From a virus: a DNA stretch of 64,000 nt. Below are positions 1 to 64,000 of this stretch, piece by piece. The first letter of the stretch is position 1. Every line of letters starts with the position of its first letter. The notes beneath the pieces were generated by a model. The model was not told the origin of the DNA, made no database searches, and saw nothing but the letters and a program-made list of their open reading frames with translations. The stretch is taken from positions 117,161-181,160 of IMG/VR virus record IMGVR_UViG_3300050821_003907; one strand, 5' to 3'. The translations under genes were made by a program, and so were the position numbers.

Positions 1-58
1 TAATTCCGGCCTGCTCAGGATGTGCACGCTGCACGTCCTTCAGCCACGCCTCACTCAT
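1..58 (-). CDS. Partial small CDS running off the left edge
   Basis: The open frame starts with ATG at 58 (MSEAWLKDVQ) and is still open at the window edge, so only 19 residues are visible. It follows the stop of the next gene by 21 bases. No function can be inferred, and the ribosome site is weak. Confidence 0.35.
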   Translation of the reverse strand, partial: MSEAWLKDVQRAHPEQAGI

Positions 59-79
59 GTGCCAGCGCTGCGCGACCAC

Positions 80-250
80 CTAGAGGATGAGCTGGAAAAA
101 GCTGCTGACGAAGGACTCCGTTGGCTGGACGACAGCTTTCGCCACGTAGAATTCAATCTCGTCCTTGGTATACCAGTAAGGCCCAACGTACTTCCGGTAG
201 ACGCAGTTCTTGTCAGCAGCCTTGAATTCCTGGGGCCTGATGCGTGCCAT
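80..250 (-). CDS. Small hypothetical protein (56 aa)
   Basis: This 56-residue frame begins MARIRPQEFK, and its ATG overlaps the stop of the upstream HTH gene (TGATG), which suggests translational coupling. It is rich in aromatic residues (YRKYVGPYWY) and ends in a hydrophobic FFQLIL. Not recognised. It probably works with, or is controlled by, the HTH gene ahead of it. Confidence 0.55.
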   Translation of the reverse strand: MARIRPQEFKAADKNCVYRKYVGPYWYTKDEIEFYVAKAVVQPTESFVSSFFQLIL

Positions 251-561
251 CAGGCGATGTCTCTGTACGTCTTGCCTGTGATGACCTGGCGAATTGAGCT
301 GCGTGACGGCATGTTCGGCTGCTTGGAAATCTGCCAGTCGCTCAGCCCTTGAGAATTCAGCCGCTTGATTTCCCGCACGGTATCATCACTCATCGCACGG
401 TCCTTGCGCGCCTTAATTGGCTTGCTGTGACTAATGCCATTAAGCACGTTGTAGATTGTAGACGGGTTCACGTCATACTCCCTGGCGAGTGCCGTTACCC
501 CGGCAGCTTGTCGCAGGACCTTAATCATTTCGGCGTCATTTGTAGTAAGCTTACGGCTCAT
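250..561 (-). CDS. Helix-turn-helix DNA-binding protein (103 aa)
   Basis: The start at 561 (MSRKLTTNDA) is chosen because GAGGAAGGG lies 8 bases upstream; a longer frame to 618 has no such site. Two helix-turn-helix-like segments are visible, around residues 15-40 (AAGVTALAREYDVNPSTIYN) and 65-90 (SQGLSDWQISKQPNMPSRSS), each resembling resolvase or homing-endonuclease DNA-binding repeats. It lies head-to-head with the rightward genes at 617-1145, so it may be a local regulator. The DNA-binding role is an inference from the HTH pattern. Confidence 0.7.
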   Translation of the reverse strand: MSRKLTTNDAEMIKVLRQAAGVTALAREYDVNPSTIYNVLNGISHSKPIKARKDRAMSDDTVREIKRLNSQGLSDWQISKQPNMPSRSSIRQVITGKTYRDIA

Positions 562-616
562 GTCACGAAACCCTTCCTCATCCGCAATAGTTAATTCCCT
601 GTGGTAGGCTTGCGCC

Positions 617-826
617 ATGGATGTAATGCACTTGGTTCAGAACCCTGTGATGGACCCCATTGACCTTTGTGAATACCCCGTGGAAGTGTCGCAGAACATA
701 GGACTCAGGCTTGCGGCTGCTGAAGGACTTACTGAAGCAGAGGCACTAGACGCTTTCATTGAAGCCCTTCCTGACACCGTGACCACCGATAAAGGTGACA
801 TCCGCCTTATGTTCGTGGTGAGCTAG
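617..826 (+). CDS. Small acidic hypothetical protein (69 aa)
   Basis: This is one of only three confident rightward genes. The protein is acidic, with a helical GLTEAEALDAFIEALPDTV segment. The start at 617 has no clear Shine-Dalgarno; later ATGs at 626, 629 and 650 are possible. It is followed 7 bases later by the next rightward gene, so the two form an operon divergent from the HTH gene. Confidence 0.55.
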   Translation: MDVMHLVQNPVMDPIDLCEYPVEVSQNIGLRLAAAEGLTEAEALDAFIEALPDTVTTDKGDIRLMFVVS

Positions 827-833
827 GAGCGAC

Positions 834-1145
834 ATGAGCGATACTCTTGACGACAATCCCGGTGGCGCAACTAAGTTCACGCTGCCGTACATAGAAAAGG
901 TGCTAGGGAAGTTCCCGTTCATCGGAGTCAGTGAGCGTGACCAGATTCTGGCTAACCTCAAGGATGGTAAGCAAGTGCTCATGCACCTGGAGGGACGTCC
1001 TGACAAGGAATGCTTCCTGATGATTGTCAAGGTAGGTGACGGGCTTTACGGCGCTAAGACGATGCCTCATGACATCGGGCAAGCACTACTTGCAGCCAAC
1101 GAAATCCTGTTTTCCCTAGAGCAACCTGATGAGCCTGAAGAGTAA
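834..1145 (+). CDS. Hypothetical protein (103 aa)
   Basis: It starts MSDTLDDNPG after a good ribosome site (TAGGAGCGAC). The protein is soluble, with acidic ends (tail SLEQPDEPEE). Its middle reads DGKQVLMHLEGRPDKECFLM. No family was recognised. It is the second gene of the rightward pair and the last before a gene-free stretch. Confidence 0.7.
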   Translation: MSDTLDDNPGGATKFTLPYIEKVLGKFPFIGVSERDQILANLKDGKQVLMHLEGRPDKECFLMIVKVGDGLYGAKTMPHDIGQALLAANEILFSLEQPDEPEE

Positions 1146-1354
1146 TTCACAGGGACGCGTATCCACTTTCCGTAGAGCCTCACATGCCAGCAACGATTCT
1201 CAACTCAGTCAGTTCATCCTGCTCAGCAAAGCAGGTGGCACCGAACTAACGAGGAAAACCTTCACCGATACTTTCCCTACCCGAAGCAAGTGGCTGTTGT
1301 AAGCGGCGAAAGGAGGAAGACCGCCCGCGCCCCTGTGAATATTAACCCAGCTTG
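1146..1354. other. Gene-free stretch between converging units
   Basis: These 209 bases separate the rightward pair from the end of the long leftward run. A GC-rich AAAGGAGGAAGACC motif at about 1309-1322 looks like a ribosome site but is followed by no convincing frame. I see no gene here. Confidence 0.5.
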
Positions 1355-1362
1355 TTAGCTGG
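1347..1362 (-). terminator. Hairpin overlapping the last stop codon of the leftward run
   Basis: CCAGCT-TGTT-AGCTGG is a perfect 6-bp stem with a 4-base loop. On the minus strand it is followed by GTTAATATT, a weak T-rich tail. It overlaps the TAA of the 1355-1732 gene and sits where the long leftward unit should end. The stem is short, so termination is only inferred. Confidence 0.4.
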
Positions 1363-1732
1363 AAGCATCGCGACGGTAAACTAGCGTCGGCTTATGGACT
1401 TCAAAAAACTTCTCGATGGGACGAGCTCCGACTACAGCGGGCACGGAACTGTAGGTAACCGAGCAAGACGTGAAGCACTCAATGACAAATCCATCACAAC
1501 TAGCCCACGCCTTGCGCACGTACCAGTCAATGCCTCCGCTGCCGCGCCAGACATCGCCTACCTTGACCTCAGGCTGGACTTTATCCATCATGGCGTAAGG
1601 CAGAAACGCTTGGCGAGGCGCAGTTTCGGAATGGGAAACAGTAACCCAGGCACCGGTACTGCCAGGCATGTCAATCTTAGTGCGAAACTCCTTGATGACG
1701 ACCTCGTCACCTTCGCTGAATGCGTCTGTCAT
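1355..1732 (-). CDS. Hypothetical protein (125 aa)
   Basis: The start at 1732 (MTDAFSEGDE) overlaps the stop of the upstream gene as ATGA. The frame extends further upstream only by overlapping that gene. The N-terminal GDEVVIKEFRTK and later VKVGDVWRG patterns recall small beta-barrel (SH3-like) domains common in phage accessory proteins. No specific family was recognised. Confidence 0.6.
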   Translation of the reverse strand: MTDAFSEGDEVVIKEFRTKIDMPGSTGAWVTVSHSETAPRQAFLPYAMMDKVQPEVKVGDVWRGSGGIDWYVRKAWASCDGFVIECFTSCSVTYSSVPAVVGARPIEKFFEVHKPTLVYRRDASS

Positions 1733-1974
1733 GATTGCTCCCCTTCTAGCATTACTTCCCCATCCGCGCCAAATCGCTTGACCAGGACCCTCTCGCCACC
1801 GTACAACGCGAAGATGACCTGGCTTATTCCGGCGTTCTTGGCTAGCATCTGCGCGTCCCTGAGGGCCTGCGTGACGCCCTTGAGCGTGCCGGGGTATATC
1901 GTGACGCTCGGCCATGGACAGGGCTTCTCCGTGCCGCTACGACGCATGTATCGGTCAGGCTTAGACTCCGACAC
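1729..1974 (-). CDS. Hypothetical protein (81 aa)
   Basis: MSESKPDRYM start; the frame overlaps the preceding gene by 14 bases and the next by 4. A mixed alpha/beta segment, TLKGVTQALRDAQMLAKNAG followed by ISQVIFALY, suggests a small soluble fold. Not recognised. Confidence 0.65.
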   Translation of the reverse strand: MSESKPDRYMRRSGTEKPCPWPSVTIYPGTLKGVTQALRDAQMLAKNAGISQVIFALYGGERVLVKRFGADGEVMLEGEQS

Positions 1975-2341
1975 GCGCCAGCTCGTCCGGTACTAGCTCT
2001 CCGTCACGGAAGCGCCAGTTCTGCCCGTAGTAATTGGCGTACTTCTCAGGACCCTCATTATCCAGCATCTCTTCAATAGCTAGCATCACCTCTAGGGCCT
2101 CTTCAACGATGAAGCCCATGACCGATACCTGCCACAACTCATGCTCTAGGCCGCCAGCACGGTTCCAGCGCTTGCTGCTGGAATGGATGAACACCGTTGG
2201 ACCGCCCCAGATATTGTTGGATATGTCTGCCGCGTAATCGTAGGAAACTTCTGCCGTGCGCACGTTAATAGCTTGCAGGTGCCCAGTGCATGAGTCCCAT
2301 AGGCTGGAAAGAACAGGTGCACGGAACATGCGTTCAGTCAT
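1961..2341 (-). CDS. Hypothetical protein (126 aa)
   Basis: Soluble protein with Trp-rich motifs (NNIWGGPTVF, YYGQNWRFRDG) and a hydrophobic helix VEEALEVMLAIEEML. The ATG at 2341 abuts the stop of the 2341-2583 gene. No family recognised. Confidence 0.7.
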   Translation of the reverse strand: MTERMFRAPVLSSLWDSCTGHLQAINVRTAEVSYDYAADISNNIWGGPTVFIHSSSKRWNRAGGLEHELWQVSVMGFIVEEALEVMLAIEEMLDNEGPEKYANYYGQNWRFRDGELVPDELARVGV

Positions 2342-2583
2342 TAAAACGGATATCCAATCGGGAATACCTTCTTGAAAAGCTCTCGTGCTTCGGTAATAGG
2401 CTCAGGCGCGTGAGTGTGAGGATTGAATGTACGGTCTGAACGAATCAGATTGTCGGCTACACACATGTCGTATGCCTTAGCTAGTTCGTGCAATCGCCTA
2501 CGGATAAGTGCGGCATCATTGCCTGCGCTACGGTTACCGTGTGGCTTTACGCGAATAATGATGTAGCACTCTTCGTTAGTCAC
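2341..2583 (-). CDS. Hypothetical protein (80 aa)
   Basis: It starts with GTG at 2583, overlapping the previous stop as GTGA. The frame has a beta-strand YIIIRV near the N-terminus and a helix RRRLHELAKAYDMCVADNLI. Not recognised. Confidence 0.65.
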   Translation of the reverse strand: MTNEECYIIIRVKPHGNRSAGNDAALIRRRLHELAKAYDMCVADNLIRSDRTFNPHTHAPEPITEARELFKKVFPIGYPF

Positions 2584-2747
2584 GGTAGCTCCTTAATGCC
2601 CAATGCCGCTACCCAGCCATCAAACTCCCTGTGCCACGAGGGTGCGTTGGACCGGGAGCTGAACTCAGCACTGATGTCAATATAGTCTTCTCTTGCCTGC
2701 GCAAGCAATCTCGCAAGAGCTTCTTTGTCAACGCTAACGCGACTCAT
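2580..2747 (-). CDS. Small hypothetical protein (55 aa)
   Basis: ATG at 2747 is preceded by CTGAGGAGTGCAA, a strong ribosome site. The short helical protein begins MSRVSVDKEALARLLAQ and overlaps both neighbours. Function unknown. Confidence 0.6.
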   Translation of the reverse strand: MSRVSVDKEALARLLAQAREDYIDISAEFSSRSNAPSWHREFDGWVAALGIKELP

Positions 2748-2976
2748 TTGCACTCCTCAGTCGCTTGGTAAGTTCTTCTTGCATGTACTCGTAGCCTCGT
2801 GGCAGTGGACGCGTCAGGCTGTGTTCCTTTAGCATGTGCACGCACAGCTCTACTTCACAGTCAGCATCACTTTGAAAACGTCCGCACTGCCAGTCCCAGT
2901 CACACTGCTGTATACCGTTATCATCTTCACTAAGGTCACAGTAGGCTTCATACGCGGTGTAAGGCTCAACAGGCAT
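2734..2976 (-). CDS. Acidic Cys-containing hypothetical protein (80 aa)
   Basis: It starts MPVEPYTAYE after AGGAGAATC. It is strongly acidic with five cysteines (AYCDLS, QQCDWDWQC, ADCEVELC). The spacing does not clearly match a zinc ribbon. Not recognised. Confidence 0.65.
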   Translation of the reverse strand: MPVEPYTAYEAYCDLSEDDNGIQQCDWDWQCGRFQSDADCEVELCVHMLKEHSLTRPLPRGYEYMQEELTKRLRSANESR

Positions 2977-2983
2977 GATTCTC

Positions 2984-3463
2984 CTAATTACAGTACTTGT
3001 AGCCCGACACTTCCACCAGGAAACCGCCTTGGACAGCGCGCTCCATCAGGTAGTCCACCGTGCCAGCTTCTGAATACTCGTCCAGGCCAGCAGGGATTCG
3101 CAGGTTACGGCTAGTGGTGCTGTTGACAATGCCCGGCGCGGAGAACGCTACGTTGATTGTCTTGACGTTCTCAGTGAGAGACAACGGCTCATCACATCCG
3201 CAATTCTGACAGGTGAAACCCTCAGGTGGCAGGTAAAAGCACTTATGGCACGATGCCTTGACTTCCCACTCACGTACATCAAAGGCGCTAGCGATGGCTG
3301 CCAGCGGCGGCGGGTAGCGCGTGCCCTTTTCCATGCGCAGGATGTGGCTCTTGTGCACGCCACCTAGCAGCATTCCTACAGCCGCCAGTGACATCTTGTT
3401 CTCAGTGCGCAGACGCCGCAGGGAACGACGTGCCAGCTCTTGGTCTTGCTGAAGCTTATCCAT
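2984..3463 (-). CDS. HTH (Cro/CI-type) protein with zinc ribbon (159 aa)
   Basis: Residues 8-65 form an XRE-type helix-turn-helix (LRTENKMSLAAVGMLLGGV, KSHILRMEKGTRYPPPLAAI). Residues 72-89 hold two cysteine pairs, CHKC and CQNC, typical of a zinc ribbon. The remainder is a soluble C-terminal domain. This is the best candidate transcriptional regulator in the left part of the leftward run. Its target is unknown. Confidence 0.75.
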   Translation of the reverse strand: MDKLQQDQELARRSLRRLRTENKMSLAAVGMLLGGVHKSHILRMEKGTRYPPPLAAIASAFDVREWEVKASCHKCFYLPPEGFTCQNCGCDEPLSLTENVKTINVAFSAPGIVNSTTSRNLRIPAGLDEYSEAGTVDYLMERAVQGGFLVEVSGYKYCN

Positions 3464-3474
3464 AGTGGTCCTTA

Positions 3475-3792
3475 TTACATGCCGTGAGTGAGTCCGTCTG
3501 CGGTTCTTACAGTAAGCTTCAAACCCGACGGCATCGTTTTTAGCTCTATGAGGGTAAAGTCTCCGTAATCCATCACGAGGTCTAGGTAGGCTAGTAGACT
3601 GCTGACTTTTTGTCGAATTTCCAGGTCGTAACTGTACCAGTCATACGCCACGAATTCCGTGTCAGGCAAGTCATCGTCACCATGCACGGGACTGAAAAGT
3701 ACCGCAGCGCCTTGAGGTGCATTATGCGAGATGCCGTTATCGTCTACACCCCCAACATGGAACCCGAACTGGTATTTCACCAGCTCTATCAT
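3475..3792 (-). CDS. Hypothetical protein (105 aa)
   Basis: Soluble acidic protein with VKYQFGFHVGGVDDNGI and TLIELKTMPSGLKLTVRT strands. The ATG at 3792 overlaps the upstream stop by 4 bases. No family recognised. Confidence 0.65.
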   Translation of the reverse strand: MIELVKYQFGFHVGGVDDNGISHNAPQGAAVLFSPVHGDDDLPDTEFVAYDWYSYDLEIRQKVSSLLAYLDLVMDYGDFTLIELKTMPSGLKLTVRTADGLTHGM

Positions 3793-3974
3793 TCGAACTT
3801 CTCCACTCCGAGGAACAACGGGCCTAGCTCAATGTGAAGCCAGTACACCGAACTGTTAAAGCTGATGTAGAGGTGGACCCAGTCGCGCCAGCTTCTGTTA
3901 CGAACAGGACTCGTAGCCAGAGGTGACCAGTACGCGTAAGAGTGCCCTTTAGTGAGGACAATTTCAGGTTTCAC
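3789..3974 (-). CDS. Small hypothetical protein (61 aa)
   Basis: Trp/Tyr-rich 61-residue protein (YAYWSPLATS, SWRDWVHLYIS) in a chain of 4-base overlaps. Not recognised. Confidence 0.6.
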   Translation of the reverse strand: MKPEIVLTKGHSYAYWSPLATSPVRNRSWRDWVHLYISFNSSVYWLHIELGPLFLGVEKFE

Positions 3975-4195
3975 GTTAGCGCTTTCCTTCCCTCAGTGCC
4001 CAGCACCGCTATCTCCACGAGCCGCATGGTGTAGACGTGCTCCAGGGCACCGCGCATAGTGCGCTTCCAGTAATCACTCACGCCGTACTGGTTGCACTCA
4101 GGGTTAACGCAGAACCACTCCCAGCGCATTCCCGGCTTGTACCGTTCACCCCGGCGCTTGCGCACATGACAGTGGTGCTCGTGGTCCCAGTGCAT
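3971..4195 (-). CDS. His/Cys-containing small protein (74 aa)
   Basis: The N-terminus MHWDHEHHCHVRKRRGERYK and the following CVNPEC pair suggest a metal-binding zinc-finger-like fold. The ATG at 4195 overlaps the stop of the MazG-like gene. The function is unknown; nucleic-acid binding is possible given the basic stretch. Confidence 0.6.
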   Translation of the reverse strand: MHWDHEHHCHVRKRRGERYKPGMRWEWFCVNPECNQYGVSDYWKRTMRGALEHVYTMRLVEIAVLGTEGRKALT

Positions 4196-4632
4196 TACTG
4201 CACATCCCAGGGTAGCTCTTCCTGGTTCTCCAGGAGCCGCTTGATGGCAGGTTCTGCGGGCATGTAATTCGGGCCCTTGAGAATCTTGCCGTCATCGCGC
4301 AGGAGAGGCTGGCAGTCTGGCCCAATCTTAGACATGTTCGACAGGTGGACTAGCCGCAGGACTTCATCCAGGTTAATGCCGTAAGTAATCGCAGTCCCGT
4401 AGGCTACGTACACGACGTCAGCTAGTTCCTTGGCAATAGCCACGAGTTCATCTGACTCAAGAGCCTCAACAAGCTCACGCGTTTCCTCCCACTGAAGAGA
4501 TGAACGCAGGCTTATCTCCTGGTTGTCAATGTTTGCGGGCTGCGCGGGCGTGTTGCGCATGGGCAGGTCGAACATCGCGTGGAAGTTAGCGACTTCCCAG
4601 GCCACATCGGACACACCATCTGGTGTAGGCAT
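4195..4632 (-). CDS. MazG-like nucleotide pyrophosphohydrolase (145 aa)
   Basis: The all-alpha NTP pyrophosphohydrolase (MazG/phosphoribosyl-ATP pyrophosphatase-like) pattern is visible: WEETRELVEALE at 48-59, then KELADVVYVAYGTA at 68-81. These supply the EExxE and ExxD acidic residues that bind magnesium. A C-terminal RDDGKILKGPNY motif is typical of phage versions. The family hydrolyses nucleoside triphosphates to monophosphates plus pyrophosphate. In phages this may sanitise the pool or lower ppGpp-type signals. Start overlaps the methyltransferase stop, so the two are probably co-translated. Confidence 0.85.
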   Translation of the reverse strand: MPTPDGVSDVAWEVANFHAMFDLPMRNTPAQPANIDNQEISLRSSLQWEETRELVEALESDELVAIAKELADVVYVAYGTAITYGINLDEVLRLVHLSNMSKIGPDCQPLLRDDGKILKGPNYMPAEPAIKRLLENQEELPWDVQ

Positions 4633-5702
4633 TAGTATCCTCCTTCTATGTCAAGGGCGTGCTTAAGTGCTTTTGCAACACATGTAGCGAGCGTCGGCGG
4701 CACGGCATTACCGATTAGCCGGTAGGCTGAGCTGGCAGGGACCGCGTTCCACGGCAGGTCCACCGGAAAGGTCTGCAACGCAGCAGCTTCCTGCGCGGTA
4801 ATCCTGCGGTGAACATAACCACTGTCTCCGCGATAAGGACGGGCACCATCTACGAGAAAGGGGTGGTACCACTCTACCCACGGAGATACACTACCACCCG
4901 AGTTCAAGCTGAGAGAATCAATGAACGGAGTCTTGTTACCTCCCATTATTGCTGGAAGGGTATAAGCAGGTGCGTCTAGGTTCAGCGGTCGTGCTCCGTT
5001 GAATAGCATTCCACTGTACGGACTACTGCGAAGCACAGGATTGCGGGCGAATGTAATCTTTGCGTTCGACTTAATGTCGTTGCCCAGCGCTCCGTAAACA
5101 GGCATTTCCGATAGGACACTGCGAACTGTGCCGCCCCGCATGCGCTGGTCAAACATAGCACACGTAAACGGTATGGAAATGCTGGAATTCTTGGGGAATC
5201 CTGCCAGGAACAAGCGCTCGCGGTGCTGGGGCACGCCGTATTCTGCGGCATCAACCACTAGCGCGCACAAGTCGTAAGACTCCCGGAGGAAACTTTTCAG
5301 GCGCTGAAAAGCTGAAGCATGCCGGGAACTTGTAAGGTCCTTTACGTTCTCCATGAGGAATGCACGAGGCTTCTTTGCATACACCACTGCTGAAAATGCG
5401 AATATCATCTGGCTTCGAGGGTCGTCAGGGTCTTGATTGCCTGCCCTGCTGAATCCCTGGCACGGCGGCCCACCGATGATTACGTCGGAGTCAGGGATTT
5501 CCTCTTCCCAGTTAGCGTGCATGATGTTGCCGGTAGAAAAATGAGAATCACGCTGGGACATGTAGTTACGTTGCATGGCAGCATCGTGAATCACCTTGGC
5601 GTGAGGGTCGGTATCGTTAGCCCACTGCACATCGAACCCGGCATTCGTAAAGCCAATGTCAAGTCCGCCTGCTCCAGAGAACAAGCTTGTAACGGTAGTC
5701 AT
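4632..5702 (-). CDS. DNA (cytosine-5) methyltransferase (356 aa)
   Basis: All key C5-methyltransferase motifs are present. They are motif I SLFSGAGGLDIGF (6-18) for AdoMet, motif IV GGPPCQGFS (77-85) with the catalytic Cys81, motif VI ENV (119-121), motif VIII QHRERLFLAGF (159-169) and the closing motif RLIGNAVPP near the C-terminus. Length is normal and the frame intact, so it should be active. No restriction endonuclease partner is visible beside it, so an orphan, self-protective or regulatory methyltransferase is likely. The recognition site cannot be read from the sequence. Confidence 0.95.
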   Translation of the reverse strand: MTTVTSLFSGAGGLDIGFTNAGFDVQWANDTDPHAKVIHDAAMQRNYMSQRDSHFSTGNIMHANWEEEIPDSDVIIGGPPCQGFSRAGNQDPDDPRSQMIFAFSAVVYAKKPRAFLMENVKDLTSSRHASAFQRLKSFLRESYDLCALVVDAAEYGVPQHRERLFLAGFPKNSSISIPFTCAMFDQRMRGGTVRSVLSEMPVYGALGNDIKSNAKITFARNPVLRSSPYSGMLFNGARPLNLDAPAYTLPAIMGGNKTPFIDSLSLNSGGSVSPWVEWYHPFLVDGARPYRGDSGYVHRRITAQEAAALQTFPVDLPWNAVPASSAYRLIGNAVPPTLATCVAKALKHALDIEGGY

Positions 5703-5986
5703 CAGGTGTCCACCCCCTTTTCCTTACTGCCCGCCAGGTGCGACGTATGAAGCCTGCCAAGTATCCACTCTTCACCTTGGCGCATTGCTTTCTTGCGGAA
5801 TTTCTCGCACCCTATCAGCATTCCAGACTGAGACTGGACAATCCAGCCTCGAACAGGCCCACGGCTGACGGCAGCAAGCTTCTCGTATCTTCCCCCGGAC
5901 TTCCTGAGCATGAGAATCCTTGAGCCGTCAGCCTCATGTTCCCAGAACATCGAGCTCTCACCGGGGTTTAGCTTAACGCGGCGCAC
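5702..5986 (-). CDS. Hypothetical protein (94 aa)
   Basis: Basic soluble protein (MRRVKLNPGESSMFWEHEAD), directly upstream of the methyltransferase and touching its start codon. Not recognised. Tight coupling suggests a shared transcript rather than a proven shared role. Confidence 0.65.
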   Translation of the reverse strand: MRRVKLNPGESSMFWEHEADGSRILMLRKSGGRYEKLAAVSRGPVRGWIVQSQSGMLIGCEKFRKKAMRQGEEWILGRLHTSHLAGSKEKGVDT

Positions 5987-6320
5987 TGGCTTGCCAGATG
6001 AGCGTTAGTGCTCCGGTAGCACAGCTACGTGAGTACTGGCCAACGTCTCCGAACCTGCGAAGCGGAGTGCTAGTGTTAGTTTTACAGTCACTGGTGGCCT
6101 GCCAGACCACACCTGCGTCATCGCGGTAGATAGCCCCCGGAATAAGCGTGTCAGGAATGCGCACTACCATCGTGATGTGAGCCGGGTGAACGTAGGATGA
6201 TGTGTTAGCGACACCTCCCCTGACTTCAAAGCCATTTGCGTCTGACCGCGTAACGCGACCCCGGATTGTAACCTCTACAAGCTCATCATCACGAGGGTAA
6301 ATGAATGCGTTGTTAGACAT
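5973..6320 (-). CDS. Hypothetical beta-rich protein (115 aa)
   Basis: The pattern DELVEVTIRGRVTRSDANGF followed by further strands and a second module (GAIYRDDAGVVWQATSD) suggests two small beta-barrels. It overlaps the next gene by 14 bases. Not recognised. Confidence 0.65.
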   Translation of the reverse strand: MSNNAFIYPRDDELVEVTIRGRVTRSDANGFEVRGGVANTSSYVHPAHITMVVRIPDTLIPGAIYRDDAGVVWQATSDCKTNTSTPLRRFGDVGQYSRSCATGALTLIWQASAPR

Positions 6321-6486
6321 CTTTACGAGACTCCTGTCGTGCTCGCTCGATTACCTTGAGGGACAGTTCCGGGAACAGTTTGTCACCCTTGTGGAACAGT
6401 TCCATGTCAAGGTAACGTTCGAATGCTTTAAGCGCATTACGGTAGAGGACCGGATTAGCGTCCCCTGCTGACTGGTTCTTGCTCAT
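6313..6486 (-). CDS. Small hypothetical protein (57 aa)
   Basis: The start at 6486 (MSKNQSAGDA) is chosen because GGAGGA lies 5 bases upstream; the ATG 12 bases earlier would sit on that site. Helical and basic C-terminus (RARQESRKDV). Not recognised. Confidence 0.6.
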   Translation of the reverse strand: MSKNQSAGDANPVLYRNALKAFERYLDMELFHKGDKLFPELSLKVIERARQESRKDV

Positions 6487-6508
6487 CCGGTCCTCCACGT
6501 ATGTGCTG

Positions 6509-7441
6509 CTACTTACTGGGAATTACGATTCCGCTGCTGCTACCTGGCCAGCAAGAGAACCCGGCAGGCGGGTTAAGCTGACCATCAGAGATGGCGTTCA
6601 TGCACTGCTGCACTAGCACCAGCGGGTTATTGGCGACAGACTGCTCGATGATGTTGTTCGCCTTGGCTTGCGCCTGGGCAGTCTTCTCTGACTGCTGTGC
6701 GACATCAGTCTTAGCCGTCTGGGCCAGCACTGTGTTGATGCGATTCCGGACGGTCTGGTCGTACGTCAGCGGCTCAACGATGAGCGTGTCAATATGCACA
6801 TCATTGCCGATGCGGGCAGTCAGCGCGCTGGCAACCTCAGCCGATAGCTGAGCCGTGCTCGGGTTGCCGGGCGTTCCCGGTGCCGCATTGGTGGCGAGCA
6901 GCTTAATGGGGTCGTACCCATCATAGACGCTGTTCATCGCGACGTTCAGTTCCGGCTGAACCAAAGCCGTAGCCACGTTAGCGGTGTTGCCCTTGTACGC
7001 ACGGAACAGGGTGTCCGTCGCGCTCGGGACTAGCTGCCAGCGGAGCTTGACGTCTGCCTGAGCAGTCTGCTGCCCGGCAACGCGGACAGTAAGCGTGTAG
7101 TTCATGTTCTGGACGCTCTCGTCCATTAGTGACATGTTCTCCCACGGGGCAATCCAGTGAGGACCAGGGCCGTCGTAGCTAAGTACCTTCCCGAAGGAAG
7201 TTGTCACGCCGATATCGTAGGTTCCCACTGCATTGAACGAGCTGACAGCCAGCATGATGGCCGCCATGACACCAGCGAACGCGCCGATGCCTGTAGCCCA
7301 GTAGCCGATGAAGCGCATGTCTTGCGCATCAGTCGGATGCGTGTTGGGAGAAGCTGCGCCCTTCCGCAAGAGGACGGTTGTGATTACCATCGCAACCAGG
7401 AGTGCTGCGAAGAGAATCGCAAGGATGAAAGTGACAGGCAC
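6509..7441 (-). CDS. SPFH/prohibitin-like membrane protein (310 aa)
   Basis: Two N-terminal hydrophobic segments (about 4-25 and 45-70) are followed by a prohibitin/SPFH-type domain (VGTYDIGVTTSFGKV, TLTVRVAGQQTAQADVKLRW) and a helical Ala/Gln-rich segment (QTAKTDVAQQSEKTAQAQAK). Band-7/SPFH proteins form rings on membranes and control proteases or lipid domains. In phages they resemble host-membrane scaffolds or lysogeny modulators, but no such role is shown here. The C-terminal tail carries two cysteines. Confidence 0.8.
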   Translation of the reverse strand: MPVTFILAILFAALLVAMVITTVLLRKGAASPNTHPTDAQDMRFIGYWATGIGAFAGVMAAIMLAVSSFNAVGTYDIGVTTSFGKVLSYDGPGPHWIAPWENMSLMDESVQNMNYTLTVRVAGQQTAQADVKLRWQLVPSATDTLFRAYKGNTANVATALVQPELNVAMNSVYDGYDPIKLLATNAAPGTPGNPSTAQLSAEVASALTARIGNDVHIDTLIVEPLTYDQTVRNRINTVLAQTAKTDVAQQSEKTAQAQAKANNIIEQSVANNPLVLVQQCMNAISDGQLNPPAGFSCWPGSSSGIVIPSK

Positions 7442-7451
7442 TTAAGATTCC

Positions 7452-7589
7452 TTAGGCCGGGACGGGTTCGCGGGCAGGCTCGGGAGCAGCAGGCTCAGTG
7501 ACAGGAGTCTCCGCTGGCTCTTCCAGCGGCTCCAGTTCAATCTTGCGGAGAGGTCGCCCTATGTCTCCGTTGCGTGGTGTGGGTACCAT
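7452..7589 (-). CDS. Pro/Glu-rich small protein (45 aa)
   Basis: ATG at 7589 follows GGAGGTAGAC. After an N-terminal MVPTPRNGDIGRPLRKIELE it becomes a Pro/Glu/Ala repeat (EPAETPVTEPAAPEPAREP), so it is probably unstructured. Function unknown. Confidence 0.6.
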   Translation of the reverse strand: MVPTPRNGDIGRPLRKIELEPLEEPAETPVTEPAAPEPAREPVPA

Positions 7590-7642
7590 GTCTACCTCCG
7601 TAGTATCGTACGGTGTAACAAGTTGCCAAGGGCACGTATTCC

Positions 7643-7903
7643 CTAGGCTGGCGCGTGAGGCGGCCCTGGCTGGGAGAAGTCAGCGTAAGGAAGTCGTTCC
7701 TCACAGCCGTTTTGTCCCCGCCACATCTGGTAATCGTACTTGACCTTAGGCAGGTAACCATCTTTGTCACATGCCCTTGCAATCCAGATGACATCACACG
7801 TCGGGCAGTGCAGCATGTAGTTAAGCGCCTCGTAGCGCTCTCCGTTATTGCCGCAAAGCCAGCAGGTAAGGAGGCATTCCCCAGTGCCAGTAGCAGGACC
7901 CAC
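7643..7903 (-). CDS. Zinc-ribbon-like protein (86 aa)
   Basis: The start is GTG at 7903, preceded by AAGGAGGTG at ideal spacing. Two CxxC pairs (CWLC at 14-17 and CPTC at 33-36) form a probable zinc ribbon. The tail is Pro-rich (QPGPPHAPA). Function unknown. Confidence 0.65.
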   Translation of the reverse strand: MGPATGTGECLLTCWLCGNNGERYEALNYMLHCPTCDVIWIARACDKDGYLPKVKYDYQMWRGQNGCEERLPYADFSQPGPPHAPA

Positions 7904-7931
7904 GGGGAACACCTCCTTAGTAGTGGTGAGG

Positions 7932-8093
7932 CTAGGCACTCTGGAACCGTCGCACGGGTGGTGCGAAGAATGCGCCAGGCGTGTACTCATCCTCAATGTC
8001 CAGCAAGAAGCCCTGCGTTTGTATCCAGTCTTGCAGGGTCCTGTTGCTAAGACCATCACACGGGAACTCTTCATCGAACGTCGAGTCGTCCAT
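7932..8093 (-). CDS. Acidic small protein (53 aa)
   Basis: MDDSTFDEEFPCDGLSNRTL start; acidic with an aromatic centre (DWIQTQGFLLDIEDEY). It lies 28 bases ahead of the zinc-ribbon gene. Not recognised. Confidence 0.55.
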   Translation of the reverse strand: MDDSTFDEEFPCDGLSNRTLQDWIQTQGFLLDIEDEYTPGAFFAPPVRRFQSA

Positions 8094-8098
8094 GTCGT

Positions 8099-8431
8099 CT
8101 ACTTAGGTTCGTAGACAGTGACGGTCTTAGGCTTTGCCTGTACCTCTTCAAAGGTACCGTCCCAGTCGTAGCCGTAGTGAGAAGCGTAGTAACCTTCCTT
8201 GCGGAATAGCTGGTCACCGATGCGAATAACCATCCAGGCTTCCGACCCCAGGTCAGTGCCGCCGTAGTTCTCTTCACCCTTAAGGCGAACTTCCTTACCC
8301 CGCAAGGTGATGGTGTACTGATTACGACTGCCGTAGCTGCTGTACAGGTCGGAGTTCAGCTCGCCCCAGCCAACATCGTCAAGGATTTCCTGAAGAGCTT
8401 CCAGTACTTCCGCGCGTGTGTAGTCAGTCAT
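8099..8431 (-). CDS. Hypothetical protein, tandem paralogue A (110 aa)
   Basis: Similar along its length to its neighbour at 8441-8770. Both contain an IGDQLFRKEG / VGNQLFKKEG motif and end in TVYEPK. The pair probably arose by tandem duplication. The fold looks beta-rich and acidic. No family was recognised. Confidence 0.7.
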   Translation of the reverse strand: MTDYTRAEVLEALQEILDDVGWGELNSDLYSSYGSRNQYTITLRGKEVRLKGEENYGGTDLGSEAWMVIRIGDQLFRKEGYYASHYGYDWDGTFEEVQAKPKTVTVYEPK

Positions 8432-8440
8432 CAGCTTCTC

Positions 8441-8770
8441 CTAGTCGCTCTTAGGCTCGTAGACGGTGGTGTACTTCTTGGATGCCTTTACCTCAGTAAC
8501 GTCACCCTCCCATTCAGAGTCTCCATAAGAGTCAGCCCAGCCCTCCTTCTTGAAGAGCTGATTGCCCACCTCGAAGATTACGAAGTTCTCTTGCGAGTCC
8601 TGCTCGTAACCATCATAGGAACTCCCTAGCTTGGTTTCCACGATAGTGAAGGTAACAGGCTCATCGTGCAGCCAGATAGCACCGAGGTATCCGACGCCAC
8701 GCCGTGCCACCTGCTCCCAGTTGATGACTTCAGCGGCGTCCTTGACTTCAGTCAGGGAATAACTAGTCAT
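8441..8770 (-). CDS. Hypothetical protein, tandem paralogue B (109 aa)
   Basis: Paralogue of the 8099-8431 product: shared GNQLFKKEG, YGDSEWEG and TTVYEPK segments with a divergent N-terminal half. It overlaps the next upstream gene by 8 bases. Function unknown. Confidence 0.7.
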   Translation of the reverse strand: MTSYSLTEVKDAAEVINWEQVARRGVGYLGAIWLHDEPVTFTIVETKLGSSYDGYEQDSQENFVIFEVGNQLFKKEGWADSYGDSEWEGDVTEVKASKKYTTVYEPKSD

Positions 8771-9545
8771 TGACCTCTCCCGTTAGTTGCAGCTTGTGCT
8801 TGTTCTCCAGGTGCCTGCTCACGTAAGCACAGTCTGGCTTCATCAGCAAGTCCAGGTTCCGCATCAAGAACAGCGCCCATTCCCCTTTAAACAGGCTGGT
8901 AGCCGTGCGCCGTAGCGCCCAGTGGTAGGCCGCCCGTGGCGACCCCCGGTACTGCTGAGGAATCAGGATGCGCTCCAGCGCGGTCGTGTAGATTTCCTCG
9001 CGTACCAGCTTAACCTGAGTCTCGAAGTTCATCGACCAGAACTTGGTGTTGTCCACGAGTACGTCAGAGCCGTCCTGCAAGATGGCCTCGTACAGCGGGC
9101 GCTCGCCGTAGGCGACAGAATCGTGGACTGAGTCATGAACGTACTTGCGCACTACAGCGTCCGCAAAGAACTTATCAGAAGACTGGTTAAGGTTTGTTGA
9201 GTGTTTCTTGTAGTGGTCTTTCCAGACCGGCAAGACGATGTCGTACAGCTCACGGATAAACGTGCAGTTCTTACGAGACAGGAAGATGATATCGTAAGCG
9301 TGCTTGTCCCAGTCTTGCGGGCCGTTGATTTCCCAGAAGCCATGAGAAATTTTAAGCGTGTACAGTTCGTCAGGCGTAGCGATGTTACTCCACGGCCATT
9401 GTCCCAGGCGCTTATCCCAGAAGCAGTCATTGCGTCGTGCATCGAAGTTTACAGGGTAAGGACTTAGCCAGTCCCAGTCTCCGTTAGGCTCTCGGGCATC
9501 GGGAAACCAGTGCTTCAGCGCACGTGAACCTGTCAAGGTCGCCAT
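8763..9545 (-). CDS. Nucleotidyltransferase-like protein (260 aa)
   Basis: The N-terminus MATLTGSRALKHW followed by GDWDWLS resembles the GS...DxD core of minimal nucleotidyltransferase folds seen in phage proteins of unknown role. The rest is helical with many Trp/Tyr. I cannot see a full set of catalytic residues, so activity is uncertain. Soluble, complete frame. Confidence 0.6.
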   Translation of the reverse strand: MATLTGSRALKHWFPDAREPNGDWDWLSPYPVNFDARRNDCFWDKRLGQWPWSNIATPDELYTLKISHGFWEINGPQDWDKHAYDIIFLSRKNCTFIRELYDIVLPVWKDHYKKHSTNLNQSSDKFFADAVVRKYVHDSVHDSVAYGERPLYEAILQDGSDVLVDNTKFWSMNFETQVKLVREEIYTTALERILIPQQYRGSPRAAYHWALRRTATSLFKGEWALFLMRNLDLLMKPDCAYVSRHLENKHKLQLTGEVND

Positions 9546-9557
9546 CAGGCGAGTCTC

Positions 9558-9725
9558 CTATTTCTCGGCTACATTAACGATGAAGGTCTGCGTGTTGCGA
9601 AGCTTTACCTCAAACTGAAAGACATTTCCTACCTGTCCCAGGAAGTAAGTAGCCTTAACCACTGTCAATTGCTCAACCGCTGCTGCCATTACAGCGGCCA
9701 TGTCTCTTTCAGACCACTGAGCCAT
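9558..9725 (-). CDS. Small hypothetical protein (55 aa)
   Basis: MAQWSERDMAAVMAAAVEQL start; ends in FEVKLRNTQTFIVNVAEK. It directly follows the stop of the 9726-10001 gene. A short alpha/beta protein of unknown function. Confidence 0.55.
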   Translation of the reverse strand: MAQWSERDMAAVMAAAVEQLTVVKATYFLGQVGNVFQFEVKLRNTQTFIVNVAEK

Positions 9726-10001
9726 CTATCCCCCGATTTGCTCTATGAGATGCTTGATTAGGGTGCGCGCTGACTCTGATGACGCAGTTTGATGGAGTAC
9801 GAAAGGCTGTTGCGGGCCTACCACAGAAGCGCACACTTCCCAGACACCACGTGTGACGTTCTCCCTGAAGAACAAGCGGGCAATGTGGTCTACGCCGATG
9901 AAACTACCGTCAAGTGCGGGGATGAACTTCATGACCGGGACAACGCTGTCCCGGTCATGAGTATTCCCTAGTGTCCTAGCGCGTGAGACGCCGGGCCCCA
10001 T
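9726..10001 (-). CDS. Hypothetical protein with ambiguous start (91 or 68 aa)
   Basis: A start at 10001 overlaps the upstream stop as TGATG. An internal ATG at 9932 (MKFIPALDGSFIG) begins the part that looks like a folded protein. The region between encodes RARTLGNTHDRDS and contains a perfect 13-bp inverted repeat covering the internal ATG. The shorter form with a 9-codon leader peptide is an attractive alternative. Function unknown. Confidence 0.5.
   Translation of the reverse strand: MGPGVSRARTLGNTHDRDSVVPVMKFIPALDGSFIGVDHIARLFFRENVTRGVWEVCASVVGPQQPFVLHQTASSESARTLIKHLIEQIGG
9930..9959 (-). promoter_or_regulatory. 13-bp perfect hairpin over a start codon and leader peptide
   Basis: CATGACCGGGACA-ACGC-TGTCCCGGTCATG is a perfect inverted repeat. 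On the minus strand it contains a 9-codon frame (MTGTALSRS, 9929-9958) whose TGA overlaps the ATG at 9932. This is the layout of a translational attenuator, or of an operator. Which of these it is cannot be decided from sequence. Confidence 0.5.
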
Positions 10002-10294
10002 CATAGCCGGATTTCTTTGCCCCACTTAAGTTCCGCTAGGCGGAACTGAGATTGGGGCCACTCATTAGGGTGCACACGGTAAGGAACTATAGCTATGTGA
10101 TTTTCCTGCACAAGGTCATCCACGATGCCCCACGCATTGAAGTCTTCAGGAAAGAGCATAGGATAAGCCTCTACTGTGTCTTCAGCTAGACCACTCATTG
10201 CTCCCTCCTCGTATACAGGGGTGTTCTGAGCAACATAAATAACAACGGCACTCCGTCGTGCCAGTTGCAAAGTGTTTTCCCGAATGTCATCCAT
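10001..10294 (-). CDS. Hypothetical protein (97 aa)
   Basis: MDDIRENTLQLARRSAVVIY start; soluble acidic middle (GLAEDTVEAYPMLFPEDF). It overlaps the GIY-YIG-like gene by 8 bases. Not recognised. Confidence 0.65.
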   Translation of the reverse strand: MDDIRENTLQLARRSAVVIYVAQNTPVYEEGAMSGLAEDTVEAYPMLFPEDFNAWGIVDDLVQENHIAIVPYRVHPNEWPQSQFRLAELKWGKEIRL

Positions 10295-11048
10295 GATTAG
10301 CCGCCTCTCGTTTAGCTGCGATTTCTTCTTGCAACATCAGCACCGTTTCCGTAAACTTGTCTAGGTCATCTACGACAAACCACTCCGAAACGCGCATCTT
10401 ATGCGGGAAAAGATTGGGTACACCTAGGAGCGCTAGGCTGCTCTGGATATAGGCTTCTTCGGCCTGAGAAGCACCCCGCATCATGAGTACGCTCTTCGCT
10501 CCCGTGAGCCGTTCAGGATAACCGTTGCGTTTAGCTACATCTCTAGCCGATGAAGGTGTATCACGCCAACGACCGGTTGAGTAGCCTACTTTAGCTACGC
10601 CTTGTTCGGGAAATACAATCACGTATACAACGGCACCTGAAGAGTCTTCTATGTCGATAGAGGAATCCCACATAGCATTGCCGACACCTGGTTGGCCTCC
10701 AGGCTTTCGTCGCCTAGTAACATCCCGGAGGCTTCCACAACTACGGATATTTCCGGACTTAAATTCTTTAGCGACTACTGTAAATGCCGATTTTAGGCCA
10801 TTACATTCCGGGCAATTACAGACAACTTCTACACAATTACGGGAAACTTCGCCCCGCGAAGTCATAACTACACCTTTAAAGGTGTCACTAGCAGCCTCTA
10901 GGTACCCGTCAGGCTGACGGGTACCTCGGCTAATTACTATCCGGTCGCCCTTGGCGTTACTCACACCACGAATAACGCCTGACTGACCGCCTGTATTCCT
11001 TAGTGACCTAGGACATGTGTGGCGGGTCCGCCGCCATAATTCAACCAA
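10287..11048 (-). CDS. GIY-YIG-like (T5orf172-type) endonuclease (up to 253 aa)
   Basis: The C-terminal half carries VVYVIVFPEQGVAKVGYS and RW, the strand-turn-strand of the T5orf172/MUG113 branch of GIY-YIG nucleases. The N-terminal half has CNCPEC and a later SGNIRSCGSL, like the DNA-binding zinc part of many phage homing nucleases. A free-standing homing endonuclease is the likeliest role. The start is uncertain: ATG at 11048 overlaps the upstream gene by 49 bases, and a GTG near 10961 is an alternative. Confidence 0.65.
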   Translation of the reverse strand: MVELWRRTRHTCPRSLRNTGGQSGVIRGVSNAKGDRIVISRGTRQPDGYLEAASDTFKGVVMTSRGEVSRNCVEVVCNCPECNGLKSAFTVVAKEFKSGNIRSCGSLRDVTRRRKPGGQPGVGNAMWDSSIDIEDSSGAVVYVIVFPEQGVAKVGYSTGRWRDTPSSARDVAKRNGYPERLTGAKSVLMMRGASQAEEAYIQSSLALLGVPNLFPHKMRVSEWFVVDDLDKFTETVLMLQEEIAAKREAANHG

Positions 11049-11887
11049 ATTCCGAAGCCCAGCAGGAACGTGAGCACCGGGATGGCGATGAACAGCACGA
11101 CCTTCAGGACCTTGCTCTGGTTAGCCACGCGAAGCGCAGCTTCCTGCTGGTCGGTGTACTTGTCCTCAAGGTAGTCGTAACGGTGCCTGTAGTTCGGCGG
11201 GAACCACTTAGGCGGCGGGGACTTGCGGGCAAGTCGCTTCTCCGCTTGCATGGTCTGGAACGTGCCGAACACCGGAGCCAGAATTTTGTGGGCAGGAATA
11301 CCAGCGGCGATACCAATGATGGTTAGCTGCCACGAACCCTTGTTCACCCAGTCAGCAACCCACGGGTTACCGCTCTTGGTGCCCCAGTGCTCAGCGAACG
11401 CAAGCCCATGAGACAGCAGGACAATCATGACGGCAGCGACAGCAGCCGAAGCCAGGAACGCAAGGACAAGGTGTCCCAGCATCTGATGCCACTTAAGCTT
11501 CTTAACGTACTTGAAGCCCACCATGATGCCCAGCACGAGCAAAGTACCCAGGAAACCGATAAGCACATGTCGTGCGTCGTGCCGAGCAGTAACCCACCAC
11601 AACGGAGCCGACTGGCTGTGCAGCCCGAACGCCTGGTGTGCATGACCCAGGTACTTGTTGTGCAGGAGGTTCTGAACGTGAACAGGGAGACGGTCCCACG
11701 TGTCCTTCAGGCCGATGAAGGTAGTAGTAGTGTTACCATACTTAGTCTGGTACGCGACCTGCGTGACCAGGAAGTAGATGGCCGAGCCAATAGGCACAGC
11801 CACCTGCGACAGCAAGGCTCCCCACATCAGCAGCAAGCCACGGTCAGTGACCCTGAGCTTGTGCTTCTTCAGCAGTGCATCAGACAT
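11000..11887 (-). CDS. Multi-pass membrane protein (295 aa)
   Basis: At least five hydrophobic segments are visible (around 18-42, 110-130, 135-160, 185-205, 262-285). A basic cytoplasmic loop (AEKRLARKSPPPKW) lies between the last two. ATG at 11887 follows TAAGGAGTTAGC. No known transporter motif was seen. It may modify the host envelope, but that is inference. Confidence 0.7.
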   Translation of the reverse strand: MSDALLKKHKLRVTDRGLLLMWGALLSQVAVPIGSAIYFLVTQVAYQTKYGNTTTTFIGLKDTWDRLPVHVQNLLHNKYLGHAHQAFGLHSQSAPLWWVTARHDARHVLIGFLGTLLVLGIMVGFKYVKKLKWHQMLGHLVLAFLASAAVAAVMIVLLSHGLAFAEHWGTKSGNPWVADWVNKGSWQLTIIGIAAGIPAHKILAPVFGTFQTMQAEKRLARKSPPPKWFPPNYRHRYDYLEDKYTDQQEAALRVANQSKVLKVVLFIAIPVLTFLLGFGIWLNYGGGPATHVLGH

Positions 11888-11896
11888 GCTAACTCC

Positions 11897-12043
11897 TTAC
11901 CAGATAATGTAACTACGTGAACCGAACCGAAAACACAGGCCGTAATTGTCTACGGAAAAAGAGATGCCGAATGCGTAATGGTTAAGCACCGACAACTGCA
12001 ATCGTTTGCGCCTAGCCCGCAGGTCACTGGCCAGTACTTTCAT
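11897..12043 (-). CDS. Small basic protein (48 aa)
   Basis: ATG at 12043 overlaps the lipoprotein stop (TAATG) and follows GAGGGGG, a strong ribosome site. The N-terminus is basic (DLRARRKRLQ) and the rest aromatic. Function unknown. Confidence 0.6.
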   Translation of the reverse strand: MKVLASDLRARRKRLQLSVLNHYAFGISFSVDNYGLCFRFGSRSYIIW

Positions 12044-12471
12044 TACCCCCTCACAATCTTGCTACCAGTAAGCGCAGCGAACCCTAGCACGTCAGCAGGA
12101 CTGACGCTAGCCGTAGAACAGGTCCAGCCGTCTAGCCGGATGCCGCCTTGCGCGTCAAGAGTGAATCCCTTGCCGGGGTAGCAGGTCCACTTAGTGCCGT
12201 CCAGGTCAGCCACGATATAAGGAGTACCCTGCGCATCAACCTTGATGACAGGACTCAGCCCGTCCGTGCGGAACACGGACATCAGGACACCGGGCTTTAC
12301 TGGCTTAGGCTGGGGGTGAACCTTCGGGTGCTGCTGGGTTGTCGTCTTCGTGGCCGTAGGGGTCGTCGTCGGAGAAGGAATCGAGTGATGCCAGCCAGGA
12401 ACGGAACAACCGGCCAAACACGCTATAGCTCCAATCGGGATGAGAGGATAGATGAGGTTACGCAGCTTCAT
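12043..12471 (-). CDS. Lipoprotein (142 aa)
   Basis: A lipoprotein signal is clear: MKLRNLIYPLIPIGAIACLA followed by the lipobox cysteine (LAGC, Cys22). A Thr/Pro/Lys-rich linker (about 32-60) leads to a small folded domain. The start at 12471 is supported by GGAAGGAGTC and TAATG coupling. It should be exported and anchored to the outer face of the host membrane. It lies in the cluster with the glycosyltransferase and glycosidase, so a cell-surface role fits. Confidence 0.75.
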   Translation of the reverse strand: MKLRNLIYPLIPIGAIACLAGCSVPGWHHSIPSPTTTPTATKTTTQQHPKVHPQPKPVKPGVLMSVFRTDGLSPVIKVDAQGTPYIVADLDGTKWTCYPGKGFTLDAQGGIRLDGWTCSTASVSPADVLGFAALTGSKIVRG

Positions 12472-12743
12472 TAAGACTCCTTCCAGGTGTAGTGTCCTTG
12501 CCTGTCGCACTTCCTGCACCTAACGAGTCCATACTTCAACCCGCTGAGGCAGTAGTCACATACGAACATGAACTTCACGTGACCGCACTCGCACTTGAAC
12601 ATCACCCGGCAGGAAGCAAATTCTCGGCAGTCAAGGTAAGCACGTTCATCGTCGTACATGATGGTTCGTTGCATTTGACATGGTGGTGCGCTGTCGAGGG
12701 ACGGAAGCTCAAGCCTCTCAACTTCAGCTATGCTTACGCTCAC
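12471..12743 (-). CDS. Zinc-ribbon protein (90 aa)
   Basis: Starts with GTG at 12743 after AGGGGAGGATAC. The cysteine pairs CECG, CDYC and CRKC near residues 51-54, 62-65 and 76-79 indicate a zinc-binding fold. It lies immediately downstream of the glycosyltransferase gene. Function unknown. Confidence 0.65.
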   Translation of the reverse strand: MSVSIAEVERLELPSLDSAPPCQMQRTIMYDDERAYLDCREFASCRVMFKCECGHVKFMFVCDYCLSGLKYGLVRCRKCDRQGHYTWKES

Positions 12744-12754
12744 GTATCCTCCCC

Positions 12755-15115
12755 TTAAGGCTTCATTCCACGGTGTCGTCGCAGGATTCGCTTGACCATC
12801 ATCAGGCACTGCAATGCGGTCAGCACAGCCAGGATTCGCCATCCTGTGAGGAGGGTGTAGTCCTGCCACGCACCGGGAAGGTGTTGCCATGCAGTGACGA
12901 TTCCGTAGATGAACCCAATGATGAGCAGCGAGAATCCGAAAATCTTAGGACCGAAGCCCATTGACTTACCGGATTCTGCCTTCTTCTGCGCAGCCCAGCC
13001 ATCACTGCCCGTGCCTGTAAGGACCTTGAACGTCGCAACGGTCATGGACGTTGCCCGGAAGATAAGGTAAAGCTCTACCGGAACCAGCGTTGCTGCTGAT
13101 ACGACATCCAGCGGAGTCCTGTTAGGCATGCGCATTGTCTGCCGTATGTTAAGCAAGATTGCCAACGCTGGCGGAATCAGCCAGTACCAGGACCAGTCGA
13201 ACTTGTGCACGGACAACGACGCGGTTAGCATGACGGCGAACATCAGGCGCATGAACCCGTTGAATAGCAGTCCCGCTACCTGAGTAGCCAGGGTTGCCGT
13301 CCACTTGTTCAGCCCCGATGTCATGATGAGACGCGCGATGCCCTGGTCCCACTTCTGGCGCTGTGCCCAGAGGGACTTGAGGTTGTGCATGGCACCGGGG
13401 TACGCACGCGCCTCAGGGTTAACCGTGGTCTTGTAGCCAAGCCCTCGCAGGTCACCGGTGAGCTGCATGTCCTCGACCTGGCTGGAGGTGTCCCACGGGA
13501 CGCCCATGCGCTTCTCTGCCACCTTCAGCAGCGCGCTGGCACGGAACAGGCTGAGCTGACCGCCAAGGACGTAGGTGTTGCGCTTGTTGTGCAATAGCGA
13601 GTCAGTCCAGTCACTGAACTCCACCCGCTGCATGCGGACAAGCATTCCCCCCTCTTGGTGGAACGTGTAGCGTGCCATGACGCCCCCGACGTTCCGGTCC
13701 TCGCGCAGTTCCGTCTCCAGGTGCTGCAACGCATCTGGCTCAAGAACGGTGTCAGCATCGACACCCGCAATGTACTCGAAGCCTTTGTGGTGGTGTTCCC
13801 ATCCCTGGTTAAGAGCGCCGGTCTTCTTGTCGCGGTTGCCGACAGTCTCCATCACAGTCGCGCCATACTGGCGTGCGATGCCAGCGGTGTTGTCCCCGCA
13901 GTTTCCTGTGAGGATTCCCCCGGAAAGTGTGAATTCGTGTTGTTCGGGAACAACGGCACAGCCTACGGTGAGGTAGGCTTCCGTGTCTCTAACATCAGTG
14001 ACCATCCATTTGATATTCTCTGCCTTCTTCAGAGAAGCGCGGTAGGCTGTAGTTTCTTTTCCGTCACTGTAGTTTCGCACGTAAGTTTCCTCCCATCGTC
14101 CTATCACCATTAGCCCACCGAAGGGAGCGTAATCTTCTAGCCAGTCAATGATGTCTGACCTCATCGACGCAGGGTGATTAGACCCGGTGCGCTTGTTCAC
14201 GTAACCATCGGCCGCTAGATACCCGTGAGTAAATCCTGCTGCGTAGTTAGCCGTAGGGCTGATTGGTAGGTCCTTAAGATTAGCGGTGTCCTTTACGTAT
14301 AGAGTTCCTCGGTACTGCGGCGTAGCTTCAGCTTGCGACTTCACTTGACGAACTTCTTCTTCAAAGAAATCCGCCATGCGAATCTTGTCTGCGTAAAAAG
14401 AGACTCGATAAGTACGGACATTGTCTAGGTTGTGGTAAGTCTGAGTACCGTCTCCAAAAATAAACCCATGTCGAACGCCTGCACGATAATCCTCACTAGC
14501 AGTGTCGGCTGACACATCGGTAGACGTGGGAATTACATCGCCCTTCGTGATGTCAGTAACAACACCTCTTTCGGTAATCCAGCGGTGGTCGGGCGTAACT
14601 CGCACTGTCCTACGATAAGTCGTACGAGAAGGTACTCGCCATCCTTGCTTTCCGTTACGATAAGTGACGGATTGCGCGGGACCTAGTTCGACTTCTTGAA
14701 TCCTCTGAACGCCGAACTTTTTAATTTCCGCCTTTTGCCACCCACTGCTTGTTAGGATTTCTTGAACCGTACCTGCGGTTTCCCGGAAAGACTTGATGCC
14801 TTCACGAGTAAGGTACCTTTCGTCCAGAGCGAAACAGTTGTCAGCAATGACTACGATGCGGTCTGGCGTTCGCGTCTGCCGCTTAAGTGCGGTGATGGTG
14901 ATGCCGATGGAATCCTGCTCGTCGTGAGCGGGAATCATCACCAGCACGCGGCCGGTCTTGACAGCCTTAACCGGGTCACGATAGCGAATCTTGTCTACCG
15001 CACGGGAGACTTCGCCTACTAGAATGCGGGCAGACTGCTTTAGCTTCTCAGCCGGGCGAAGCCGTGGCGCTCTGGCTGCCGGGGGCTGCCACAACATTAC
15101 ATCTGTCCCTGGCAT
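12755..15115 (-). CDS. GT2 membrane polysaccharide synthase-like protein with intein (786 aa; 474 after splicing)
   Basis: The exteins form a processive family-2 glycosyltransferase of the cellulose/hyaluronan synthase type. They contain VLVMIPAHDEQDS (57-69), DAD (453-455), QVEDMQL (546-552, catalytic Asp) and QRQKW (585-589, variant of QxxRW). Five or so hydrophobic helices follow (about 605-635, 640-660, 670-690, 722-745, 755-775). Such enzymes polymerise sugar nucleotides at the membrane and export the chain. The intein lies after Asn93, inside the nucleotide-binding region, so splicing should be required for activity. The GH5 gene directly upstream suggests a polymer synthesis-and-trimming pair. 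The polymer is unknown. Confidence 0.85.
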   Translation of the reverse strand: MPGTDVMLWQPPAARAPRLRPAEKLKQSARILVGEVSRAVDKIRYRDPVKAVKTGRVLVMIPAHDEQDSIGITITALKRQTRTPDRIVVIADNCFALDERYLTREGIKSFRETAGTVQEILTSSGWQKAEIKKFGVQRIQEVELGPAQSVTYRNGKQGWRVPSRTTYRRTVRVTPDHRWITERGVVTDITKGDVIPTSTDVSADTASEDYRAGVRHGFIFGDGTQTYHNLDNVRTYRVSFYADKIRMADFFEEEVRQVKSQAEATPQYRGTLYVKDTANLKDLPISPTANYAAGFTHGYLAADGYVNKRTGSNHPASMRSDIIDWLEDYAPFGGLMVIGRWEETYVRNYSDGKETTAYRASLKKAENIKWMVTDVRDTEAYLTVGCAVVPEQHEFTLSGGILTGNCGDNTAGIARQYGATVMETVGNRDKKTGALNQGWEHHHKGFEYIAGVDADTVLEPDALQHLETELREDRNVGGVMARYTFHQEGGMLVRMQRVEFSDWTDSLLHNKRNTYVLGGQLSLFRASALLKVAEKRMGVPWDTSSQVEDMQLTGDLRGLGYKTTVNPEARAYPGAMHNLKSLWAQRQKWDQGIARLIMTSGLNKWTATLATQVAGLLFNGFMRLMFAVMLTASLSVHKFDWSWYWLIPPALAILLNIRQTMRMPNRTPLDVVSAATLVPVELYLIFRATSMTVATFKVLTGTGSDGWAAQKKAESGKSMGFGPKIFGFSLLIIGFIYGIVTAWQHLPGAWQDYTLLTGWRILAVLTALQCLMMVKRILRRHRGMKP
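13901..14836 (-). mobile_element. Intein with LAGLIDADG-type homing endonuclease (312 aa)
   Basis: The intein runs from Cys94 (CFALDERYLT) to Asn405 (GGILTGN) and is followed by Cys406. Block B appears as TPDHRW and blocks F/G as EFTLSGGILTGN. Two DOD endonuclease motifs are recognisable, GFIFGDGT and GYLAADGY, each ending in the expected acidic residue and glycine. The penultimate residue is Gly rather than the usual His. This is tolerated in some inteins but may slow splicing. Removing it restores a continuous VVIADN-CGDNTAG glycosyltransferase motif. Confidence 0.9.
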
Positions 15116-15138
15116 CTTATTTACCTTTCGCCTTATTG

Positions 15139-16752
15139 TTACGGGTTGAGGGTACCGAACCAGGACTGAAGGTCCTGGCCCGCACCTTGAGTGGGACCAT
15201 CTGGGAGAACGCAGGAGTATGTTCCCGCATCATAACTGTTAGCCGTGGCAGGACCGCTATTGTCCTGGTTCAGGATTCCAGCGCCGTTAACGTCACCCGT
15301 GCCAAGCGTCCAGGCAAGCAAACCTATTCCCTCATCTTGCAAGTAGCGCAAGTACGCGGGCACTGAAGCAGGGGCATCACCCCAGCACTCACCCACATCA
15401 CCGAGAGAACCAGGGTTGCCGCTGGTAACTGTCCTGTTAGTCCACTCTCCGTCAACTACAGGTGCTTGCAGGTGCTTGACGAGCTGCCCGAATTCAGCAT
15501 CCCAGTTAGCAGTAGTGCGAGCCACACCATCTACAGTTGGGTGATGGAACTCATACACTGTAAGCTTGTCCGGGTCCGTAACGTGCCACGAGCTAAAGTT
15601 AGACGCAACACGGCCAAGCCCCAGCTCACCCATGACTCCGGGGAATTGCGGTGTCTCGTCCCACAGCATGTTCGTGTAACCGTTAGCGCGAAGCGTTACC
15701 GTTAGCTGGTTCATGCCGATGTAGGTGGTGTCGCCTGAGTATCCGCCGTTAAGCCACAAGCTCCACATGGAGTTATCAGTCATGGAATCATCCGAACGCG
15801 GCTCGTTAAACGGGTCAATGATTACAGACTTGTCACCTGCTATAGTAGGGGCTAGTGCTTTCCACACGTTGACTGTAGTTTGCGTGGGCAGCGGCTGATT
15901 GTCGTGAGCAATAGGGTCGGGTTCTGTTTGGTCAACAATGACCACCATAAGCCCGTCAGACTGAGCATGGCTGATAACTTGCTGTAGACCGGAAAGGTAA
16001 GCGGAGTCCACATCTCCGGTAGCAGGGTCAACAAGCGTATCCTGGCTGATGAAGATGCGAACGGTGTTGGCGTGCCACGAACTAGCGCTAACATCTTCCT
16101 GGTCTTCTGCCTGGCTAATCCATGAGTCATACTGCGGCTGCCCAGAACCATCCAGGTACCACTTGTTGTCAGGCTCGCCGGGGTCAGTGCCGTACGGGTA
16201 CTGCGTGCCGTTGAGGTTCATTCCCAGCGGCAGGTACAGCTTGCCGCCCACGACCATGTTCACGCCGCTTAGAGAAACGTCACCGCGTGCATTGCTGAAG
16301 CCGGGGAACGCCACGCCGTTCATTACCCAGTGCCCGTGAAAGCCCGCACCTGCGGTCTTAGCCGTGATGATGCCGGGAAGCGCATAGCTCCAGTGCTGTG
16401 CGTTATCCTCGTTACACTGCCACATCTGGCCTTTAATGGGGTTACGGTTTCCTGCGTTGTCCAGGCAGTAAGCACCACCGCTAGCCCGCATGGTGAGAGT
16501 CCCGTCCAGGGACATGTTCCACTGCTGCTCGTTAGTGCCGTTACAGGTTTTGCCTGCCACTGCAACGCCGTCCTTTGGCGTCCCTGTAAGGCACTTCCCA
16601 CCGCTGGTGATGGTACCCCAAGGCATGGAGTTGACAGGCTTGTAGTGCAGCGGGGGACGGTGCTTAGACGGGGAACTGTACGCTGGCGTGGCAGCGCATG
16701 CTGACAGCAATATGCTAGGCAGCAAAGCCGCTGCTAGCCAGCGCATCTTCAT
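15139..16752 (-). CDS. Secreted GH5-type glycosidase with ricin B-like lectin domain (537 aa)
   Basis: A lipoprotein-type signal (LLSAC, Cys19) is followed by a ricin B/CBM13-like module (about 50-125) with QQW and QHW repeats. The catalytic domain follows: DPFNEPRS with Glu317 as acid/base, YEFHHP, and VVDGEWTNR with Glu436 as nucleophile. These fit glycoside hydrolase family 5 (endo-beta-glucanase/mannanase type). Attachment to the host membrane is expected. Its stop is 23 bases from the start of the GT2 synthase, paralleling bacterial cellulose operons in which a glucanase accompanies the synthase. The substrate is not deducible. Confidence 0.85.
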   Translation of the reverse strand: MKMRWLAAALLPSILLSACAATPAYSSPSKHRPPLHYKPVNSMPWGTITSGGKCLTGTPKDGVAVAGKTCNGTNEQQWNMSLDGTLTMRASGGAYCLDNAGNRNPIKGQMWQCNEDNAQHWSYALPGIITAKTAGAGFHGHWVMNGVAFPGFSNARGDVSLSGVNMVVGGKLYLPLGMNLNGTQYPYGTDPGEPDNKWYLDGSGQPQYDSWISQAEDQEDVSASSWHANTVRIFISQDTLVDPATGDVDSAYLSGLQQVISHAQSDGLMVVIVDQTEPDPIAHDNQPLPTQTTVNVWKALAPTIAGDKSVIIDPFNEPRSDDSMTDNSMWSLWLNGGYSGDTTYIGMNQLTVTLRANGYTNMLWDETPQFPGVMGELGLGRVASNFSSWHVTDPDKLTVYEFHHPTVDGVARTTANWDAEFGQLVKHLQAPVVDGEWTNRTVTSGNPGSLGDVGECWGDAPASVPAYLRYLQDEGIGLLAWTLGTGDVNGAGILNQDNSGPATANSYDAGTYSCVLPDGPTQGAGQDLQSWFGTLNP

Positions 16753-17450
16753 TACATGAACTCCTTCAGTTTCTCTACGTCGTCTACGATGGGCACGCCC
16801 GGAGCAATTTCGCTAACTAGCCGGGTTAGTTCTTCAACTACCTCTGTGCTTGTCTTGCCGAGAAACCGCTGAACGGTAGTGTCAAATACAGGGTGCGGTT
16901 GCGGTTCCACCACAGCGATAGCGAGCATTCGCATCTTCTGGGAACGGAAGCCCTTCTCACCGATGATGGTGCGGCCAGCTCCCTCACCGACTCCCCGAAG
17001 GTGAGCCTTAACCCAAGCGGGCTTGTCACGCAGCGAGAACTCTGCCCAGTAACCATCCAAGGTAAACGCGGGGTAGCTGAAATCTACCGGACCCCTTACG
17101 TGGTTGCTCTTTGACTGCTCCCAGAAAGCCCAGAAACCACACCCGCACTGCTCTGTGGGAATTTCAGAAAGAGGATGCCAGAATTTGACGCCTCCGGGCA
17201 ACATTGCCACCTCTGATTCGTGCAGCTTAGCCATCGTCTCAGAAATATCGCAGCGTGCGACTTGCCAGTCGCTGCCGTGCCACTGACCACCCCAGTGTCC
17301 CATGAGATGCTTATCAGGCACGAGTGGCAGTTCCGGCATCTTACGAGAGAATTTAAGCTGCCATTCCCGGTAGCCCTTTACTGTTCCGGCCGCGAATTCC
17401 CACTCACCTTGCTCACTGAAACCATCCATGCCAGAAACGCGTGCGGACAC
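16752..17450 (-). CDS. Cys-rich GFWAYW/GEKGFR family protein, copy 1 (232 aa)
   Basis: GTG start at 17450 follows TAGGAGATACT. It belongs to a three-member family in this window (also 19734-20513 and 21768-22529). The family shares a GYREW-type N-terminus, CGCGFWAFWE (a CxC near the middle) and RTIIGEKGFRSQKM near the C-terminus. No catalytic motif is known to me for this family. The repeated presence within 6 kb suggests a conserved but undescribed task, possibly with the surface proteins beside it. Confidence 0.7.
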   Translation of the reverse strand: MSARVSGMDGFSEQGEWEFAAGTVKGYREWQLKFSRKMPELPLVPDKHLMGHWGGQWHGSDWQVARCDISETMAKLHESEVAMLPGGVKFWHPLSEIPTEQCGCGFWAFWEQSKSNHVRGPVDFSYPAFTLDGYWAEFSLRDKPAWVKAHLRGVGEGAGRTIIGEKGFRSQKMRMLAIAVVEPQPHPVFDTTVQRFLGKTSTEVVEELTRLVSEIAPGVPIVDDVEKLKEFM

Positions 17451-17458
17451 AGTATCTC

Positions 17459-17974
17459 CTAGAAGAATGAAACCAGCGCCAGCACTCTGGGTCCTGGCTG
17501 CTCAGCAGGGTCGAACTCCAGTTGCATGAGCGCGATGGCGCGCTTGAGGATTGAGTCGTAAGAATGCAGGGTAGCGGGGTCGAACCATGCCCTGTCGATT
17601 TCCAGGATGTCGTAACCCGAGCCGAGTTTTACTCCAAAGGCCCACTGGTCATAATCGTATGATGCGCCCCGGCTATCGAAAACCAGCCTGTCCAGGCCGA
17701 CTGCCTGCTCGGCTGCTTTCTTGCGCGTGAAATAACCACTGTCTGATGAATCGTCCCACTCTTCCGTGAAGCCTGCCATCTCCCGTAGAAGATATTCGTC
17801 TGCCTGGTGAGCAAAGCCCTCATCCTCAGAATCGTCTGGGTAACCCTCGTCGTTCAGCTTTACCCAGGACGGCCACGCCGTCTCGTACTTACCAGCCTTG
17901 TTGAACTTCCAGCCGTCTTCCGGCCCGCCAAGGTCGTAGCCATACAGAATCGTCACGTCCAGGGAGCGCCCCAT
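17459..17974 (-). CDS. Acidic hypothetical protein (171 aa)
   Basis: Soluble, strongly acidic protein (GYPDDSEDEGF, EEWDDSSDSGY) with aromatic clusters. The ATG at 17974 begins MGRSLDVTILYGYDLGG. No family recognised; the charge pattern would suit a DNA mimic, but there is no direct support. Confidence 0.7.
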   Translation of the reverse strand: MGRSLDVTILYGYDLGGPEDGWKFNKAGKYETAWPSWVKLNDEGYPDDSEDEGFAHQADEYLLREMAGFTEEWDDSSDSGYFTRKKAAEQAVGLDRLVFDSRGASYDYDQWAFGVKLGSGYDILEIDRAWFDPATLHSYDSILKRAIALMQLEFDPAEQPGPRVLALVSFF

Positions 17975-18013
17975 GTCAGTCCTCTCGTAGTCTCGACCGA
18001 TGCCAACACCCTG

Positions 18014-18190
18014 TCAGTCCGGGTTATTCCCGTAGTTGTACACGACGTAGTCAAGTACTTCCTTAATCGCTACGAGCGCACCGCAGTTGTAGGCTGTAGT
18101 CACTTCGTCTTCAGCAGCACGGGCAGCGGGCAGTTCATTCGCGTAGCGGTTCTTCGCTTGCTCTAGAAAATCAATAAGGTACTGGTTCAT
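18014..18190 (-). CDS. Small hypothetical protein (58 aa)
   Basis: Helical 58-residue protein starting MNQYLIDFLEQAKNRYANEL. The ATG overlaps the upstream stop (TAATG). Not recognised. Confidence 0.55.
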   Translation of the reverse strand: MNQYLIDFLEQAKNRYANELPAARAAEDEVTTAYNCGALVAIKEVLDYVVYNYGNNPD

Positions 18191-18360
18191 TACAGGTCCT
18201 TAACATCGGTCATGTCATCCGGGTAAATTTCCCCGAAGACGTACGGAGGTAGCTGGTTAGCCAGGTCTTCTAGCGTGCCGAGCCCAATCTGGCTATTGTC
18301 CGGGTCTGCGGTAAACCCTGAGCACATCACGCTGATGAACTTAGCCGTGACATTCTTCAT
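18190..18360 (-). CDS. Small hypothetical protein (56 aa)
   Basis: ATG at 18360 follows GGGGAGGATTGTGAC. The short acidic protein ends in YPDDMTDVKDL. Upstream it carries the GTTGACTGATAGCG sequence also found, in variant form, before the next gene. Function unknown. Confidence 0.55.
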   Translation of the reverse strand: MKNVTAKFISVMCSGFTADPDNSQIGLGTLEDLANQLPPYVFGEIYPDDMTDVKDL

Positions 18361-18394
18361 GTCACAATCCTCCCCTAAAAACGCTATCAGTCAA
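18361..18394 (-). promoter_or_regulatory. Intergenic TTGACT element, variant copy
   Basis: The minus strand reads GTTGACTGATAGCGTTTTTA and then GGGGAGGA, matching the sequence ahead of the 18395-18787 gene. TTGACT fits a -35 box, but no convincing -10 lies between it and the ribosome site. Confidence 0.35.
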
Positions 18395-18787
18395 CTAGTT
18401 GTCATTGAACTTGTCTAGCAGGTCCCTAGGGAAGTACACGAACAGGTCGTCCAGGTAGTTCTCGTGGAACCGCCAGCCTACTGGGTAAACTGCTTCCACA
18501 CCTAGCAGGTCTCGCAAGACCTGAACTCCTAGTTCACGGTTTTCTGTGCGTTCTCCCAGGAACACAACCTGAACCTTGCCATCTTCTGTGAAGTGCCCGT
18601 ACGGGTTGTACTCACAACTCCACTCGTTCCAGCGCTCACAAGAGAACCGCGTGACGATTCCTTGCTTCCACAGGGCCTTGAGCAGCTTTACCATGCCGCT
18701 GTCCACGCGAATGCGCTTGTATGGCGACCACGACGGAGCTGCGACTCTTGACTGCTCGTGTTGCCAGCCATTAATTGCTAGTGACAT
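18395..18787 (-). CDS. Hypothetical protein (130 aa)
   Basis: ATG at 18787 follows GGGGAGGATTC. The central part has RFSCERWNEWSCEYNPYG and the end VYFPRDLLDKFNDN. Soluble alpha/beta protein, not recognised. Confidence 0.65.
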   Translation of the reverse strand: MSLAINGWQHEQSRVAAPSWSPYKRIRVDSGMVKLLKALWKQGIVTRFSCERWNEWSCEYNPYGHFTEDGKVQVVFLGERTENRELGVQVLRDLLGVEAVYPVGWRFHENYLDDLFVYFPRDLLDKFNDN

Positions 18788-18828
18788 GAATCCTCCCCTA
18801 AAGCGCTATTAGTCAACAAGTGAACAGA
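18788..18828 (-). promoter_or_regulatory. Repeated TTGACTAAT promoter-like element
   Basis: The minus strand reads CTGTTCACTTGTTGACTAAT, and an identical 20-base string occurs at 63187-63206 in the same orientation. TTGACT resembles a -35 box, and the gap here is gene-free. An operator or promoter is plausible. A -10 box is not obvious. Confidence 0.45.
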
Positions 18829-18975
18829 TTAGGGTCGCCGTATCTCGATAACAAGGCGAGCCATGGGAATAATCAGCAGCAGGAACCACGGGCTGTGCGT
18901 CATGACGACCATCGTGACCATAGTCGCGTACAGGGCTACCATGAGAATCGCGCAAGCCCAGGGCTTGGTAATCAC
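18829..18975 (-). CDS. Two-helix membrane peptide (48 aa)
   Basis: GTG at 18975 overlaps the upstream TGA. Two hydrophobic stretches (ACAILMVALYATMVTMVVM and WFLLLIIPMARLVI) indicate a small integral membrane protein. Function unknown. Confidence 0.5.
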   Translation of the reverse strand: MITKPWACAILMVALYATMVTMVVMTHSPWFLLLIIPMARLVIEIRRP

Positions 18976-19214
18976 ATGACCTCCAGCATCATGCTCGCGA
19001 TGTCATCGCTAGACATTTTCAGCAGCATCGCCGCTACCTGCATGAGCACGCCGCTGACTGTAAGGGTTCCTCTCAGCATTTCAATGACGCGTTCAGGGTC
19101 CTCTATGAACGTGGCCAGCTTATCCCTGACGGCGCTATCGTCGTCATTGGCTATCATCAGGATAAGGCCGAGCGCTTCGCGGTCTACGGCGTCCTGGTGC
19201 TCATCATCACTCAT
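18972..19214 (-). CDS. Acidic helical protein (80 aa)
   Basis: MSDDEHQDAVDREALGLILM start; Met/Leu-rich helical C-terminus (MQVAAMLLKMSSDDIASMML). Not recognised. Confidence 0.65.
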   Translation of the reverse strand: MSDDEHQDAVDREALGLILMIANDDDSAVRDKLATFIEDPERVIEMLRGTLTVSGVLMQVAAMLLKMSSDDIASMMLEVM

Positions 19215-19468
19215 TAGCCCTCCAGTATCGTGAAAGAGCTACGGCGCACGTAGAGTAGCGCATTATCGCGCAACCCGAACTTACGCTCCATGCCGTCTGG
19301 CCACAGTTCGTAAGCAACGCCATCGGGCCAGTGCTCTTCGATATGAGAATCGGTCAGGTCGTATCGCTGGTGAGGGTCACAGTAACCCGAAACACGGTAA
19401 TCACCATGCGCATAGCCGATGCTGCCGTGGTAACGAACCAGTGTCTCCAGGGGGACGCGTTCTGTCAT
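19214..19468 (-). CDS. Hypothetical protein (84 aa)
   Basis: The start at 19468 (MTERVPLETL) is preferred because it overlaps the upstream stop as TAATG and follows GGGAG. Contains GYCDPHQRYDLTDSHIEEHW. Not recognised. Confidence 0.65.
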   Translation of the reverse strand: MTERVPLETLVRYHGSIGYAHGDYRVSGYCDPHQRYDLTDSHIEEHWPDGVAYELWPDGMERKFGLRDNALLYVRRSSFTILEG

Positions 19469-19734
19469 TACAAGTACTCCCATGTGATTAGAAGGCCCTT
19501 AATACCTGACCCATGGCGCGGGCACCAGACTTTACCGTCTAGCAGTTTAGCGTGGCAGTCATCGCAAAGGAACTTAGCGGTAAGCCAGCCACAATCCGCG
19601 CATCTAGGACGAACATGATAGGTACTAGGTTTTCCGCATATCCCATCCGTCAATAGCCGAACCGGCAGATTGCAAGGCGGGACCCTGTCAAGGTCAATGC
19701 CCTCGATTGCGATTTCTTCTACAGTTGCTGTCAT
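19468..19734 (-). CDS. Zinc-ribbon protein (88 aa)
   Basis: Two cysteine groups, CADCGW and CDDCHAK, plus a later CPRHG suggest a zinc-binding fold. It overlaps the second GFWAYW-family gene by one base and so is probably co-translated. Function unknown. Confidence 0.65.
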   Translation of the reverse strand: MTATVEEIAIEGIDLDRVPPCNLPVRLLTDGICGKPSTYHVRPRCADCGWLTAKFLCDDCHAKLLDGKVWCPRHGSGIKGLLITWEYL

Positions 19735-20513
19735 CAGAATCCCGTAATTGCCCTAACTGCCTTCCGCCATGACGGGTCATTAACGCGCCATTTAGGCCCG
19801 TACATAGGGTCAGGCTCAGTATTTCGCTTGATTAGGTCATGGACAGGGTTAGTGAATGGCCGGTGCGGGTCCGCTACCAGAACGGGAATACTGAATGTTT
19901 TTTCCAGCTCGTCAGTAACGTCCTTGGGCGTATCATGCACCACGAACAGGTGAGTTAGCGTGGCCTTTTCACACCGGAAGCCCTTTTCACCGATTACCAC
20001 GCGCTCGCTGCCTTCAACGCGCCCGGCGACAGGCCAGTATACGGTGCTATAGTCCCTGTCCATGTTGAAGTCAGAGTCTGTGGGCAACTGCCAGTAAGCC
20101 CAGATACCACAACCGCACGCATCAGGGTTGTCCAGTACTCGCTCACAGTTAATCATCGATGCCAAGCGAGGAGTCAGCATCATCCTGTAGTTAGGCCACG
20201 CCGAGTCATCACGCGCGCACTGAGCTTTCGTGACGGTAGAGTGCCATTTCTGGCCCCACTTTCCGTACAGCCCGTAAGAGCAGTAGCAGCCTGTTGACGG
20301 GGTATAGTCGTAACCTAGCTGCTTCAGCAACGCGTAAGAACTGTACTCCCCCATGGTGTAATGTGGGTTAATGGCGATTGGATTGGCTTTACGCGTGAGC
20401 GCACAGGACTTGCCGTGACGGCGGAAAGTCCAGGCTCGGTAGCCGATTACCTTGCCTAGTCCCATGTCCCAGTCTTCAGGCTCATGCTTCTCAGTGAAGC
20501 CGTCTAGCGGCAT
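19734..20513 (-). CDS. Cys-rich GFWAYW/GEKGFR family protein, copy 2 (259 aa)
   Basis: Paralogue of 16752-17450 and 21768-22529. It has GYRAWTF at about 24-30, a CGCGIWAYWQ motif near the middle and RVVIGEKGFRCEKA near residue 180. It contains extra cysteines (GCYCSYG) that the other copies lack. No known catalytic motif. Starts MPLDGFTEKHEPEDW. Confidence 0.7.
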   Translation of the reverse strand: MPLDGFTEKHEPEDWDMGLGKVIGYRAWTFRRHGKSCALTRKANPIAINPHYTMGEYSSYALLKQLGYDYTPSTGCYCSYGLYGKWGQKWHSTVTKAQCARDDSAWPNYRMMLTPRLASMINCERVLDNPDACGCGIWAYWQLPTDSDFNMDRDYSTVYWPVAGRVEGSERVVIGEKGFRCEKATLTHLFVVHDTPKDVTDELEKTFSIPVLVADPHRPFTNPVHDLIKRNTEPDPMYGPKWRVNDPSWRKAVRAITGF

Positions 20514-20530
20514 TACTCCCCCTCTTCGAG

Positions 20531-20968
20531 TTACTTAGCGAAAGCCTTGCAGAACTGCTTGCCAGCAGCATCGCTCAGCGCGTTGTCGGAGTACACAGTA
20601 ACCGTGTAGCCCTTGGCCGAGGTAGCCGAGCATACCGACTTGTAAGCAGTCGGGATATCGGTTACCTGCGTGACCGTGACGTGCTTCTGGCGCGTGGCAG
20701 CCTTGGTCAGCTCGTGGCACTGGGAACTAGCCGTAAGGCCGTCTACGGTGCCGTGGAAGTCCAGGTAGGCGGTAATGCCCTTGGCGGTCAGGCTCACAGC
20801 ACAGTCAGCGGCGGGAACCGTCCCGCCAGCAACGCCCACGTTGCCTAGTGTGACCTTGTGCGCCGGGCTAGCGCTGTAGCCATTGTGCTTAGCAGGACCG
20901 CACGCAGTAAGCGAGATAGCCGCGATTCCCGCGACAACGAATCCACCGATGGCAATCTTGCGGTTCAC
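20531..20968 (-). CDS. Lipoprotein (145 aa)
   Basis: The signal MNRKIAIGGFVVAGIAAISL ends in the lipobox LTAC (Cys23). The mature part is small, with paired cysteines (AADCAVS, SQCHELT, KSVCSAT, QFCKAF) that could form disulfides outside the cell. Probably displayed on the host membrane. Confidence 0.75.
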   Translation of the reverse strand: MNRKIAIGGFVVAGIAAISLTACGPAKHNGYSASPAHKVTLGNVGVAGGTVPAADCAVSLTAKGITAYLDFHGTVDGLTASSQCHELTKAATRQKHVTVTQVTDIPTAYKSVCSATSAKGYTVTVYSDNALSDAAGKQFCKAFAK

Positions 20969-21141
20969 TTCTGTCCCCTAAGCTTGTTAAGGCGCTCAAT
21001 GCGCGCCGCTCTAATCTTGTCACGACGGTACTTAGTGTGCAGTACTGATATGTCGAGTCGGCCCAGTGCAAGGTGAAACAGGTAAATCTCGCTCCAGAAG
21101 CCGAGGTAAAACCAGCCCTTGTCAATCTTTACCGGTTTCAT
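20965..21141 (-). CDS. Small protein with hydrophobic centre (58 aa)
   Basis: The start at 21141 (MKPVKIDKGW) follows AGAGGGGAC. The N-terminal half is aromatic/hydrophobic (FYLGFWSEIYLFHLALG), the C-terminal half basic (RRDKIRAARIERLNKLRGQK). Possibly membrane-associated. Confidence 0.6.
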   Translation of the reverse strand: MKPVKIDKGWFYLGFWSEIYLFHLALGRLDISVLHTKYRRDKIRAARIERLNKLRGQK

Positions 21142-21184
21142 GTCCCCTCTCGAAGCGTTAACAACATGTTGCGCCGAGTTATTC

Positions 21185-21589
21185 CTACCGGTCTGGTACA
21201 GGCGGTCCCGGTGGCACGTCACGCGACAACCACGCGTCTGAGCCGTCAGCGCCACGTCGCCAGGTCTCGCGCCCTAGCTGAGGGTCTGTGCCCTGCGGTG
21301 AAGGACCGGTAGCACGGTGCTTGCCGCTGCTGTCCACGTCTACCCACGGTTCCTCTAGGCTTTCGAGATGAGGGTCACGCCGGAACGGTCGCGGCTCAAC
21401 GTCAGCCAGGCCACGGCTGGCGTCCCTGTAATTGAGCTGGTGATGGGTAATAGCCGCAGAATCTGGCAAGAGCAAGCCAGCCTCACGCAGGGCAATTACA
21501 ATTTCTTCTGCCACCGCTTGCACGCCAGTAACGTCCATCTCCCGAAGAGTGTCACGGACAATCGCCTTGGCGATTAGGTCAATGTTCAC
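21185..21589 (-). CDS. Hypothetical protein (134 aa)
   Basis: Helical N-terminal half (MNIDLIAKAIVRDTLREMDV, AEEIVIALREAGLLL) followed by a Pro/Arg/Glu-rich tail without clear fold. The N-terminal pattern is common to phage proteins that precede small-substrate modules. Not recognised. Confidence 0.65.
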   Translation of the reverse strand: MNIDLIAKAIVRDTLREMDVTGVQAVAEEIVIALREAGLLLPDSAAITHHQLNYRDASRGLADVEPRPFRRDPHLESLEEPWVDVDSSGKHRATGPSPQGTDPQLGRETWRRGADGSDAWLSRDVPPGPPVPDR

Positions 21590-21768
21590 GCTATCACCTT
21601 AAAATCGTGGATGAGGGTAATAGGGATGCCTACTGTGTTTTCCTTATTTCGCTCCATAATCCGGATGAGCAGGAATCCGTTGCTGAGATTCCATGAGACC
21701 ACGTTCTTGTACACGGCAGCCGCGTTGTTAGGCGGCTTAGGGAGGGGCATTACCTTAATCGTGTTCAT
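21586..21768 (-). CDS. Small hypothetical protein (60 aa)
   Basis: MNTIKVMPLPKPPNNAAAVY start with strand-rich remainder (GFLLIRIMERN, GIPITLIHDFKVI). Overlaps both neighbours by 1-4 bases. Function unknown. Confidence 0.6.
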   Translation of the reverse strand: MNTIKVMPLPKPPNNAAAVYKNVVSWNLSNGFLLIRIMERNKENTVGIPITLIHDFKVIA

Positions 21769-22529
21769 TAAACCCCTTTGTACGATTCGTACGCACTATT
21801 CAGTTCTTCGCGGGAATCAAAGAGCGGGATGTCAATCCCGGCTTGCGTAAGACCGTGAGCAGCAAGAACTCGCAGGCTAATACCTGTTAGTTTCTCAATT
21901 TCTGCCCTGATTTTTTCTTGCTGGTTCGTGCCGCCTATACGAGGCAGTACAAGAGGATTATCATCTACGAGAATGAGATTCTTGATGATTGCTTTCTCGC
22001 AGCGAAATCCCTTTTCGCCGATAATGGTGCGGCCGAATCCTTGGATGATGCCCTCTACCGGAATTTCAACTGCCAGAATAGGGCACCTGTACCAAGCAGC
22101 ATTAAGGGCTCGCACCCACTCTTCGTCACTGTAATTAGCTTTACCTGTCTCAAGACTGAGATATTCGTCACTGAGCTGGCGATGCGGGTAAATATACCAG
22201 GCTACGGAGGGTGATTCCCAGTAAGCCCAGAAACCGCACCCGCACTTTTCATCAGGGATTATCACGTCACCGTTTTCGTGCAGTACGGGAATACTTCTGG
22301 CAAGTCCGGCGGCGTTAAGAAAGTCCGAGTTGCGACTGTACTTGCACTCAGCTTGCTGGGTTCCGGAAGTCCAATTACCTCCCCAGTTACCTGTTAGCTT
22401 GAAGGTGCTTTGGTCCAGCTCGGGACTGGGATTACTCATTTCAAGTGTCCAGGAGCGGTAACCGTAAACGCTTCCCGCTGCGAAGTCCCACTCGCCATTC
22501 TCACTAAACCCGTTCATTCCGGTTGTCAC
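21768..22529 (-). CDS. Cys-rich GFWAYW/GEKGFR family protein, copy 3 (253 aa)
   Basis: Paralogue of 16752-17450 and 19734-20513. The N-terminus NGFSENGEWDFAAGSVYGYR closely matches copy 1, and CGCGFWAYWE and RTIIGEKGFRCEKA are conserved. Start is GTG at 22529 (GTGA overlap) or ATG at 22517. Function unknown. Confidence 0.7.
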   Translation of the reverse strand: MTTGMNGFSENGEWDFAAGSVYGYRSWTLEMSNPSPELDQSTFKLTGNWGGNWTSGTQQAECKYSRNSDFLNAAGLARSIPVLHENGDVIIPDEKCGCGFWAYWESPSVAWYIYPHRQLSDEYLSLETGKANYSDEEWVRALNAAWYRCPILAVEIPVEGIIQGFGRTIIGEKGFRCEKAIIKNLILVDDNPLVLPRIGGTNQQEKIRAEIEKLTGISLRVLAAHGLTQAGIDIPLFDSREELNSAYESYKGV

Positions 22530-22726
22530 GGCAGTACCCGCTCTCCGTCTTGTCGCAGCTCGAACTGACCACCCGGATACCGGAGGGTATAGGCACCTCC
22601 CTTAGCCGTGAAGTCGATTGCGTCGATTGGCTGCCAGGTCTCCAGGAGGTCCAGCATTTCGTATACCACGTCTTCCGGAACTTGCAGAAGCGCTTTCAGG
22701 TACTCGTACATTGCAGCGTATTCCAC
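22526..22726 (-). CDS. Hypothetical protein (66 aa)
   Basis: Helical start (MEYAAMYEYLKALLQVPEDV) and a beta-hairpin-like end (GAYTLRYPGGQFELRQDG). Not recognised. Confidence 0.65.
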   Translation of the reverse strand: MEYAAMYEYLKALLQVPEDVVYEMLDLLETWQPIDAIDFTAKGGAYTLRYPGGQFELRQDGERVLP

Positions 22727-23004
22727 TAGTCACCACCTGCCTTACGGTGTGCTTTCAGTTGCTCCAGCAGTTCCTTGCGCCAGGCGAACAAGATGACTTC
22801 ACAGTCTTCCAGCGCGTACAACTTGTCGTAGTAATCGTCTATAGCCGCAGAACGAGCCAGGTAGTGTTGAATGAGCTTGCCTATTAGCAGGCGCGTAGCC
22901 TCATCGTCCAGTCCTCGGGCCAAGTTAAGCAACGAGGTAGTCACGATGTCTGCATCGTCCACGGTCTGGAAAGTCTCACGCATTGGCCGGTAGCGCTCAT
23001 TCAT
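22726..23004 (-). CDS. Helical hypothetical protein (92 aa)
   Basis: Almost entirely helical, acidic N-terminal half and basic end (RKELLEQLKAHRKAGGD). One-base overlaps with neighbours indicate coupling. Not recognised. Confidence 0.65.
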   Translation of the reverse strand: MNERYRPMRETFQTVDDADIVTTSLLNLARGLDDEATRLLIGKLIQHYLARSAAIDDYYDKLYALEDCEVILFAWRKELLEQLKAHRKAGGD

Positions 23005-23214
23005 TTACAGGACTTCCTCCAGCATGATGCCCGTAACTCGGTAGCGCTTGGCATTGCCGTAACTGTCCAGCACCTGGCGAACTCCACCTTCAAGGCGCTC
23101 GTAGACTGTCCACTCGCCGTTAGGGCCTGCGAGCCACATGAAGCCGTCTTCCTCACGACTGTCACCGGGCTTGAAAGCGCCACCGGAAAGGACTGCGTTC
23201 TTGGGGGGTGTCAT
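23005..23214 (-). CDS. Hypothetical protein (69 aa)
   Basis: Small beta-rich protein (GFMWLAGPNGEWTVYERLEG, AKRYRVTGIMLEEV). Not recognised. Confidence 0.6.
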   Translation of the reverse strand: MTPPKNAVLSGGAFKPGDSREEDGFMWLAGPNGEWTVYERLEGGVRQVLDSYGNAKRYRVTGIMLEEVL

Positions 23215-23432
23215 TTCTGCTCCTGTATGTACTCGATGTGGGAACGCCTTAGGTAACGAGTGCAGCCATCTCGGATGACGAACTCATTACCGTAGTCAGC
23301 ACGCTCAAGGATACCCTCATAAACAAGGGCAACACGAACGCGCTTACCTTCGTAGTGCTTCAGTTCTTCGAGTGGGATGGCAGACAGGTCGTTGCACGGG
23401 CCACCCCGCTCTCGAATCCAGAATTGAGTCAC
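23211..23432 (-). CDS. Hypothetical SH3-like small protein (73 aa)
   Basis: GTG start at 23432 is preceded by AAGGAGGTGTA. The LKHYEGKRVRVALVYEGILE pattern resembles a small SH3-like barrel. Function unknown. Confidence 0.6.
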   Translation of the reverse strand: MTQFWIRERGGPCNDLSAIPLEELKHYEGKRVRVALVYEGILERADYGNEFVIRDGCTRYLRRSHIEYIQEQK

Positions 23433-23536
23433 TACACCTCCTTGCTCTTGTTCTTACTGCACTCGGCGGATAGCCAGTGAGCTTCAAGGAACATAGTGCT
23501 AATTCCACAGAAGCAGCAAATTCTCGTGGACAGCAT
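23432..23536 (-). CDS. Tiny Cys-containing peptide after Ku (34 aa)
   Basis: ATG at 23536 touches the Ku stop (TAAATG). The peptide has CCFCG and a later Cys, so it might bind zinc. Its end carries the ribosome site of the next gene. Too short for family assignment. Confidence 0.4.
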   Translation of the reverse strand: MLSTRICCFCGISTMFLEAHWLSAECSKNKSKEV

Positions 23537-24367
23537 TTAGGCGACACTCTTCCGGCGAGACTTAGGCTTGCTCTCGTTCTTGGCATCGATGGTCTGCTGG
23601 ATTGCAGTCATCATGTCGGTGAACGCAGCAACGCCCTGGTCCGGAACCGCCGCATCAGCAGTAACATGCGTGGGACCGTCCTGAATCTTGGCCATGACCA
23701 GCTTCTCAAGGCGCTCAGCACTTTCGTCCTTGTGCTGCGAGAAATCAAACTCGTCATCAGACAGAGTCTCGATAAGCTGGTCAGCCAGCGAGTTTTCCTT
23801 GTCCGAGAACGTAGCGCTGGGGGCCTCAAAATCTGGCCGCGTCACGTCATTGCCCCAATGGAGCTGGGACAGAACCAGGTAGCCCTCCGCGTCCGGCGAC
23901 AGGATGGCCAGGTGAACGCTGTCGCGCATCGCGAAGCGAAGCACCCCGACCTTTCCAGCGCGCTTCAGCGCGGCGTGCAGCAGGGCGTAGCCCTTGTCAC
24001 CGCCATCACCGGGCTTGACGTGATAGGACTTGTCGATAGCCTGAGCGGGAATGTCAGACGCCTTGGCGAACGTTACTATTTCCCCGCAGTGCCGCTCATC
24101 CCCCTTGATTTCCTCTAGTTCCGAGTCCGTGAGCAGGACGTTGCCACCGGGAATCTCGAAGCCACGCCCGATGTCCTCCCAGCGAACCTCGTTAAGGTCG
24201 CCCTTCTCCCGGTCAGCCTTGGCAACACGCACGTACTCGATACGAGAGCCGTCAGACTTCCGCAGCATGTGCAGGCCGCCGTTCTTGTTGCTCGGGACTA
24301 CAGAGCCAAGCCGGACGGGCAGGGAGAAGGGACCGAAGGAAAAAACACCCTTGAATGCGGTATGCAT
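23537..24367 (-). CDS. ku: Ku DNA end-binding protein (276 aa)
   Basis: The order of segments matches bacterial Ku. It begins AFKGVFSFGPFSLPVRL and continues with RIEYVRVAK, IGRGFEIPGGNVLLTDSELE, a YALLHAALKRAGKVGVLRFA core and HLAILSPDAEGYLVLSQLHW. The basic tail (KPKSRRK) also fits. Length is typical. Ku rings thread onto DNA ends and recruit ligase D for non-homologous end joining. In mycobacteriophages Omega and Corndog, Ku with host LigD circularises phage genomes. No ligase D gene is seen here, so a host ligase would be needed. The RNA ligase at 33226-33921 is a different family. Confidence 0.9.
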   Translation of the reverse strand: MHTAFKGVFSFGPFSLPVRLGSVVPSNKNGGLHMLRKSDGSRIEYVRVAKADREKGDLNEVRWEDIGRGFEIPGGNVLLTDSELEEIKGDERHCGEIVTFAKASDIPAQAIDKSYHVKPGDGGDKGYALLHAALKRAGKVGVLRFAMRDSVHLAILSPDAEGYLVLSQLHWGNDVTRPDFEAPSATFSDKENSLADQLIETLSDDEFDFSQHKDESAERLEKLVMAKIQDGPTHVTADAAVPDQGVAAFTDMMTAIQQTIDAKNESKPKSRRKSVA

Positions 24368-24389
24368 TTAAGCTCCTTTATCTGATTAC

Positions 24390-26393
24390 TTAGTTAGCCA
24401 GTCGCATGCCGAGCGTTCGCAGCTCGCTAATCGGGTAACGGTACTCGTAACGGCCGGGGCTTCGCCTGTCGTTCTCAGCGTAGAAACTGACCATGGGGTT
24501 ACGAGCCGTGCCATTCCAGTCAACGTTAGTGACGTGGTAGCGCATGGAACCGTTGAACTGGATGATGTTCCCGATTACGGGAATCCAGGTGTTGTTAACA
24601 ACGCGCTGGTGAATCACCAGCCCCGCAGCTCCCAGCTCCGGAACTGTGCGCTCGAACTGGTAGCCCGTCCCATTCTGGACACGGAATCGCACTTCCCTGT
24701 CCCTGCCGTAAGTGCTCTCACTCGTGCCTGTCACCTCGAAAACCGTGTCGGAGTTAAGCAGGTTATCGATAACCTGCATTGCACGCGTGCACCGGAAAGT
24801 GTCTCCTGCCTCAAGAGGCGCGTCTGCGGACACCTCAGGCGCGGGCGGCGGGGCAACGTCTTCCCGGTCAGTCGGTCGCATGCCGATGCTTCGCAGTCGC
24901 GCAACACGGCGCGTCCACGAGCTGTCAGGCGCGGCAGCCGACGTAAGGCGGATGTTGGGGTTGGGCCGTCCATCGCCATCGAACACGGTAGTCTCTGGCG
25001 TGACGTGGTTCACCGTGAACACGGTGATGTCGGTCGGGTCGTTACCGGTGATGCCGTTAGGCAACTCGATAACGTCACCCTCACGCGGGGTGTAGAACTG
25101 CGGAAGCATTTGCAGTTCCTCATCAGTCGCCTTGGCAAGGCCGTTAAGGCGCATCCACCCTAGGCTACGCTCGTAAGACATTCCACCCTGCTCGGAGAAC
25201 AGGACACTAGCGTGCTCAAGGCTACTCGGCGTGCCAGAGCTGGGAACAACCTGCACGATGCGGCACGGAAGCGACGAGATGCTTTGCACCATCACGTAGT
25301 CCTCCACAGCAGGCACATATTCAGTGCTAGCGGCAACAGCTTCCGCGAATGCAAGCTCACGCTCTTCCCGCTGCGCTTCAGAGCGCTCGTTCATGATTCG
25401 GGTAGTCTCAGCCGCCAGGTTACGCGACTGCCGGACCATGTTCGTGAAGATAGCGGGAGCAGGGTTGATTGAACGCGCAGCGCGAGACAGGTTCTCTCGC
25501 ACGCCCCGGACAATGTACTTGCAGTCTTCAATAGTAGTCGTGGTGATTTCCTCTTCCCGCAGGTAGCCAGCGGCCTCCCGGAGGGAGTTAAGCGCCCGGT
25601 CCATCTGGGTGATTGCAGAGTCAACCTGCTGACGCACTTCGCGCTTACGGTCGTCAAGGTCAATCTTAAGTCGCTCGACAAGGGTTGGCTGAACGGCAAG
25701 ACGGGGCATCTCATTTCCTTCCGGGTAGTAGTTGACATCCCACGACAGGTTAAGTCGGGTACTAGGCGTAATTGCTGTTGTGTTGCTACTGTACGCGTTT
25801 ATGTAGGGAGCGCAGTCAACGCGACCGATTGGGGCTGGAACGTGGTCGTCACCGGAATGGTCCCGGTAAACCGTACCCCCGCTATTGCGGAGACGGCCAC
25901 CCCGAAACATAGGACGAGGCTGAATGTACGAATAGCGGTTAGGGTCTGGAGGGGGAGGATAGTCGTTGTTTCCAGTAACGTCGTTACTGGAAACGCGCCA
26001 TTCAGGGTTGCAGTTACTAAAACTCCACGAATTGGCACTCCCTATTGGCTCAGACTGGTTACGACCTGTAGTAGGAAGCCCTAGCCTTTCCCGTACTTCG
26101 TCAATGCTGTGCAGGCTAGGGCTATCCGGGATACTGATATTGAGCAGGCGGTCCCGCAGTTCAATCTGCTCCGGAGTTAGCGGCAGCACATCAGTAGGGG
26201 AAAGTGGCGGGTATTCCCCTTGCGGGATAAAGTCATTGAAGTTCCACTCCTGCGGAGACGGTCCAGGCTCAACGGGTTCAATGAGCTCGTCAGCGTTAAG
26301 ACGCTCTCGCAGGTTATTCAGTGCTTCAAGCGTCTCCTGGTAGCGCTCATCGTTTTCATCGAAAAGGAACTCTCTGCTAGAGTTATTCGGCAT
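24390..26393 (-). CDS. Large repeat protein sharing domains with the amidoligase system (667 aa)
   Basis: The first 240 residues are low-complexity and Pro/Asn-rich, followed by a coiled coil (about 240-350). Four imperfect repeats follow (about 360-420, 434-508, 526-593, 603-666). Their consensus is roughly xPxxGDxxx, several strands, then WxxxxGMRLA. The same unit occurs in the amidoligase (43397-45733) and the class II amidotransferase (41465-43159). Nothing enzymatic is evident. It may be a scaffold or substrate of that system. This is inference from shared domains, as the genes are 15 kb apart. Confidence 0.7.
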   Translation of the reverse strand: MPNNSSREFLFDENDERYQETLEALNNLRERLNADELIEPVEPGPSPQEWNFNDFIPQGEYPPLSPTDVLPLTPEQIELRDRLLNISIPDSPSLHSIDEVRERLGLPTTGRNQSEPIGSANSWSFSNCNPEWRVSSNDVTGNNDYPPPPDPNRYSYIQPRPMFRGGRLRNSGGTVYRDHSGDDHVPAPIGRVDCAPYINAYSSNTTAITPSTRLNLSWDVNYYPEGNEMPRLAVQPTLVERLKIDLDDRKREVRQQVDSAITQMDRALNSLREAAGYLREEEITTTTIEDCKYIVRGVRENLSRAARSINPAPAIFTNMVRQSRNLAAETTRIMNERSEAQREERELAFAEAVAASTEYVPAVEDYVMVQSISSLPCRIVQVVPSSGTPSSLEHASVLFSEQGGMSYERSLGWMRLNGLAKATDEELQMLPQFYTPREGDVIELPNGITGNDPTDITVFTVNHVTPETTVFDGDGRPNPNIRLTSAAAPDSSWTRRVARLRSIGMRPTDREDVAPPPAPEVSADAPLEAGDTFRCTRAMQVIDNLLNSDTVFEVTGTSESTYGRDREVRFRVQNGTGYQFERTVPELGAAGLVIHQRVVNNTWIPVIGNIIQFNGSMRYHVTNVDWNGTARNPMVSFYAENDRRSPGRYEYRYPISELRTLGMRLAN

Positions 26394-26601
26394 CGCTCAC
26401 CTCCAGGTCAAATTTCTCGTCGCGACCGCACGTGACGCACGCGCCAATCAAGTACTCCTTGAATCCCGCACTGCCCGCATTACGAACGTCCTTGCCCATT
26501 GACGCCCATGCGTGGCGCCTTTCCTTCTTGGGCAGGTCACTACGGTTACCGCAGGTTACGGGTGCCGGTTGCGAAAGCGGGAAGTGATTGAGGTCCACCA
26601 T
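26383..26601 (-). CDS. Small zinc-finger-like protein (72 aa)
   Basis: A TCGNR motif, a CVTCG pair and a basic middle (PKKERRHAW) suggest a metal-binding protein. It overlaps the stop-start region of both neighbours (11 and 46 bases). Not recognised. Confidence 0.6.
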   Translation of the reverse strand: MVDLNHFPLSQPAPVTCGNRSDLPKKERRHAWASMGKDVRNAGSAGFKEYLIGACVTCGRDEKFDLEVSDAE

Positions 26602-27011
26602 GATGAACGAGGCTTTTCGCTTGCTGATGGCACTTCTCCTTCCGGCTCAGGTTCTGGTTGCGGCTCGGGGTCTGGATACTCGCGATGACTAGCGATAATT
26701 TCCACGGCTCCGTCATAACGGTTCTTGCCGACAAGAAATACAGGTGCCTCTACAGGAATGCCCAGCAGGTTCAAGAACTCTGCCTTGCTGAATTCCCATG
26801 TCTCGTGGGAATTAGCTTGTATCTCCCGGCCCCAGGCATCCTTGGTCTTATTGGTCTTCACGTTGACGTGAACGATGAACTTCTGCGCGCAAGACTGCCA
26901 GGTCACGTCAAAGAAAGGCGTTCCAGCAGGCATGCCCAGTCGCTTGACAAAATCCTGATTGGAGAACGTCCACTTATCATGCGCCCACTTATTGACCTTG
27001 TGCTCAGGCAC
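26556..27011 (-). CDS. Internally duplicated hypothetical protein (151 aa)
   Basis: Two related units are seen: KWTFSNQDFVKRLGMPAGTP at about 13-32 and TWEFSKAEFLNLLGIPVEAP at about 70-89, each followed by a strand-rich stretch. A Pro/Glu repeat linker (DPEPQPEPEPEGE) leads to a basic Ser/Arg tail. It arose by internal duplication. Function unknown. Confidence 0.7.
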   Translation of the reverse strand: MPEHKVNKWAHDKWTFSNQDFVKRLGMPAGTPFFDVTWQSCAQKFIVHVNVKTNKTKDAWGREIQANSHETWEFSKAEFLNLLGIPVEAPVFLVGKNRYDGAVEIIASHREYPDPEPQPEPEPEGEVPSASEKPRSSWWTSITSRFRNRHP

Positions 27012-27225
27012 TGCTATTCCTGTTCACGAATTCTTCGACCTTACCAACTAGCGCGAAGTCCTCGATATTGAACAGGTCAGGTCCCATCGTCCCTGGCGGT
27101 CCCATCACATTCACGAGTAGCTGTCCGAGCCGCATTGCAGGCTGCTTTTTCCACGCCAGTTCCAGCCTGCGCATTGCTCGCTCTTTGTCACGTTCTGTTG
27201 CGGCACGCTGGTATATGTACGGCAT
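27004..27225 (-). CDS. Hypothetical protein (73 aa)
   Basis: Basic N-terminal half (RAATERDKERAMRRLELAWK) and a GPPGTMGPDLFNIEDF loop. ATG follows GGAGGATTAA. Not recognised. Confidence 0.6.
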   Translation of the reverse strand: MPYIYQRAATERDKERAMRRLELAWKKQPAMRLGQLLVNVMGPPGTMGPDLFNIEDFALVGKVEEFVNRNSSA

Positions 27226-27333
27226 TTAATCCTCCATGCGAAGAAGGTGAGCAAGGAAACCTCGCTGGGTTCCAGAGAACTCACTGTTCTCGTCTGCCTG
27301 TTGCAGTGCGGCGTCCAGCTCTTCGTCATTCAT
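27226..27333 (-). CDS. Tiny acidic peptide (35 aa)
   Basis: Begins MNDEELDAALQQADENSEFS and ends RMED; the start overlaps the upstream stop. Its own end supplies the GGAGGA ribosome site for the next gene. Function unknown. Confidence 0.45.
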   Translation of the reverse strand: MNDEELDAALQQADENSEFSGTQRGFLAHLLRMED

Positions 27334-27575
27334 CAGATGCCCTCGCGGCTCTCGTCCCAGCCGATGTCACTGTTAAGCAGGTTCACCACAGCCTTGGCGC
27401 GTGACTCATCCTCCAGGCGGATTACGAGCCGCTTGTCACCCTCCGGGGTGATGCCAACGACATCGTGAGAATCCGTCAGGGTACTGTAAGTGCACTCGTA
27501 GTGGGTGTAACCGTGCTCGCGTCCTAGTTCGCTCAAAGCAGCTAGTTCCTTAAGTTTGCCCATCACTGACCCCAT
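27333..27575 (-). CDS. Hypothetical protein (80 aa)
   Basis: Start chosen at 27575 (MGSVMGKLKE), just after a GAGGAC site; an in-frame extension would overlap the upstream gene. Alpha/beta pattern with LVIRLEDESRAKAVVNLLNS. Not recognised. Confidence 0.55.
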   Translation of the reverse strand: MGSVMGKLKELAALSELGREHGYTHYECTYSTLTDSHDVVGITPEGDKRLVIRLEDESRAKAVVNLLNSDIGWDESREGI

Positions 27576-27621
27576 CTGTAGTCCTCGTCCCTCATCCTTG
27601 TCAACAAGTGCCCCGCCCCGG

Positions 27622-27858
27622 TTATTCCCGCACCCAGTCTCGCGTGAACGCATCCAGCGGCTTCGGGACCGCGCAAGGGTCACTGAGTACCTGGTGGTAC
27701 CAGGCGGCGAGAGCTTTGAGCAGGAAATTACTCTTGGCGTTGTAATCCAGCTTGCGGTACCAGTCTTCGTCTTTAACTATGCTGTCGATACGGTTTTTGA
27801 AGTAATAGATAGAGTCTTCTGAAAATGATTCCAGTTGCTCTTCTATGAAGGTGCTCAT
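27622..27858 (-). CDS. Helical protein, tandem paralogue A (78 aa)
   Basis: MSTFIEEQLESFSEDSIYYF start overlaps the upstream stop (ATGA). It resembles its neighbour at 27855-28067 in layout: a helix, then WYRKLDYNAKSNFLLKAL versus WFVLMDPEAKFRAVDKAL. The pair is a likely duplication. Function unknown. Confidence 0.6.
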   Translation of the reverse strand: MSTFIEEQLESFSEDSIYYFKNRIDSIVKDEDWYRKLDYNAKSNFLLKALAAWYHQVLSDPCAVPKPLDAFTRDWVRE

Positions 27859-28067
27859 CGCGCCCATTCCTCTACGAAATGCCGGATGTGAATCCGTGGT
27901 ACCTGACCTTCAGTCTTTTGCCTGTCCATGTCTTCGAACATGGCTTGCAGGGCCTTGTCCACTGCACGAAACTTAGCTTCGGGGTCCATGAGCACAAACC
28001 ATTCGTGCTTCTCAAGCACGGATTCGACTTTCGTTAGCAAGTGCCGGTTGAACGCCGTCTTCTCCAT
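27855..28067 (-). CDS. Helical protein, tandem paralogue B (70 aa)
   Basis: Start assigned at 28067 (MEKTAFNRHLLTKVESVLEK), which overlaps the upstream gene by 56 bases. The frame also stays open to 28112. Related to the 27622-27858 product. Not recognised. Confidence 0.55.
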   Translation of the reverse strand: MEKTAFNRHLLTKVESVLEKHEWFVLMDPEAKFRAVDKALQAMFEDMDRQKTEGQVPRIHIRHFVEEWAR

Positions 28068-28236
28068 TACCCCATTCGATTCCGAAAGAAAGATTGTCCT
28101 TGTCAAACACAATTTCTGTGTCCTTAAGAACAGCGATGCCTGTCATCATTGCCTGACCGACTGCGATTACCGCAACGTCCCGGTTGAACTTCCGGGTTAG
28201 CAGGGTTACCGCGTAATCAAAGTTTCCGACGTGCAT
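28012..28236 (-). CDS. Hypothetical protein (74 aa)
   Basis: Strand-rich start (GNFDYAVTLLTRKFNRDVAV) and end (NESRIRA). Overlaps the following gene by 56 bases, which is unusually long for this genome. Both frames look coding. Confidence 0.55.
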   Translation of the reverse strand: MHVGNFDYAVTLLTRKFNRDVAVIAVGQAMMTGIAVLKDTEIVFDKDNLSFGIEWGNGEDGVQPALANESRIRA

Positions 28237-28464
28237 TTACCACTCCGGGTCTGGTGCGTTTTCACTCCACTGCTTACCGTCTGTGCCTTTCTTCAGCTCC
28301 TTGAGCAGCAGGCTTCCTAGTGCCGAGGCAACCTCGGTCTCCACGTCGTAAATCATGGAGCCGTCGTAAGCACGGTAAGCGAATTCCGTGCCGTTAATAG
28401 TCAGGTTGTAGCCGCTATAGCCGTCGCCAGAAATACCAAGGATGATACTGAACGTGCGTGCCAC
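28237..28464 (-). CDS. Hypothetical protein (75 aa)
   Basis: Begins MARTFSIILGISGDGYSGYN and ends SENAPDPEW. The GTEFAYRAYDGSMIYDVETE segment looks like a small beta-sheet domain. Not recognised. Confidence 0.6.
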   Translation of the reverse strand: MARTFSIILGISGDGYSGYNLTINGTEFAYRAYDGSMIYDVETEVASALGSLLLKELKKGTDGKQWSENAPDPEW

Positions 28465-28709
28465 TATTCTCCCTCGTACTCACTATTAGGGGAAACGTTT
28501 ACCTGGAAAACGCTCTCGTCAAATTCACGACCGAAACTATTCGGGTTCGAAGGAAAGCCAACCAGCACTCTCCCTGGCAAGTCGGGTGTAGCCATGCGAG
28601 TCGCTATCTTAAAAAGCCAAGCGAGTCCTTGAAGGTCCAGCAGAATATCGCCTGGTTGGATAACAGCGCCAGTCACGTCACGAGCTATAAGGCGAGGTGT
28701 GTACGCCAT
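28464..28709 (-). CDS. Hypothetical protein (81 aa)
   Basis: The DVTGAVIQPGDILLDLQG pattern and later FKIATRMATPDLPGRVLVGF suggest a small beta-barrel. One-base overlap with the next gene. Not recognised. Confidence 0.6.
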   Translation of the reverse strand: MAYTPRLIARDVTGAVIQPGDILLDLQGLAWLFKIATRMATPDLPGRVLVGFPSNPNSFGREFDESVFQVNVSPNSEYEGE

Positions 28710-28716
28710 TACTCTC

Positions 28717-28938
28717 CTAACCTAGTTCTACAGTAACCTTAAGCACCCGGTATTCCTGGTCAGTAATGAACTCATTCCACTGCCAGGTTTTCTTGAATGC
28801 CTCGTCGCGCTTGTCTTCGGGGAAACGCGCATAGCCAATAGGTCGCCATGCTTGCCCGTACTCTTTAGCGCGACACTGAATGACGTAGAAGACTTCCCCC
28901 GGCTCTCCGGAGATGCAGTACTCAGGAGTTGCCATCAT
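28717..28938 (-). CDS. Hypothetical protein (73 aa)
   Basis: Starts MMATPEYCIS (either ATG). Contains GEVFYVIQCRAKEYGQAWRP and a Trp-rich middle. Not recognised. Confidence 0.6.
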   Translation of the reverse strand: MMATPEYCISGEPGEVFYVIQCRAKEYGQAWRPIGYARFPEDKRDEAFKKTWQWNEFITDQEYRVLKVTVELG

Positions 28939-28945
28939 TTCCCCT

Positions 28946-29125
28946 CTAGCGAACTACCTCTAGGCAGCAATCAGGAACGCATGTCTCCTGGTCGTGGAAT
29001 ATAATCCACCAGCTTGCGCCTGAACCGCTTGTCCTAATGAGCTCATAAACGTGGTCAGTAGTTGTTTCCCAGTAGCGAGCGTACATCTCACGAAACCTGA
29101 CCTTCGTCCGCAGGTAATCCTCCAT
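28946..29125 (-). CDS. Small hypothetical protein (59 aa)
   Basis: ATG at 29125 follows AGAGGGAC; a later ATG lacks a ribosome site. Ends TCVPDCCLEVVR. It overlaps the upstream gene by 38 bases. Not recognised. Confidence 0.5.
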   Translation of the reverse strand: MEDYLRTKVRFREMYARYWETTTDHVYELIRTSGSGASWWIIFHDQETCVPDCCLEVVR

Positions 29126-29300
29126 TGTCCCTCTTAGCGTAGTCGCGCTCTATACTGCCAATGCAATCGTAAAAGCGCTTGTACAAAGGCTCAAGTCCCG
29201 GATTAAGGCGTGACCACCTGTTTAGCTGGTTGATGCAGTCACGCAGTTCATGGAGGGGAGTCAGCTCGCCTTTGAGCTGTTCCCCGTGACCATATGACAT
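29088..29300 (-). CDS. Helical hypothetical protein (70 aa)
   Basis: MSYGHGEQLKGELTPLHELR start; helical with LYKRFYDCIGSIERDYAKRD. Not recognised. Confidence 0.6.
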   Translation of the reverse strand: MSYGHGEQLKGELTPLHELRDCINQLNRWSRLNPGLEPLYKRFYDCIGSIERDYAKRDNGGLPADEGQVS

Positions 29301-29423
29301 CTACTTGCTTTTCTTCTTGTTGTAGCGCTTGTAAGCGAACTTAAGGGCAAGGAACGCCAAGCGCAGTGCCAGGATTCGCATTTCCTTCAGGTCCTCATCT
29401 TCGTCTTTACGAGCCAGGAACAT
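29301..29423 (-). CDS. Small charged membrane-like peptide (40 aa)
   Basis: The start at 29423 (MFLARKDEDE) keeps overlap with the upstream stop minimal. A hydrophobic helix (LALRLAFLALKFAY) is followed by a Lys-rich end (KRYNKKKSK). Possibly membrane-bound. Confidence 0.5.
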   Translation of the reverse strand: MFLARKDEDEDLKEMRILALRLAFLALKFAYKRYNKKKSK

Positions 29424-29425
29424 GA

Positions 29426-29704
29426 TTAGTGGTCGCTTCCCTGAAGCTTGTTCTCGTTGGCCAGTGACGGGTGCTGGTGCGGCTCGAAGCCGAACGCGCG
29501 ACCGTGATGCCCGCAAAGGCTCAGTGAGCCACCCTCCGGGAGCTTGTCCGTGGGAGGCAGGCAGACCTCAATGAGAGCCACAACAGCAGGACCGCAGCCG
29601 TCGCAAGTGTGGTCGGTAACCGTGTCAAGCATGGTGAAAACCGGTTGGGTGGTGACTTCCGGCTTCTCGGCGGGCAGGTCAAGAGTGGTAACTTCAGTCA
29701 TCAT
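29426..29704 (-). CDS. Zinc-binding protein, DUF7455-like (92 aa)
   Basis: The C-terminal half has HTCDGCGPAVVALIEVCLP and LCGHHGRAF, the CxxC...CxHH arrangement of an actinobacterial/phage zinc-binding family of unknown function. The N-terminal 25 residues are acidic and flexible. Confidence 0.65.
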   Translation of the reverse strand: MMTEVTTLDLPAEKPEVTTQPVFTMLDTVTDHTCDGCGPAVVALIEVCLPPTDKLPEGGSLSLCGHHGRAFGFEPHQHPSLANENKLQGSDH

Positions 29705-29748
29705 GGTCTCCTGTCTGGGTACTGCTGTTGTCGCTAGTTTACCGCGTG

Positions 29749-29937
29749 TTACGTGTACAGAACGCTCTTAAGGCCGTTTTCCAGCTTGAGCAGGGTGTCC
29801 TTAGTGCCATCGGCCACCAGGGCGGCAATCAGAGGAACTACTGTGCGATTTCGGTGCAGGGCAGTCTTGAGCCGGAAAGCCTCCTCTTCAGTGAGGACGA
29901 TTGTGATTGTCTTCTGTGTCTTTGCGCCGATTTCCAT
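29749..29937 (-). CDS. Small hypothetical protein (62 aa)
   Basis: The KTITIVLTEEEAFRLKTAL pattern (strand then helix) resembles ribbon-helix-helix-type DNA-binding or toxin-antitoxin proteins, but the match is loose. Function uncertain. Confidence 0.6.
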   Translation of the reverse strand: MEIGAKTQKTITIVLTEEEAFRLKTALHRNRTVVPLIAALVADGTKDTLLKLENGLKSVLYT

Positions 29938-30204
29938 TTATCCTCCTAGTTGGTGAGCGCCCTCTTCAATGAGAGCCATTACCATTGTCGAAGCATTCGT
30001 TTCCCGGTACTCACCTAGTAGCCATCGCTTGAGCATTCCCTCGCTCGTACGCTCAGGGTCATACGGTGCCAGGTCGTAAAAGCGAATAATGAAAATAGCC
30101 AGCACTTCTGCTGTGCTCTCAGCCTCTGGCCCCTTGCATGAATTCACCTGCTCTTGCGCAACCTGAAAAGAATCTACCAGATAACGGTTACGGTGGAACG
30201 TCAC
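29938..30204 (-). CDS. Hypothetical protein (88 aa)
   Basis: Helical protein (AEVLAIFIIRFYDLAPYDPE) directly downstream of the SsgA-like gene, which it overlaps by 4 bases. Not recognised. Confidence 0.6.
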   Translation of the reverse strand: MTFHRNRYLVDSFQVAQEQVNSCKGPEAESTAEVLAIFIIRFYDLAPYDPERTSEGMLKRWLLGEYRETNASTMVMALIEEGAHQLGG

Positions 30205-30662
30205 AGCGTGTCCCCTTCACCCAGAAGTGCCGTCAGGCCCTCGTCAAGGTTCAGGTACTCCAGTTCCTCGCCAGCGGGCACTAGCTTGTAGATGTCGTTG
30301 ATGAAAGCGTCAACTAGCTTCTCGTTCATGACGAACTGGGCAACGCCGTAAGGCGAAGTTAGCGTCATGGAAATGAGCTTTCCTGCACCAGTCAGCGAGA
30401 ACAGTGCGCTCTTGTCCTGAATCAGGCCAGCCGGTGATATCTTAACGTCCCCATCACCACTGGGCTTAGTCAGGCCGTCCCTGAGCAGGTCACGCGAGAA
30501 CGTCCACACGACAGGGCCATCCATACCGGTGTTGAAAGTGACTTCCACGGCATGGGGGTCGGCAGTGGTGTAAACGAAATGCGCGCTGAGGACAACAGCA
30601 GCCTCATTCATGAGGAGGCGAACAGGAACATCCTTGCGCACGACCACAGGACTACTCATCAT
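30201..30662 (-). CDS. SsgA-like protein (sporulation/cell-division regulator family, 153 aa)
   Basis: The sequence follows the SsgA/SALP pattern. It has an early LLMNEAAVVLSAHFVYTTAD block, VEVTFNTG...VVWTFSRDLLRDGL, GDGDVKISPAG, MTLTSPYGVAQFVM and a closing DIYKLVPAGEE. SsgA-like proteins occur in Streptomyces and relatives. There they localise the septation machinery and remodel peptidoglycan during sporulation. A phage copy could redirect host septation or block sporulation. Length is near the family norm with a short acidic tail. Assignment is by pattern; function in the phage is inferred. Confidence 0.85.
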   Translation of the reverse strand: MMSSPVVVRKDVPVRLLMNEAAVVLSAHFVYTTADPHAVEVTFNTGMDGPVVWTFSRDLLRDGLTKPSGDGDVKISPAGLIQDKSALFSLTGAGKLISMTLTSPYGVAQFVMNEKLVDAFINDIYKLVPAGEELEYLNLDEGLTALLGEGDTL

Positions 30663-30945
30663 AAGTTTCCTCTTCTCCTAGTTCCGGCGAGCTACCCGAC
30701 AGTGAAAGGATAAGCTTCCGGAATTCCCAGGGGGTGATTCCTGCCTCTTGCAGGCAAGCCTCGGGGACTACCGCGTTCACCAGCTCAGCAAAGCCAAGCC
30801 ATGTCATCGCGAACAACCCGCCCTCTGAGAAGTCCAGGTGAACGCGAGTAGCGGTTGTTCCCACGGCAAGCTCAACATTCGGGCAGCGTGAAGTAGCGCG
30901 GTTGTTCTTCCTGCTTAGCTTTCGTGTTCCCTTAATTATTACCAT
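30652..30945 (-). CDS. Hypothetical protein upstream of SsgA-like gene (97 aa)
   Basis: Start chosen at 30945 (MVIIKGTRKL), after GCGGAAGACGCG. Basic first third (RKLSRKNNRATSR), acidic end (SPELGEEETYDE). It overlaps the SsgA-like gene by 11 bases, so the two are probably co-translated. Function unknown. Confidence 0.6.
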   Translation of the reverse strand: MVIIKGTRKLSRKNNRATSRCPNVELAVGTTATRVHLDFSEGGLFAMTWLGFAELVNAVVPEACLQEAGITPWEFRKLILSLSGSSPELGEEETYDE

Positions 30946-31096
30946 CGCGTCTTCCGCTCTCACGACTCTCTGCAACCAGGATTGACGCACGAATGCGCGC
31001 TATGCGCTCGAAGTCACTACGCTCATTAGCGGACATCTTGGCCATGCGCTCTTCCAGCGTTCCGAGCTTGGCGTTAAGGTACTCGCGTAGTGTCAT
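30932..31096 (-). CDS. Small helical protein (54 aa)
   Basis: MTLREYLNAKLGTLEERMAK start; coiled-coil-like with regular Leu/Ile and Glu/Arg. TAATG coupling to the upstream membrane protein. Not recognised. Confidence 0.55.
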   Translation of the reverse strand: MTLREYLNAKLGTLEERMAKMSANERSDFERIARIRASILVAESRESGRRDGNN

Positions 31097-31530
31097 TACC
31101 TAACCTCATTATCACAGTCGTACCAGGGTGGGTCAGGTTGCAGCAAGCGAAGGTTTGCGTTTACCTTGGCCAGTTCCAGTTCAGCATTCTTGATGTCGTC
31201 GTTAAGCTTGTCCAGCCTTTCATTCTTGCGAGCAGCCTTGCGCTCAGCGCGCGGCATTGGCTTGGTGTTGAACCAGCGTCCTAGTCCGGTGCCGATAATG
31301 GTGTTCTTGATGCCAAGAACCGCGAGTGTAGGAGGTGCGCATATCGGCCACGTAAGCGCGAAAAGCGCAACGGGAATCCATGCCTCCTCAAGGTCAGCTA
31401 GGTCCTCCATGCAGTAATCGCCGTTAATAAACCACCAGCCGACACGCTTAACTGAAACACCAGCACCGACGATGTACGCGACAACAGAGAATACCCACCA
31501 GAAGATTGTAAGCGTCACACCCTGCTCCAT
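31096..31530 (-). CDS. Membrane protein with coiled-coil tail (144 aa)
   Basis: Two or three hydrophobic helices (about 6-30, 50-70) are followed by a long basic coiled coil (PRAERKAARKNERLDKLNDD, about 92-130). The architecture resembles small holin- or anchor-like phage membrane proteins, but no such role is shown. Confidence 0.6.
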   Translation of the reverse strand: MEQGVTLTIFWWVFSVVAYIVGAGVSVKRVGWWFINGDYCMEDLADLEEAWIPVALFALTWPICAPPTLAVLGIKNTIIGTGLGRWFNTKPMPRAERKAARKNERLDKLNDDIKNAELELAKVNANLRLLQPDPPWYDCDNEVR

Positions 31531-31715
31531 TCTTGAATAGGCTCAATGGTCACCAGGAACTTGCCGCCATCAACGGTCTGGAGAATGAGCTTGTGACTGT
31601 TGCCCGTAACGAAATTTTGTCCCGGATGCGCATCGCGAATGCGAGAGAACCTATGGTCAGACGACAGGGCGTGCTTGATGTTATTACTTATGTTCTTAAC
31701 GCTCCATGCAGTCAT
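31515..31715 (-). CDS. Small hypothetical protein (66 aa)
   Basis: Basic N-terminal half (MTAWSVKNISNNIKHALSSD), strand-rich end (HKLILQTVDGGKFLVTIEPI). It overlaps both neighbours (16 and 4 bases). Not recognised. Confidence 0.6.
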   Translation of the reverse strand: MTAWSVKNISNNIKHALSSDHRFSRIRDAHPGQNFVTGNSHKLILQTVDGGKFLVTIEPIQEWSRV

Positions 31716-32254
31716 TCGCTTACCCTCCTGCCGTTAGGTGCATGCTTGTTAGCATTTTGCTCGGCTTGAGTGGCCCAGCGAACATTACCCGGTTCGTAGT
31801 TACCGTTGTTGTCCAGGCGGTCTAGTGTATGACCTTTAGGTCTAGGCCCTAGATTAGCCTCTAGCCACGTTACGAACGCTAGCGCATCTTCACGCCATTC
31901 CTCACACACCTGAATACCGCGTCCGCCATAGTGCTTATAGTTGTGCGCACCGACATCGTAACAACGCCTGCGCATGTTAAGCCATGTTTTGTAGAGAGGA
32001 TGCTTACTGCTAAGCCCATGTGCTTCACCGAAGCCTTTGAAGCTGAGAAGTTCCCCGTCCACATAATCTTCTTTCCAGCAACCGCAACTCTTAGAGTGCC
32101 CGTTATTTAGCTGGAAAGCTAGAATGTCGCGTTCAGTTCCGCATTTACACCTACACGGTACCCAGCGGCGGAAGTGCCCCCGCTTATCAGGGAGCGTGTA
32201 ACTATCACCGATGACAGTCCATCTATTGAACTCATCACCAATAAGCGGGGGCAT
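31712..32254 (-). CDS. HNH homing endonuclease (180 aa)
   Basis: The N-terminal CRCKCG...SKSCGCW zinc-binding part is followed by the HGLSSKHPLYKTWLNMRRRC block and HYGGRGIQVCEEW. The core LDRLDNNGNYEPGNVRWA carries the Asp/Asn-rich finger of this common phage HNH family. Such proteins cut target alleles and spread their own gene. It sits between unrelated small genes with 4-base overlaps, so insertion did not break a neighbour. Confidence 0.85.
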   Translation of the reverse strand: MPPLIGDEFNRWTVIGDSYTLPDKRGHFRRWVPCRCKCGTERDILAFQLNNGHSKSCGCWKEDYVDGELLSFKGFGEAHGLSSKHPLYKTWLNMRRRCYDVGAHNYKHYGGRGIQVCEEWREDALAFVTWLEANLGPRPKGHTLDRLDNNGNYEPGNVRWATQAEQNANKHAPNGRRVSE

Positions 32255-32271
32255 ATCCCCTACCTAACTAC

Positions 32272-32862
32272 TCAGGTACCGGGGCAGCCGTCTGCTTGCC
32301 AAGCGCCACCACCGGAGTTGGCGTAAATCTGGCCCGCAACCTGCTCCTGCTGAGCAAGGCTGTCACCCGAAACGTTATACCCACTCGCCGGGATGATGCC
32401 GAACACGTTACCGCCAGCGGCGGGGTTAGTGCCGTTCGTGGACTCGCGGTAGGCGATGCAGTTCGCCATGGACGAGGACATGCCGGGGATGTTGTAGCCA
32501 CCCGAGCCACCGCTAGAGCTACCGCCAGACGACGAGCCGTCGCTAGGCGCGGGAGCGCTGCTCTGGGAGCTGCCCGATGAGGACGAGTCTCCCGAGACGA
32601 TGGCCGACGAATCACCGGAGGTGTCCGTGCTCACCGACGACGGGGACGGGGAAGACTCAGCAGGCGCGCTAGCGCTGCCACCGCCTGAAAGGTTAATCGA
32701 CTCGCCGATGTAAATGAGATTGGGATTGCCAATCTGAGGATTGGCCGCTTCGAGCTGGCTCAGCGAGACGCCGTTGCTAGCAGCGATGCCGCTTAGCGTG
32801 TTGCCCGACTGAGTCGTGTAGACAGAAGCAGCAAGTGCGAGTGCATGAAACATGAAAAGCAT
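32272..32862 (-). CDS. Secreted LysM/lysozyme-like cell wall hydrolase (196 aa)
   Basis: A short signal peptide (MLFMFHALALAAS) is followed by a LysM domain (VYTTQSGNTLSGIAASNGVS, about 14-60). A long Ser/Gly linker follows, then a lysozyme/transglycosylase-like module from about residue 125 (CIAYRESTNGTNP with a candidate catalytic Glu; later GQIYANSGGGAWQADGCPG). This layout resembles actinobacterial resuscitation-promoting or transglycosylase-type proteins. It should act on host peptidoglycan from outside. Start is ATG at 32862 or the second ATG at 32853, whose ribosome spacing is better. Confidence 0.8.
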   Translation of the reverse strand: MLFMFHALALAASVYTTQSGNTLSGIAASNGVSLSQLEAANPQIGNPNLIYIGESINLSGGGSASAPAESSPSPSSVSTDTSGDSSAIVSGDSSSSGSSQSSAPAPSDGSSSGGSSSGGSGGYNIPGMSSSMANCIAYRESTNGTNPAAGGNVFGIIPASGYNVSGDSLAQQEQVAGQIYANSGGGAWQADGCPGT

Positions 32863-32951
32863 TCCTATCTTTAGGGTATGTAGGTACTGCGCTGTCGAAT
32901 AGGCGTATCACCTCCCTTAAGGCCCCTGGCTTCCCCTGCCGTCAACAGGGC
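32863..32951 (-). other. Short gene-free gap upstream of the LysM gene
   Basis: The minus strand contains TTGACGGCAGGGGAAG and, further on, GGGAGGTGATACG. It could hold a promoter for the cell-wall gene, but the -10 is not clear and no protein frame is convincing. Confidence 0.3.
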
Positions 32952-33233
32952 TTACAGCACGCGCCGGTAGGCGGCAAGATTCGAAAGGGCTTTATCTAGG
33001 CGTGGGACAGCCGTGTGTATTTCCCGCATTGCCTCGTTCAGGATGTTTTCCATTCGCTGAATGTCGTCAGCAGTAGTGTTGCGGATGCCGAAAGCAATCT
33101 CTTCTAGCGCTTCGCAGGCTTGCGCGATAACGAAATTAGCTTTGCTAGTGTGCTCACTAGCCTCATCGAGAGGGTTATAAGCTTCCATTCCCAGCCGGAT
33201 TTGCTCTTTCCAGTTATCATTCATTTCAGTCAT
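32952..33233 (-). CDS. Helical hypothetical protein (93 aa)
   Basis: All-helical acidic protein (FVIAQACEALEEIAFGI, MREIHTAVPRLDKALSNL). It overlaps the RNA ligase stop by 8 bases. Not recognised. Confidence 0.65.
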   Translation of the reverse strand: MTEMNDNWKEQIRLGMEAYNPLDEASEHTSKANFVIAQACEALEEIAFGIRNTTADDIQRMENILNEAMREIHTAVPRLDKALSNLAAYRRVL

Positions 33234-33921
33234 TTCGTTGCGCCTTTACAGGTACGTCGCGAGTCTTCAGCTTCATCACAAGGCGCTCACCGCCGCGCGT
33301 GAAGAGCGGAACAGCAGGCGTGCCCACTACTCCCTCAATCACAACGCCGCGCTTGTGCCAGTACGACAGGAACGTGCCGCTCTTGATGGCTTCCCACGCT
33401 TCTACCGGAGAATATATCCAGTAAATTTCGGGAACCAGGCCGATTTCGAAGTAACGCGCTACGTCCTTAACGTCTTCAGGGGTGAGCCACCACTTACCGA
33501 CGCGCACGTCGAACAGGATGAAGCTAACGTTATCCCGGTACAAGCCACCGCCCTTCTGAATTCGTGGCCCGTAGCCCTCACCGTAAAGCGTGACAGACGG
33601 CTTCTCGCCGTCAGTGAACAGGAATTTCTTCTCCCACTTACTGGCGTCAAGCAGGCCCAGGTTGCGGATTGCTTCTGTCAGGTGCGCGGGCATCTGCGCG
33701 TTGTCGGTTCGTCCACCGAGAACTACGCTCTCGCCGTTCCAGTAAAGACGGGTGTTCGTGCCGTCAATTTTCTCTGTCCAGCGCCAGGGGCGGTCCTTCA
33801 GGTACGCGAATTCCGGCAGGGACCAGTCCCATTCAATGATGGGGTTGTTCTTGGCGTCGGTGTCCCGCTTGAACGCTGTGTGGATTTTGTGGTATGGAGG
33901 ACCAAAGGGCGAATCCGTCAT
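33226..33921 (-). CDS. RNA ligase (Rnl2-like nucleotidyltransferase, 231 aa)
   Basis: Motif I TEKIDGTNTR places the adenylated Lys at 51. Later FILFDVRVG (IIIa-like), GVVIEGVV (motif IV) and LVMKLKTRD (motif V) complete the covalent nucleotidyltransferase core. Phage RNA ligases of this type seal tRNA or other RNA breaks made by host defence nucleases. No polynucleotide kinase partner was recognised nearby. Full-length frame; ATG at 33921 is preceded by AGGAGATTGCC. Confidence 0.85.
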   Translation of the reverse strand: MTDSPFGPPYHKIHTAFKRDTDAKNNPIIEWDWSLPEFAYLKDRPWRWTEKIDGTNTRLYWNGESVVLGGRTDNAQMPAHLTEAIRNLGLLDASKWEKKFLFTDGEKPSVTLYGEGYGPRIQKGGGLYRDNVSFILFDVRVGKWWLTPEDVKDVARYFEIGLVPEIYWIYSPVEAWEAIKSGTFLSYWHKRGVVIEGVVGTPAVPLFTRGGERLVMKLKTRDVPVKAQRND

Positions 33922-34019
33922 GGCAATCTCCTGTCTTTCTTGTCCTTGCGGTAGCGGAAGTACAGCCTGGTGAGCGCGTAAGCCGTCAGGGCCAGTCCTA
34001 CCCAGAACAACGGAGTCAC
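33918..34019 (-). CDS. One-helix membrane peptide (33 aa)
   Basis: GTG start overlaps the upstream stop (GTGA). A hydrophobic stretch (LFWVGLALTAYALTRLY) precedes a basic tail. A small membrane protein of unknown function, next to a similar one upstream. Confidence 0.45.
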   Translation of the reverse strand: MTPLFWVGLALTAYALTRLYFRYRKDKKDRRLP

Positions 34020-34147
34020 TTGCGGTTATTCCCGCTCTCTCGTTTCTTGCGAGCTTTCTCAGCTCGCTCTCGCCACAGCCACAGGCTGAACATTGCCGCC
34101 CAGAAGGACACGAACGCTACCCAGAAAAGCACATCGAAGACTAGCAT
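34016..34147 (-). CDS. One-helix membrane peptide (43 aa)
   Basis: Hydrophobic N-terminal half (VLFWVAFVSFWAAMFSLWLW) then basic tail (RERAEKARKKRESGNNRK). TGATG coupling to the upstream gene. Single-pass with the tail inside is the likely arrangement. Confidence 0.5.
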   Translation of the reverse strand: MLVFDVLFWVAFVSFWAAMFSLWLWRERAEKARKKRESGNNRK

Positions 34148-34353
34148 CACGTCTCATAGTCAGGATAGAACTCCAGGACCTCTTCGTACAAGCGCCTAGA
34201 GGCAACAGGCAACAGCTCTCGCAATGCCCATACAACGCTGTCCACTGCTTCAACGGGCTGACTGGGATTGCCATCAATCGCTGAATCAGATTCCTTCTGC
34301 TTGACCTCGCGCAGCTTGGCGATTAGCAGGTCAACGTCGATGGTGGTATCCAT
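34147..34353 (-). CDS. Hypothetical protein (68 aa)
   Basis: MDTTIDVDLLIAKLREVKQK start; acidic helical protein ending EFYPDYET. Not recognised. Confidence 0.6.
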   Translation of the reverse strand: MDTTIDVDLLIAKLREVKQKESDSAIDGNPSQPVEAVDSVVWALRELLPVASRRLYEEVLEFYPDYET

Positions 34354-34355
34354 TT

Positions 34356-34739
34356 TTACACTCCCAAAGATGCAGCGAAGTTAAGCAGGTCAGTACCGCT
34401 GTCAGCGTTAACCACAAGAAAGCCCTGCGAGCAGTTAACTGAAATCTTACCGCTGTCGTGCAGCGTGGTGATGGCTTGCCTGAATCCGCTCTCGCCCGCG
34501 CATCCCTGGCTAGCCCATTCCGCGCGGCCAGCGACGTTAAGGCCGATGTCTGATGCAGAGTTGTTGCTGATGCCGGGTGCTTGCGAGTACCCGTCGTGCT
34601 GAAGCTTCTGGAGTGGCGTGGCAGGCGGCTTGGGTGAGCTACCGCTCAGCAGCAGGGCTGAGATGCCCGCGATAGCGCCTATCAGGATGATGATTATCCC
34701 GATTGCGATGGCCTTGGCCGGGTGCTTGAAGATGCTCAT
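34356..34739 (-). CDS. Membrane-anchored exported protein (127 aa)
   Basis: A basic start then a hydrophobic anchor (IAIGIIIILIGAIAGISALL), a Pro/Ser linker and a folded outer domain with a CAGESGF and VNCSQGF cysteine pair that could be a disulfide. Not recognised. Confidence 0.65.
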   Translation of the reverse strand: MSIFKHPAKAIAIGIIIILIGAIAGISALLLSGSSPKPPATPLQKLQHDGYSQAPGISNNSASDIGLNVAGRAEWASQGCAGESGFRQAITTLHDSGKISVNCSQGFLVVNADSGTDLLNFAASLGV

Positions 34740-34778
34740 TGTTTCGTCCTTACAGGCTCAGGGTAAGAACCTACGTAG

Positions 34779-34895
34779 TTACTGCTCGAAGTTATGGCAC
34801 TTGTCAGGGTAAAGGCATTCACCACGAGCAAGGCAAGCGCAGTGCGCATACCAGGCTTGGTGACAGTTCTTGCACTTGTCTACGGGATGCGGCAA
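34779..34895 (-). CDS. Tiny Cys-rich peptide with TTG start (38 aa)
   Basis: TTG at 34895 follows CCGGAGGTAATACA at ideal spacing. The peptide has seven cysteines and several histidines (KCKNCHQAWYAHCACLARGE), typical of a zinc finger. No ATG or GTG is available. The high Cys content and ribosome site support it despite the length. Confidence 0.5.
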   Translation of the reverse strand: MPHPVDKCKNCHQAWYAHCACLARGECLYPDKCHNFEQ

Positions 34896-34899
34896 TGTA

Positions 34900-35061
34900 T
34901 TACCTCCGGTTTGAGTCTAGCCATATGCCGAATGTGGTGCATGCACCGCCGCATGCCAGCCCTATCAGAATCGCAGCGAAATCTGAATGCACGTGAGCAA
35001 AGGCAGTTATCAGCACGGCTGATACGATGCCTGTTATGATGCCGATGAACGTGAACGGCAT
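34900..35061 (-). CDS. Two-helix membrane peptide (53 aa)
   Basis: Two hydrophobic segments (FTFIGIITGIVSAVLITAFA and FAAILIGLACGGACTTFGI). ATG overlaps the upstream stop (TAATG). Small integral membrane protein, unknown function. Confidence 0.55.
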   Translation of the reverse strand: MPFTFIGIITGIVSAVLITAFAHVHSDFAAILIGLACGGACTTFGIWLDSNRR

Positions 35062-35357
35062 TAGCCTCCCTTCCTGATTTCGAGAAGCTCGTACTCACCA
35101 ACGCGCGCTTCCTTGAACAGGGCCATAGCCTCATCAAAGGACTCAACGTCGATTAGCGTGTGGAATGGTGTCTGCGCACTGTGCGCCTTGTACTTAATGG
35201 CGTAAGTGTTCTTCGCAAGCCTGTTGTTAGCTGCTGATGGCGTAAGCCCCTCTAGCCGCAGCTCAAGGAAACGGGTTAGCTTCTCCATCGCCAGCTTGGA
35301 AGGGTTTTGCTCTCGCAGCGTCTTAAGCGCTATCTCGTCTGTCCATACGTACGTCAT
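35061..35357 (-). CDS. Hypothetical protein (98 aa)
   Basis: Helical (AMEKLTRFLELRLEGLTPSA) then strand-rich (TPFHTLIDVESFDEAMALFK, GEYELLEIRKGG). Not recognised. Confidence 0.65.
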   Translation of the reverse strand: MTYVWTDEIALKTLREQNPSKLAMEKLTRFLELRLEGLTPSAANNRLAKNTYAIKYKAHSAQTPFHTLIDVESFDEAMALFKEARVGEYELLEIRKGG

Positions 35358-35358
35358 G

Positions 35359-35511
35359 TTAATATCCTTCTGGTCCGGGGAAAACGAAACTCGCGATTAT
35401 TATGAGGATGGCCGGGATGAACAGCGGTGCGAACCACCAGCTGTGCAGGCCAATCTCCACGTACAAGCCCGCGCCCATGCAGGCAAGCGCGAACAGCCCG
35501 AACATGGCCAC
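35359..35511 (-). CDS. Membrane peptide (50 aa)
   Basis: GTG at 35511 overlaps the upstream TAG and follows GAGGGGCC; an ATG 6 bases on is an alternative. Two hydrophobic stretches (LFALACMGAGLYVEIGL, PLFIPAILIIIASFVF). Unknown function. Confidence 0.5.
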   Translation of the reverse strand: MAMFGLFALACMGAGLYVEIGLHSWWFAPLFIPAILIIIASFVFPGPEGY

Positions 35512-36092
35512 TACAGGCCCCTCGCACGGAGCTTAGCGGCCATGTCCAGTGCTCCCGCCGCGTGCATGCGCATCTGCGCGCTCTCGCGGGCGAGAACAGC
35601 CTGCTTGCTAACGACAGGTGCCGGACGGGCACTGACCTTAGCCGCGCTCTTGCTCTTGCCGGTAGCCGACTCAACGCCCTTAGCGAGTGCCCAGATGCCG
35701 AATGCCATCCCGATGACCAGCACGAACCAGGCAGCGCCATGCGACTCAGGGTAGGGACGCGCGATAGCGAAGGTCACCAGCGACAGGATGATAGCGCCGA
35801 CGCCACCAAAGATGCCAGTCAGGCCAGGGTGAGTCTGAGCAGGGCTTCCGCCCCACTTCTCTTCCTCCTTGTTGATGTACCAGGCAGCGCCCATGACGCC
35901 AGCGGCGGCAACAGCCTCACTAGCGGCCATGCCAGCGCCACCAGCGCGCATGATGGGACCAGCGAGGTTGGGACCGCCCCCGCCTAGGCCCTTGGTGATG
36001 ACGGCGTTCATGGCGTTGCCAGCGGTGCCCATGGCACGAGTCTGGCCCCGCATGACGTAACGCGCTGCGAACAGCGGCCAGATGCGAATCAT
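35511..36092 (-). CDS. Membrane protein (193 aa)
   Basis: Gly/Ala-rich N-terminal half with TKGLGGGGPNLAGP, then two hydrophobic helices (IFGGVGAIILSLVTFAIA, WFVLVIGMAFGIWALAKG) and a long basic Ala-rich tail. Multi-pass membrane protein, not recognised. Confidence 0.65.
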   Translation of the reverse strand: MIRIWPLFAARYVMRGQTRAMGTAGNAMNAVITKGLGGGGPNLAGPIMRAGGAGMAASEAVAAAGVMGAAWYINKEEEKWGGSPAQTHPGLTGIFGGVGAIILSLVTFAIARPYPESHGAAWFVLVIGMAFGIWALAKGVESATGKSKSAAKVSARPAPVVSKQAVLARESAQMRMHAAGALDMAAKLRARGL

Positions 36093-36325
36093 AAGGATAG
36101 TCTCCGTTCTCGGTGCCCGTCAGGATGCAGGATGTAAACCCAGTCTTGAATACCGCCCTGCCCGCCACTAGAGCGTGACGGCTGGTACTCTTCCAGCTCA
36201 TTCAGTCTAGCGCTAGCCGCTGCCTTGGCTTCTGCGTACGTGGGATAGGACGCCTTATAGGGCCGGGTGCTGATGTAGTAAAACTCCCCGTCGAACCGGT
36301 CCATGCCCATCAAGCGGTATTCCAT
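36089..36325 (-). CDS. Hypothetical protein (78 aa)
   Basis: MEYRLMGMDRFDGEFYYIST start and a basic end (HPDGHRERRLSL). It overlaps the next gene by 4 bases. Upstream lies one copy of the CTTACGCA repeat block. Not recognised. Confidence 0.6.
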   Translation of the reverse strand: MEYRLMGMDRFDGEFYYISTRPYKASYPTYAEAKAAASARLNELEEYQPSRSSGGQGGIQDWVYILHPDGHRERRLSL

Positions 36326-36333
36326 ATGCCCTC

Positions 36334-36376
36334 CATCTGCGTAAGGAACCGAAAATCTGCGTAATGTGCGTAAGGA
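36334..36376 (-). repeat. CTTACGCA repeat block, copy 1
   Basis: The plus strand reads TCTGCGTAAGG, 8 bases, then a second TCTGCGTAA and TGTGCGTAAGG. A block with the same spacing lies at 53769-53811. Both fill the only gap between two genes, so an operator or RNA-level control element is likely. Confidence 0.55.
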
Positions 36377-36377
36377 A

Positions 36378-36608
36378 TCAGGACTCGCCTACAGCGATAG
36401 CCCAGATAACAGACCCGATTACGGAGATGAACAGGGGAATCAGGAACACGAATCCAACCTGCCCGTTCTGGTGAACAGCCTGATGCAGGGAAAATGACGC
36501 GTGTTGGTGCTGACCGTCCTCAATCATGAACTTAACAGCCATGTAGGTAGACCAGATAAACCAGAGACCGATAATCTCGCCGGTAAACCACATGCCGAAC
36601 TTCTCCAC
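36378..36608 (-). CDS. Membrane protein (76 aa)
   Basis: GTG at 36608 follows CAGGAGTGGGTCT; the ATG at 36650 has no ribosome site. Two hydrophobic helices (FTGEIIGLWFIWSTYMAV, VGFVFLIPLFISVIGSVI) flank a His-rich loop. Function unknown. Confidence 0.6.
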   Translation of the reverse strand: MEKFGMWFTGEIIGLWFIWSTYMAVKFMIEDGQHQHASFSLHQAVHQNGQVGFVFLIPLFISVIGSVIWAIAVGES

Positions 36609-36688
36609 AGACCCACTCCTGGTAATCGCTGTTAAAGGTTCAGCCCGCAAGCTGAGCTTGGATGCCCCGCAGGCATGCTACAACGCGC

Positions 36689-36895
36689 TCACGCGCCGCC
36701 TGATTCCCCGCAGGGAAGACTTAAGCAGTCAGGATGATGGTCTGGAGGGTAAGGGTCTAGCGGGTCAGGACAGCACCACGGGTCACCGGAGTCTAGCGGA
36801 GCAAACCACTGACCGGTCCTGTCACGCACCACGTACTTGCCGCAGCCCGCGCACGTTTCCCAGTCGGTGAGCCAGTAGTCAAGGAAATGCGTCAT
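36689..36895 (-). CDS. Cys/Asp-rich small protein (68 aa)
   Basis: ATG at 36895 overlaps the upstream stop (TGATG). CAGCGKYVVRDRTGQWFAPL with a later WCCPDP suggests a zinc-binding ribbon. The tail is Pro/Asp/His-rich. Not recognised. Confidence 0.6.
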   Translation of the reverse strand: MTHFLDYWLTDWETCAGCGKYVVRDRTGQWFAPLDSGDPWCCPDPLDPYPPDHHPDCLSLPCGESGGA

Positions 36896-37068
36896 CACTG
36901 CCCCGTTGTAGGGTCGTCGTCAGGCGCAACGGAAGACTCACCCGGTAGTGTCCCGGCAGGGTTGCCCGCGAACGGCCAAGTGGCATTCCACGGGTTAACC
37001 TGAAGCTTCTGGCGCTCCTTCTCCTTGTCAAACTGCTCCCAGTATTCCTCATCAAACATATCGTCCAT
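36895..37068 (-). CDS. Acidic small protein (57 aa)
   Basis: MDDMFDEEYWEQFDKEKERQ start; the rest is loose and Pro/Gly-rich. Not recognised. Confidence 0.55.
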   Translation of the reverse strand: MDDMFDEEYWEQFDKEKERQKLQVNPWNATWPFAGNPAGTLPGESSVAPDDDPTTGQ

Positions 37069-37517
37069 TACATGTCCTTAAGGAGTGTCCTGATGGTTTC
37101 CAGGCGCGTTAGCGCGTGACGCAAGTACATGTTTTCCATGGCATCAAGCTTAATTCGCACGCCACTGTAGTCATTCTGGTTCGATAGCGCGTAAATGCTA
37201 TCGGCTTGCATGGCAGTCCCGTCAAGCAAGTCACGGAATTCCCCGGTAAGCTTCTGCACGCGAGTGCGCTTATGGTCAAGCACTGTAACCTCAATGCGCT
37301 CAACCGCGCCTTTGATGTAGTTGTCGCTGCGAATCGTCGTCCTGACCAGTTCCTCTAGCTCACTGAGCAAAGGCAGCTCGAACATTCCGAAAATCAGGTC
37401 GGACAAAGCCGCACGGTAATTGTCACGCTCAGCAGCCGGGGCCATTGAGGAATCGAATTCGGCGTTAAGGTTACGCGCGTTCTGAAGCGCCTTTACAAGC
37501 AGGTCCTTGTCAATCAA
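37068..37517 (-). CDS. Helical hypothetical protein (149 aa)
   Basis: TTG start overlaps the upstream stop (TTGA) and follows GGAGAAGGGC. All-helical with long amphipathic segments. Not recognised; a DNA- or protein-binding helical bundle is possible. Confidence 0.6.
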   Translation of the reverse strand: MIDKDLLVKALQNARNLNAEFDSSMAPAAERDNYRAALSDLIFGMFELPLLSELEELVRTTIRSDNYIKGAVERIEVTVLDHKRTRVQKLTGEFRDLLDGTAMQADSIYALSNQNDYSGVRIKLDAMENMYLRHALTRLETIRTLLKDM

Positions 37518-37810
37518 AGCTCTAGCCCTTCTCCTGCCGAGAGACCCGCGTCATAGCCGTCGCTATAACCATCGTCGTAACCGCTATAGGCTTCCGCAGC
37601 CTCATCGTAAGCGTTCTGGCTACCAGCGTCGTACCCGGTTTGATACGCAATCTCGCGTACCTCTTCCACGAGCGCCCACATGGCAAGCTGCCGGTCTACC
37701 ACAAGCAGGTCAGGGTCAGTGATGTCGGCAATGGCAACGGCAATAGCCGTGCTATCAAGCTTTCCCCACCGGTCTGTCAGGTTCCTCACTTGCTGTTCCT
37801 CCATCGCCAT
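37514..37810 (-). CDS. Protein with GYDxG-type tail (98 aa)
   Basis: A helical domain (AMWALVEEVREIAYQTGYDA) is followed by SGYDDGYSDGYDAGLSAG. The Gly-Tyr-Asp units resemble the pentapeptide repeats of the amidoligase at 44444-44611. Function unknown. Confidence 0.65.
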   Translation of the reverse strand: MAMEEQQVRNLTDRWGKLDSTAIAVAIADITDPDLLVVDRQLAMWALVEEVREIAYQTGYDAGSQNAYDEAAEAYSGYDDGYSDGYDAGLSAGEGLEL

Positions 37811-38001
37811 GCGTCTATTTCAGCCCCCAAGATTGCCCCTACAAGCAAGCCCACGCCTGAAAAGAGAATTCCCCAGAATGCTGATAGTGCCACGCTAGCG
37901 TGCGACGATGATGCTAGCCACACACCGCACAAGCTTCCGCCAATCCAGCCATACAGCGCGAACATTACATAATGCAGAAAGAAGTTCCTAATCCTTTTCA
38001 T
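37786..38001 (-). CDS. Membrane protein (71 aa)
   Basis: Start at 38001 (MKRIRNFFLHYVMFALYGW). Two hydrophobic helices (LHYVMFALYGWIGGSLCGV, LSAFWGILFSGVGLLVGAIL). It overlaps the tail of the downstream gene by 25 bases. Function unknown. Confidence 0.55.
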   Translation of the reverse strand: MKRIRNFFLHYVMFALYGWIGGSLCGVWLASSSHASVALSAFWGILFSGVGLLVGAILGAEIDAWRWRNSK

Positions 38002-38149
38002 TAGCATCCTCTTTCGGCTCAGGCTTGACAGGCACCTTTCGGCCTAGCGTCCCGTGAAAGGGATTACGCCCGTACTCAGTTATTGGGCACCACCAGTTTC
38101 CGTTGCCCCCACGATTAGCAGGCTTGCTGTAGTCGCTACTCTTGGCCAT
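37988..38149 (-). CDS. Small basic protein (53 aa)
   Basis: Start at 38149 (MAKSSDYSKPANRGGNGNWW) follows GAGAAGG. Tail is acidic (EPKEDANEKD). Low-complexity, perhaps unstructured. Not recognised. Confidence 0.5.
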   Translation of the reverse strand: MAKSSDYSKPANRGGNGNWWCPITEYGRNPFHGTLGRKVPVKPEPKEDANEKD

Positions 38150-38247
38150 TAACGGAAGAACCTTCTCACGTTGCGGATTAGGACTCGGGTGGTGAAGAGG
38201 ACCGTTACGATAACGGTCCCCTCCACGCTCATTATCAGCAGGTCCAT
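38149..38247 (-). CDS. One-helix membrane peptide (32 aa)
   Basis: TAATG couples it to the 25-aa peptide upstream and, at its end, to the next gene. Hydrophobic core (GTVIVTVLFTTRVLI) and basic tail. Short but supported by the unbroken chain of overlaps. Confidence 0.4.
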   Translation of the reverse strand: MDLLIMSVEGTVIVTVLFTTRVLIRNVRRFFR

Positions 38248-38324
38248 TACAGGACCTTGCGAAGCACCCGCCGTAGGGCAAAGCCCACGACCATGCCGAG
38301 AACCACGCGGATTAGCATGCGCAT
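38247..38324 (-). CDS. Tiny hydrophobic peptide (25 aa)
   Basis: ATG at 38324 follows GGGGAGGTAACAAG. A single hydrophobic helix with basic ends (MRMLIRVVLGMVVGFALRRV). Probably a membrane peptide. Confidence 0.4.
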   Translation of the reverse strand: MRMLIRVVLGMVVGFALRRVLRKVL

Positions 38325-38328
38325 CTTG

Positions 38329-39663
38329 TTACCTCCCCATCATCTTGTTCAGGCGGTCCTGCGCAGTCTCCTGACTGGCAGGTTCAGGAACGGGTTTAGC
38401 CGGTCCCGGCTCTGTAACGGGCTCAGACGGCTTGGACACCTCAGCCTTGGGCGTGGCCGCGCGTGAGCGCTTCAGCCCGTCAGCGTTGGCCTTGGGGTCG
38501 TCTGCAAGCCCTAGCTCAATCTCCCACTGCTCAGGCTCATCGCTGGTAACCTCTGGCTCGGGATACTTTGCCTTGAGCAGCGCGTTCGCAGCGGGAACGA
38601 CATCATCACGGAATCGCACGCGCACGGTCTTGCCCTGGCTGCCGTCCCACTTGGGAGTGGAGTCACAGTCAGCCGCGCGGTGCATCAGGTCAACCAGTCC
38701 CTTGCTCGTCAGCCCGTCGTAGACCTCACCAGCGTGCGGCATGGTCAGCAGCCCGTCAAACAGGGTCTTGACTGGCAGGTGCTTCGCGCCCTTGTTAGCC
38801 CGGAACACATCGGCCATGTCCAGTAGCGCCTGCTCACGCGGGGTGAGCACCGGACGGTCAGACTCATCTAGCGCCAGTTCCTCGAACGCCATGAGGCACC
38901 GAACCGGCCACTCGCCGCCAGCAGCAGCGGCAACGGCAAAGAGAGGCATGAACACCTCAGCCTTACGGTTGACCAGCTTGGGGTGCATGCGACGGCTAGG
39001 CGTGTTACGCGCCCAGTTCTTAAGGTCGTCCTTAGTGGACCGCACCCAACGGTGCAGAGACTTACTGTACGCCTCACCAAGTACGATAGTGTCATCCGCT
39101 CCCGTGGGGCGAAGGTCCATTGAACCAGGCTTAGGGTCCATGTCGATGACGATGCACCGCGAGAGAAGGTCACTGGGAACAGCGTTACCCAGTCCCGCGA
39201 GGAAACACATGCCGTAAATGCTCACTAGGTTAGCGTTATGGCCAGAACTGAACAGGTGGGTTGCGTTATTCCGGTAACCACGCAAGAACGGGTCATACAG
39301 CGGATGCGATTGACCACCAAGACCATTACGGCCAAAGATGTGGTGAATCTCATCCTTAACGACGGACAGTGCAGGCTTACCGTCATTGTTGATGTACGCA
39401 CTCGACAGACCGGGAGTAGTGCCAGAGCCATCAAGGGGGTTGCCCGCTAGAAGCTTGGCGATGTCTAGCGCCGTAGTCTTACCACTCTGAGCCGAACGCC
39501 CACGGAACATAACACGGGGAACCGCCGTGAACGCATCGCACGCATGGCTAACAGCCAACGCAAGCGTAAAGGCGTCCAACTTAGCCGGGGAAGCGTAAAG
39601 AATTTCTGACACGAAACCGTGAACTTCGTCCAGAACAGTGCTATCAAAAGTAACGTCCGTCAT
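38329..39663 (-). CDS. P-loop ATPase, DUF3631-like (444 aa)
   Basis: Contains a Walker A-like FRGRSAQSGKTTALDIAKLL (about 50-70), a Walker B-like VVKDEIHH and later arginine-rich sensor regions (LSRCIVIDMDP). The order resembles DUF3631/SF3-like NTPases found in actinobacterial integrative elements and phages. The last 70 residues are Pro/Ala/Glu-rich and disordered. Helicase or primase-associated roles are typical of the fold but not shown here. Confidence 0.75.
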   Translation of the reverse strand: MTDVTFDSTVLDEVHGFVSEILYASPAKLDAFTLALAVSHACDAFTAVPRVMFRGRSAQSGKTTALDIAKLLAGNPLDGSGTTPGLSSAYINNDGKPALSVVKDEIHHIFGRNGLGGQSHPLYDPFLRGYRNNATHLFSSGHNANLVSIYGMCFLAGLGNAVPSDLLSRCIVIDMDPKPGSMDLRPTGADDTIVLGEAYSKSLHRWVRSTKDDLKNWARNTPSRRMHPKLVNRKAEVFMPLFAVAAAAGGEWPVRCLMAFEELALDESDRPVLTPREQALLDMADVFRANKGAKHLPVKTLFDGLLTMPHAGEVYDGLTSKGLVDLMHRAADCDSTPKWDGSQGKTVRVRFRDDVVPAANALLKAKYPEPEVTSDEPEQWEIELGLADDPKANADGLKRSRAATPKAEVSKPSEPVTEPGPAKPVPEPASQETAQDRLNKMMGR

Positions 39664-39688
39664 TTCAGCTCCAACCTAATCGACGGGT

Positions 39689-40294
39689 TTAACGAAAGTG
39701 CGCCAATGGGCGACTAGCTAGGTACGCCTCCAACAGCGGGATGCGCATTGCAATGCTTACCCTGATTCGTTCGTACTCCGGTAGGAATCGGAGATTGCAG
39801 GCTTCGCAAGTGAATCCCCTGAAACATTTAACGCACCCCCTATTGTCATGGTTGCATTCGTTAATATGTGCGTGGTCTAGGTGCACACCTCTATAAGAGA
39901 ACCAGTCAACCGACTCAGCACACACTGCGCACACTGAACCGCTTTCGGCAAAGGCTGCGTAGATGCCTAGCTCATCTTTATTCGTCATGTTGAGTGCTTT
40001 ACGCGCTGAGAAACAGCGCATGCAAAACGGGTGGTATTGGTCGCGCAATCCATCTTTAGACTTCTGACGAAAAGCAACCGGTGTTATCTCGCACTCTAGG
40101 CAAAGGTGGTTAGCTTGACGAGTAATGCGGGTGGCTCCCCAACACACTTTGCATTGAGAAACTTCACCTTTAAGGAACTTATAGTACCCTACCGCTTTTT
40201 CATCTCCGCAATCACACCGCGTGAGAATCATTTTCTGTGGGCGCTTACCCGTGTGGATGAGGTAGGGTTCGCCAATAGCAACGCGATTACCCAT
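39689..40294 (-). CDS. HNH nuclease, endonuclease VII-like (201 aa)
   Basis: Zinc-type pairs CDCG, CKVC, CLEC and CMRC precede a C-terminal core: CAVCAE...VHLDHAH...CFRGFTCEACNLRF. That His/Asp and Cys pattern is that of recombination endonuclease VII-type HNH proteins, frequent as homing endonucleases in phages. Intact frame with no disrupted neighbour. Confidence 0.8.
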   Translation of the reverse strand: MGNRVAIGEPYLIHTGKRPQKMILTRCDCGDEKAVGYYKFLKGEVSQCKVCWGATRITRQANHLCLECEITPVAFRQKSKDGLRDQYHPFCMRCFSARKALNMTNKDELGIYAAFAESGSVCAVCAESVDWFSYRGVHLDHAHINECNHDNRGCVKCFRGFTCEACNLRFLPEYERIRVSIAMRIPLLEAYLASRPLAHFR

Positions 40295-40321
40295 CTGTAA
40301 CCTCCAACCTCACGGACGCGC

Positions 40322-40474
40322 TTATCGTTGGCGCGTTGTCCTGTACATCATGTACAGGCAAAGCATTTCCGGTAGCAAGAACGCTACCGACCATGCGTGA
40401 ATGAACGGTGCACTGGCAATAAGCGCGACCATGGACACAGCCAGGCCGACGAACCACCATACGGGTGCTTTCAT
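40322..40474 (-). CDS. Membrane peptide, pair member A (50 aa)
   Basis: Hydrophobic (VWWFVGLAVSMVALIASAPF) with a conserved FLLPEMLCLYMMYRTTR end. The ATG overlaps the upstream stop (ATGA). It looks like a duplicate of the next gene, which ends FLVPEFFCLARYSMVMRK. Confidence 0.5.
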   Translation of the reverse strand: MKAPVWWFVGLAVSMVALIASAPFIHAWSVAFLLPEMLCLYMMYRTTRQR

Positions 40475-40635
40475 TGGCACTTCCTCATTACCATGCTGTA
40501 ACGGGCAAGGCAGAAGAACTCAGGCACGAGGAAAGGCGTGCCCCAGATATGGGGATGGAAAGCAAAGTCCACGGCAAAGATTCCGGCAATGCAGAGCATC
40601 GCGCCTGCAAACCAGAACATGGCTTCCCTGCTCAT
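40471..40635 (-). CDS. Membrane peptide, pair member B (54 aa)
   Basis: MSREAMFWFAGAMLCIAGIF start and PFLVPEFFCLARYSMV end. Paralogous to the 40322-40474 product. ATG at 40635 follows GAGGGGGACGTTG. Function unknown. Confidence 0.5.
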   Translation of the reverse strand: MSREAMFWFAGAMLCIAGIFAVDFAFHPHIWGTPFLVPEFFCLARYSMVMRKCQ

Positions 40636-40799
40636 CAACGTCCCCCTCTTAAAGTCTATTGGCCGCAGGCCGGGGCGGCGTTGTCGCCGCTCCCAGCCTG
40701 CAATTTGCTTATTCAGTTGTTTCTGAGTGCAGAGTGTTTGCTAACCGCATCAAGTACGGAGTCAACTCTAACTGCATCTATTTGTTTTATGCGAGACTA
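40636..40799 (-). promoter_or_regulatory. Gene-free gap with a strong long hairpin
   Basis: Bases 40665-40701 fold as GCAGGC, GGGGCGGCG, loop TTGT, CGCCGCTCC, GCCTGC. There is no following T-run on the minus strand, so it may be a processing or attenuation site rather than a terminator. A 22-codon frame (40709-40777) and a TTGACT at 40761 are possible but weak. Confidence 0.4.
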
Positions 40800-41003
40800 C
40801 TAGTCCCTGTTCCTGATGGTCTTAACCGGGTAGGTCCCCCGGCCATCGTTGCGGAAGCGTCGGACGGCGGTCACGACGATGGGAGTGTCCTCGCCAGCGG
40901 CAGCCTGAGCAGCGGCGGCAGCGCTGAAAGCGCCGTCAGCCTCAACCTCAACGGTGTCGGTGGAAAGAACCTTGAAATCAACCTCGTAGCGGTTGGCAGC
41001 CAT
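40800..41003 (-). CDS. Small protein (67 aa)
   Basis: Start at 41003 (MAANRYEVDF) is preferred; an upstream ATG at 41039 adds a basic 12-residue leader. Contains VLSTDTVEVEADGAFSAAAA followed by strands. Last gene before the hairpin gap. Not recognised. Confidence 0.6.
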   Translation of the reverse strand: MAANRYEVDFKVLSTDTVEVEADGAFSAAAAAQAAAGEDTPIVVTAVRRFRNDGRGTYPVKTIRNRD

Positions 41004-41094
41004 TTTACGGCCTTTCTGTTTGGGTACATGAACGTTCACGTCTGCTTATTCCGTTATTATTCACTTGTACTACTCCCGCTTCCCAGCGGGAAGC

Positions 41095-41307
41095 CTATCC
41101 GCTGAAGCCAGCGGACTCCATGAAACGCTCACGGTCGAACGAGTCATTATCGAAAGCGAAGTACGCAGCGAAGTCCTCAGCAACCCGCTTGAGCGCTACC
41201 GCGCCGCGCGTGTCAAAGGTCGTGTGACCCACGATGTCGCGTTGCTCCCGCTCAACCTGCGTTCGCAGGATGCGCGCCACGTCCTGAAACTGCTTTCTCG
41301 TATACAT
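41095..41307 (-). CDS. Helical protein (70 aa)
   Basis: MYTRKQFQDVARILRTQVER start; helical, acidic end (AFDNDSFDRERFMESAG). Not recognised. Confidence 0.6.
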   Translation of the reverse strand: MYTRKQFQDVARILRTQVEREQRDIVGHTTFDTRGAVALKRVAEDFAAYFAFDNDSFDRERFMESAGFSG

Positions 41308-41415
41308 TTAAGTGACCTTCCAGTCGTCATAGTGAATCCAGAAGTCCAGTACGCAACCGCGTACCCGAACCCAGCCGATTTCGTTGGTCTCTGGCTCATC
41401 ATCTGACAGGCACAC
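41308..41415 (-). CDS. Small protein with GTG start (35 aa)
   Basis: GTG at 41415 follows GGAGGGACGAGA. Strand-rich, with WVRVRGCVLDFWIHYDDW. Short but well-spaced ribosome site supports it. Not recognised. Confidence 0.45.
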   Translation of the reverse strand: MCLSDDEPETNEIGWVRVRGCVLDFWIHYDDWKVT

Positions 41416-41464
41416 TCTCGTCCCTCCATCTGTTACAACCACGCGGGGCACCGGGGTATTCCGG

Positions 41465-43159
41465 CTAGCCGCGCTTGCTGTAGTCGTTACCGTCAGCGCG
41501 AGCCAGGACTTCCGACGCGATGTCGTCGGCAATCTGCTCAAGCTCGTCTTGGGTCATCGGCTTGTCACTGCCACGACGGTTACCGGGGTAAGGCAGGTCA
41601 GGCATGGGCTTGGCAGGCCGCATCACGAGCTTGATACCGGCTCGCCGCCAGTTGGCTAGACTGTCACTGGTGATGCTTCCCTTACCTTCACTCTGAAGGG
41701 ACACGCGGTCACCCTCAACCACGATGACAGTGCTAACGCCCTTTGGCCACTCCCGGATGTCCAGCCTTACGCGGTCTCCCACCATAGGCTCATACACGTT
41801 CGGAAGTACCTCAACCGTAAACGTGATGTCGTCATCAGGCAGGCAACCAGACTCACCGCACCAGGACTGGCACGCGCAACCCCACGATTCCCCGCACGTA
41901 AGCTCAAGGAACTCGCCATACGACAATTCTCCTGCCTTGAATGCGGCGTGAGCAGCCTCCTTTTCATCCGGTGAGCAAATCGCGGGCGAGTACGCGGCGT
42001 TACTGTCGTCATCCTCAACGCGGTCCAGTAGCGCGCGGTCCTGCGCTAGCATGCGTCGCATCCATTCCGGCTGCCATCCGCCATCGTCATCATCGTAGTT
42101 ACGCGCGGGAACCTTGCTACCAGCAGGAGTGAAGCACGAGCATTCAGAAGCGGTCATGTAGCAGTCCTGGCAGGAGTCGCACGCGGCGCACAGCAGCGTA
42201 ACGATGTCTACCCTAGGCTGACCGCAAAGGCAGCAAATGACGTTCTCGCGCTCTGACGCGCCCTCTTCAGCATCACGGAACTGCGTGCCAAGGCCGCACG
42301 TGTCAGGCGCACCAGACGCCCAACTGCCCTCATTAGACGACCACGTGCCATCTTCCTTTCGCGTCCACTCACCACTCTGGTAATCCCACGTAGCGCCGGT
42401 GTAGGCACTACGACGGGGCACGATGTAGCCGGTGTTGCTGTGCCATGCCCCGTCACGGGTCCAGATACCCGCATCCTCGTTGTAAATCTTGTACTCCCAC
42501 GGCGCACCGGCAGCACGAGCAGCAGGCGACATCGCGTCAGGATTCACGGTGATGATGGCGACCTTGTTGCCACCGCCAAGGTAACTCTCGATTTTCCTGG
42601 TTCCGCGCTTGGACCACAAGCTAGCAGGCTGATGAAACTTCGCCTTGATAAGGTCACTCGGGTCAGTGACCTTCACGATTCCCTTGAGGATATCCGGCAT
42701 TAGCACTTCCGCGAAGATTCGCGTGTCACTACGCCAGTCACCCGCGTGCGGCGAGAAAAAGACACCGTTATGACCTAGAACAGTCTTGGGGTCAGCGCCC
42801 GCACCGCTCCAGTTCACGTCAAACGGGTGACACCCGCGCGTGTCCTCAACACCGCCAGTAGCGAAACGGCTGTGGAACATAGCCGGGCCAGTCGGGTTTT
42901 CCTTCCGCAAGGCGCAAAAGCGCAGCGCAAGGTCGTAACAGGCATCGACATTAATCACGGTCTGCATGTAATGCGTGCCGGGCGTTGCCTTAGACTCGCG
43001 CTTTTCCTGCTCCTTGACGCCAATGGCCTTTTCAACCACAAGCGTGCCATCATCAAGGACTAGCGCGAATCCGCAACCATCGGGGTTCGACTGAATTCCT
43101 TCCGAAAGCTCATCGTAATCAGGCTGGACATTCGGCGGGAAAAAACTCAAAAGGCACGT
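41465..43159 (-). CDS. Class II glutamine amidotransferase-like protein, candidate ACG start (564 aa)
   Basis: The reading frame gives (start)CLLSFFPPN, then NPDGCGFAL, MFHSRFATGG, GHNGVF and SDTRIF. This is the N-terminal-nucleophile glutamine amidotransferase fold (GATase II) that releases ammonia from glutamine. The active-site Cys must be residue 2. The codon before it is ACG, with AAGGAG 10 bases upstream; the first in-frame TTG (43150) would delete the nucleophile. A Cys-rich middle (CCLCG...CDSCQDC, about 309-333) and a C-terminal GD/WxxxGI repeat (about 456-513) follow. It lies just downstream of the amidoligase, a known pairing in which it would supply ammonia or hydrolyse a product. 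Confidence 0.8.
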   Translation of the reverse strand, partial: TCLLSFFPPNVQPDYDELSEGIQSNPDGCGFALVLDDGTLVVEKAIGVKEQEKRESKATPGTHYMQTVINVDACYDLALRFCALRKENPTGPAMFHSRFATGGVEDTRGCHPFDVNWSGAGADPKTVLGHNGVFFSPHAGDWRSDTRIFAEVLMPDILKGIVKVTDPSDLIKAKFHQPASLWSKRGTRKIESYLGGGNKVAIITVNPDAMSPAARAAGAPWEYKIYNEDAGIWTRDGAWHSNTGYIVPRRSAYTGATWDYQSGEWTRKEDGTWSSNEGSWASGAPDTCGLGTQFRDAEEGASERENVICCLCGQPRVDIVTLLCAACDSCQDCYMTASECSCFTPAGSKVPARNYDDDDGGWQPEWMRRMLAQDRALLDRVEDDDSNAAYSPAICSPDEKEAAHAAFKAGELSYGEFLELTCGESWGCACQSWCGESGCLPDDDITFTVEVLPNVYEPMVGDRVRLDIREWPKGVSTVIVVEGDRVSLQSEGKGSITSDSLANWRRAGIKLVMRPAKPMPDLPYPGNRRGSDKPMTQDELEQIADDIASEVLARADGNDYSKRG

Positions 43160-43173
43160 AGCTACTGCTCTCC

Positions 43174-43275
43174 TTAATCGGACAAGAGGTTTCCCTCAAT
43201 GTCGTAAACTTTAGCGTCAGGCCCGTACAACTTCAGACCTCTTAAGTAGGAATTGCGGCGCACAGTAGCGCTCAC
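43174..43275 (-). CDS. Possible small protein between amidoligase and amidotransferase (33 aa)
   Basis: A frame ending YDIEGNLLSD stops at 43174, and its end overlaps the AAGGAG of the amidotransferase. GTG at 43275 or 43296 may start it (SATVRRNSYLRGLKLYGPDA). No strong ribosome site, so the call is tentative. Confidence 0.35.
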   Translation of the reverse strand: MSATVRRNSYLRGLKLYGPDAKVYDIEGNLLSD

Positions 43276-43282
43276 GCGAACC

Positions 43283-43359
43283 GGCAGGACGCACACGGGG
43301 TCAGCAGCGGGGTCTAGGCTGCCGTGCGGGGGACGGTTGCGTCCCGTGTGCGTCCTGCC
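43283..43359. repeat. 17-bp perfect inverted repeat
   Basis: GGCAGGACGCACACGGG at 43283-43299 pairs with its exact complement at 43343-43359 around a 43-base GC-rich loop. It lies in the gap between amidoligase and amidotransferase genes. It may be a regulatory hairpin; no T-run follows on the minus strand. Confidence 0.55.
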
Positions 43360-43396
43360 AGGTACTCTGTAACGACCCCAACGGGCGGGTTATTCC

Positions 43397-45733
43397 CTAG
43401 AACAGCTCACCCTCAAAGACACCGCTGGCATCCTCAAAGTCCGACATCTCCTGAGAGCTATCGTGCCGTTCGATGAACTCTGCAAACGACATTAGCTCGT
43501 CACTGGTCAACCACTCACGGCGTAGCCGACGACGTTCCTCGCCCTGAACCTCCCGCTTGGTCTCTACCTTCTCTTCCTCCAGTACGACCTTCTCCAGTTC
43601 TGCCAGGTCCGGGTAGGTCTCCCGGTTCTCCAGCAGCCACGCGCGGAACGCCGACCAGTCCCAGCCACCAGCGGCAACGGCCTTAGCCGTGAGCTGACGA
43701 GTGTACTCGACGCTAGCCGCGACGAACCCAACGCGCGCCTTGAACAGGCTAGCCGAGGTAGTAGACGCGAAGATTCGCACCTCCAGGGTACGGCGGTTGC
43801 ACGTGTTGATGGCTGAGTAACGACTGGCTGTCGTGTCGTCAGACTCAAGGTCCGCACGACTACGGTAGCGCTCACCACGCGACTCACGCTCAGCACGAAC
43901 ACGCTGTTTCATCTGGTTAAGCGCGTGCGCCTTTTGCGTCTCACGGTGCCCCTCACGGAATCCCGCCCACTGGTCAGAACTACGACCGGCGATTCGCTCG
44001 GCATGCGCCTGGTTACGGTAGACGAACTTCATCCACCTGAACAGGTGAGCCTCACTGGAGAAACCGTCACGGCTGACGTGAACGTGAATGCCGTTCTCAC
44101 GCTCGCTAACCGACGCGCCCTCTTCCGTAAGCTTCTCGACAATATCGAACGGGAATTCCGCCATTGCCCACGCCCATGTCATGGGGTGAGTGTTCAGCTC
44201 GAATCCCGCGACACTGCCGTCGCTCTTGGGGTAGATAAGTTCCTCGTTCCTCCCAAGGTCCTTAATGACGTCCATCTCTTCAGGAGAGCAATCGGATGTC
44301 ATCTCGACTTCGATGCCGTAGAAGGTGCTCGGCTGAGGGTCATCACTCGCCTTGTAAAAGACGGGCGACGGCTTGTAGTCCCACGAGTGCAGCCCGGCAG
44401 AGTCGGAAGAGTCGTCGTAACGGCTATCGCCGTAACGGTCTGTCCCGTCCTCATCATAGCCATCTGAGTCGTAACCATCAACGTCGAAACCCTCGTCGTT
44501 GTAGCCGTCGCGGTTATAGCCCTCATCGTCGTAGCCAGAGGAGTTGTAGCCATCCTCATCGTAACCCTCGTAATTGAATCCGTACGGGTCGTAACCGTTG
44601 TCGTCGTAACCGATGCCCTCATCGAGGCTATTCCCGTCGTACACCCCTTGGGTGTCAACGAGAGTGAAGTCCCAGCGGTAACGACTGGCACGGCAGTTGA
44701 TGACCAGGACCAGGCCATCGCGCAAGTGCATCAGGGCGCGACCAGAACGCGCGTTCTGGCGCGCCTCTTCCTGCACGCGGGAAAGAATGGCGTAGCCATA
44801 CGTGCCCGCACCATAGAAAGCACGGTCGTACCAGTGACAGATTTGGTCCGCGCGCTCCCCGGTGATGATGTACTGACTGCCCTCCGGGATTACCACGTCA
44901 GGCGGGTCAGGCACAACCGGGCTTTCCTCGCTGGCGGATGACGCAAGCCGCAATCCGCGCTCTTGCCAGCGCGCAAGGTGGTGGTCATGCACAACGCCGT
45001 CACCGTTGCGGACGGTGACAACGGTGCGGTTCTCGTAATCATAGCTAGAAGGGCAACGGTTGCACGCCGTGATTGACTCGATGACCAGCGGCGGCGTGCC
45101 GTAGTAACGATTGTAGCGGTCGTTAACGGTAACGACATCACCAACAACGGGTTCGTAAGGCATTGGTGTCTCCTGTACCTGGTCCGATTCGAGAAAGTCG
45201 CCGAATGATACGCGCGTTCGCGGCTCATGGCCGCGCTCTGATTCTGGCTCAAATGCTATTCGCGTCACGGGCTCGTCAACCACTTGGTAACCGTAGTCAG
45301 TGAGCAGCGTTCGCCAGTACTCTTGGCTAACCTGGCGGTCCACCGGACTAGTCTCGTGCGATTCGAAATGCACCACACCGTGGGCTTCGTCACCAGCCGG
45401 GTAAAGAACGCTGCTACTGGTGCGCGTGACCGTGAACGGCCCGCGACCGTAAGCGGACATAGAGGCAAGCCGGAATTGCATGCCCGATAGCGGACGTTGC
45501 GGAACGTCCGCAGGGCGGAGACCGTAACAGCGCCAGTAATGGAGCTGGTCGCTGAATTCCTCAACCTCACCCGCAGAGTTTCGCCCGCGCAAGGTAACGC
45601 GGACCTGCTCAGGATTAGCAGGGCGCATGCCAACGCTCGTGACGGTGGCGACGCCATTAGGCACGAAACCGGGGCTAACCTCTACCAGGTCACCCACAAC
45701 AGGGGTGTAGGAATTATCACTAACGCGGGGCAT
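43397..45733 (-). CDS. Amidoligase with GYDxx pentapeptide repeats (778 aa)
   Basis: The catalytic domain begins around residue 470. FYGIEVEM (471-478), KSDGSVAGFELNTHPMT (503-519), GIHVHVSR (548-555) and RRTLEVRIFAST (647-658) match the glutamine synthetase-like amidoligase superfamily, which joins amino groups to carboxylates with ATP. N-terminal to it are three GD...GLRLA-type beta repeats (about 10-75, 82-150, 193-265). Eleven consecutive GYDxx units (375-430) follow. The C-terminus is a charged coil. Its neighbours (class II amidotransferase, GGCT-like) are known genomic partners of amidoligases. Amide-type tagging of a protein or cell-wall precursor is the likeliest role, inferred. Confidence 0.9.
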   Translation of the reverse strand: MPRVSDNSYTPVVGDLVEVSPGFVPNGVATVTSVGMRPANPEQVRVTLRGRNSAGEVEEFSDQLHYWRCYGLRPADVPQRPLSGMQFRLASMSAYGRGPFTVTRTSSSVLYPAGDEAHGVVHFESHETSPVDRQVSQEYWRTLLTDYGYQVVDEPVTRIAFEPESERGHEPRTRVSFGDFLESDQVQETPMPYEPVVGDVVTVNDRYNRYYGTPPLVIESITACNRCPSSYDYENRTVVTVRNGDGVVHDHHLARWQERGLRLASSASEESPVVPDPPDVVIPEGSQYIITGERADQICHWYDRAFYGAGTYGYAILSRVQEEARQNARSGRALMHLRDGLVLVINCRASRYRWDFTLVDTQGVYDGNSLDEGIGYDDNGYDPYGFNYEGYDEDGYNSSGYDDEGYNRDGYNDEGFDVDGYDSDGYDEDGTDRYGDSRYDDSSDSAGLHSWDYKPSPVFYKASDDPQPSTFYGIEVEMTSDCSPEEMDVIKDLGRNEELIYPKSDGSVAGFELNTHPMTWAWAMAEFPFDIVEKLTEEGASVSERENGIHVHVSRDGFSSEAHLFRWMKFVYRNQAHAERIAGRSSDQWAGFREGHRETQKAHALNQMKQRVRAERESRGERYRSRADLESDDTTASRYSAINTCNRRTLEVRIFASTTSASLFKARVGFVAASVEYTRQLTAKAVAAGGWDWSAFRAWLLENRETYPDLAELEKVVLEEEKVETKREVQGEERRRLRREWLTSDELMSFAEFIERHDSSQEMSDFEDASGVFEGELF
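44444..44611 (-). repeat. Eleven-unit GYDxx repeat inside the amidoligase
   Basis: The coding repeat has a 15-base unit and encodes GYDDN, GYDPY, GFNYE, GYDED, GYNSS, GYDDE, GYNRD, GYNDE, GFDVD, GYDSD and GYDED in series. Codons differ between units, so it is maintained at protein level. Acidic side chains may be ligand- or ion-binding, or substrates. Confidence 0.8.
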
Positions 45734-46183
45734 CTAGCTTTCCCTCCAGGGAGACGTGTACTTGACGTAATCGCCGTGGTCAATCTTGTTAAAGCCAAAG
45801 TCCTTGTATGGCCGAACGAGGTTTTCGTTGGAGACGTAGCACCATGCATCAACGATGTCCCCGTTACCGGCAGCCTGCACCTTAACCCCACGTCGCCAGT
45901 AAGCGCAACGTGATTCGAAATTGGGGTGGTAACCCTCGTACTGGTCAAGGTAGCGAAGCGCGATGCCGATGTCAGATTCGTGAAAGGAAACCAGGTCACC
46001 AGTAATGGTGCCCGCGTGCCCGTCCTGCACGGGCAGGACGTAGGGAATCCAGCCGCGCTCCCACATTTCGTATCCGTCTAGGTACGCAGTGCCCGTGAAC
46101 AGGCCACGCAAGCCCGTGATGGACCTGCCAGCGCCACCGTGCTGCCTGAGCGTACCGTAAACCCAAAGATGTGTAGTGCGCAT
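45734..46183 (-). CDS. Gamma-glutamylcyclotransferase-like (AIG2/GGCT) protein (149 aa)
   Basis: VYGTLRQ near residue 8, a Gly-rich turn (GGAGRSITG), a GDLVSFHE segment and YLDQYEGY near 78-85 with the expected Glu match the GGCT/AIG2 fold. These enzymes cleave gamma-glutamyl or similar amide bonds by cyclisation. Its stop/start junction with the amidoligase is one base, so they are translated together. It probably removes or matures the bond the amidoligase makes. Confidence 0.8.
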   Translation of the reverse strand: MRTTHLWVYGTLRQHGGAGRSITGLRGLFTGTAYLDGYEMWERGWIPYVLPVQDGHAGTITGDLVSFHESDIGIALRYLDQYEGYHPNFESRCAYWRRGVKVQAAGNGDIVDAWCYVSNENLVRPYKDFGFNKIDHGDYVKYTSPWRES

Positions 46184-46209
46184 GCTTGGATTCCCCCCCG
46201 TCCGTGATG

Positions 46210-46632
46210 TTACTTAGATGACCTTCGCGTCGTTGTTGCCGTTCGGGTACTGCCAGCCTTAGCAGGCTTGTCTTCCGCAGTAGGCTCTGTAACGCTCTCA
46301 GCGCCATCCTCAGCAGTGCTGTCCTCACCCGTAGGCTCGTCAGCAGCATCGCCGTCCGGCGACTCCACAGGCACCTGCTCAAGCGGCTTGACGATGGCCT
46401 TGGCACGGATGATTACATCACCCTCCGGGGACAGCCCGGTCTTGACCTTAACGCCGTAGCGCCGTCCGGCAGCCTGAATAGACACGCGCTTGGAGTTGGG
46501 GTCACCGGTGAAGTCCACGCCCCTTTCGAGGATGTGCGGCTCACCATTGAACAGCAGCTCGTAATCGTGCTTCTCGTTCTGGCCCTTGCGGGAAATCATG
46601 TCGCTGAATTCGGCGTCAGAAATGGTACGCAT
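46210..46632 (-). CDS. Small protein with acidic/Thr-rich tail (140 aa)
   Basis: A folded N-terminal half (DAEFSDMISRKGQNEKHDY, RYGVKVKTGLSPEGDVIIRA) is followed by a long acidic, Glu/Asp/Thr/Ala-rich tail (about 90-140) ending in TRRSSK. It sits directly upstream of the GGCT-like and amidoligase genes. The abundance of side-chain carboxylates makes it a candidate substrate. This is speculation. Confidence 0.65.
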   Translation of the reverse strand: MRTISDAEFSDMISRKGQNEKHDYELLFNGEPHILERGVDFTGDPNSKRVSIQAAGRRYGVKVKTGLSPEGDVIIRAKAIVKPLEQVPVESPDGDAADEPTGEDSTAEDGAESVTEPTAEDKPAKAGSTRTATTTRRSSK

Positions 46633-46655
46633 CGTTAATGCCTTTCGCTCGTTGC

Positions 46656-46814
46656 TTACTTGGAATTGCGCGGCTTAGTCCAGCCATTACGGCCCCATAC
46701 AGCGCCGCAGCTTTCACATGTGGGAGGGAATTCACGGTAAGAGCGAATTGGGTGCACCCACACTTTATGGAAGTAGAACAATACGCTCTTGGGAACGTGC
46801 TTAGCCACGTTCAT
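46656..46814 (-). CDS. Small zinc-finger-like protein (52 aa)
   Basis: Start at 46814 (MNVAKHVPKS) follows TAGGAGGGTGCGAT. A PPTCESCGAVWGRNGW end has one CxxC pair. Not recognised. Confidence 0.6.
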   Translation of the reverse strand: MNVAKHVPKSVLFYFHKVWVHPIRSYREFPPTCESCGAVWGRNGWTKPRNSK

Positions 46815-46950
46815 ATCGCACCCTCCTAATTGCCTCAATCGCTTTCGGCGGCCAATGGTAAAGCCAGCGCAATGCGACCGCGGCATCCCATCTTAGTGAC
46901 GGGCCTGCAAATGGGTCCTTTAGCGCTTCTATCGCCTCATCTTCTGTCAA
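46801..46950 (-). CDS. Small protein with TTG start (49 aa)
   Basis: TTG at 46950 follows AGGAGGTACTTAA at good spacing. Begins LTEDEAIEALKDPFAGPSLR and ends IRRVRYERG. It overlaps the next gene by 14 bases. Not recognised. Confidence 0.5.
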   Translation of the reverse strand: MTEDEAIEALKDPFAGPSLRWDAAVALRWLYHWPPKAIEAIRRVRYERG

Positions 46951-46961
46951 TTAAGTACCTC

Positions 46962-47117
46962 CTAAAGCTTCCGGGATTTAATGCAGCGAATTCCCTCATT
47001 AGCCACGGGGAAGAACGTGAGGATATTGTGCACAGGCCATGGCAGCCATTTAAACACCGGCTCACGGGTAATGAGGATGTCACCCTCGGAGGGGTATTCC
47101 ACCAGGTGAATTCTCAC
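46962..47117 (-). CDS. Small protein with GTG start (51 aa)
   Basis: GTG overlaps the upstream stop (GTGA). Strand-rich: VRIHLVEYPSEGDILITREP then VHNILTFFPVAN. Not recognised. Confidence 0.5.
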   Translation of the reverse strand: MRIHLVEYPSEGDILITREPVFKWLPWPVHNILTFFPVANEGIRCIKSRKL

Positions 47118-47335
47118 GCGAATTCCCCGCGCGCTACCACGATGGCCAGGTGCGGCCATCCAAGGTCAGCGAGAACCTTGCAGGCGTCATCCCTCATGAT
47201 TTGGCTTGAGTTGCAGTCTTGCAGCACGCGAACAGCGAGCCATTCCGCCGCGTTGTATGACTGCACGTTTTGCTCAAGGTTAGTGGCACTGTCACCGTTC
47301 AGGGCATCACAGTAAGCGGACCATCCAACAGGCAT
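47114..47335 (-). CDS. Hypothetical protein (73 aa)
   Basis: MPVGWSAYCDALNGDSATNL start; helical with NAAEWLAVRVLQDCNSSQIM. It starts at the stop of the wHTH-like gene. Not recognised. Confidence 0.6.
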   Translation of the reverse strand: MPVGWSAYCDALNGDSATNLEQNVQSYNAAEWLAVRVLQDCNSSQIMRDDACKVLADLGWPHLAIVVARGEFA

Positions 47336-47694
47336 TACGCAACCAACCTCAGATAGGTGTTAGTACTTGGCTTGGGATTCGCCTTAGTAGGCTTTGGCTT
47401 TACCTTCACTAGCTCTAGCTTTCCTAGGCCCACCAGTTCGGTAATGGTGTACTGCCAGGTTTTCGCCGCCCACTTACGACCGTCTGGTGGTGATGCGTGA
47501 TTAGACGCGAGATTAGCCGCTAGGTCAAGCGGTGCCCACTTCTCGCGGGTAGAGGCTAGAAGTGCCAGAATAGTCGCTCTACGGTCCTCGTTGTGCATCA
47601 TGTACCGCTCAGTTTTAGCCTGGTCACGCTCGTCCAGAACTTGAGTAAGTTCCTCGCGCACTACGCGCCGTAGTAGTTCCTCAGTCAGGTCCAC
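47335..47694 (-). CDS. Winged-helix-like protein by the GGTGTG array (119 aa)
   Basis: GTG start at 47694. The part TILALLASTREKWAPLDLAANLASNHAS followed by TWQYTITELVGLGKLELV looks like a winged helix-turn-helix, preceded by a coiled coil and followed by a basic Pro/Lys tail. The eight-copy GGTGTG array lies immediately upstream, so this protein may bind it and repress its own promoter. The HTH assignment is tentative. Confidence 0.55.
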   Translation of the reverse strand: MDLTEELLRRVVREELTQVLDERDQAKTERYMMHNEDRRATILALLASTREKWAPLDLAANLASNHASPPDGRKWAAKTWQYTITELVGLGKLELVKVKPKPTKANPKPSTNTYLRLVA

Positions 47695-47830
47695 AGGGGT
47701 GTGCTCCTAGGTGTGCCGGAAGGTGTGCTAAGGGGTGTGCTAACGTGCCAAGAGGTGTGCTAAACCTAGGTGTGTCACGGTAAAACCGCAGGTCAGGGGG
47801 TGTGCTAAGGGGTGTGCCAAACTGGAATAG
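47695..47830 (-). repeat. Array of eight GGTGTGCTAA-like repeats
   Basis: Eight direct copies of GGTGTG, mostly in GGGGTGTGCTAA or GGTGTGCCxx context, lie between the wHTH-like gene and the next gene upstream. All are in the same orientation, but spacing varies. Such iterons are typical of protein-binding operators and replication origins. Confidence 0.75.
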
Positions 47831-47896
47831 CACAGTGAGGGTCCAGAAAGCGCTACAACCACTTCTACGTAAGGACTTTAGCTGTGCCAGTACATT

Positions 47897-48193
47897 TCAT
47901 TTGGTAACGTGTGGTAGGCTGTGTCGAGAGCTAGCCGGGGCAAGCCACGGCGGAACGCTCAAGACACAGACCACACACCAACACCCTAAAAGAATAACAC
48001 AGCACACCTGTAACAGGTAGAGACCAGTCTGGAAGGTGCTACCCGAATGAGGCTTGGCACCTAGCAGTTCCTTGCAGGCAGCAAGCTCACGGGTGACCGT
48101 TCCAAGCTGGTCCGCTAGCTGGGACACGATGGTCTCAAGGTCGGACTCTGCGGTGCTGCCGTCTGGCAGCTTGACGGTAATGGGGTAGCTCAT
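47897..48193 (-). CDS. Membrane protein (98 aa)
   Basis: Start at 48193 (MSYPITVKLPDGSTAESDLE). A soluble helical half (SQLADQLGTVTRELAACKEL) is followed by a Cys/Leu-rich hydrophobic helix (YLLQVCCVILLGCWCVVCVL). Small membrane protein of unknown role. Confidence 0.6.
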   Translation of the reverse strand: MSYPITVKLPDGSTAESDLETIVSQLADQLGTVTRELAACKELLGAKPHSGSTFQTGLYLLQVCCVILLGCWCVVCVLSVPPWLAPASSRHSLPHVTK

Positions 48194-48197
48194 GGCA

Positions 48198-48452
48198 CTA
48201 GATTCCTTCCTGCTCATTCCATGCCCATCCTGGCACTGTCCGGCGTGAATTCAGTTCGCTCTTGCGCTGCCTGTCCTCAAGCCTTTCGACCTTTCGCCTG
48301 AGACCGGCAATCAGGTTCACGTAATAGATGGCGCTTCCCGCGAGTATGGCAATAGCAACATCGTCAGAGACATGCACGCCAAAGAAATGACGCATTAGCC
48401 AGAATCCGAACCACAGAATTCCGTACACGATGAGAAATGGAAAGCCTAGCAT
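48198..48452 (-). CDS. Membrane protein with coiled coil (84 aa)
   Basis: Hydrophobic first half (GFPFLIVYGILWFGFWLM, AIAILAGSAIYYVNLIAG) followed by a charged helix (LRRKVERLEDRQRKSELNSR). Two-pass membrane protein with a cytoplasmic coil is the simple reading. Confidence 0.55.
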   Translation of the reverse strand: MLGFPFLIVYGILWFGFWLMRHFFGVHVSDDVAIAILAGSAIYYVNLIAGLRRKVERLEDRQRKSELNSRRTVPGWAWNEQEGI

Positions 48453-48607
48453 TAGCGGTCCCTTACCTCTCTGCTGGAATTCGAGCGCATTGGAGGAATG
48501 AGCGGGCGGTAATTAGTATTCATCCGGGTAATGAACATTTCCTCTGGCTCATCATCCCACTGAATTACCAGCTTGCCCTTCCACATTCGCATTTCGAAAC
48601 TCTGCAT
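48452..48607 (-). CDS. Small protein (51 aa)
   Basis: Start at 48607 (MQSFEMRMWKGKLVIQWDDE) after GGGAGCGGGCGGTA. Basic end with PMRSNSSREVRDR. Not recognised. Confidence 0.55.
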   Translation of the reverse strand: MQSFEMRMWKGKLVIQWDDEPEEMFITRMNTNYRPLIPPMRSNSSREVRDR

Positions 48608-48624
48608 TACCGCCCGCTCCCTTT

Positions 48625-48783
48625 CTAGTAAGGCAGCTGGCAGTGTGGCAGCCGATAGCAAATAGCGTGCTGGTTAGCCAGCAGGTGAGCGTAATCGTGG
48701 CCAATGGTAATTGCGAGCAAGACGCTGATGAGTATCAACGCGAAGCACATGAACCATGTGCTAAGAGCGAAGTTGTCAGCCAC
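48625..48783 (-). CDS. Membrane peptide (52 aa)
   Basis: GTG start overlaps the upstream stop (TAGTG). One hydrophobic helix (WFMCFALILISVLLAITI) and a His/Cys tail. Function unknown. Confidence 0.5.
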   Translation of the reverse strand: MADNFALSTWFMCFALILISVLLAITIGHDYAHLLANQHAICYRLPHCQLPY

Positions 48784-49334
48784 TAGCTAACCCGCTCACT
48801 GACGGGCCGGTGGCCGTCGCGCTGAGCGCGCAGCGTGAACACGCTGGCAAGCCAGTCCGTGTCATGAGCATACTCGCGCATCATCTTCTGCGCAGTGGCA
48901 TGGTTGAAGTTGAACCGCGCGGCGAACGCTTCCACGGTAGCCTCTGGCACGACGAAACCAGCCGCTACGCCCCGGTAGGCTCGCTGAGCGGGGATAAGCG
49001 CGTCCGGCGCTAGCCCGCGAAGGAAACGGTTCATGATGCCGGACCACGTACGGTACTCAGCGATGACAGACCGCGCACGGGTAACCGTGTCGCTTTCCTC
49101 GTTGTCAGCGAACCGGCGCATGGCAGTGACGTACGTGCACGGCACGCCATACAGGTCCATTAGCTTTTCCATGTCAGCGCCGGGGATGTGGCTGGAACCA
49201 GGCGCACCGTACTCAAGATTGAGCTGACGACCCACCTTCCAGTAAATCTCAGCGCGCTGAGCGCGATTGCGGTTAAGCGTGTCCGCAAGAGACTGGTGAA
49301 CGTCAAGGTTAAGGACAGTCATGAGGTTTGGCAT
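48783..49334 (-). CDS. Hypothetical protein (183 aa)
   Basis: ATG at 49334 follows AAGGGGTAACACCA. Mostly helical with basic stretches; a segment VPEATVEAFAARFNFNHATA could be a helix-turn-helix. No clear family. Confidence 0.6.
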   Translation of the reverse strand: MPNLMTVLNLDVHQSLADTLNRNRAQRAEIYWKVGRQLNLEYGAPGSSHIPGADMEKLMDLYGVPCTYVTAMRRFADNEESDTVTRARSVIAEYRTWSGIMNRFLRGLAPDALIPAQRAYRGVAAGFVVPEATVEAFAARFNFNHATAQKMMREYAHDTDWLASVFTLRAQRDGHRPVSERVS

Positions 49335-49346
49335 TGGTGTTACCCC

Positions 49347-49451
49347 TTAGAGCAGCGCGATGGAGATGACTAGAGTGATGAACCAGGTATTCCACGGGTG
49401 AACGGGAGGATTGTGGTGCGCCCACCAGATGATGAGCCACAGCAGAATCAC
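49347..49451 (-). CDS. Membrane peptide (34 aa)
   Basis: GTG overlaps the upstream stop (GTGA). Two hydrophobic stretches (ILLWLIIWWAHHNPPVHPW, FITLVISIALL). Short, so moderate confidence. Confidence 0.4.
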   Translation of the reverse strand: MILLWLIIWWAHHNPPVHPWNTWFITLVISIALL

Positions 49452-49603
49452 GCGGGCACCTCCTGATTGCACTTACGATTGGATTCCGCGCGGTTCAGAC
49501 CTGACAGGCGCGCACGAATGTAAGCCTCCGCACTAGCCGCGCGCCTGTTGTCGTATTTCATCTGCCATAGCGCGTCATTATCGGTCCAGTTCCACGTAGC
49601 CAT
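49448..49603 (-). CDS. Small basic protein (51 aa)
   Basis: MATWNWTDNDALWQMKYDNR start; Arg-rich helix (AEAYIRARLSGLNRAESNRK). Coupled to the next upstream gene by TAATG. Not recognised. Confidence 0.5.
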   Translation of the reverse strand: MATWNWTDNDALWQMKYDNRRAASAEAYIRARLSGLNRAESNRKCNQEVPA

Positions 49604-49962
49604 TAGCGCATCACCTTGATTGAGTACTCTCGCGTGTTGTTACCGCGCCGGATGTAGTCAAGCGCATCACCCACCATGTTGTAACCCGCAACGGGATGGT
49701 CTACACCTTCACGGTGCACGTGATAGGCAAAGCGGTCCCACGGGTCCGTGGTGGTTACTTCCGTGACGCGATGCGCGAACGTGTAGATGGGTGCTTCCCA
49801 CCCGTCCACCGAAACGTCGTATGAGCTGTACTCGTAATCGGTATCGTTGCGGCGCACACTGACGATGGTTCCCTCTTTGCCCACAAGCGCCATGCCTGGT
49901 GTCATGGGTGAGGTAACGAACCTGACGCGCGTCCCTGCCATTAGCAGCTTGCGAGTAGTCAT
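49603..49962 (-). CDS. Beta-rich hypothetical protein (119 aa)
   Basis: The TRVRFVTSPMTPGMALVGKE and GTIVSVRRNDTDYE pattern suggests an SH3-like/KOW-type barrel at the N-terminus. The rest is mixed. Not recognised. Confidence 0.6.
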   Translation of the reverse strand: MTTRKLLMAGTRVRFVTSPMTPGMALVGKEGTIVSVRRNDTDYEYSSYDVSVDGWEAPIYTFAHRVTEVTTTDPWDRFAYHVHREGVDHPVAGYNMVGDALDYIRRGNNTREYSIKVMR

Positions 49963-49964
49963 GA

Positions 49965-50231
49965 TTACCCTTCCGTAGGGTCCTTACCCGCCGCGAGGAT
50001 AACTCGCGCTAGCAGGTTATTCTGAAGCGCTTTCTTACCGCGCTCGGTTATCTCGCACACGGAATTGTCACCTCGGCCCGTGACCTTGATTAGCCCGCGT
50101 GCGGCTAGCATTGTCACGCTAGGGGAACCGCGTCCCCACGGATGTGCGGCGCGGCACAGCTGTGGCCTGCTCATTGGCCCGTCCTCTTCCAGTGCTGCCA
50201 GCGCGGCGCACTGTTTACTTCCTAGCCTCAT
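49965..50231 (-). CDS. Winged-helix DNA-binding protein, MarR-like (88 aa)
   Basis: CAALAALEEDGPMSRPQLCR, GSPSVTMLAARGLIKVTGRG and CEITERGKKAL reproduce the helix-turn-helix and wing of MarR/PadR-type regulators, but the protein is short. Its target is unknown. Confidence 0.65.
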   Translation of the reverse strand: MRLGSKQCAALAALEEDGPMSRPQLCRAAHPWGRGSPSVTMLAARGLIKVTGRGDNSVCEITERGKKALQNNLLARVILAAGKDPTEG

Positions 50232-50542
50232 CCGTACCCTTCCCTAAGTCGGCGTGAGAGGTACTTGCGCGCGCTTTCCTTGCGCCACCGTGCAGTAGTG
50301 GAAGACTCCAGAGTGGAGAGTGCCTGACAGTCCGTCCAGTCCGGCTCAGGTGCTTCCGACACAGTGACGACTACAGGCCGCCCGGAATGGTTCTCGACGT
50401 AGATATATGGCGCGCTTCTCGAATCGAGAGATGAGCCATACGACGGGAGATTGTCATCCTTAACGAGTAGCAGGTTGCGCTTCTCATTGGGGTCGTACGT
50501 GCGTTGCTGAATAAAGTCAGGCACGATAGCGTCAGCGGACAT
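50228..50542 (-). CDS. Hypothetical protein (104 aa)
   Basis: Soluble mixed protein (PYIYVENHSGRPVVVTVSEA) with a basic end (RWRKESARKYLSRRLREGYG). Not recognised. Confidence 0.6.
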   Translation of the reverse strand: MSADAIVPDFIQQRTYDPNEKRNLLLVKDDNLPSYGSSLDSRSAPYIYVENHSGRPVVVTVSEAPEPDWTDCQALSTLESSTTARWRKESARKYLSRRLREGYG

Positions 50543-50865
50543 TAGTCCCCCAATACGAATTCGATTCCGGCATCGCTTAGTGCGACCTGAATATCTACGC
50601 GATTAGCGGGCACGACGAACATTGGTTCCATGGCGGCCTTTAGCGCGTCCAGCTCGCACGTGATGTCATCGGCGTGACCCGAGATATCCTCGCCGCACTT
50701 GACGATTGACAATGCCAGTTCATTGCAGTAACCGATATCGGTATCGCCGGTTATGATTGCCTCTATGTTGTCGGCTATCTGCACAGCGTTCTCCGCGTGC
50801 TTGCGGATAGTGCGCAGGTTGCCCTGAATGGACTTTTGCAGTCCCGCAGCGTTCATGTCAGGCAT
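50542..50865 (-). CDS. Hypothetical protein, tandem paralogue A (107 aa)
   Basis: Helical N-terminal half. The ends, MFVVPANRVDIQVALSDAGI here and PVIVPVGRDDVVSALNDAEI in the next gene, align, so the two are likely tandem duplicates. Function unknown. Confidence 0.65.
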   Translation of the reverse strand: MPDMNAAGLQKSIQGNLRTIRKHAENAVQIADNIEAIITGDTDIGYCNELALSIVKCGEDISGHADDITCELDALKAAMEPMFVVPANRVDIQVALSDAGIEFVLGD

Positions 50866-51184
50866 CCGCCCACCGCCAATCGATTTCGGCGTCGTTAAGA
50901 GCGCTCACTACATCGTCCCTGCCAACAGGCACGATGACAGGACCGAGCACCTTTGCGCGCAGTTCGTCAACATGGCCAATGAGCTCATCACCCATAGATT
51001 CGATGCGGTTGCCAAAGGTCATCAGGTCGCGCGACCATGACTCAGCGGCTTCTACCTGAGTGAGGTTCATAGCCTCATGCGGGATGGATAGCTGATAGCG
51101 CAACTGCGCTACACGTGCCTGCACGTTGGCCGCATCGTTCTCAGCGCTCATCAGGTCCCGGAGTATCTTCTGTCGCAAGTCCAT
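50858..51184 (-). CDS. Hypothetical protein, tandem paralogue B (108 aa)
   Basis: Duplicate partner of 50542-50865 with the conserved C-terminal VIVPVGRDDVVSALNDAEI. Helical acidic body (QARVAQLRYQLSIPHEAMNL). Not recognised. Confidence 0.65.
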   Translation of the reverse strand: MDLRQKILRDLMSAENDAANVQARVAQLRYQLSIPHEAMNLTQVEAAESWSRDLMTFGNRIESMGDELIGHVDELRAKVLGPVIVPVGRDDVVSALNDAEIDWRWADA

Positions 51185-51293
51185 GTGTCCCCCTGTACGG
51201 CTCAGAATCGGCGCGTTACGCGCGGGCAGGTAGTTCCGGTGTGATGTGACGTAGCTGTTTCGGAACGCTGTTAGCGTTCGGCTACGGGACTGG
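51185..51293. other. Gene-free gap with short hairpin
   Basis: GAACGCT-GTT-AGCGTTC is a perfect 7-bp hairpin at 51265-51281, followed by no T-run on either strand. No reading frame is seen. Confidence 0.4.
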
Positions 51294-51482
51294 CTAGTAC
51301 TTGAACGTGTAGTGCTGGCTTACCTTGAGTCCCATGTTCGTGCCCACTTGTAGAAGTGCATCGTTGTAAGCCTGCTTGTACAAGTTAGAGTGCTCGGCTG
51401 ACTGTGAGACGTCGTTGCTTAGTTCCGCTAGCGTGCTTGCCAGCGCTTCTAGCTGGTAATCAGCTGTGTCAGCGATGCTCAT
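51294..51482 (-). CDS. Helical small protein (62 aa)
   Basis: MSIADTADYQLEALASTLAE start; the helix continues through AEHSNLYKQAYNDALLQVG. Not recognised. Confidence 0.6.
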   Translation of the reverse strand: MSIADTADYQLEALASTLAELSNDVSQSAEHSNLYKQAYNDALLQVGTNMGLKVSQHYTFKY

Positions 51483-51529
51483 GTGTCCGTCCTAGCCTTT
51501 ACGTATAGCGCGGGAAGATTCCGGTAGCA

Positions 51530-51742
51530 CTAAGCGCGACGACTCCGCATCTCAGCGGAGCTAGGCACGCGCTGAGCAGCGAGCTCAGCACGGGTGAGCG
51601 GTCCCTTGTAGCCGTTAGCGCGGCGGTCAACAGGCTTAGGCTGGGAGGGCACGCGCGGCTTGAACACATCACGCGGGGAAGGAATGACAGGCTTGGCAGC
51701 GGCCTTGACGAAACGTCCGGTCTTAGGGTCACGAATAGCCAT
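51530..51742 (-). CDS. Small basic protein (70 aa)
   Basis: MAIRDPKTGRFVKAAAKPVI start follows AAAGGACATCACA. Arg/Lys/Pro-rich with no hydrophobic core; nucleic-acid binding or scaffold-like behaviour is possible. Confidence 0.6.
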   Translation of the reverse strand: MAIRDPKTGRFVKAAAKPVIPSPRDVFKPRVPSQPKPVDRRANGYKGPLTRAELAAQRVPSSAEMRSRRA

Positions 51743-51803
51743 TGTGATGTCCTTTCGGGTTACTTGATTCGGATTGCCAGCGCGTTAGGGTCCGGTGCCA
51801 CCA

Positions 51804-52061
51804 TTACCCCATGTCGTCAGTAGCGTCAGCCATTAGCGCGGGTGTGCGCTTGTGAGTTTGCACCGTGAACAGCGTGGTACCGTCTGGCGCAATGGAGTGA
51901 AACGCAATCTCCGTAATGCCATTCTTGGTATTGATGAACGCATGTCCCTCATTGACCGCGCGGGTAATCGCGCCGCTGATGTCTCCCTTGTCGATAGCGA
52001 AGCGATACAGCGATTCTCGCAGAATGGTCTGTGTCCACATGCCAACGGGATACACGGTCAT
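51804..52061 (-). CDS. Hypothetical protein (85 aa)
   Basis: The sequence WTQTILRESLYRFAIDKGDI then EIAFHSIAPDGTTLFTVQTH suggests a small alpha/beta protein. Not recognised. Confidence 0.6.
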   Translation of the reverse strand: MTVYPVGMWTQTILRESLYRFAIDKGDISGAITRAVNEGHAFINTKNGITEIAFHSIAPDGTTLFTVQTHKRTPALMADATDDMG

Positions 52062-52064
52062 TGA

Positions 52065-52226
52065 CTAAGCCTCCGAAATGAGAAGTGAAACGACCCATGA
52101 CTTACTGCCGTCTTCTGTGGTTACCTCTAGGTTGCCATCCTCGCGGGTTTCAACCACGTACGGGAGTTGCCACGAATGCGAGTAGTCTGTTAGCAGGTCT
52201 TGAATGCGCTCTTGCAATTTGTTCAT
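52065..52226 (-). CDS. Small protein (53 aa)
   Basis: MNKLQERIQDLLTDYSHSWQ start; strand-rich end (GSKSWVVSLLISEA). Overlaps the GNAT gene by 4 bases. Not recognised. Confidence 0.5.
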   Translation of the reverse strand: MNKLQERIQDLLTDYSHSWQLPYVVETREDGNLEVTTEDGSKSWVVSLLISEA

Positions 52227-52546
52227 GCGCTCACCTTCACCTTGTCATCGGGGTTAAGAGTCGGCTCGTGATACTCGCCGGTGTAAGCGCGCATTAGCGC
52301 GGTGCCGTCCGGCGTGTAGCTGTCACTGTAGGACGGCTGCTTAATGCCGCGCTTGCGCGCGTAGTGAATGGCGTGGTCCAGTAGCTGAGTACCAATGCCC
52401 ATGCGGCGGTATCCGTGAGTGACGTAGACGAGCGTGACGTTGCCGTCCGCTTTCCACTCGATAAAGGCGACGGCATAGTCATCTTCCATCGCGAATACCT
52501 GGTGACGTTCACCATACGGCACGTACTCGAATTGCAGCCCGTCCAT
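52223..52546 (-). CDS. GNAT-family N-acetyltransferase (107 aa)
   Basis: VTHGYRRMGIGTQLLDHAIH (about 43-62) is the acetyl-CoA-binding Q/RxxGxG/A motif of GNAT enzymes, preceded by the usual strand pair (VAFIEWKADGNVTLVYV). Short but complete core. The substrate is unknown. It could acylate a small molecule, a toxin or a peptide. Confidence 0.75.
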   Translation of the reverse strand: MDGLQFEYVPYGERHQVFAMEDDYAVAFIEWKADGNVTLVYVTHGYRRMGIGTQLLDHAIHYARKRGIKQPSYSDSYTPDGTALMRAYTGEYHEPTLNPDDKVKVSA

Positions 52547-52554
52547 TGCTCTCC

Positions 52555-52899
52555 TTAAGCGTTGACTAGTTCGGGACTAGCGTGAATGTGGTAATAGGTT
52601 TGACTGTGAACGCGCGTGCGACTGGCTAGCAGGGATTCCGCATCGTGAATAGCAGCCTGCTTGGCAGCGCGTGCCTTAATGGCAGCGGCCTTTACCTTTC
52701 GCAGCGAAGAACGCGCGACGAATACCGTGACGACTGACGTGGTGATGAGACCGAATGCATGCACCCGAATGTCATACGGAATCCAAAGCGCTTGAATGGC
52801 CAGATTAACCCACCAGCCAATTCGTGCCTTGTGGTGACTGATTAGCCATAGGCTAATGCATCCCGAGATTGCAAGGATGAAAGAGATTGCGAGCAGCAC
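52555..52899 (-). CDS. Membrane protein (114 aa)
   Basis: Three hydrophobic segments (LAISFILAISGCISLWLIS, VNLAIQALWIPYDIR, GLITTSVVTVFVARSS) then a basic Ala-rich helix. Integral membrane protein, unknown function. Confidence 0.55.
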   Translation of the reverse strand: MLLAISFILAISGCISLWLISHHKARIGWWVNLAIQALWIPYDIRVHAFGLITTSVVTVFVARSSLRKVKAAAIKARAAKQAAIHDAESLLASRTRVHSQTYYHIHASPELVNA

Positions 52900-52926
52900 T
52901 AAATTGTTCCCCCAAACGATTGGCTG

Positions 52927-53295
52927 CTAGTCGTCAATGTATTCCATGTCTGCCAGGGCATGGCTGGCACGCCCCATGACGTACTCCAGTGGCATCTCTT
53001 CCACGAACGGAAGCCGCATGCCTAGCGGGTCACAGACAACCTCTACAGGTGTGTCCGGAGTGAAGTTGAATACACCGCACAGGTCGATATGCACGTCGGT
53101 TGCATTGTCGCCATACGTTTCGGCATCATCGCTCACGGTGCCGACGAACACGTTAGTCCTGATTTCAGGCTTGCGCCCCGTACTGGGATGGTATTCGGTA
53201 ATGGTGTCCTGACAGAAGCGCACTACGTGCCCCTTGCGCAGGTTGCGCGCTGGCATGTTAGTACTGACGGCAGTCATCTCATGTGCGAACGGCAT
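52927..53295 (-). CDS. Beta-rich protein (122 aa)
   Basis: ARNLRKGHVVRFCQDTITEY suggests an SH3-like barrel. Acidic end (EYVMGRASHALADMEYIDD). Coupled to the next upstream gene by TAATG. Not recognised. Confidence 0.6.
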   Translation of the reverse strand: MPFAHEMTAVSTNMPARNLRKGHVVRFCQDTITEYHPSTGRKPEIRTNVFVGTVSDDAETYGDNATDVHIDLCGVFNFTPDTPVEVVCDPLGMRLPFVEEMPLEYVMGRASHALADMEYIDD

Positions 53296-53402
53296 TACTT
53301 ACCCTCCTTGCATTCGTGCGTGAACGGGTTAGCCTCATGCCCGCAGTCGGGACAGTGAGAGATTTGCCAGTCAAGCAATTCGCGATAGCTAGCGAAGTTC
53401 AT
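53295..53402 (-). CDS. Tiny Cys/His peptide (35 aa)
   Basis: Contains ISHCPDCGHEANPFTHECKE, a likely zinc-finger-like motif. ATG at 53402 follows AAGGGGCACA. Not recognised. Confidence 0.45.
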   Translation of the reverse strand: MNFASYRELLDWQISHCPDCGHEANPFTHECKEGK

Positions 53403-53410
53403 TGTGCCCC

Positions 53411-53554
53411 TTAGCTGTGCGGGAACGGGATGTGCTCACCGGGTGAGACCGGATTGCCCACCTGATAGGCGAGGGTTTCGATTTCCTGGTAAAGCCGCAT
53501 GTGCTCGGCTGTTGACCAGTTGCGCTCTAGGAACTGAAACAGGTCTTCTGACAT
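53411..53554 (-). CDS. Small acidic protein (47 aa)
   Basis: MSEDLFQFLERNWSTAEHMR start; ends SPGEHIPFPHS. Ribosome site GAGGTAGCC is at good distance. Not recognised. Confidence 0.5.
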   Translation of the reverse strand: MSEDLFQFLERNWSTAEHMRLYQEIETLAYQVGNPVSPGEHIPFPHS

Positions 53555-53556
53555 GG

Positions 53557-53769
53557 CTACCTCTCGGCTAGTGACTTCTCATTGGTGCGCTGCAAGAGAT
53601 AGCGTCCGTCGCCCGCTTCCCACGCGGTGTAACCGTTGCCTATGGCGCGGTGGCCACTTGCAAGGTCTGACGCGAATTGCCACGCGACGTTAGCGGGCAT
53701 GTCGCTCATTAGCCTGAATAGCTCTCGGCTACCGGTGATGGCGGTCATGTCTATGCCTAGCTCTGTCAT
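53557..53769 (-). CDS. Hypothetical protein (70 aa)
   Basis: Mixed alpha/beta (SRELFRLMSDMPANVAWQFA). Its ATG lies at the edge of the second CTTACGCA repeat block, so that block may control it. Not recognised. Confidence 0.55.
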   Translation of the reverse strand: MTELGIDMTAITGSRELFRLMSDMPANVAWQFASDLASGHRAIGNGYTAWEAGDGRYLLQRTNEKSLAER

Positions 53770-53811
53770 CTGCGTAAGGTCTCCCGATTCTGAGTAAGGT
53801 GCGTAAGGCTA
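53769..53811 (-). repeat. CTTACGCA repeat block, copy 2
   Basis: The plus strand reads TCTGCGTAAGG, 8 bases, TTCTGAGTAAGG, then TGCGTAAGG. Spacing and order match the block at 36334-36376. Located in an intergenic gap in front of a start codon. Confidence 0.55.
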
Positions 53812-54282
53812 GACGTTATCGGCCCAACGTCGTTTGGGCTTAGGCGTCCGAGTGCGCGGCGGCGCGGCTAGTCCCTTAGCTCGCAGTTCCGCCAATTCCT
53901 CGCGGCGATTGCGCTCTAGCTCCAATTCTTCTGGAGTGCGCGTCTGCGGAGTGAATTCCCGGAACGTCAGGCCGCTAATGTCTAGCAGGGAATCGGCCGA
54001 CAATGCCAGGTTTTCGATAGTGTCGTTAGCGCGGGCTAGCGAAGCTGCTGTAGGGTTGTCCTTGGTAAGCGCACGATATACACGAACCTGGCCATTGTTA
54101 AGACGTTCGCGCCATGTGATGACGTCTTGGCTCACCTTAACGTGAGTAGCCTCATACTGCTCACGAATTGCATTCGCTAGTGTGCAGCGCGTTTCACTGC
54201 AAGGCTTGCTTAGTTCAATTGCGCGTGCCGTAAGGCGTAGGGTGCGGTTATCGGCCTTAATGTAAGACTTAGGATTGCTCAT
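53809..54282 (-). CDS. Helical hypothetical protein (157 aa)
   Basis: Starts MSNPKSYIKADNRTLRLTAR and ends in a basic Pro/Arg-rich tail. A middle region SLARANDTIENLALSADSLL is helical. Not recognised. Confidence 0.6.
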   Translation of the reverse strand: MSNPKSYIKADNRTLRLTARAIELSKPCSETRCTLANAIREQYEATHVKVSQDVITWRERLNNGQVRVYRALTKDNPTAASLARANDTIENLALSADSLLDISGLTFREFTPQTRTPEELELERNRREELAELRAKGLAAPPRTRTPKPKRRWADNV

Positions 54283-54310
54283 TTCGTTATCCCCCCGGAT
54301 TGCTTATCGA

Positions 54311-54457
54311 TTATCGGTCATGCCAAGCATGCCAACCGCCCCACACAGCACAGCTAGCGCGTGCGTAGCCGCGTACGGTGGACTTGCAGCGCGGGCATGC
54401 TGCCGTGTCCGCGTCCAGATGGAACGCACCGGCCATCATCCAAACCAGTTCGTTCAC
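54311..54457 (-). CDS. Small zinc-finger-like protein (48 aa)
   Basis: GTG start overlaps the previous stop (GTGA). One CPRC pair and a Trp/His-rich end (CAVWGGWHAWHDR). Not recognised. Confidence 0.45.
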   Translation of the reverse strand: MNELVWMMAGAFHLDADTAACPRCKSTVRGYARASCAVWGGWHAWHDR

Positions 54458-54552
54458 GAGACCACCACACCGTAATGATTGGTGAACACGCACACGATGG
54501 CGATGAGCGCAATCGTGAATATGACGAATGCCAGGATGTCAATGTTCTGCAC
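54454..54552 (-). CDS. Membrane peptide (32 aa)
   Basis: GTG at 54552 follows GGGGGTTA. One hydrophobic helix (ILAFVIFTIALIAIVCVF). Short; moderate confidence. Confidence 0.4.
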   Translation of the reverse strand: MQNIDILAFVIFTIALIAIVCVFTNHYGVVVS

Positions 54553-54638
54553 TAACCCCCACTTTCCAGTAGGTGACCGTGCACGGGGCACGCATGGCAA
54601 TACGGCGGGTTATACCCGTGACGCACGCAACAGCACAT
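54552..54638 (-). CDS. Tiny Cys/His-rich peptide (28 aa)
   Basis: MCCCVRHGYNPPYCHACPVH start. Five cysteines and three histidines in 28 residues suggest a metal-binding peptide. No strong ribosome site, so the call is tentative. Confidence 0.35.
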   Translation of the reverse strand: MCCCVRHGYNPPYCHACPVHGHLLESGG

Positions 54639-54640
54639 TG

Positions 54641-54853
54641 TCAGTCATCTTCCGCGATGACGGTAAGGTCGAACACCTTATCGTAGTACTCACTGGAGAT
54701 GTCGCCCGTACTGACGACTACCTTACCGCTCTTGCCTAGCGAGCTAGCGCGCGTGGCGTTAAGGAATGTGGCACTGTCGCCACGGAAATCGGTCACGACC
54801 TGGCCACGCTTGACGCGCTTGCCGTCACTGTTACGGATTGCGATTAGGGCCAT
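54641..54853 (-). CDS. Hypothetical protein (70 aa)
   Basis: DGKRVKRGQVVTDFRGDSAT resembles a small SH3-like barrel and the end is acidic. Not recognised. Confidence 0.6.
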   Translation of the reverse strand: MALIAIRNSDGKRVKRGQVVTDFRGDSATFLNATRASSLGKSGKVVVSTGDISSEYYDKVFDLTVIAEDD

Positions 54854-54870
54854 TGTTGATTGCCTCTCAG

Positions 54871-55119
54871 TTAGAACGGGGGAACGTATGAAACCGCGTG
54901 GTCGTGCATCTGACGCGCGCCTAGCTCGTATGCCTCATTCAAGGCATTCGCGATGCGTTCTGCCTCATAGCGCGGGATGGCATTCTGGCCTAGTGTGTCC
55001 GTACTGACGCCAATGCAATCGACCGTGCGACTGCCGGGCCCGCGTGACGTATGACGCACGCAGAAACCTACACCGCTAGGGTGGCGCTGCACATACCACC
55101 AATGGTCGTGAGTGCTCAC
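54871..55119 (-). CDS. Hypothetical protein (82 aa)
   Basis: MSTHDHWWYVQRHPSGVGFC start and an AERIANALNEAYELGARQ helix. The strand-then-helix layout is typical of small phage alpha/beta proteins. Not recognised. Confidence 0.6.
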   Translation of the reverse strand: MSTHDHWWYVQRHPSGVGFCVRHTSRGPGSRTVDCIGVSTDTLGQNAIPRYEAERIANALNEAYELGARQMHDHAVSYVPPF

Positions 55120-55406
55120 GCGATTTCCCCTCGCAGGTAGGCAACGATAGGCAGGAACGTGATAGCGCGCTTGCGACGGCGCACGCGCGGCTTGCTAGCA
55201 CGCTGTGCGGGCATGGGGTAGTGGCCATGGGTGTAGTTCCATGACGTTCCCTCATTCCAGTTTTCGGTTTCCGACACTAGCCGTTGCTCGGCTTCCGTGG
55301 CGTCCGGGGTTTCCCAGATGCTAGCGATAAGCGCGTTCACCTCATCAGGTGACCACGTGCGGCTTACCAGGCCAGTGAACTGCGCATCGACGTGAGTCTT
55401 TTCCAT
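55116..55406 (-). CDS. Hypothetical protein (96 aa)
   Basis: Start at 55406 (MEKTHVDAQFTGLVSRTWSP) follows AGGGGGAACA. Basic centre (PRVRRRKRAITFLPI). Not recognised. Confidence 0.55.
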   Translation of the reverse strand: MEKTHVDAQFTGLVSRTWSPDEVNALIASIWETPDATEAEQRLVSETENWNEGTSWNYTHGHYPMPAQRASKPRVRRRKRAITFLPIVAYLRGEIA

Positions 55407-55414
55407 TGTTCCCC

Positions 55415-55543
55415 CTAGTGAATGTGCCGGACTGCGTGAGCGATTTCCACTAGCGCGATGACGCATGTCATTACGCTAACGATGCCTATGATGCTGCCTA
55501 TAACCGCTAGGCAATACAGGAAAGATATCTGGTTATCGTTCAC
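55415..55543 (-). CDS. Membrane peptide (42 aa)
   Basis: One hydrophobic span (LYCLAVIGSIIGIVSVMTCV) with a His-rich end. GTG start after GAGTAACT. Small membrane protein. Confidence 0.4.
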   Translation of the reverse strand: MNDNQISFLYCLAVIGSIIGIVSVMTCVIALVEIAHAVRHIH

Positions 55544-55545
55544 AG

Positions 55546-55698
55546 TTACTCGATTCGCTCAATGGTGATTGGCTCACCAGGGCACAGCGCGTCAAGGATG
55601 TCGCCTAGCGCGTGCATTTCCTCGCGCATTTCATCTAGCCCGTACTCGTTTGTGATGACCTGGCCATTGCGCCACTTAGCGGTTTGCCTGAAACGCAT
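55546..55698 (-). CDS. Small protein (50 aa)
   Basis: MRFRQTAKWRNGQVITNEYG start follows AGGGGGACGA. Acidic helical end (ALGDILDALCPGEPITIERI). Not recognised. Confidence 0.55.
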   Translation of the reverse strand: MRFRQTAKWRNGQVITNEYGLDEMREEMHALGDILDALCPGEPITIERIE

Positions 55699-55706
55699 TC
55701 GTCCCC

Positions 55707-55859
55707 CTATTGCGAATTGTCCAGTGCCACGTCTACCGTGCCCGCAATCTGGTCCTTGATGGACATGACTGCTAGCGTTACCGCGTGGTATTGTGCCCAC
55801 GCTATTTCCGGTATTGCGACACGGGAGATTACCTTACCGTTTACCTTTAGCTCGTACAT
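55707..55859 (-). CDS. Small protein, paralogue of 56034 (50 aa)
   Basis: MYELKVNGKVISRVAIPEIA and the next paralogue MAYTVHVNGTSVSAPLDYTR share a strand-turn and a following helix with a VDVALD/VTIQLCDD end. A duplicate pair with unknown role. Confidence 0.5.
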   Translation of the reverse strand: MYELKVNGKVISRVAIPEIAWAQYHAVTLAVMSIKDQIAGTVDVALDNSQ

Positions 55860-55866
55860 AGCGGCC

Positions 55867-56025
55867 TTACAGTAGGCACAGAAGAATGAGGAAAAGCAGC
55901 CCGCACGCGAGAATGCCTGTCCACGTCGCACGGTTAGCGCTCTTTCGCTTGTTGCCTGCGATGCGCGTGCCCCGTGCGTGCATGTCTATAAGCCGTTGCT
56001 GTTGCGGCGTGTAGATGCTGCTCAT
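55867..56025 (-). CDS. Membrane peptide with basic region (52 aa)
   Basis: MSSIYTPQQQRLIDMHARGT start follows GGGGGAACA. Basic stretch (RIAGNKRKSANRATW) then one hydrophobic helix (GILACGLLFLILLCLL). Tail-anchored membrane protein. Confidence 0.5.
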   Translation of the reverse strand: MSSIYTPQQQRLIDMHARGTRIAGNKRKSANRATWTGILACGLLFLILLCLL

Positions 56026-56033
56026 TGTTCCCC

Positions 56034-56219
56034 CTAGATGTTCGTAGTGTGGAGTACGCGACTGTCGTCGCAGAGTTGAATGGTGACCGGTTCGGCGAAC
56101 ACTTCTGTGTGGCTAAGCGCGCGGATAGCATCGGTCACGGTAGCGTAATTGTCCCACGCGCGGGTGTAGTCCAGTGGAGCGCTGACGCTAGTCCCGTTCA
56201 CGTGTACTGTATAGGCCAT
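56034..56219 (-). CDS. Small protein, paralogue of 55707 (61 aa)
   Basis: Starts MAYTVHVNGT at a TAATG overlap. Related to the 55707-55859 product by layout. Not recognised. Confidence 0.55.
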   Translation of the reverse strand: MAYTVHVNGTSVSAPLDYTRAWDNYATVTDAIRALSHTEVFAEPVTIQLCDDSRVLHTTNI

Positions 56220-56431
56220 TACCAATGCCCTTCGTTTTCGTCTTCCCACCATATCGCTACGATGTCCTGCCCGGTGCCCGCTAGGTGCGGGTACTCCGCA
56301 CAGTGCCGGAGTTGCGTGCAACCGTAAGAGCGGTACATGGCCCGGCACATTAGCTCACCCGCATCACCTTCTGGAATGCTATCGGCTAGCTCACCTATCA
56401 GGTAGCCAGCATCATCACGGTAGATAGCCAA
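56219..56431 (-). CDS. Hypothetical protein (70 aa)
   Basis: MAIYRDDAGYLIGELADSIP start; two cysteines (ELMCRAMY, YGCTQLRHCAE) and an acidic end. Not recognised. Confidence 0.55.
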   Translation of the reverse strand: MAIYRDDAGYLIGELADSIPEGDAGELMCRAMYRSYGCTQLRHCAEYPHLAGTGQDIVAIWWEDENEGHW

Positions 56432-56434
56432 TGG

Positions 56435-56674
56435 TCACTTACCCTTCCGTGCGGAATGGTACCCACCGATGTACCCATCATCGTACCCGTCTAGGTATGG
56501 CGTCCTGTCGGGATTGTACACCCGCGCGGTATCGTGCTTGCCATCGCGGTAATCATCCCTCCCGTCTGTTTCGCCATCACGGACGCCCTGCTCATACTCT
56601 TCCGCATCGCGGTGTATTTGCTCCGCGTCGATTTCCTCTAGGTACGTGTAGTAGTCATAGCTGTAGTTACTCAC
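56435..56674 (-). CDS. Tyr/Asp-rich protein (79 aa)
   Basis: Starts MSNYSYDYYTYLEEIDAEQI and ends LDGYDDGYIGGYHSARKGK. The DGYDDGY units resemble the amidoligase repeat. Function unknown. Confidence 0.6.
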   Translation of the reverse strand: MSNYSYDYYTYLEEIDAEQIHRDAEEYEQGVRDGETDGRDDYRDGKHDTARVYNPDRTPYLDGYDDGYIGGYHSARKGK

Positions 56675-56685
56675 TGGAATGTCTC

Positions 56686-56976
56686 CTAGTCTATTTCGTC
56701 CTTATAGAGTCGCGCTTGGTCCGCGCTGCACACAACGCTGTATGTCATGTCGCCGTTTACAGACCAGATATTGAACGTGCCACCTGTGGCCACCGATGCG
56801 GCTAGCTCACTGGCATTGCGGAGTATCGTAGTGCGGAGGAATTCCCGCATCTGGACAGTGCCCATGACAGGGGTGACCGCGTACCACGAACGTCCGTTCC
56901 ACCAAAAGATGTCACGTTCCATGGTGTCTTCCGCTTGCGTGTTGCGCTTCTCCGGTGCGTTGCACACTGTGCACAT
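56686..56976 (-). CDS. Hypothetical protein (96 aa)
   Basis: Start at 56976 (MCTVCNAPEKRNTQAEDTME) with a CxxC pair, after AGGAGACGAAAGCTA; a start at MERD is an alternative. Strand-rich core (FNIWSVNGDMTYSVVCSADQ). Not recognised. Confidence 0.55.
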   Translation of the reverse strand: MCTVCNAPEKRNTQAEDTMERDIFWWNGRSWYAVTPVMGTVQMREFLRTTILRNASELAASVATGGTFNIWSVNGDMTYSVVCSADQARLYKDEID

Positions 56977-57059
56977 TAGCTTTCGTCTCCTGTCATGCAT
57001 GTCATGCACGGACATTGGCAACCCCTACCGGGGCAGTTGCTTGTTTCGTGGTCGCACAT
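56976..57059 (-). CDS. Tiny Cys-rich peptide (27 aa)
   Basis: MCDHETSNCPGRGCQCPCMT has five cysteines within 19 residues. Coupled to the next gene by TAATG. Zinc binding is plausible. Tentative because the ribosome site is poor. Confidence 0.35.
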   Translation of the reverse strand: MCDHETSNCPGRGCQCPCMTCMTGDES

Positions 57060-57061
57060 GT

Positions 57062-57316
57062 CTATGCGCCTAGCCGAGTGAGTGTGACTTGCGAAGTAGG
57101 TGACAGGTCGAATGTTCCGGCGTCCGTCTCAACGGTGCCGTGCGTCCATCGCGTCAGAACGCGCGCTGTGTCCCTGCGAGGATTGGGGTACAGTGCCACC
57201 ACGTCACCGGGTAGCAGAGCGCTAGCGTCCATTGTGACGCGCGGGAAGGGCACTCCGTTAGGGATGTCGTTTGGGTGGTCATCATGAGTGCTGTAGGTGA
57301 ACGTGAGCACTGTCAT
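57062..57316 (-). CDS. Beta-rich protein (84 aa)
   Basis: ALLPGDVVALYPNPRRDTAR and a following GTVETDAGTFDLSPTSQVTL have the feel of an SH3-like barrel. Not recognised. Confidence 0.6.
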   Translation of the reverse strand: MTVLTFTYSTHDDHPNDIPNGVPFPRVTMDASALLPGDVVALYPNPRRDTARVLTRWTHGTVETDAGTFDLSPTSQVTLTRLGA

Positions 57317-57325
57317 TGCTTCCCC

Positions 57326-57493
57326 CTAGTCGCGCGTTGCGCTTGCTACATGTGCTGTGTCCGTCCAGTGTGTATACGCGAACACACCGTCTAGGCTGCC
57401 ATAGCCGTCTACCGTCATGTTAGAGAGCATGACGTTGAATGCCTGGTCACTGCCAAGCAACTCCGTTAGTGTCCCGTACAGACGTACGCTCAT
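57326..57493 (-). CDS. Small protein (55 aa)
   Basis: Start at 57493 (MSVRLYGTLTELLGSDQAFN) after GGGGGGAACATG. Acidic, ends ATRD. Not recognised. Confidence 0.55.
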   Translation of the reverse strand: MSVRLYGTLTELLGSDQAFNVMLSNMTVDGYGSLDGVFAYTHWTDTAHVASATRD

Positions 57494-57581
57494 CATGTTC
57501 CCCCCGAAACTCTTCCCTGGCAGTCTTCCACTGGAAAACGGCTAGGGCTATCGCGTCGATGATTGTGAGTTGCCTAGGCAA
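57447..57581 (-). CDS. Small protein with TTG start (44 aa)
   Basis: TTG at 57581 lies just after GGAGCATT; the frame (LPRQLTIIDAIALAVFQWKT) overlaps the next gene by 47 bases, which weakens the call. Confidence 0.35.
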   Translation of the reverse strand: MPRQLTIIDAIALAVFQWKTAREEFRGEHDERTSVRDTNGVAWQ

Positions 57582-57828
57582 AATGCTCCGCAGCGAAATA
57601 CTCCGTAGTCTCCAGCGATTCGATTTCCGCTAGGGTGAATTCGTAGCCGCGTGCGTTAGCGGCGAACATGAGAAGTTCCGGCCACCGTGAACCGGCTTCC
57701 GTAACCGACGCGATGCATTGGCCGTCATCATCGATTAGGTTCACGGTTTCCCCGGTAGGGAACGGCACGCTCACGTAGTTGCGGATAGCGTTTGTGAAGT
57801 AAGGCTCACAGAATTCGATGGTAGGCAT
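57574..57828 (-). CDS. Hypothetical protein (84 aa)
   Basis: Starts MPTIEFCEPYFTNAIRNYVS; helical end (YEFTLAEIESLETTEYFAAE). Not recognised. Confidence 0.6.
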   Translation of the reverse strand: MPTIEFCEPYFTNAIRNYVSVPFPTGETVNLIDDDGQCIASVTEAGSRWPELLMFAANARGYEFTLAEIESLETTEYFAAEHFA

Positions 57829-57839
57829 GTGATTGTCCC

Positions 57840-58082
57840 CTATCGGTTGTCTAGCTCTCGGATGATTGCGCGTAGCGCTGTGTCTATGTGCGTGTCGTTG
57901 CAGTACTCATACAGGTAGCATGTCATGAACCTAATGAGGTTCGCGCCGCGCGCTAGGTCCCACCGAAAGCGCTTCTCACTGAAATTCGCGCGGAAGCGAC
58001 TGACATGCTCGGATGATAGCGAATCAAGCGCTAGCGCCATGGCATCACGCATGTATTCGTAGTGCTCTGGCTTAACCTTCAC
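57840..58082 (-). CDS. Helical protein (80 aa)
   Basis: MKVKPEHYEYMRDAMALALD start and MTCYLYEYCNDTHIDTALRA. The layout resembles small proteins of actinophage genomes of unknown function. Confidence 0.6.
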   Translation of the reverse strand: MKVKPEHYEYMRDAMALALDSLSSEHVSRFRANFSEKRFRWDLARGANLIRFMTCYLYEYCNDTHIDTALRAIIRELDNR

Positions 58083-58105
58083 TGTGATTCCCCTTGCATT
58101 GTTGA

Positions 58106-58191
58106 GTAGCGATACTCAGTAGGGCATTCCCTAGTCTCGGTTAGGCCACGGGGGAATGGCCACTAAGGAATGCCCGGCTCATTATCGCTAC
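58106..58191. repeat. Nested inverted repeats in a gap
   Basis: GTAGCGATA (58106-58114) pairs with TATCGCTAC (58183-58191), and inside it GGGCATTCC (58122-58130) pairs with GGAATGCCC (58167-58175). Together they can form a long branched hairpin between 57840-58082 and 58188-58466. Confidence 0.5.
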
Positions 58192-58466
58192 GCGAATTCG
58201 CGCTTAAGCGCTAGCACCGCATCGGTGACGCGCGTGCGATTCTCGGGAACGGTGTGCCCGGTCGCTTGGTCAATCGCCTTAACGCTCGATAGCGCTTGCG
58301 CGATGGTAATGATGTGCGTGGCACTCACTAGGTGAGTCTCGCCGTTTTCCAGCGTGACCAGGATGCCATTGAATTCAGATGCGGCGTAGCCATTGGCCAC
58401 CTTAAAGGTGTTGCCGTCATCATCGGTGAACGTGATGTGCTGTGGTGGTATCGTGGGAATGTTCAC
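58188..58466 (-). CDS. Hypothetical protein (92 aa)
   Basis: MNIPTIPPQHITFTDDDGNT start with two beta-hairpin-like stretches then a helix ending ALKREFA. Not recognised. Confidence 0.6.
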   Translation of the reverse strand: MNIPTIPPQHITFTDDDGNTFKVANGYAASEFNGILVTLENGETHLVSATHIITIAQALSSVKAIDQATGHTVPENRTRVTDAVLALKREFA

Positions 58467-58705
58467 TAGGCAATGCCCCCCGCCGTGCGTAGCGCTTCCA
58501 TCTGCGTTTCGTGTACCGACATCTCACCTTCCGCAGCGTGACCGATGCGGCTTACCCAACCATCGTTGCTCTTGTACACCCAACCAAGCAAGCCACCATT
58601 GGCTAGCCGCACATCGGTGCAGTCCTTAACTAGTTCTTGGTCGGCCGTTACGGCTATCTGGCTAGCCGTGCCCTCATGACGGTACCCGATGATGACGTGA
58701 GTCAT
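58466..58705 (-). CDS. Hypothetical protein (79 aa)
   Basis: Strand-rich: GYRHEGTASQIAVTADQELV and LGWVYKSNDGWVSRIGHA. Start coincides with the next stop. Not recognised. Confidence 0.6.
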   Translation of the reverse strand: MTHVIIGYRHEGTASQIAVTADQELVKDCTDVRLANGGLLGWVYKSNDGWVSRIGHAAEGEMSVHETQMEALRTAGGIA

Positions 58706-58720
58706 GTGCGCGTCTCCTGA

Positions 58721-58936
58721 CTAAAGGTACGGGTTGTTGAGCATGCGGCGAACGTGAGCGTTGCCGTTGGCAGTCTTGCGCGCGGGCTCAGCGTAACCCT
58801 CTAGGTACGCTTCTGTTTCCGCCGCTAGGTGCTTCTCAGCATCGTACGGGGCACTCACAGCGAACGCTGCCACGGTGCTACTGTCGGCTTCCATCTGAGT
58901 GAAGTTCTGCGAGATGATGCTGGCGAATTCATCCAT
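58721..58936 (-). CDS. Acidic helical protein (71 aa)
   Basis: MDEFASIISQNFTQMEADSS start; ends ARKTANGNAHVRRMLNNPYL. Not recognised. Confidence 0.6.
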   Translation of the reverse strand: MDEFASIISQNFTQMEADSSTVAAFAVSAPYDAEKHLAAETEAYLEGYAEPARKTANGNAHVRRMLNNPYL

Positions 58937-58946
58937 GGTGCTCTCC

Positions 58947-59078
58947 CTATATGCTCGTGATTGCTATGGCCATTACGCCACTGATTAGCGCTAGCAGGAA
59001 CACGTATAGGACAATCATTGTCCCGGTGCTCATTGGCTTAGCGTGCTTTGCAGGAGTGCCTTTCATGCGGTGGCTCAT
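58947..59078 (-). CDS. Membrane peptide (43 aa)
   Basis: Start at 59078 (MSHRMKGTPAKHAKPMSTGT). A hydrophobic helix (MIVLYVFLLALISGVMAIAI) follows a basic start, so it is probably single-pass. Confidence 0.5.
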   Translation of the reverse strand: MSHRMKGTPAKHAKPMSTGTMIVLYVFLLALISGVMAIAITSI

Positions 59079-59215
59079 TCGGGAATCACTGCGAGGATAT
59101 CGCAGCCTAGAACCTGTAGGTCTGATGTGTGCGGCTTGACACGCGCATTGAACACACGTTCCACGCACATGTCACCGTGCCGGTTTTCGTAATGCACTAG
59201 CGTGGTAGTGCCCAT
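59075..59215 (-). CDS. Small protein (46 aa)
   Basis: ATG at 59215 follows GGGGGAACA. MGTTTLVHYENRHGDMCVER start; strand-rich. Not recognised. Confidence 0.5.
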   Translation of the reverse strand: MGTTTLVHYENRHGDMCVERVFNARVKPHTSDLQVLGCDILAVIPE

Positions 59216-59223
59216 TGTTCCCC

Positions 59224-59421
59224 CTAGAGGCTAACCGCGTAAAGGCTAGTGGCAGCCTCAAAGGTGCGCGCACCGTCCACATAGCCGGTGTGCCAGATGG
59301 TGAGGTTCCCTAGCTGCGCTTTGCCGTTGCGTTCTGCCTTGATAAGTGCCTTAACGGCACTGTCCGTGTCCGGTGCAGTGGTGACGATTTCCGATGCTGA
59401 CATCATCTGTGATTGCTTCAC
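59224..59421 (-). CDS. Hypothetical protein (65 aa)
   Basis: GTG start at 59421 after GGGGGAACACA. Helical middle (SAVKALIKAERNGKAQLGNL). Not recognised. Confidence 0.55.
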   Translation of the reverse strand: MKQSQMMSASEIVTTAPDTDSAVKALIKAERNGKAQLGNLTIWHTGYVDGARTFEAATSLYAVSL

Positions 59422-59435
59422 TGTGTTCCCCCGTG

Positions 59436-59579
59436 TTAGCCGTGATATGGCGTGTACAGCGCGCGCCTTATGTAGTGCGCGGGAATGATGGATGGTTGCG
59501 CGTCGGTTTCCGCTTGCGTTTCAGGTCGCCACTGTGCGGACGGCTGGAATTTCGGCTTAGAACCGATGACGATTGGCAT
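59436..59579 (-). CDS. Small protein (47 aa)
   Basis: ATG at 59579 follows AGGGTAGGGACA. Begins MPIVIGSKPKFQPSAQWRPE. Not recognised. Confidence 0.5.
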   Translation of the reverse strand: MPIVIGSKPKFQPSAQWRPETQAETDAQPSIIPAHYIRRALYTPYHG

Positions 59580-59628
59580 TGTCCCTACCCTTACCGTAGT
59601 TTCCGAGTACCCGTAAGAGTGTGGCGCA

Positions 59629-59647
59629 AGCTAGGTACTGCCTAGCT
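59629..59647. repeat. Perfect 7-bp hairpin
   Basis: AGCTAGG-TACTG-CCTAGCT. It lies in the gap between the 59436-59579 and 59671-59889 genes, with further partial complementarity outside. No T-run follows on the minus strand, so a terminator is not supported. Confidence 0.4.
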
Positions 59648-59670
59648 CGCACCATAAACTGGCGGTTGCC

Positions 59671-59889
59671 CTAGTCGTCTGCAAACCATCCATGGATGGT
59701 TTCCGTGTCCCGTGTGCGGACCATTCCGCAATCGGTGGGTACTTCCCAGCACGCACCATTCTTGCGCGGCGTAGCGGCAACGCGGTAAACCAGCGTGCCC
59801 ACATTGGCATCCTGCCGTGCGAAGTAGTCACCCGTTTGCAGCAATAGCGCGCTGCACTCTGTCGGATTGCCGTATGCGAATAGTTCCAT
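59671..59889 (-). CDS. Hypothetical protein (72 aa)
   Basis: Start at 59889 (MELFAYGNPTECSALLLQTG), overlapping the upstream stop as TAATG. Basic middle and acidic end. Not recognised. Confidence 0.55.
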   Translation of the reverse strand: MELFAYGNPTECSALLLQTGDYFARQDANVGTLVYRVAATPRKNGACWEVPTDCGMVRTRDTETIHGWFADD

Positions 59890-60017
59890 TACCGTCCCCA
59901 TAGCTGTGCATCGAACGCGCGCTGAGCTCTGCTCAGTGTGAGCGCATTCTGTGCGCGTACCCGTAGATTGTCGTCTGTTGCCGTAGCGATAACGGCTAGC
60001 AATTGCTCATCAGTCAT
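59889..60017 (-). CDS. Small helical protein (42 aa)
   Basis: MTDEQLLAVIATATDDNLRV start. Coupled to both neighbours by TAATG or ATG/stop overlaps. Not recognised. Confidence 0.5.
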   Translation of the reverse strand: MTDEQLLAVIATATDDNLRVRAQNALTLSRAQRAFDAQLWGR

Positions 60018-60262
60018 TATCCCGCGCGACCTTCGCGCTTGAATGTGTTGTCATACATGGCGCTGCCACCGTTGCGACGACTGTTCATTGTGTTCGTGCG
60101 GCGCGTTTGGGCGTGCTCGATTGGCACATCGGGCTCTAGTCCAGCAACGGGATTGTAGCTCTCGTATGCGTAGGCGATTCCCTTAGTGCGATGCACGCGC
60201 TTGCGAGTCGATGCTGTGAAGTGCTCACCGTTACCGGCAGTGGTATCCTTGCGCTTACCCAT
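60017..60262 (-). CDS. Hypothetical protein (81 aa)
   Basis: MGKRKDTTAGNGEHFTASTR start; Arg/Asn-rich, probably disordered in part. Not recognised. Confidence 0.55.
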   Translation of the reverse strand: MGKRKDTTAGNGEHFTASTRKRVHRTKGIAYAYESYNPVAGLEPDVPIEHAQTRRTNTMNSRRNGGSAMYDNTFKREGRAG

Positions 60263-60386
60263 TTTCGACCTCTATCACGATAGAGCCATTGTCACCACTG
60301 TGAGTGTGGTATGACCATTCCGGGTGACTGGTGAGCAGTCGCGTAATCCTGCCTAGGTCATTCTTGGTCGCGATTTCCAGAGTCAT
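60255..60386 (-). CDS. Small protein (43 aa)
   Basis: MTLEIATKNDLGRITRLLTS start; His-rich end. Ribosome site is weak. Not recognised. Confidence 0.4.
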   Translation of the reverse strand: MTLEIATKNDLGRITRLLTSHPEWSYHTHSGDNGSIVIEVENG

Positions 60387-60392
60387 CGCGGG

Positions 60393-60488
60393 TCACCAGA
60401 TTTCCATGTCATTGCCGGTAATGCAAAATGGGTCGTCTCCTACCAAGTGGTAAGAGATGTAGTCGATAATCCTCAGTATAACGCGCAT
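60393..60488 (-). CDS. Tiny peptide (31 aa)
   Basis: ATG at 60488 follows GGGGGAATAGCA. Begins MRVILRIIDYISYHLVGDDP. Short but good ribosome site. Confidence 0.4.
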   Translation of the reverse strand: MRVILRIIDYISYHLVGDDPFCITGNDMEIW

Positions 60489-60502
60489 TGCTATTCCCCC
60501 GA

Positions 60503-60706
60503 TTAGCTTGCTTGCGTGTAAAGGATTGCATCTTGCGGATTCATCAGCCTACGCGGCGTTATCACTTGCGTTGCGGCTAGTGTTTCCTTGCGTCCGCCCG
60601 GTTGTGGGTGGTTGCGACCGTGAACGCCATCGGTGCATGCCATGACGACTACGATTGCAGTCATCAGCACGACCATTACCTGTTGCCAATGGCTATAGCT
60701 AGCCAT
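60503..60706 (-). CDS. Membrane protein, first gene of the leftward run (67 aa)
   Basis: One hydrophobic span (VMVVLMTAIVVVMAC) follows the start MASYSHWQQ, with a basic tail. It is the most upstream gene of the long leftward unit and borders the gene-free stretch, so a promoter should lie just above 60706, though I could not define it. Confidence 0.55.
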   Translation of the reverse strand: MASYSHWQQVMVVLMTAIVVVMACTDGVHGRNHPQPGGRKETLAATQVITPRRLMNPQDAILYTQAS

Positions 60707-61235
60707 GGCGAATCATCACCTTTCTGTAGTAGAGACTTGTTTTCAGCGATTGGCTAGCCGTTAAGGTATCGGCGGTATCTGGAATCAGGCAGCGCGGGCA
60801 TAGCGCAACAGAGCGTTACCCATGTCTTACCCTATCCCGACCATTGGCGATTGACCCTAACGGCTATCGTGAGCATGGCCGATTCCGAATCGGTAGCCCG
60901 CATCCATAGTCCGCTTACATTGCAGTCTGGCTAGATATAGTTCCCGCTTAGGCTTTGCCTACTAGCATTTCACCCAACGAATCGGGTTACTACACGTTTG
61001 GTCATCCCGTGAGTATGAGTCACGTAGTGGATTGCCGTATGCGGATGTTCACTAACCATGTCGCAAAGCGAACGTCATGCGTCCATTGCCATGCCCTTGA
61101 TTGGTTTATCTTCGCATCACCTTACGGTTGTTAACCGATGTGTTCATCGCTTGCTTTCGCGTCATGCCTTAACGTCACCCGCTACGATTTCTAGCGGTCA
61201 AGATAGCTCGTATCCCCCGATTGGCCGTTTGATTG

Positions 61236-61278
61236 CTTCCGTACCGTCTACCCTCCGCTCTTGCGAGCATTAACCGGG
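61236..61278. repeat. Hairpin element, copy 1
   Basis: Pattern: CTTCCGTACCGTCTACCCTC, a GCTC-TTGC-GAGC stem-loop, then ATTAACCGGG. It differs by one base from the copy at 62058-62100. Confidence 0.65.
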
Positions 61279-61690
61279 ATTGGTGCTAGCTGACTTAACA
61301 GCGCGCTATCTGGCTATCGTCGCTACGTGCTAGGGCTAGTCGCTCACTTCACACACATTGGCGATGCTATTCGGCTTATTCACTGCGATTACGGCGAACG
61401 CAGCTAGCGCTCACCGTAAAACAGCCCACAGAGAACCGAAACTCTGATTCATAACAGGACTGACATTTCACAACGATTGTTGCTGCCATGTCATTCTGAC
61501 ATCTCGCGTTGCTCCGTTACGCGCTTAACTCCGGTAACCCTTACCGCCGTTATAGCAACTTTCGCTATCCGTATACGACTCGGAATGACGTTCATCAGCT
61601 AGTTTAAGACGTAGCGCCATAGGTACTAGCGTCACTGACTAATTGTCACGACTGTTGACCTTACTTCCACGTTGCCCATTGCTTGCGATA

Positions 61691-61735
61691 CTTCCGTCAA
61701 TTCCCTCCCACACCGTAATGGTGTGCTTAACCGGG
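61691..61735. repeat. Hairpin element, variant copy
   Basis: Has CTTCCGT and CCCTCC on the left and TTAACCGGG on the right, but the central stem is CACACC-GTAAT-GGTGTG. The sequence differs while pairing is kept, which is a mark of selection on structure. Confidence 0.6.
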
Positions 61736-62057
61736 AGTTGGCTAGATGGATGTGAATCCACCGCGTATCTTACGTGATTTCAGTCCTGTAGTTGTATGTC
61801 CAGTTTCGCACTCCGGTAACATAAGTCCCATCCGGATAACATATGTCCGATATCGCCTATGGCGATTCGTTACCGTCTCGCAAGTATGGAGTTTGGGAAG
61901 CGCTTTGAGTCTTCCACTTACTTATGGTCACTGTCGCTGCCGGTACCCTCCGCGTTCGCTGCCGGTGTGCTGTTGTGACCTTCACTTAGTAAGACGCTAG
62001 CTAGGGGTTGGATGGTTGCTTCGCTGCGAGACTTTCTCTCGTAACTTTGCGTTACCA

Positions 62058-62100
62058 CTTCCGTGCCGTCTACCCTCCGCTCTTGCGAGCATTAACCGGG
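62058..62100. repeat. Hairpin element, copy 3
   Basis: Matches the 61236-61278 copy at 42 of 43 bases, including the GCTC-TTGC-GAGC loop and ATTAACCGGG. Confidence 0.65.
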
Positions 62101-62527
62101 GGTGGCCTAGCTACCGCGTGCGTAGCGCGTGGCTTCCGTCCGAAACCCTCTGTGCTGTTGTCCATCTACTAACAACTCTACTCACCTCCAAGAGCGATAC
62201 AATCAGGTTTCCTGTTGACAACGTTAGTCATTTAAAACTTTCTTGGAGACCTTCCGCTAGCGTCGGAAACCCGTGCGTTGCCTAGGTTCTAGCTCTCGGA
62301 ACGATGCCGAATCGACGCTAACGAGCTCGCAGCTACCCGCGCGGGTAACCACTGCTAGATGGGGGTTGCTCGGCTTACAGACTGATTCTGAGCCGTACAG
62401 ACGACTGTCCGGTATGTCCGTTCATCCTGGCCAGGTTTTCAGGAATCGGAATTGCTTCGATTAAACGGACATTTGCGGGCAAATCGGGACATTCCGCTTG
62501 ACATCGTTGTCGTTCGCGGGCAAAAGA

Positions 62528-62552
62528 AAACCGGCTCTGTGTGAGCCGGTTT
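62528..62552 (-). terminator. Rho-independent-like terminator
   Basis: AAACCGGCTC-TGTGT-GAGCCGGTTT is a perfect 10-bp stem. On the minus strand it is followed by TCTTTTG. It ends the small leftward cluster at 62564-63137. It may also work in the other orientation less well. Confidence 0.75.
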
Positions 62553-62563
62553 CTGTGTGGCGG

Positions 62564-62716
62564 CTAGCTGATTGCCGGATATGGCGTACCTGCCGTGTGC
62601 GGACCATATGAGACGTTCGTGGTTGCCGCACGGTACGCGGCTAGTGTCCTGTCATGCTCCGCTTGCAGCGATACGTAGCTGAGCTCTGCGATGCTTAGGC
62701 TTCCGATGTAGTTCAT
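62564..62716 (-). CDS. Small protein (50 aa)
   Basis: ATG at 62716; MNYIGSLSIAELSYVSLQAE start, helical. Last gene before the terminator. Ribosome site is weak. Not recognised. Confidence 0.5.
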   Translation of the reverse strand: MNYIGSLSIAELSYVSLQAEHDRTLAAYRAATTNVSYGPHTAGTPYPAIS

Positions 62717-62734
62717 GGTGTCTGTCCGTTTCGT

Positions 62735-62911
62735 CTACAGGTAGCTAGCTGACGAGTTGTAGTCACGGGTGAACGCGATTGCGATTGCTTCACTCATGGT
62801 GTGCGAACCTTCTGTGGTGACCAGGCTGCTGACGTGGCCACTGTAGTCAATCGGCGAACCAGCGTTGTAATCGGTAACGAACGCGATTGCGATTGCTTGG
62901 CTGCTAGTCAT
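62735..62911 (-). CDS. Small protein with internal repeat (58 aa)
   Basis: Two copies of a motif lie in one frame: SQAIAIAFVTDYNAG near the start and SEAIAIAFTRDYNSS near the end. ATG at 62911 follows AGGTGACCAAGCA. The repeat suggests duplication. Function unknown. Confidence 0.5.
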   Translation of the reverse strand: MTSSQAIAIAFVTDYNAGSPIDYSGHVSSLVTTEGSHTMSEAIAIAFTRDYNSSASYL

Positions 62912-62963
62912 TGCTTGGTCACCTACTGTTCATCTCGACTTGTCTATCTACTTCTAATGCTAG

Positions 62964-63137
62964 TCATTGCACATCGCAGTGCAACTCACAAATCAGACAT
63001 AAACAGCCATTGTGAAAACCAATATCAACTACTTTAAGTGAACAGTCAAACGCCGCAAACCGCACATTGTACATCATCGCTTGCCATGCTTCGCACGCTG
63101 CCAAGTCATCAATAGTTGAAGCCGCACACGTATGCAT
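62964..63137 (-). CDS. Possible small protein (57 aa)
   Basis: Frame from ATG at 63137 (MHTCAASTIDDLAACEAWQA) to a Cys-rich end (GCLCLICELHC). No ribosome site is evident and the start is uncertain. Kept because codon use looks coding and the frame is unbroken. Confidence 0.3.
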   Translation of the reverse strand: MHTCAASTIDDLAACEAWQAMMYNVRFAAFDCSLKVVDIGFHNGCLCLICELHCDVQ

Positions 63138-63186
63138 GACAGTAGACGACCATTGCCGATTCCGAGATTCCCCTCCCGTTTGTCAT

Positions 63187-63206
63187 TAGTCAACAAGTGA
63201 ACAGTG
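63187..63206 (-). promoter_or_regulatory. Repeated TTGACTAAT element, second copy
   Basis: CTGTTCACTTGTTGACTAAT on the minus strand, identical over 20 bases to 18809-18828. It lies upstream of the small leftward cluster and next to the ACAGT array. TTGACT may act as a -35 box. Confidence 0.45.
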
Positions 63207-63615
63207 TCATGCACAGTACAGTGTTGTTATCAGTTGATACGCACAGTCATGTTTGCACAGTCACAGTTAGCTACAGTCATCAGTGCACAGTCACAGTTAT
63301 CAGTCATCAGTCACAGTTTTCAGTGCACAGTTACTACAGTGTATTGTTAGGTACTGCTGACAGTACCAGTGAGTGCACGACCATGCACTACCATCAACTA
63401 CCGGGCGACTCGTTTAACGAGCTACACGCTATCGGGCAACGGCGATTTGCAACGTTGTCTTAGGTCCGTGAGCGTACCGTGTTGCGGGCCCACGCAACCA
63501 CACCGGAACGCGTGTGAACGCGTGCCAGGATGGTTGGATGGCAGAATCAGTACAAATCAGGCATTGTATAAAAGTAACAGTGAACAGTGCTCACAAGTAT
63601 AAAGTCACAGTGATA
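63200..63615. repeat. Array of ACAGT words
   Basis: GCACAGT, TCACAGT, GAACAGT and related words occur many times between about 63200 and 63350 and again to 63615, while GC-rich coding-type DNA lies between (63360-63540). The pattern suggests clustered binding sites for a protein, between the leftward cluster and the rightward gene at 63667. Confidence 0.55.
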
Positions 63616-63666
63616 TCGATGTCATTAGGCACTCCTGTCAGTGCAGATTGTATATTTCATTGAATC

Positions 63667-63927
63667 ATGTATACAACGTGGCAGTGGTCGACCATCTCTA
63701 GTGAGAAACGCCGATTTGGCAAAACAACGTTGTCATCATGGGGGAATTATCTTGCCGTCAAGATTGTTGTTATAGACATGAAAGGCAGAGATGTAAGTTA
63801 CGAGTACACCTATGCACAATGGTTGAGTGTCAAGGATAGTCGTGCATTGTCAAGGAAGGGTCCACAATGCATTATGACTGCTGACGGTGAATGGGAGTGG
63901 GTGAGCTTGGATGAATATGCTCAGTAA
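63667..63927 (+). CDS. Rightward hypothetical protein (86 aa), possibly leaderless
   Basis: MYTTWQWSTISSEKRRFGKT start, strand-rich middle (VKIVVIDMKGRDVSYEYTYA) and acidic end. There is no ribosome site; TATATT lies 13 bases before the ATG with a TG ahead of it, fitting a leaderless transcript. An inverted TTGTATA/TATACAA pair brackets the start. Followed by its own terminator. Unrecognised. Confidence 0.65.
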   Translation: MYTTWQWSTISSEKRRFGKTTLSSWGNYLAVKIVVIDMKGRDVSYEYTYAQWLSVKDSRALSRKGPQCIMTADGEWEWVSLDEYAQ

Positions 63928-63942
63928 TGGTAGGATGGTCAT

Positions 63943-63981
63943 GACCATGGTCGACTACGCCCAGCCATGGTCGGTTTTTTT
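63943..63981 (+). terminator. Rho-independent terminator
   Basis: GACCATGG, 14-base loop, CCATGGTC, then GGTTTTTTT. This is a good terminator on the plus strand just behind the 63667-63927 gene. Confidence 0.8.
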
Positions 63982-64000
63982 AGGGGGCATCCACGCGGGA

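Follow-up and report, generated by a model that had tools for sequence, protein, structure and literature searches.

What do three enzymes that act on amide bonds do side by side in a viral genome, and do they form a single unit? The question arises from a locus in a 64,000-nucleotide stretch of DNA (the window), which corresponds to positions 117161-181160 of a virus record 181,160 bases long (G000). In the initial annotation, an amidoligase, a glutamine amidotransferase (GATase) and a GGCT-like protein were recognized there and read as a probable three-gene system for peptide or amide modification. The three genes and the motifs quoted for them all lie on the minus strand, where the order of transcription is as follows:

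46210..46632, minus strand: 140-aa ORF, conserved, just upstream of the GGCT gene and in the same place in a second viral contig (L003)
45734..46183, minus strand: GGCT-like protein of the GGACT/AIG2 family, 149 aa (PF06094, E 5e-14)
43397..45733, minus strand: amidoligase, 778 aa (PF12224, E 5e-6; PHROG match, 1e-31; syntenic in L003)
41465..43159, minus strand: class II GATase, 564 aa counted from an ACG codon (GlmS/PurF profile and fold)

The GGCT gene abuts the amidoligase gene exactly (45734/45733), and a spacing of 237 nt with a strong hairpin inside separates the amidoligase from the GATase. Given the common strand, and with no terminator called in a search between the amidoligase and the GATase, it is plausible that all three genes are carried on one transcript. 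In L003, the gene order is kept, and the GGCT, amidoligase and GATase are 81%, 69% and 82% identical to those of G000, with dN/dS values of 0.23, 0.21 and 0.13, respectively; all three genes are under purifying selection. Because both order and sequence are preserved in L003, the cluster is not a product of chance. The 140-aa ORF, which found no match in Pfam and PHROG searches, is 73% identical to its L003 counterpart (dN/dS 0.34). A nucleotide search with the part of the window from 38 to 50 kb against known phages gave no near match.

The GGCT-like protein, as initially named, matches the GGACT profile with 53 bits (cut-off 22.8). Its YGTLR loop and catalytic Glu83 are kept (Y9, G10, L12, E83) in comparison with five other phage copies; a PDB sequence search with the protein found no match. 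The name given to the amidoligase also holds: the PF12224 (Amidoligase_2) match spans residues 506-672 (27 bits; curated cut-off 22), and 47 of 48 members of its family match the same profile. The protein is composed of the following parts:

44915..45712, minus strand: two VGD-type beta-rich domains, residues about 8-75 and 193-273
44414..44590, minus strand: GYDxxG-type repeat stretch, about residues 382-440, seen in the sequence (low model confidence)
43574..44401, minus strand: catalytic domain, about residues 445-720 (pLDDT mostly above 90)

The catalytic domain makes up only the C-terminal ~40% of the 778 residues. Among solved folds, the amidoligase model is closest to YbdK (E 6e-4), a Salmonella homologue and the Pup ligase PafA (E 6e-3), with glutamine synthetase as a weak match; TM-scores are low because much of the full-length model is of low confidence. 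Invariant in 48 amidoligases are G473-E475-E477, G510-E512, H550-H552, R584, N643 and E651-R653, that is, the motifs GxExE, GxE, HxH, R, N and ExR. A fold of the GCS/glutamine-synthetase type with acidic, His and Arg active-site residues is thus present, and the amidoligase is predicted to form amide bonds at the expense of ATP. In 129 of 160 amidoligase relatives, at least four CxxC motifs precede the catalytic domain; in the G000 and L003 proteins, VGD-type domains and the GYDxxG repeat, which L003 also has, replace this region.

The GATase was harder to place, as Pfam found no match for the single sequence. Nevertheless, its identification stands: 40 of 48 family members match GATase_4, a profile of the 48-member family finds the GlmS glutaminase domain (E 1.5e-7), and the AlphaFold model matches GlmS/PurF, i.e., the Ntn glutaminase fold (E 2e-5, probability 1.00). 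Three regions can be told apart in the protein:

42425..43159, minus strand: Ntn catalytic domain, about residues 1-245 (pLDDT mostly above 80)
42134..42235, minus strand: module with a fixed pattern of eight cysteines (8-Cys module; weak RING-domain similarity, E 0.02)
41570..41797, minus strand: C-terminal VGD-type domain, common to the amidoligase N-terminus

Cys2, R98, T101, H111, N131 and D145 are invariant in the 48 GATases, and G132 is nearly so; we take the six to be the equivalents of GlmS Cys1, Arg73, Thr76, His86, Asn98 and Asp123. Catalytic residues are therefore encoded intact in all three genes of the locus, with an ACG in front of the GATase Cys codon in G000. The 8-Cys pattern, which probably binds zinc, recurs in 74 of 76 viral and 22 of 24 bacterial GATases among the best-scoring relatives and is a feature of the whole GATase family. 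The VGD-type domain at the C-terminus resembles that at the amidoligase N-terminus (blastp E 1e-6 in a very small search), and its occurrence on both partners suggests a common assembly.

Whether the genes form a unit was judged from the best 80 of 274 viral amidoligase loci, the best 80 of 251 viral GATase loci and 25 bacterial loci, which, once duplicates had been removed, gave 76 viral and 24 bacterial distinct GATases. A same-strand amidoligase, nearly always directly upstream, accompanies 75 of the 76 viral GATases, and one accompanies each of the 24 distinct GATases of actinobacterial genomes; as these are the best-scoring relatives, the rate may be lower for distant ones. The single unpaired viral GATase (L118) has just 168 bases of upstream sequence. 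The median gap from amidoligase stop to GATase start is 9 nt in viruses and -13 nt in bacteria, and the 237-nt gap of G000 is longer. At many loci, both genes are present twice. The core unit in this lineage is a widespread and conserved amidoligase-GATase pair, and the pairing suggests that two genes are also the minimal unit of phage amidoligase cassettes.

In this lineage, a GGCT gene was found beside the pair in three contigs only (G000, L003 and L097). One of them, L097, is a 117-kb viral contig with two amidoligases, two GATases and one GGCT at L097:1222-9149. The PF06094 profile found no match in the genome of mycobacteriophage Marvin or in the records, some of them fragments, of four further relatives. 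GGCT is therefore optional in the lineage and dispensable in most relatives there. In another phage lineage, represented by C75C1, one protein (L206:3998-4894) has a GATase N-terminus, identified by a weak Pfam match and tblastn (E 4e-6), and a GGACT C-terminus, with an amidoligase upstream. The fusion occurs in 13 contigs, C75C1 and twelve further viral ones (L209-L220), and in 11 of them an amidoligase lies upstream within the available sequence. Moreover, Stenotrophomonas phage StenR_269 encodes a GGCT, an ATP-grasp, an amidoligase and amidotransferases within about 8 kb. Since a separate lineage fuses GGCT to GATase beside amidoligases, the three-way link is real, and the fusions tie the cyclotransferase to the amidoligase-GATase pathway. 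The trio occurs together in most contigs of the C75C1 type, in StenR_269 and in UFV-P2, as well as in L003 and L097. Of the two findings that would have told against the initial annotation, lost catalytic residues and a trio that never recurs in homologues, neither was observed. The three-gene system of the initial annotation stands insofar as these families are genuinely linked, by the near-invariant pair, the fusions and the UFV-P2 cassette (PMC3890496), but in its own lineage the unit is the pair.

Comparison of sequences and structures thus established the families, their intact catalytic residues, the conserved pairing and the purifying selection; from these we infer ammonia transfer, complex formation, a carboxylate substrate and a role for GGCT. 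On balance, we favour an amide ligase that has two components, depends on glutamine and is assisted by an accessory cyclotransferase. In it, the class II GATase would split glutamine at its N-terminal Cys and release ammonia; the amidoligase would use ATP to activate a substrate carboxylate and join it to this ammonia, yielding a carboxamide. The 8-Cys module of the GATase and the VGD domains of both proteins most likely would hold the enzymes, or the enzymes and their substrate, together, and GGCT would probably remove or recycle a gamma-glutamyl group in the same pathway. Peptide modification, as originally proposed, goes beyond the evidence, as the families predict that some carboxylate is amidated, at the expense of ATP, with ammonia from glutamine.

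The nearest solved folds of the amidoligase model, an amine ligase (YbdK) and a Pup ligase (PafA), argue against an ammonia ligase, in that the fold also serves ligases whose amine is not ammonia. The amidoligase might then attach an amino acid or amine, as in gamma-glutamyl or peptide tags on proteins, which GGCT would remove, with the GATase supplying glutamate or ammonia only. This is rather doubtful: GGCT does act on gamma-glutamyl bonds and GATase-GGCT fusions exist, but the nearly constant presence of a class II GATase beside the amidoligase suggests that the nitrogen comes from ammonia, and most relatives in the lineage lack GGCT.

For the favoured amide ligase, the enzymology is predictable and the target is not; it may be a protein, a peptide or a cell-wall peptide, with the cell wall as a tentative first guess. 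The pair could possibly amidate stem-peptide carboxylates (D-Glu or meso-DAP) of host peptidoglycan and so shield the infected cell from the hydrolases or adsorption of other phages. GGCT fits this target poorly, because the alpha-amino group of its gamma-glutamyl substrate has to be free, which is not the case in intact stem peptides. The phages and plasmids that carry the pair also come from widely differing hosts. However, a role in the cell wall has been proposed for RIO-1-like, phiEco32-like and related cassettes (PMC5498523; PMC10580990), and peptidoglycan amidation is a known host reaction, though carried out by other enzymes (MurT/GatD, PMC3267633).

Modification of DNA bases, by Gat-QueC-like 7-deazaguanine chemistry or through another amidated base, is very improbable, even with a DNA methyltransferase elsewhere in the window (4632-5702, minus strand). 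Phages are known to use class II GATases in 7-deazaguanine DNA chemistry; here, however, the GATase is partnered by an amidoligase and not by a nucleotide enzyme, and the QueC profile (PF06508), which matches in 12 control genomes, has no match in the G000 record, which may be incomplete.

The GATase of G000 has an unusual start, and the region between the two enzymes holds further features:

43233..43363, minus strand: conserved structured RNA, 131 nt, between the amidoligase and the GATase
43174..43230, minus strand: possible 18-codon TTG ORF, within a ~70-nt stretch absent from L003
43168..43175, minus strand: AAGGAGAG, Shine-Dalgarno-like, whose GGAG ends 10 nt before the ACG
43157..43159, minus strand: ACG before the catalytic Cys codon (43156-43154), the likely GATase start

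The start chosen by the ORF caller, a TTG at 43150, would lose the Cys nucleophile. At the position of the ACG, a script that classified 104 distinct relatives found ATG in 99 and GTG in 4, and the L003 GATase starts at ATG. The remaining relative (L137:5938-6915) seemingly has an Ile codon there, possibly another non-standard start. In comparison with L003, about 70 extra nt lie between an old Shine-Dalgarno-like AAGAGG and the ACG; no second copy of the stretch turned up in the genome or window, nor any match in phages. The ACG may be a genuine initiation codon, a point change or an assembly error, and it leaves doubt as to whether the G000 GATase is made in active form. It has to be considered that the gene is decaying, its start codon lost and the gene broken or mis-assembled in the record, as the replacement of ATG by ACG and the separation of the old site from the gene would suggest. 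This is unlikely, since the GATase gene is otherwise undamaged and evolves under constraint (dN/dS of 0.09 for the GATase domain; 97% identity to L003 over the first 30 residues), and an AAGGAG stands 10 nt before the ACG.

The leader RNA folds better than all shuffles (z -5.5 in G000 and -3.8 in L003), and its core is 86% identical between the two, with about 59% of synonymous sites in the flanking genes differing. Across the 45 consensus pairs, 3 changes are compensatory, 8 are one-sided and no pair is broken; covariation is thin because two sequences only are available. The core was found on the contig of L003 only, plus once in the window, and an Rfam search of the region gave just two sub-threshold matches of unrelated kinds. 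In both genomes, the AGG of the AAGAGG site lies in a small hairpin, paired with CCU, and a natural guess is that the leader controls GATase translation by masking this site. A more speculative extension, which we consider quite unlikely, is a protein-modification system in which an amidoligase of PafA-like fold, steered by the zinc-type or VGD modules, amidates proteins. If so, specific proteins would be amidated with glutamine nitrogen, GGCT would erase or trim the mark, and the leader RNA, by masking the GATase Shine-Dalgarno site, would tune the supply of ammonia.

The host is probably an actinobacterium, because, among isolated phages, those of Mycobacterium encode the nearest relatives of both enzymes and 25 genome-collection matches of the GATase family bear actinobacterial titles. 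At different bacterial loci, the neighbours include a prim-pol, an SSB and a phage-type integrase, which suggests mobile elements. Three mycobacterial plasmid records of 144-155 kb bear amidoligase and GATase, and in one the pair lies beside DnaB, a DNA methyltransferase and a phage Gp37/Gp68 family protein. The linear 155.6-kb M. abscessus plasmid pGD21-2 (L201), which has the pair near one end and phage-like genes as well, is perhaps a phage-plasmid. In the G000 record, the PF03354 terminase profile had no match. Elsewhere in the window, all on the minus strand, lie a family-2 glycosyltransferase (786 aa) adjoining a GH5 cellulase-like protein with a ricin-type lectin domain (12755-16752), perhaps a phage polysaccharide system, a Ku-like DNA end-binding protein (23537-24367), an RNA ligase (33226-33921) and a Band_7/SPFH protein (6509-7441).

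Among well-characterized enzymes, the GATase shares its fold with the GlmS glutaminase domain and the amidoligase with YbdK and PafA, though partners and substrates differ. MurT/GatD differs further in that its partner is Mur-ligase-like; here, the partner is an Amidoligase_2 protein and the GATase is of class II. GatD belongs to another amidotransferase class. In phages, the trio is not new, as the same enzyme kinds occur in published cassettes (UFV-P2/LUZ24-like, RIO-1-like and phiEco32), whose role has been put forward as a hypothesis (PMC3890496, PMC5498523, PMC10580990). The UFV-P2/LUZ24-like cassette likewise has an amidoligase, a class II GATase and a GGCT within about 5 kb, but adds a COOH-NH2 ligase and an ATP-grasp, and its genes are not adjacent (PMC3890496). 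Sequence similarity between the two loci is remote: in a search of five proteins, the GATase matched at E 3e-7 and the amidoligase at E 0.01. The 'peptidoglycan modification cassette' of RIO-1, PSA-HP1 and phiEco32, likened by gene content, has the same enzyme kinds but comprises seven genes, with two amidoligases and an ATP-grasp (PMC5498523). In G000, the COOH-NH2 ligase profile (PF14395) found no match, as in the controls, nor did R2K_3, the one ATP-grasp family searched. C75C1-type phages combine the three activities and place GATase and GGCT on a single chain, but their short GATase runs straight into GGACT and the sequences are distant.

The closest isolated relatives by sequence are gp105 and gp106 of Marvin-type (cluster S) mycobacteriophages (about 33% and 28%), in which an amidoligase is likewise followed directly by a GATase with the 8-Cys module. 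Unlike G000, Marvin has no GGCT match, its amidoligase N-terminus is CxxC-rich in place of the VGD domains and GYD repeats, and its GATase starts at an ordinary ATG. As the pair without GGCT thus exists in phages of the tractable Mycobacterium smegmatis, its target is directly testable. Particular to the G000 variant are the beta-rich domain common to both enzymes and the conserved structured RNA between their genes; this leader RNA, like the ACG that precedes the codon of the Cys nucleophile, gives the variant a concrete, checkable feature.
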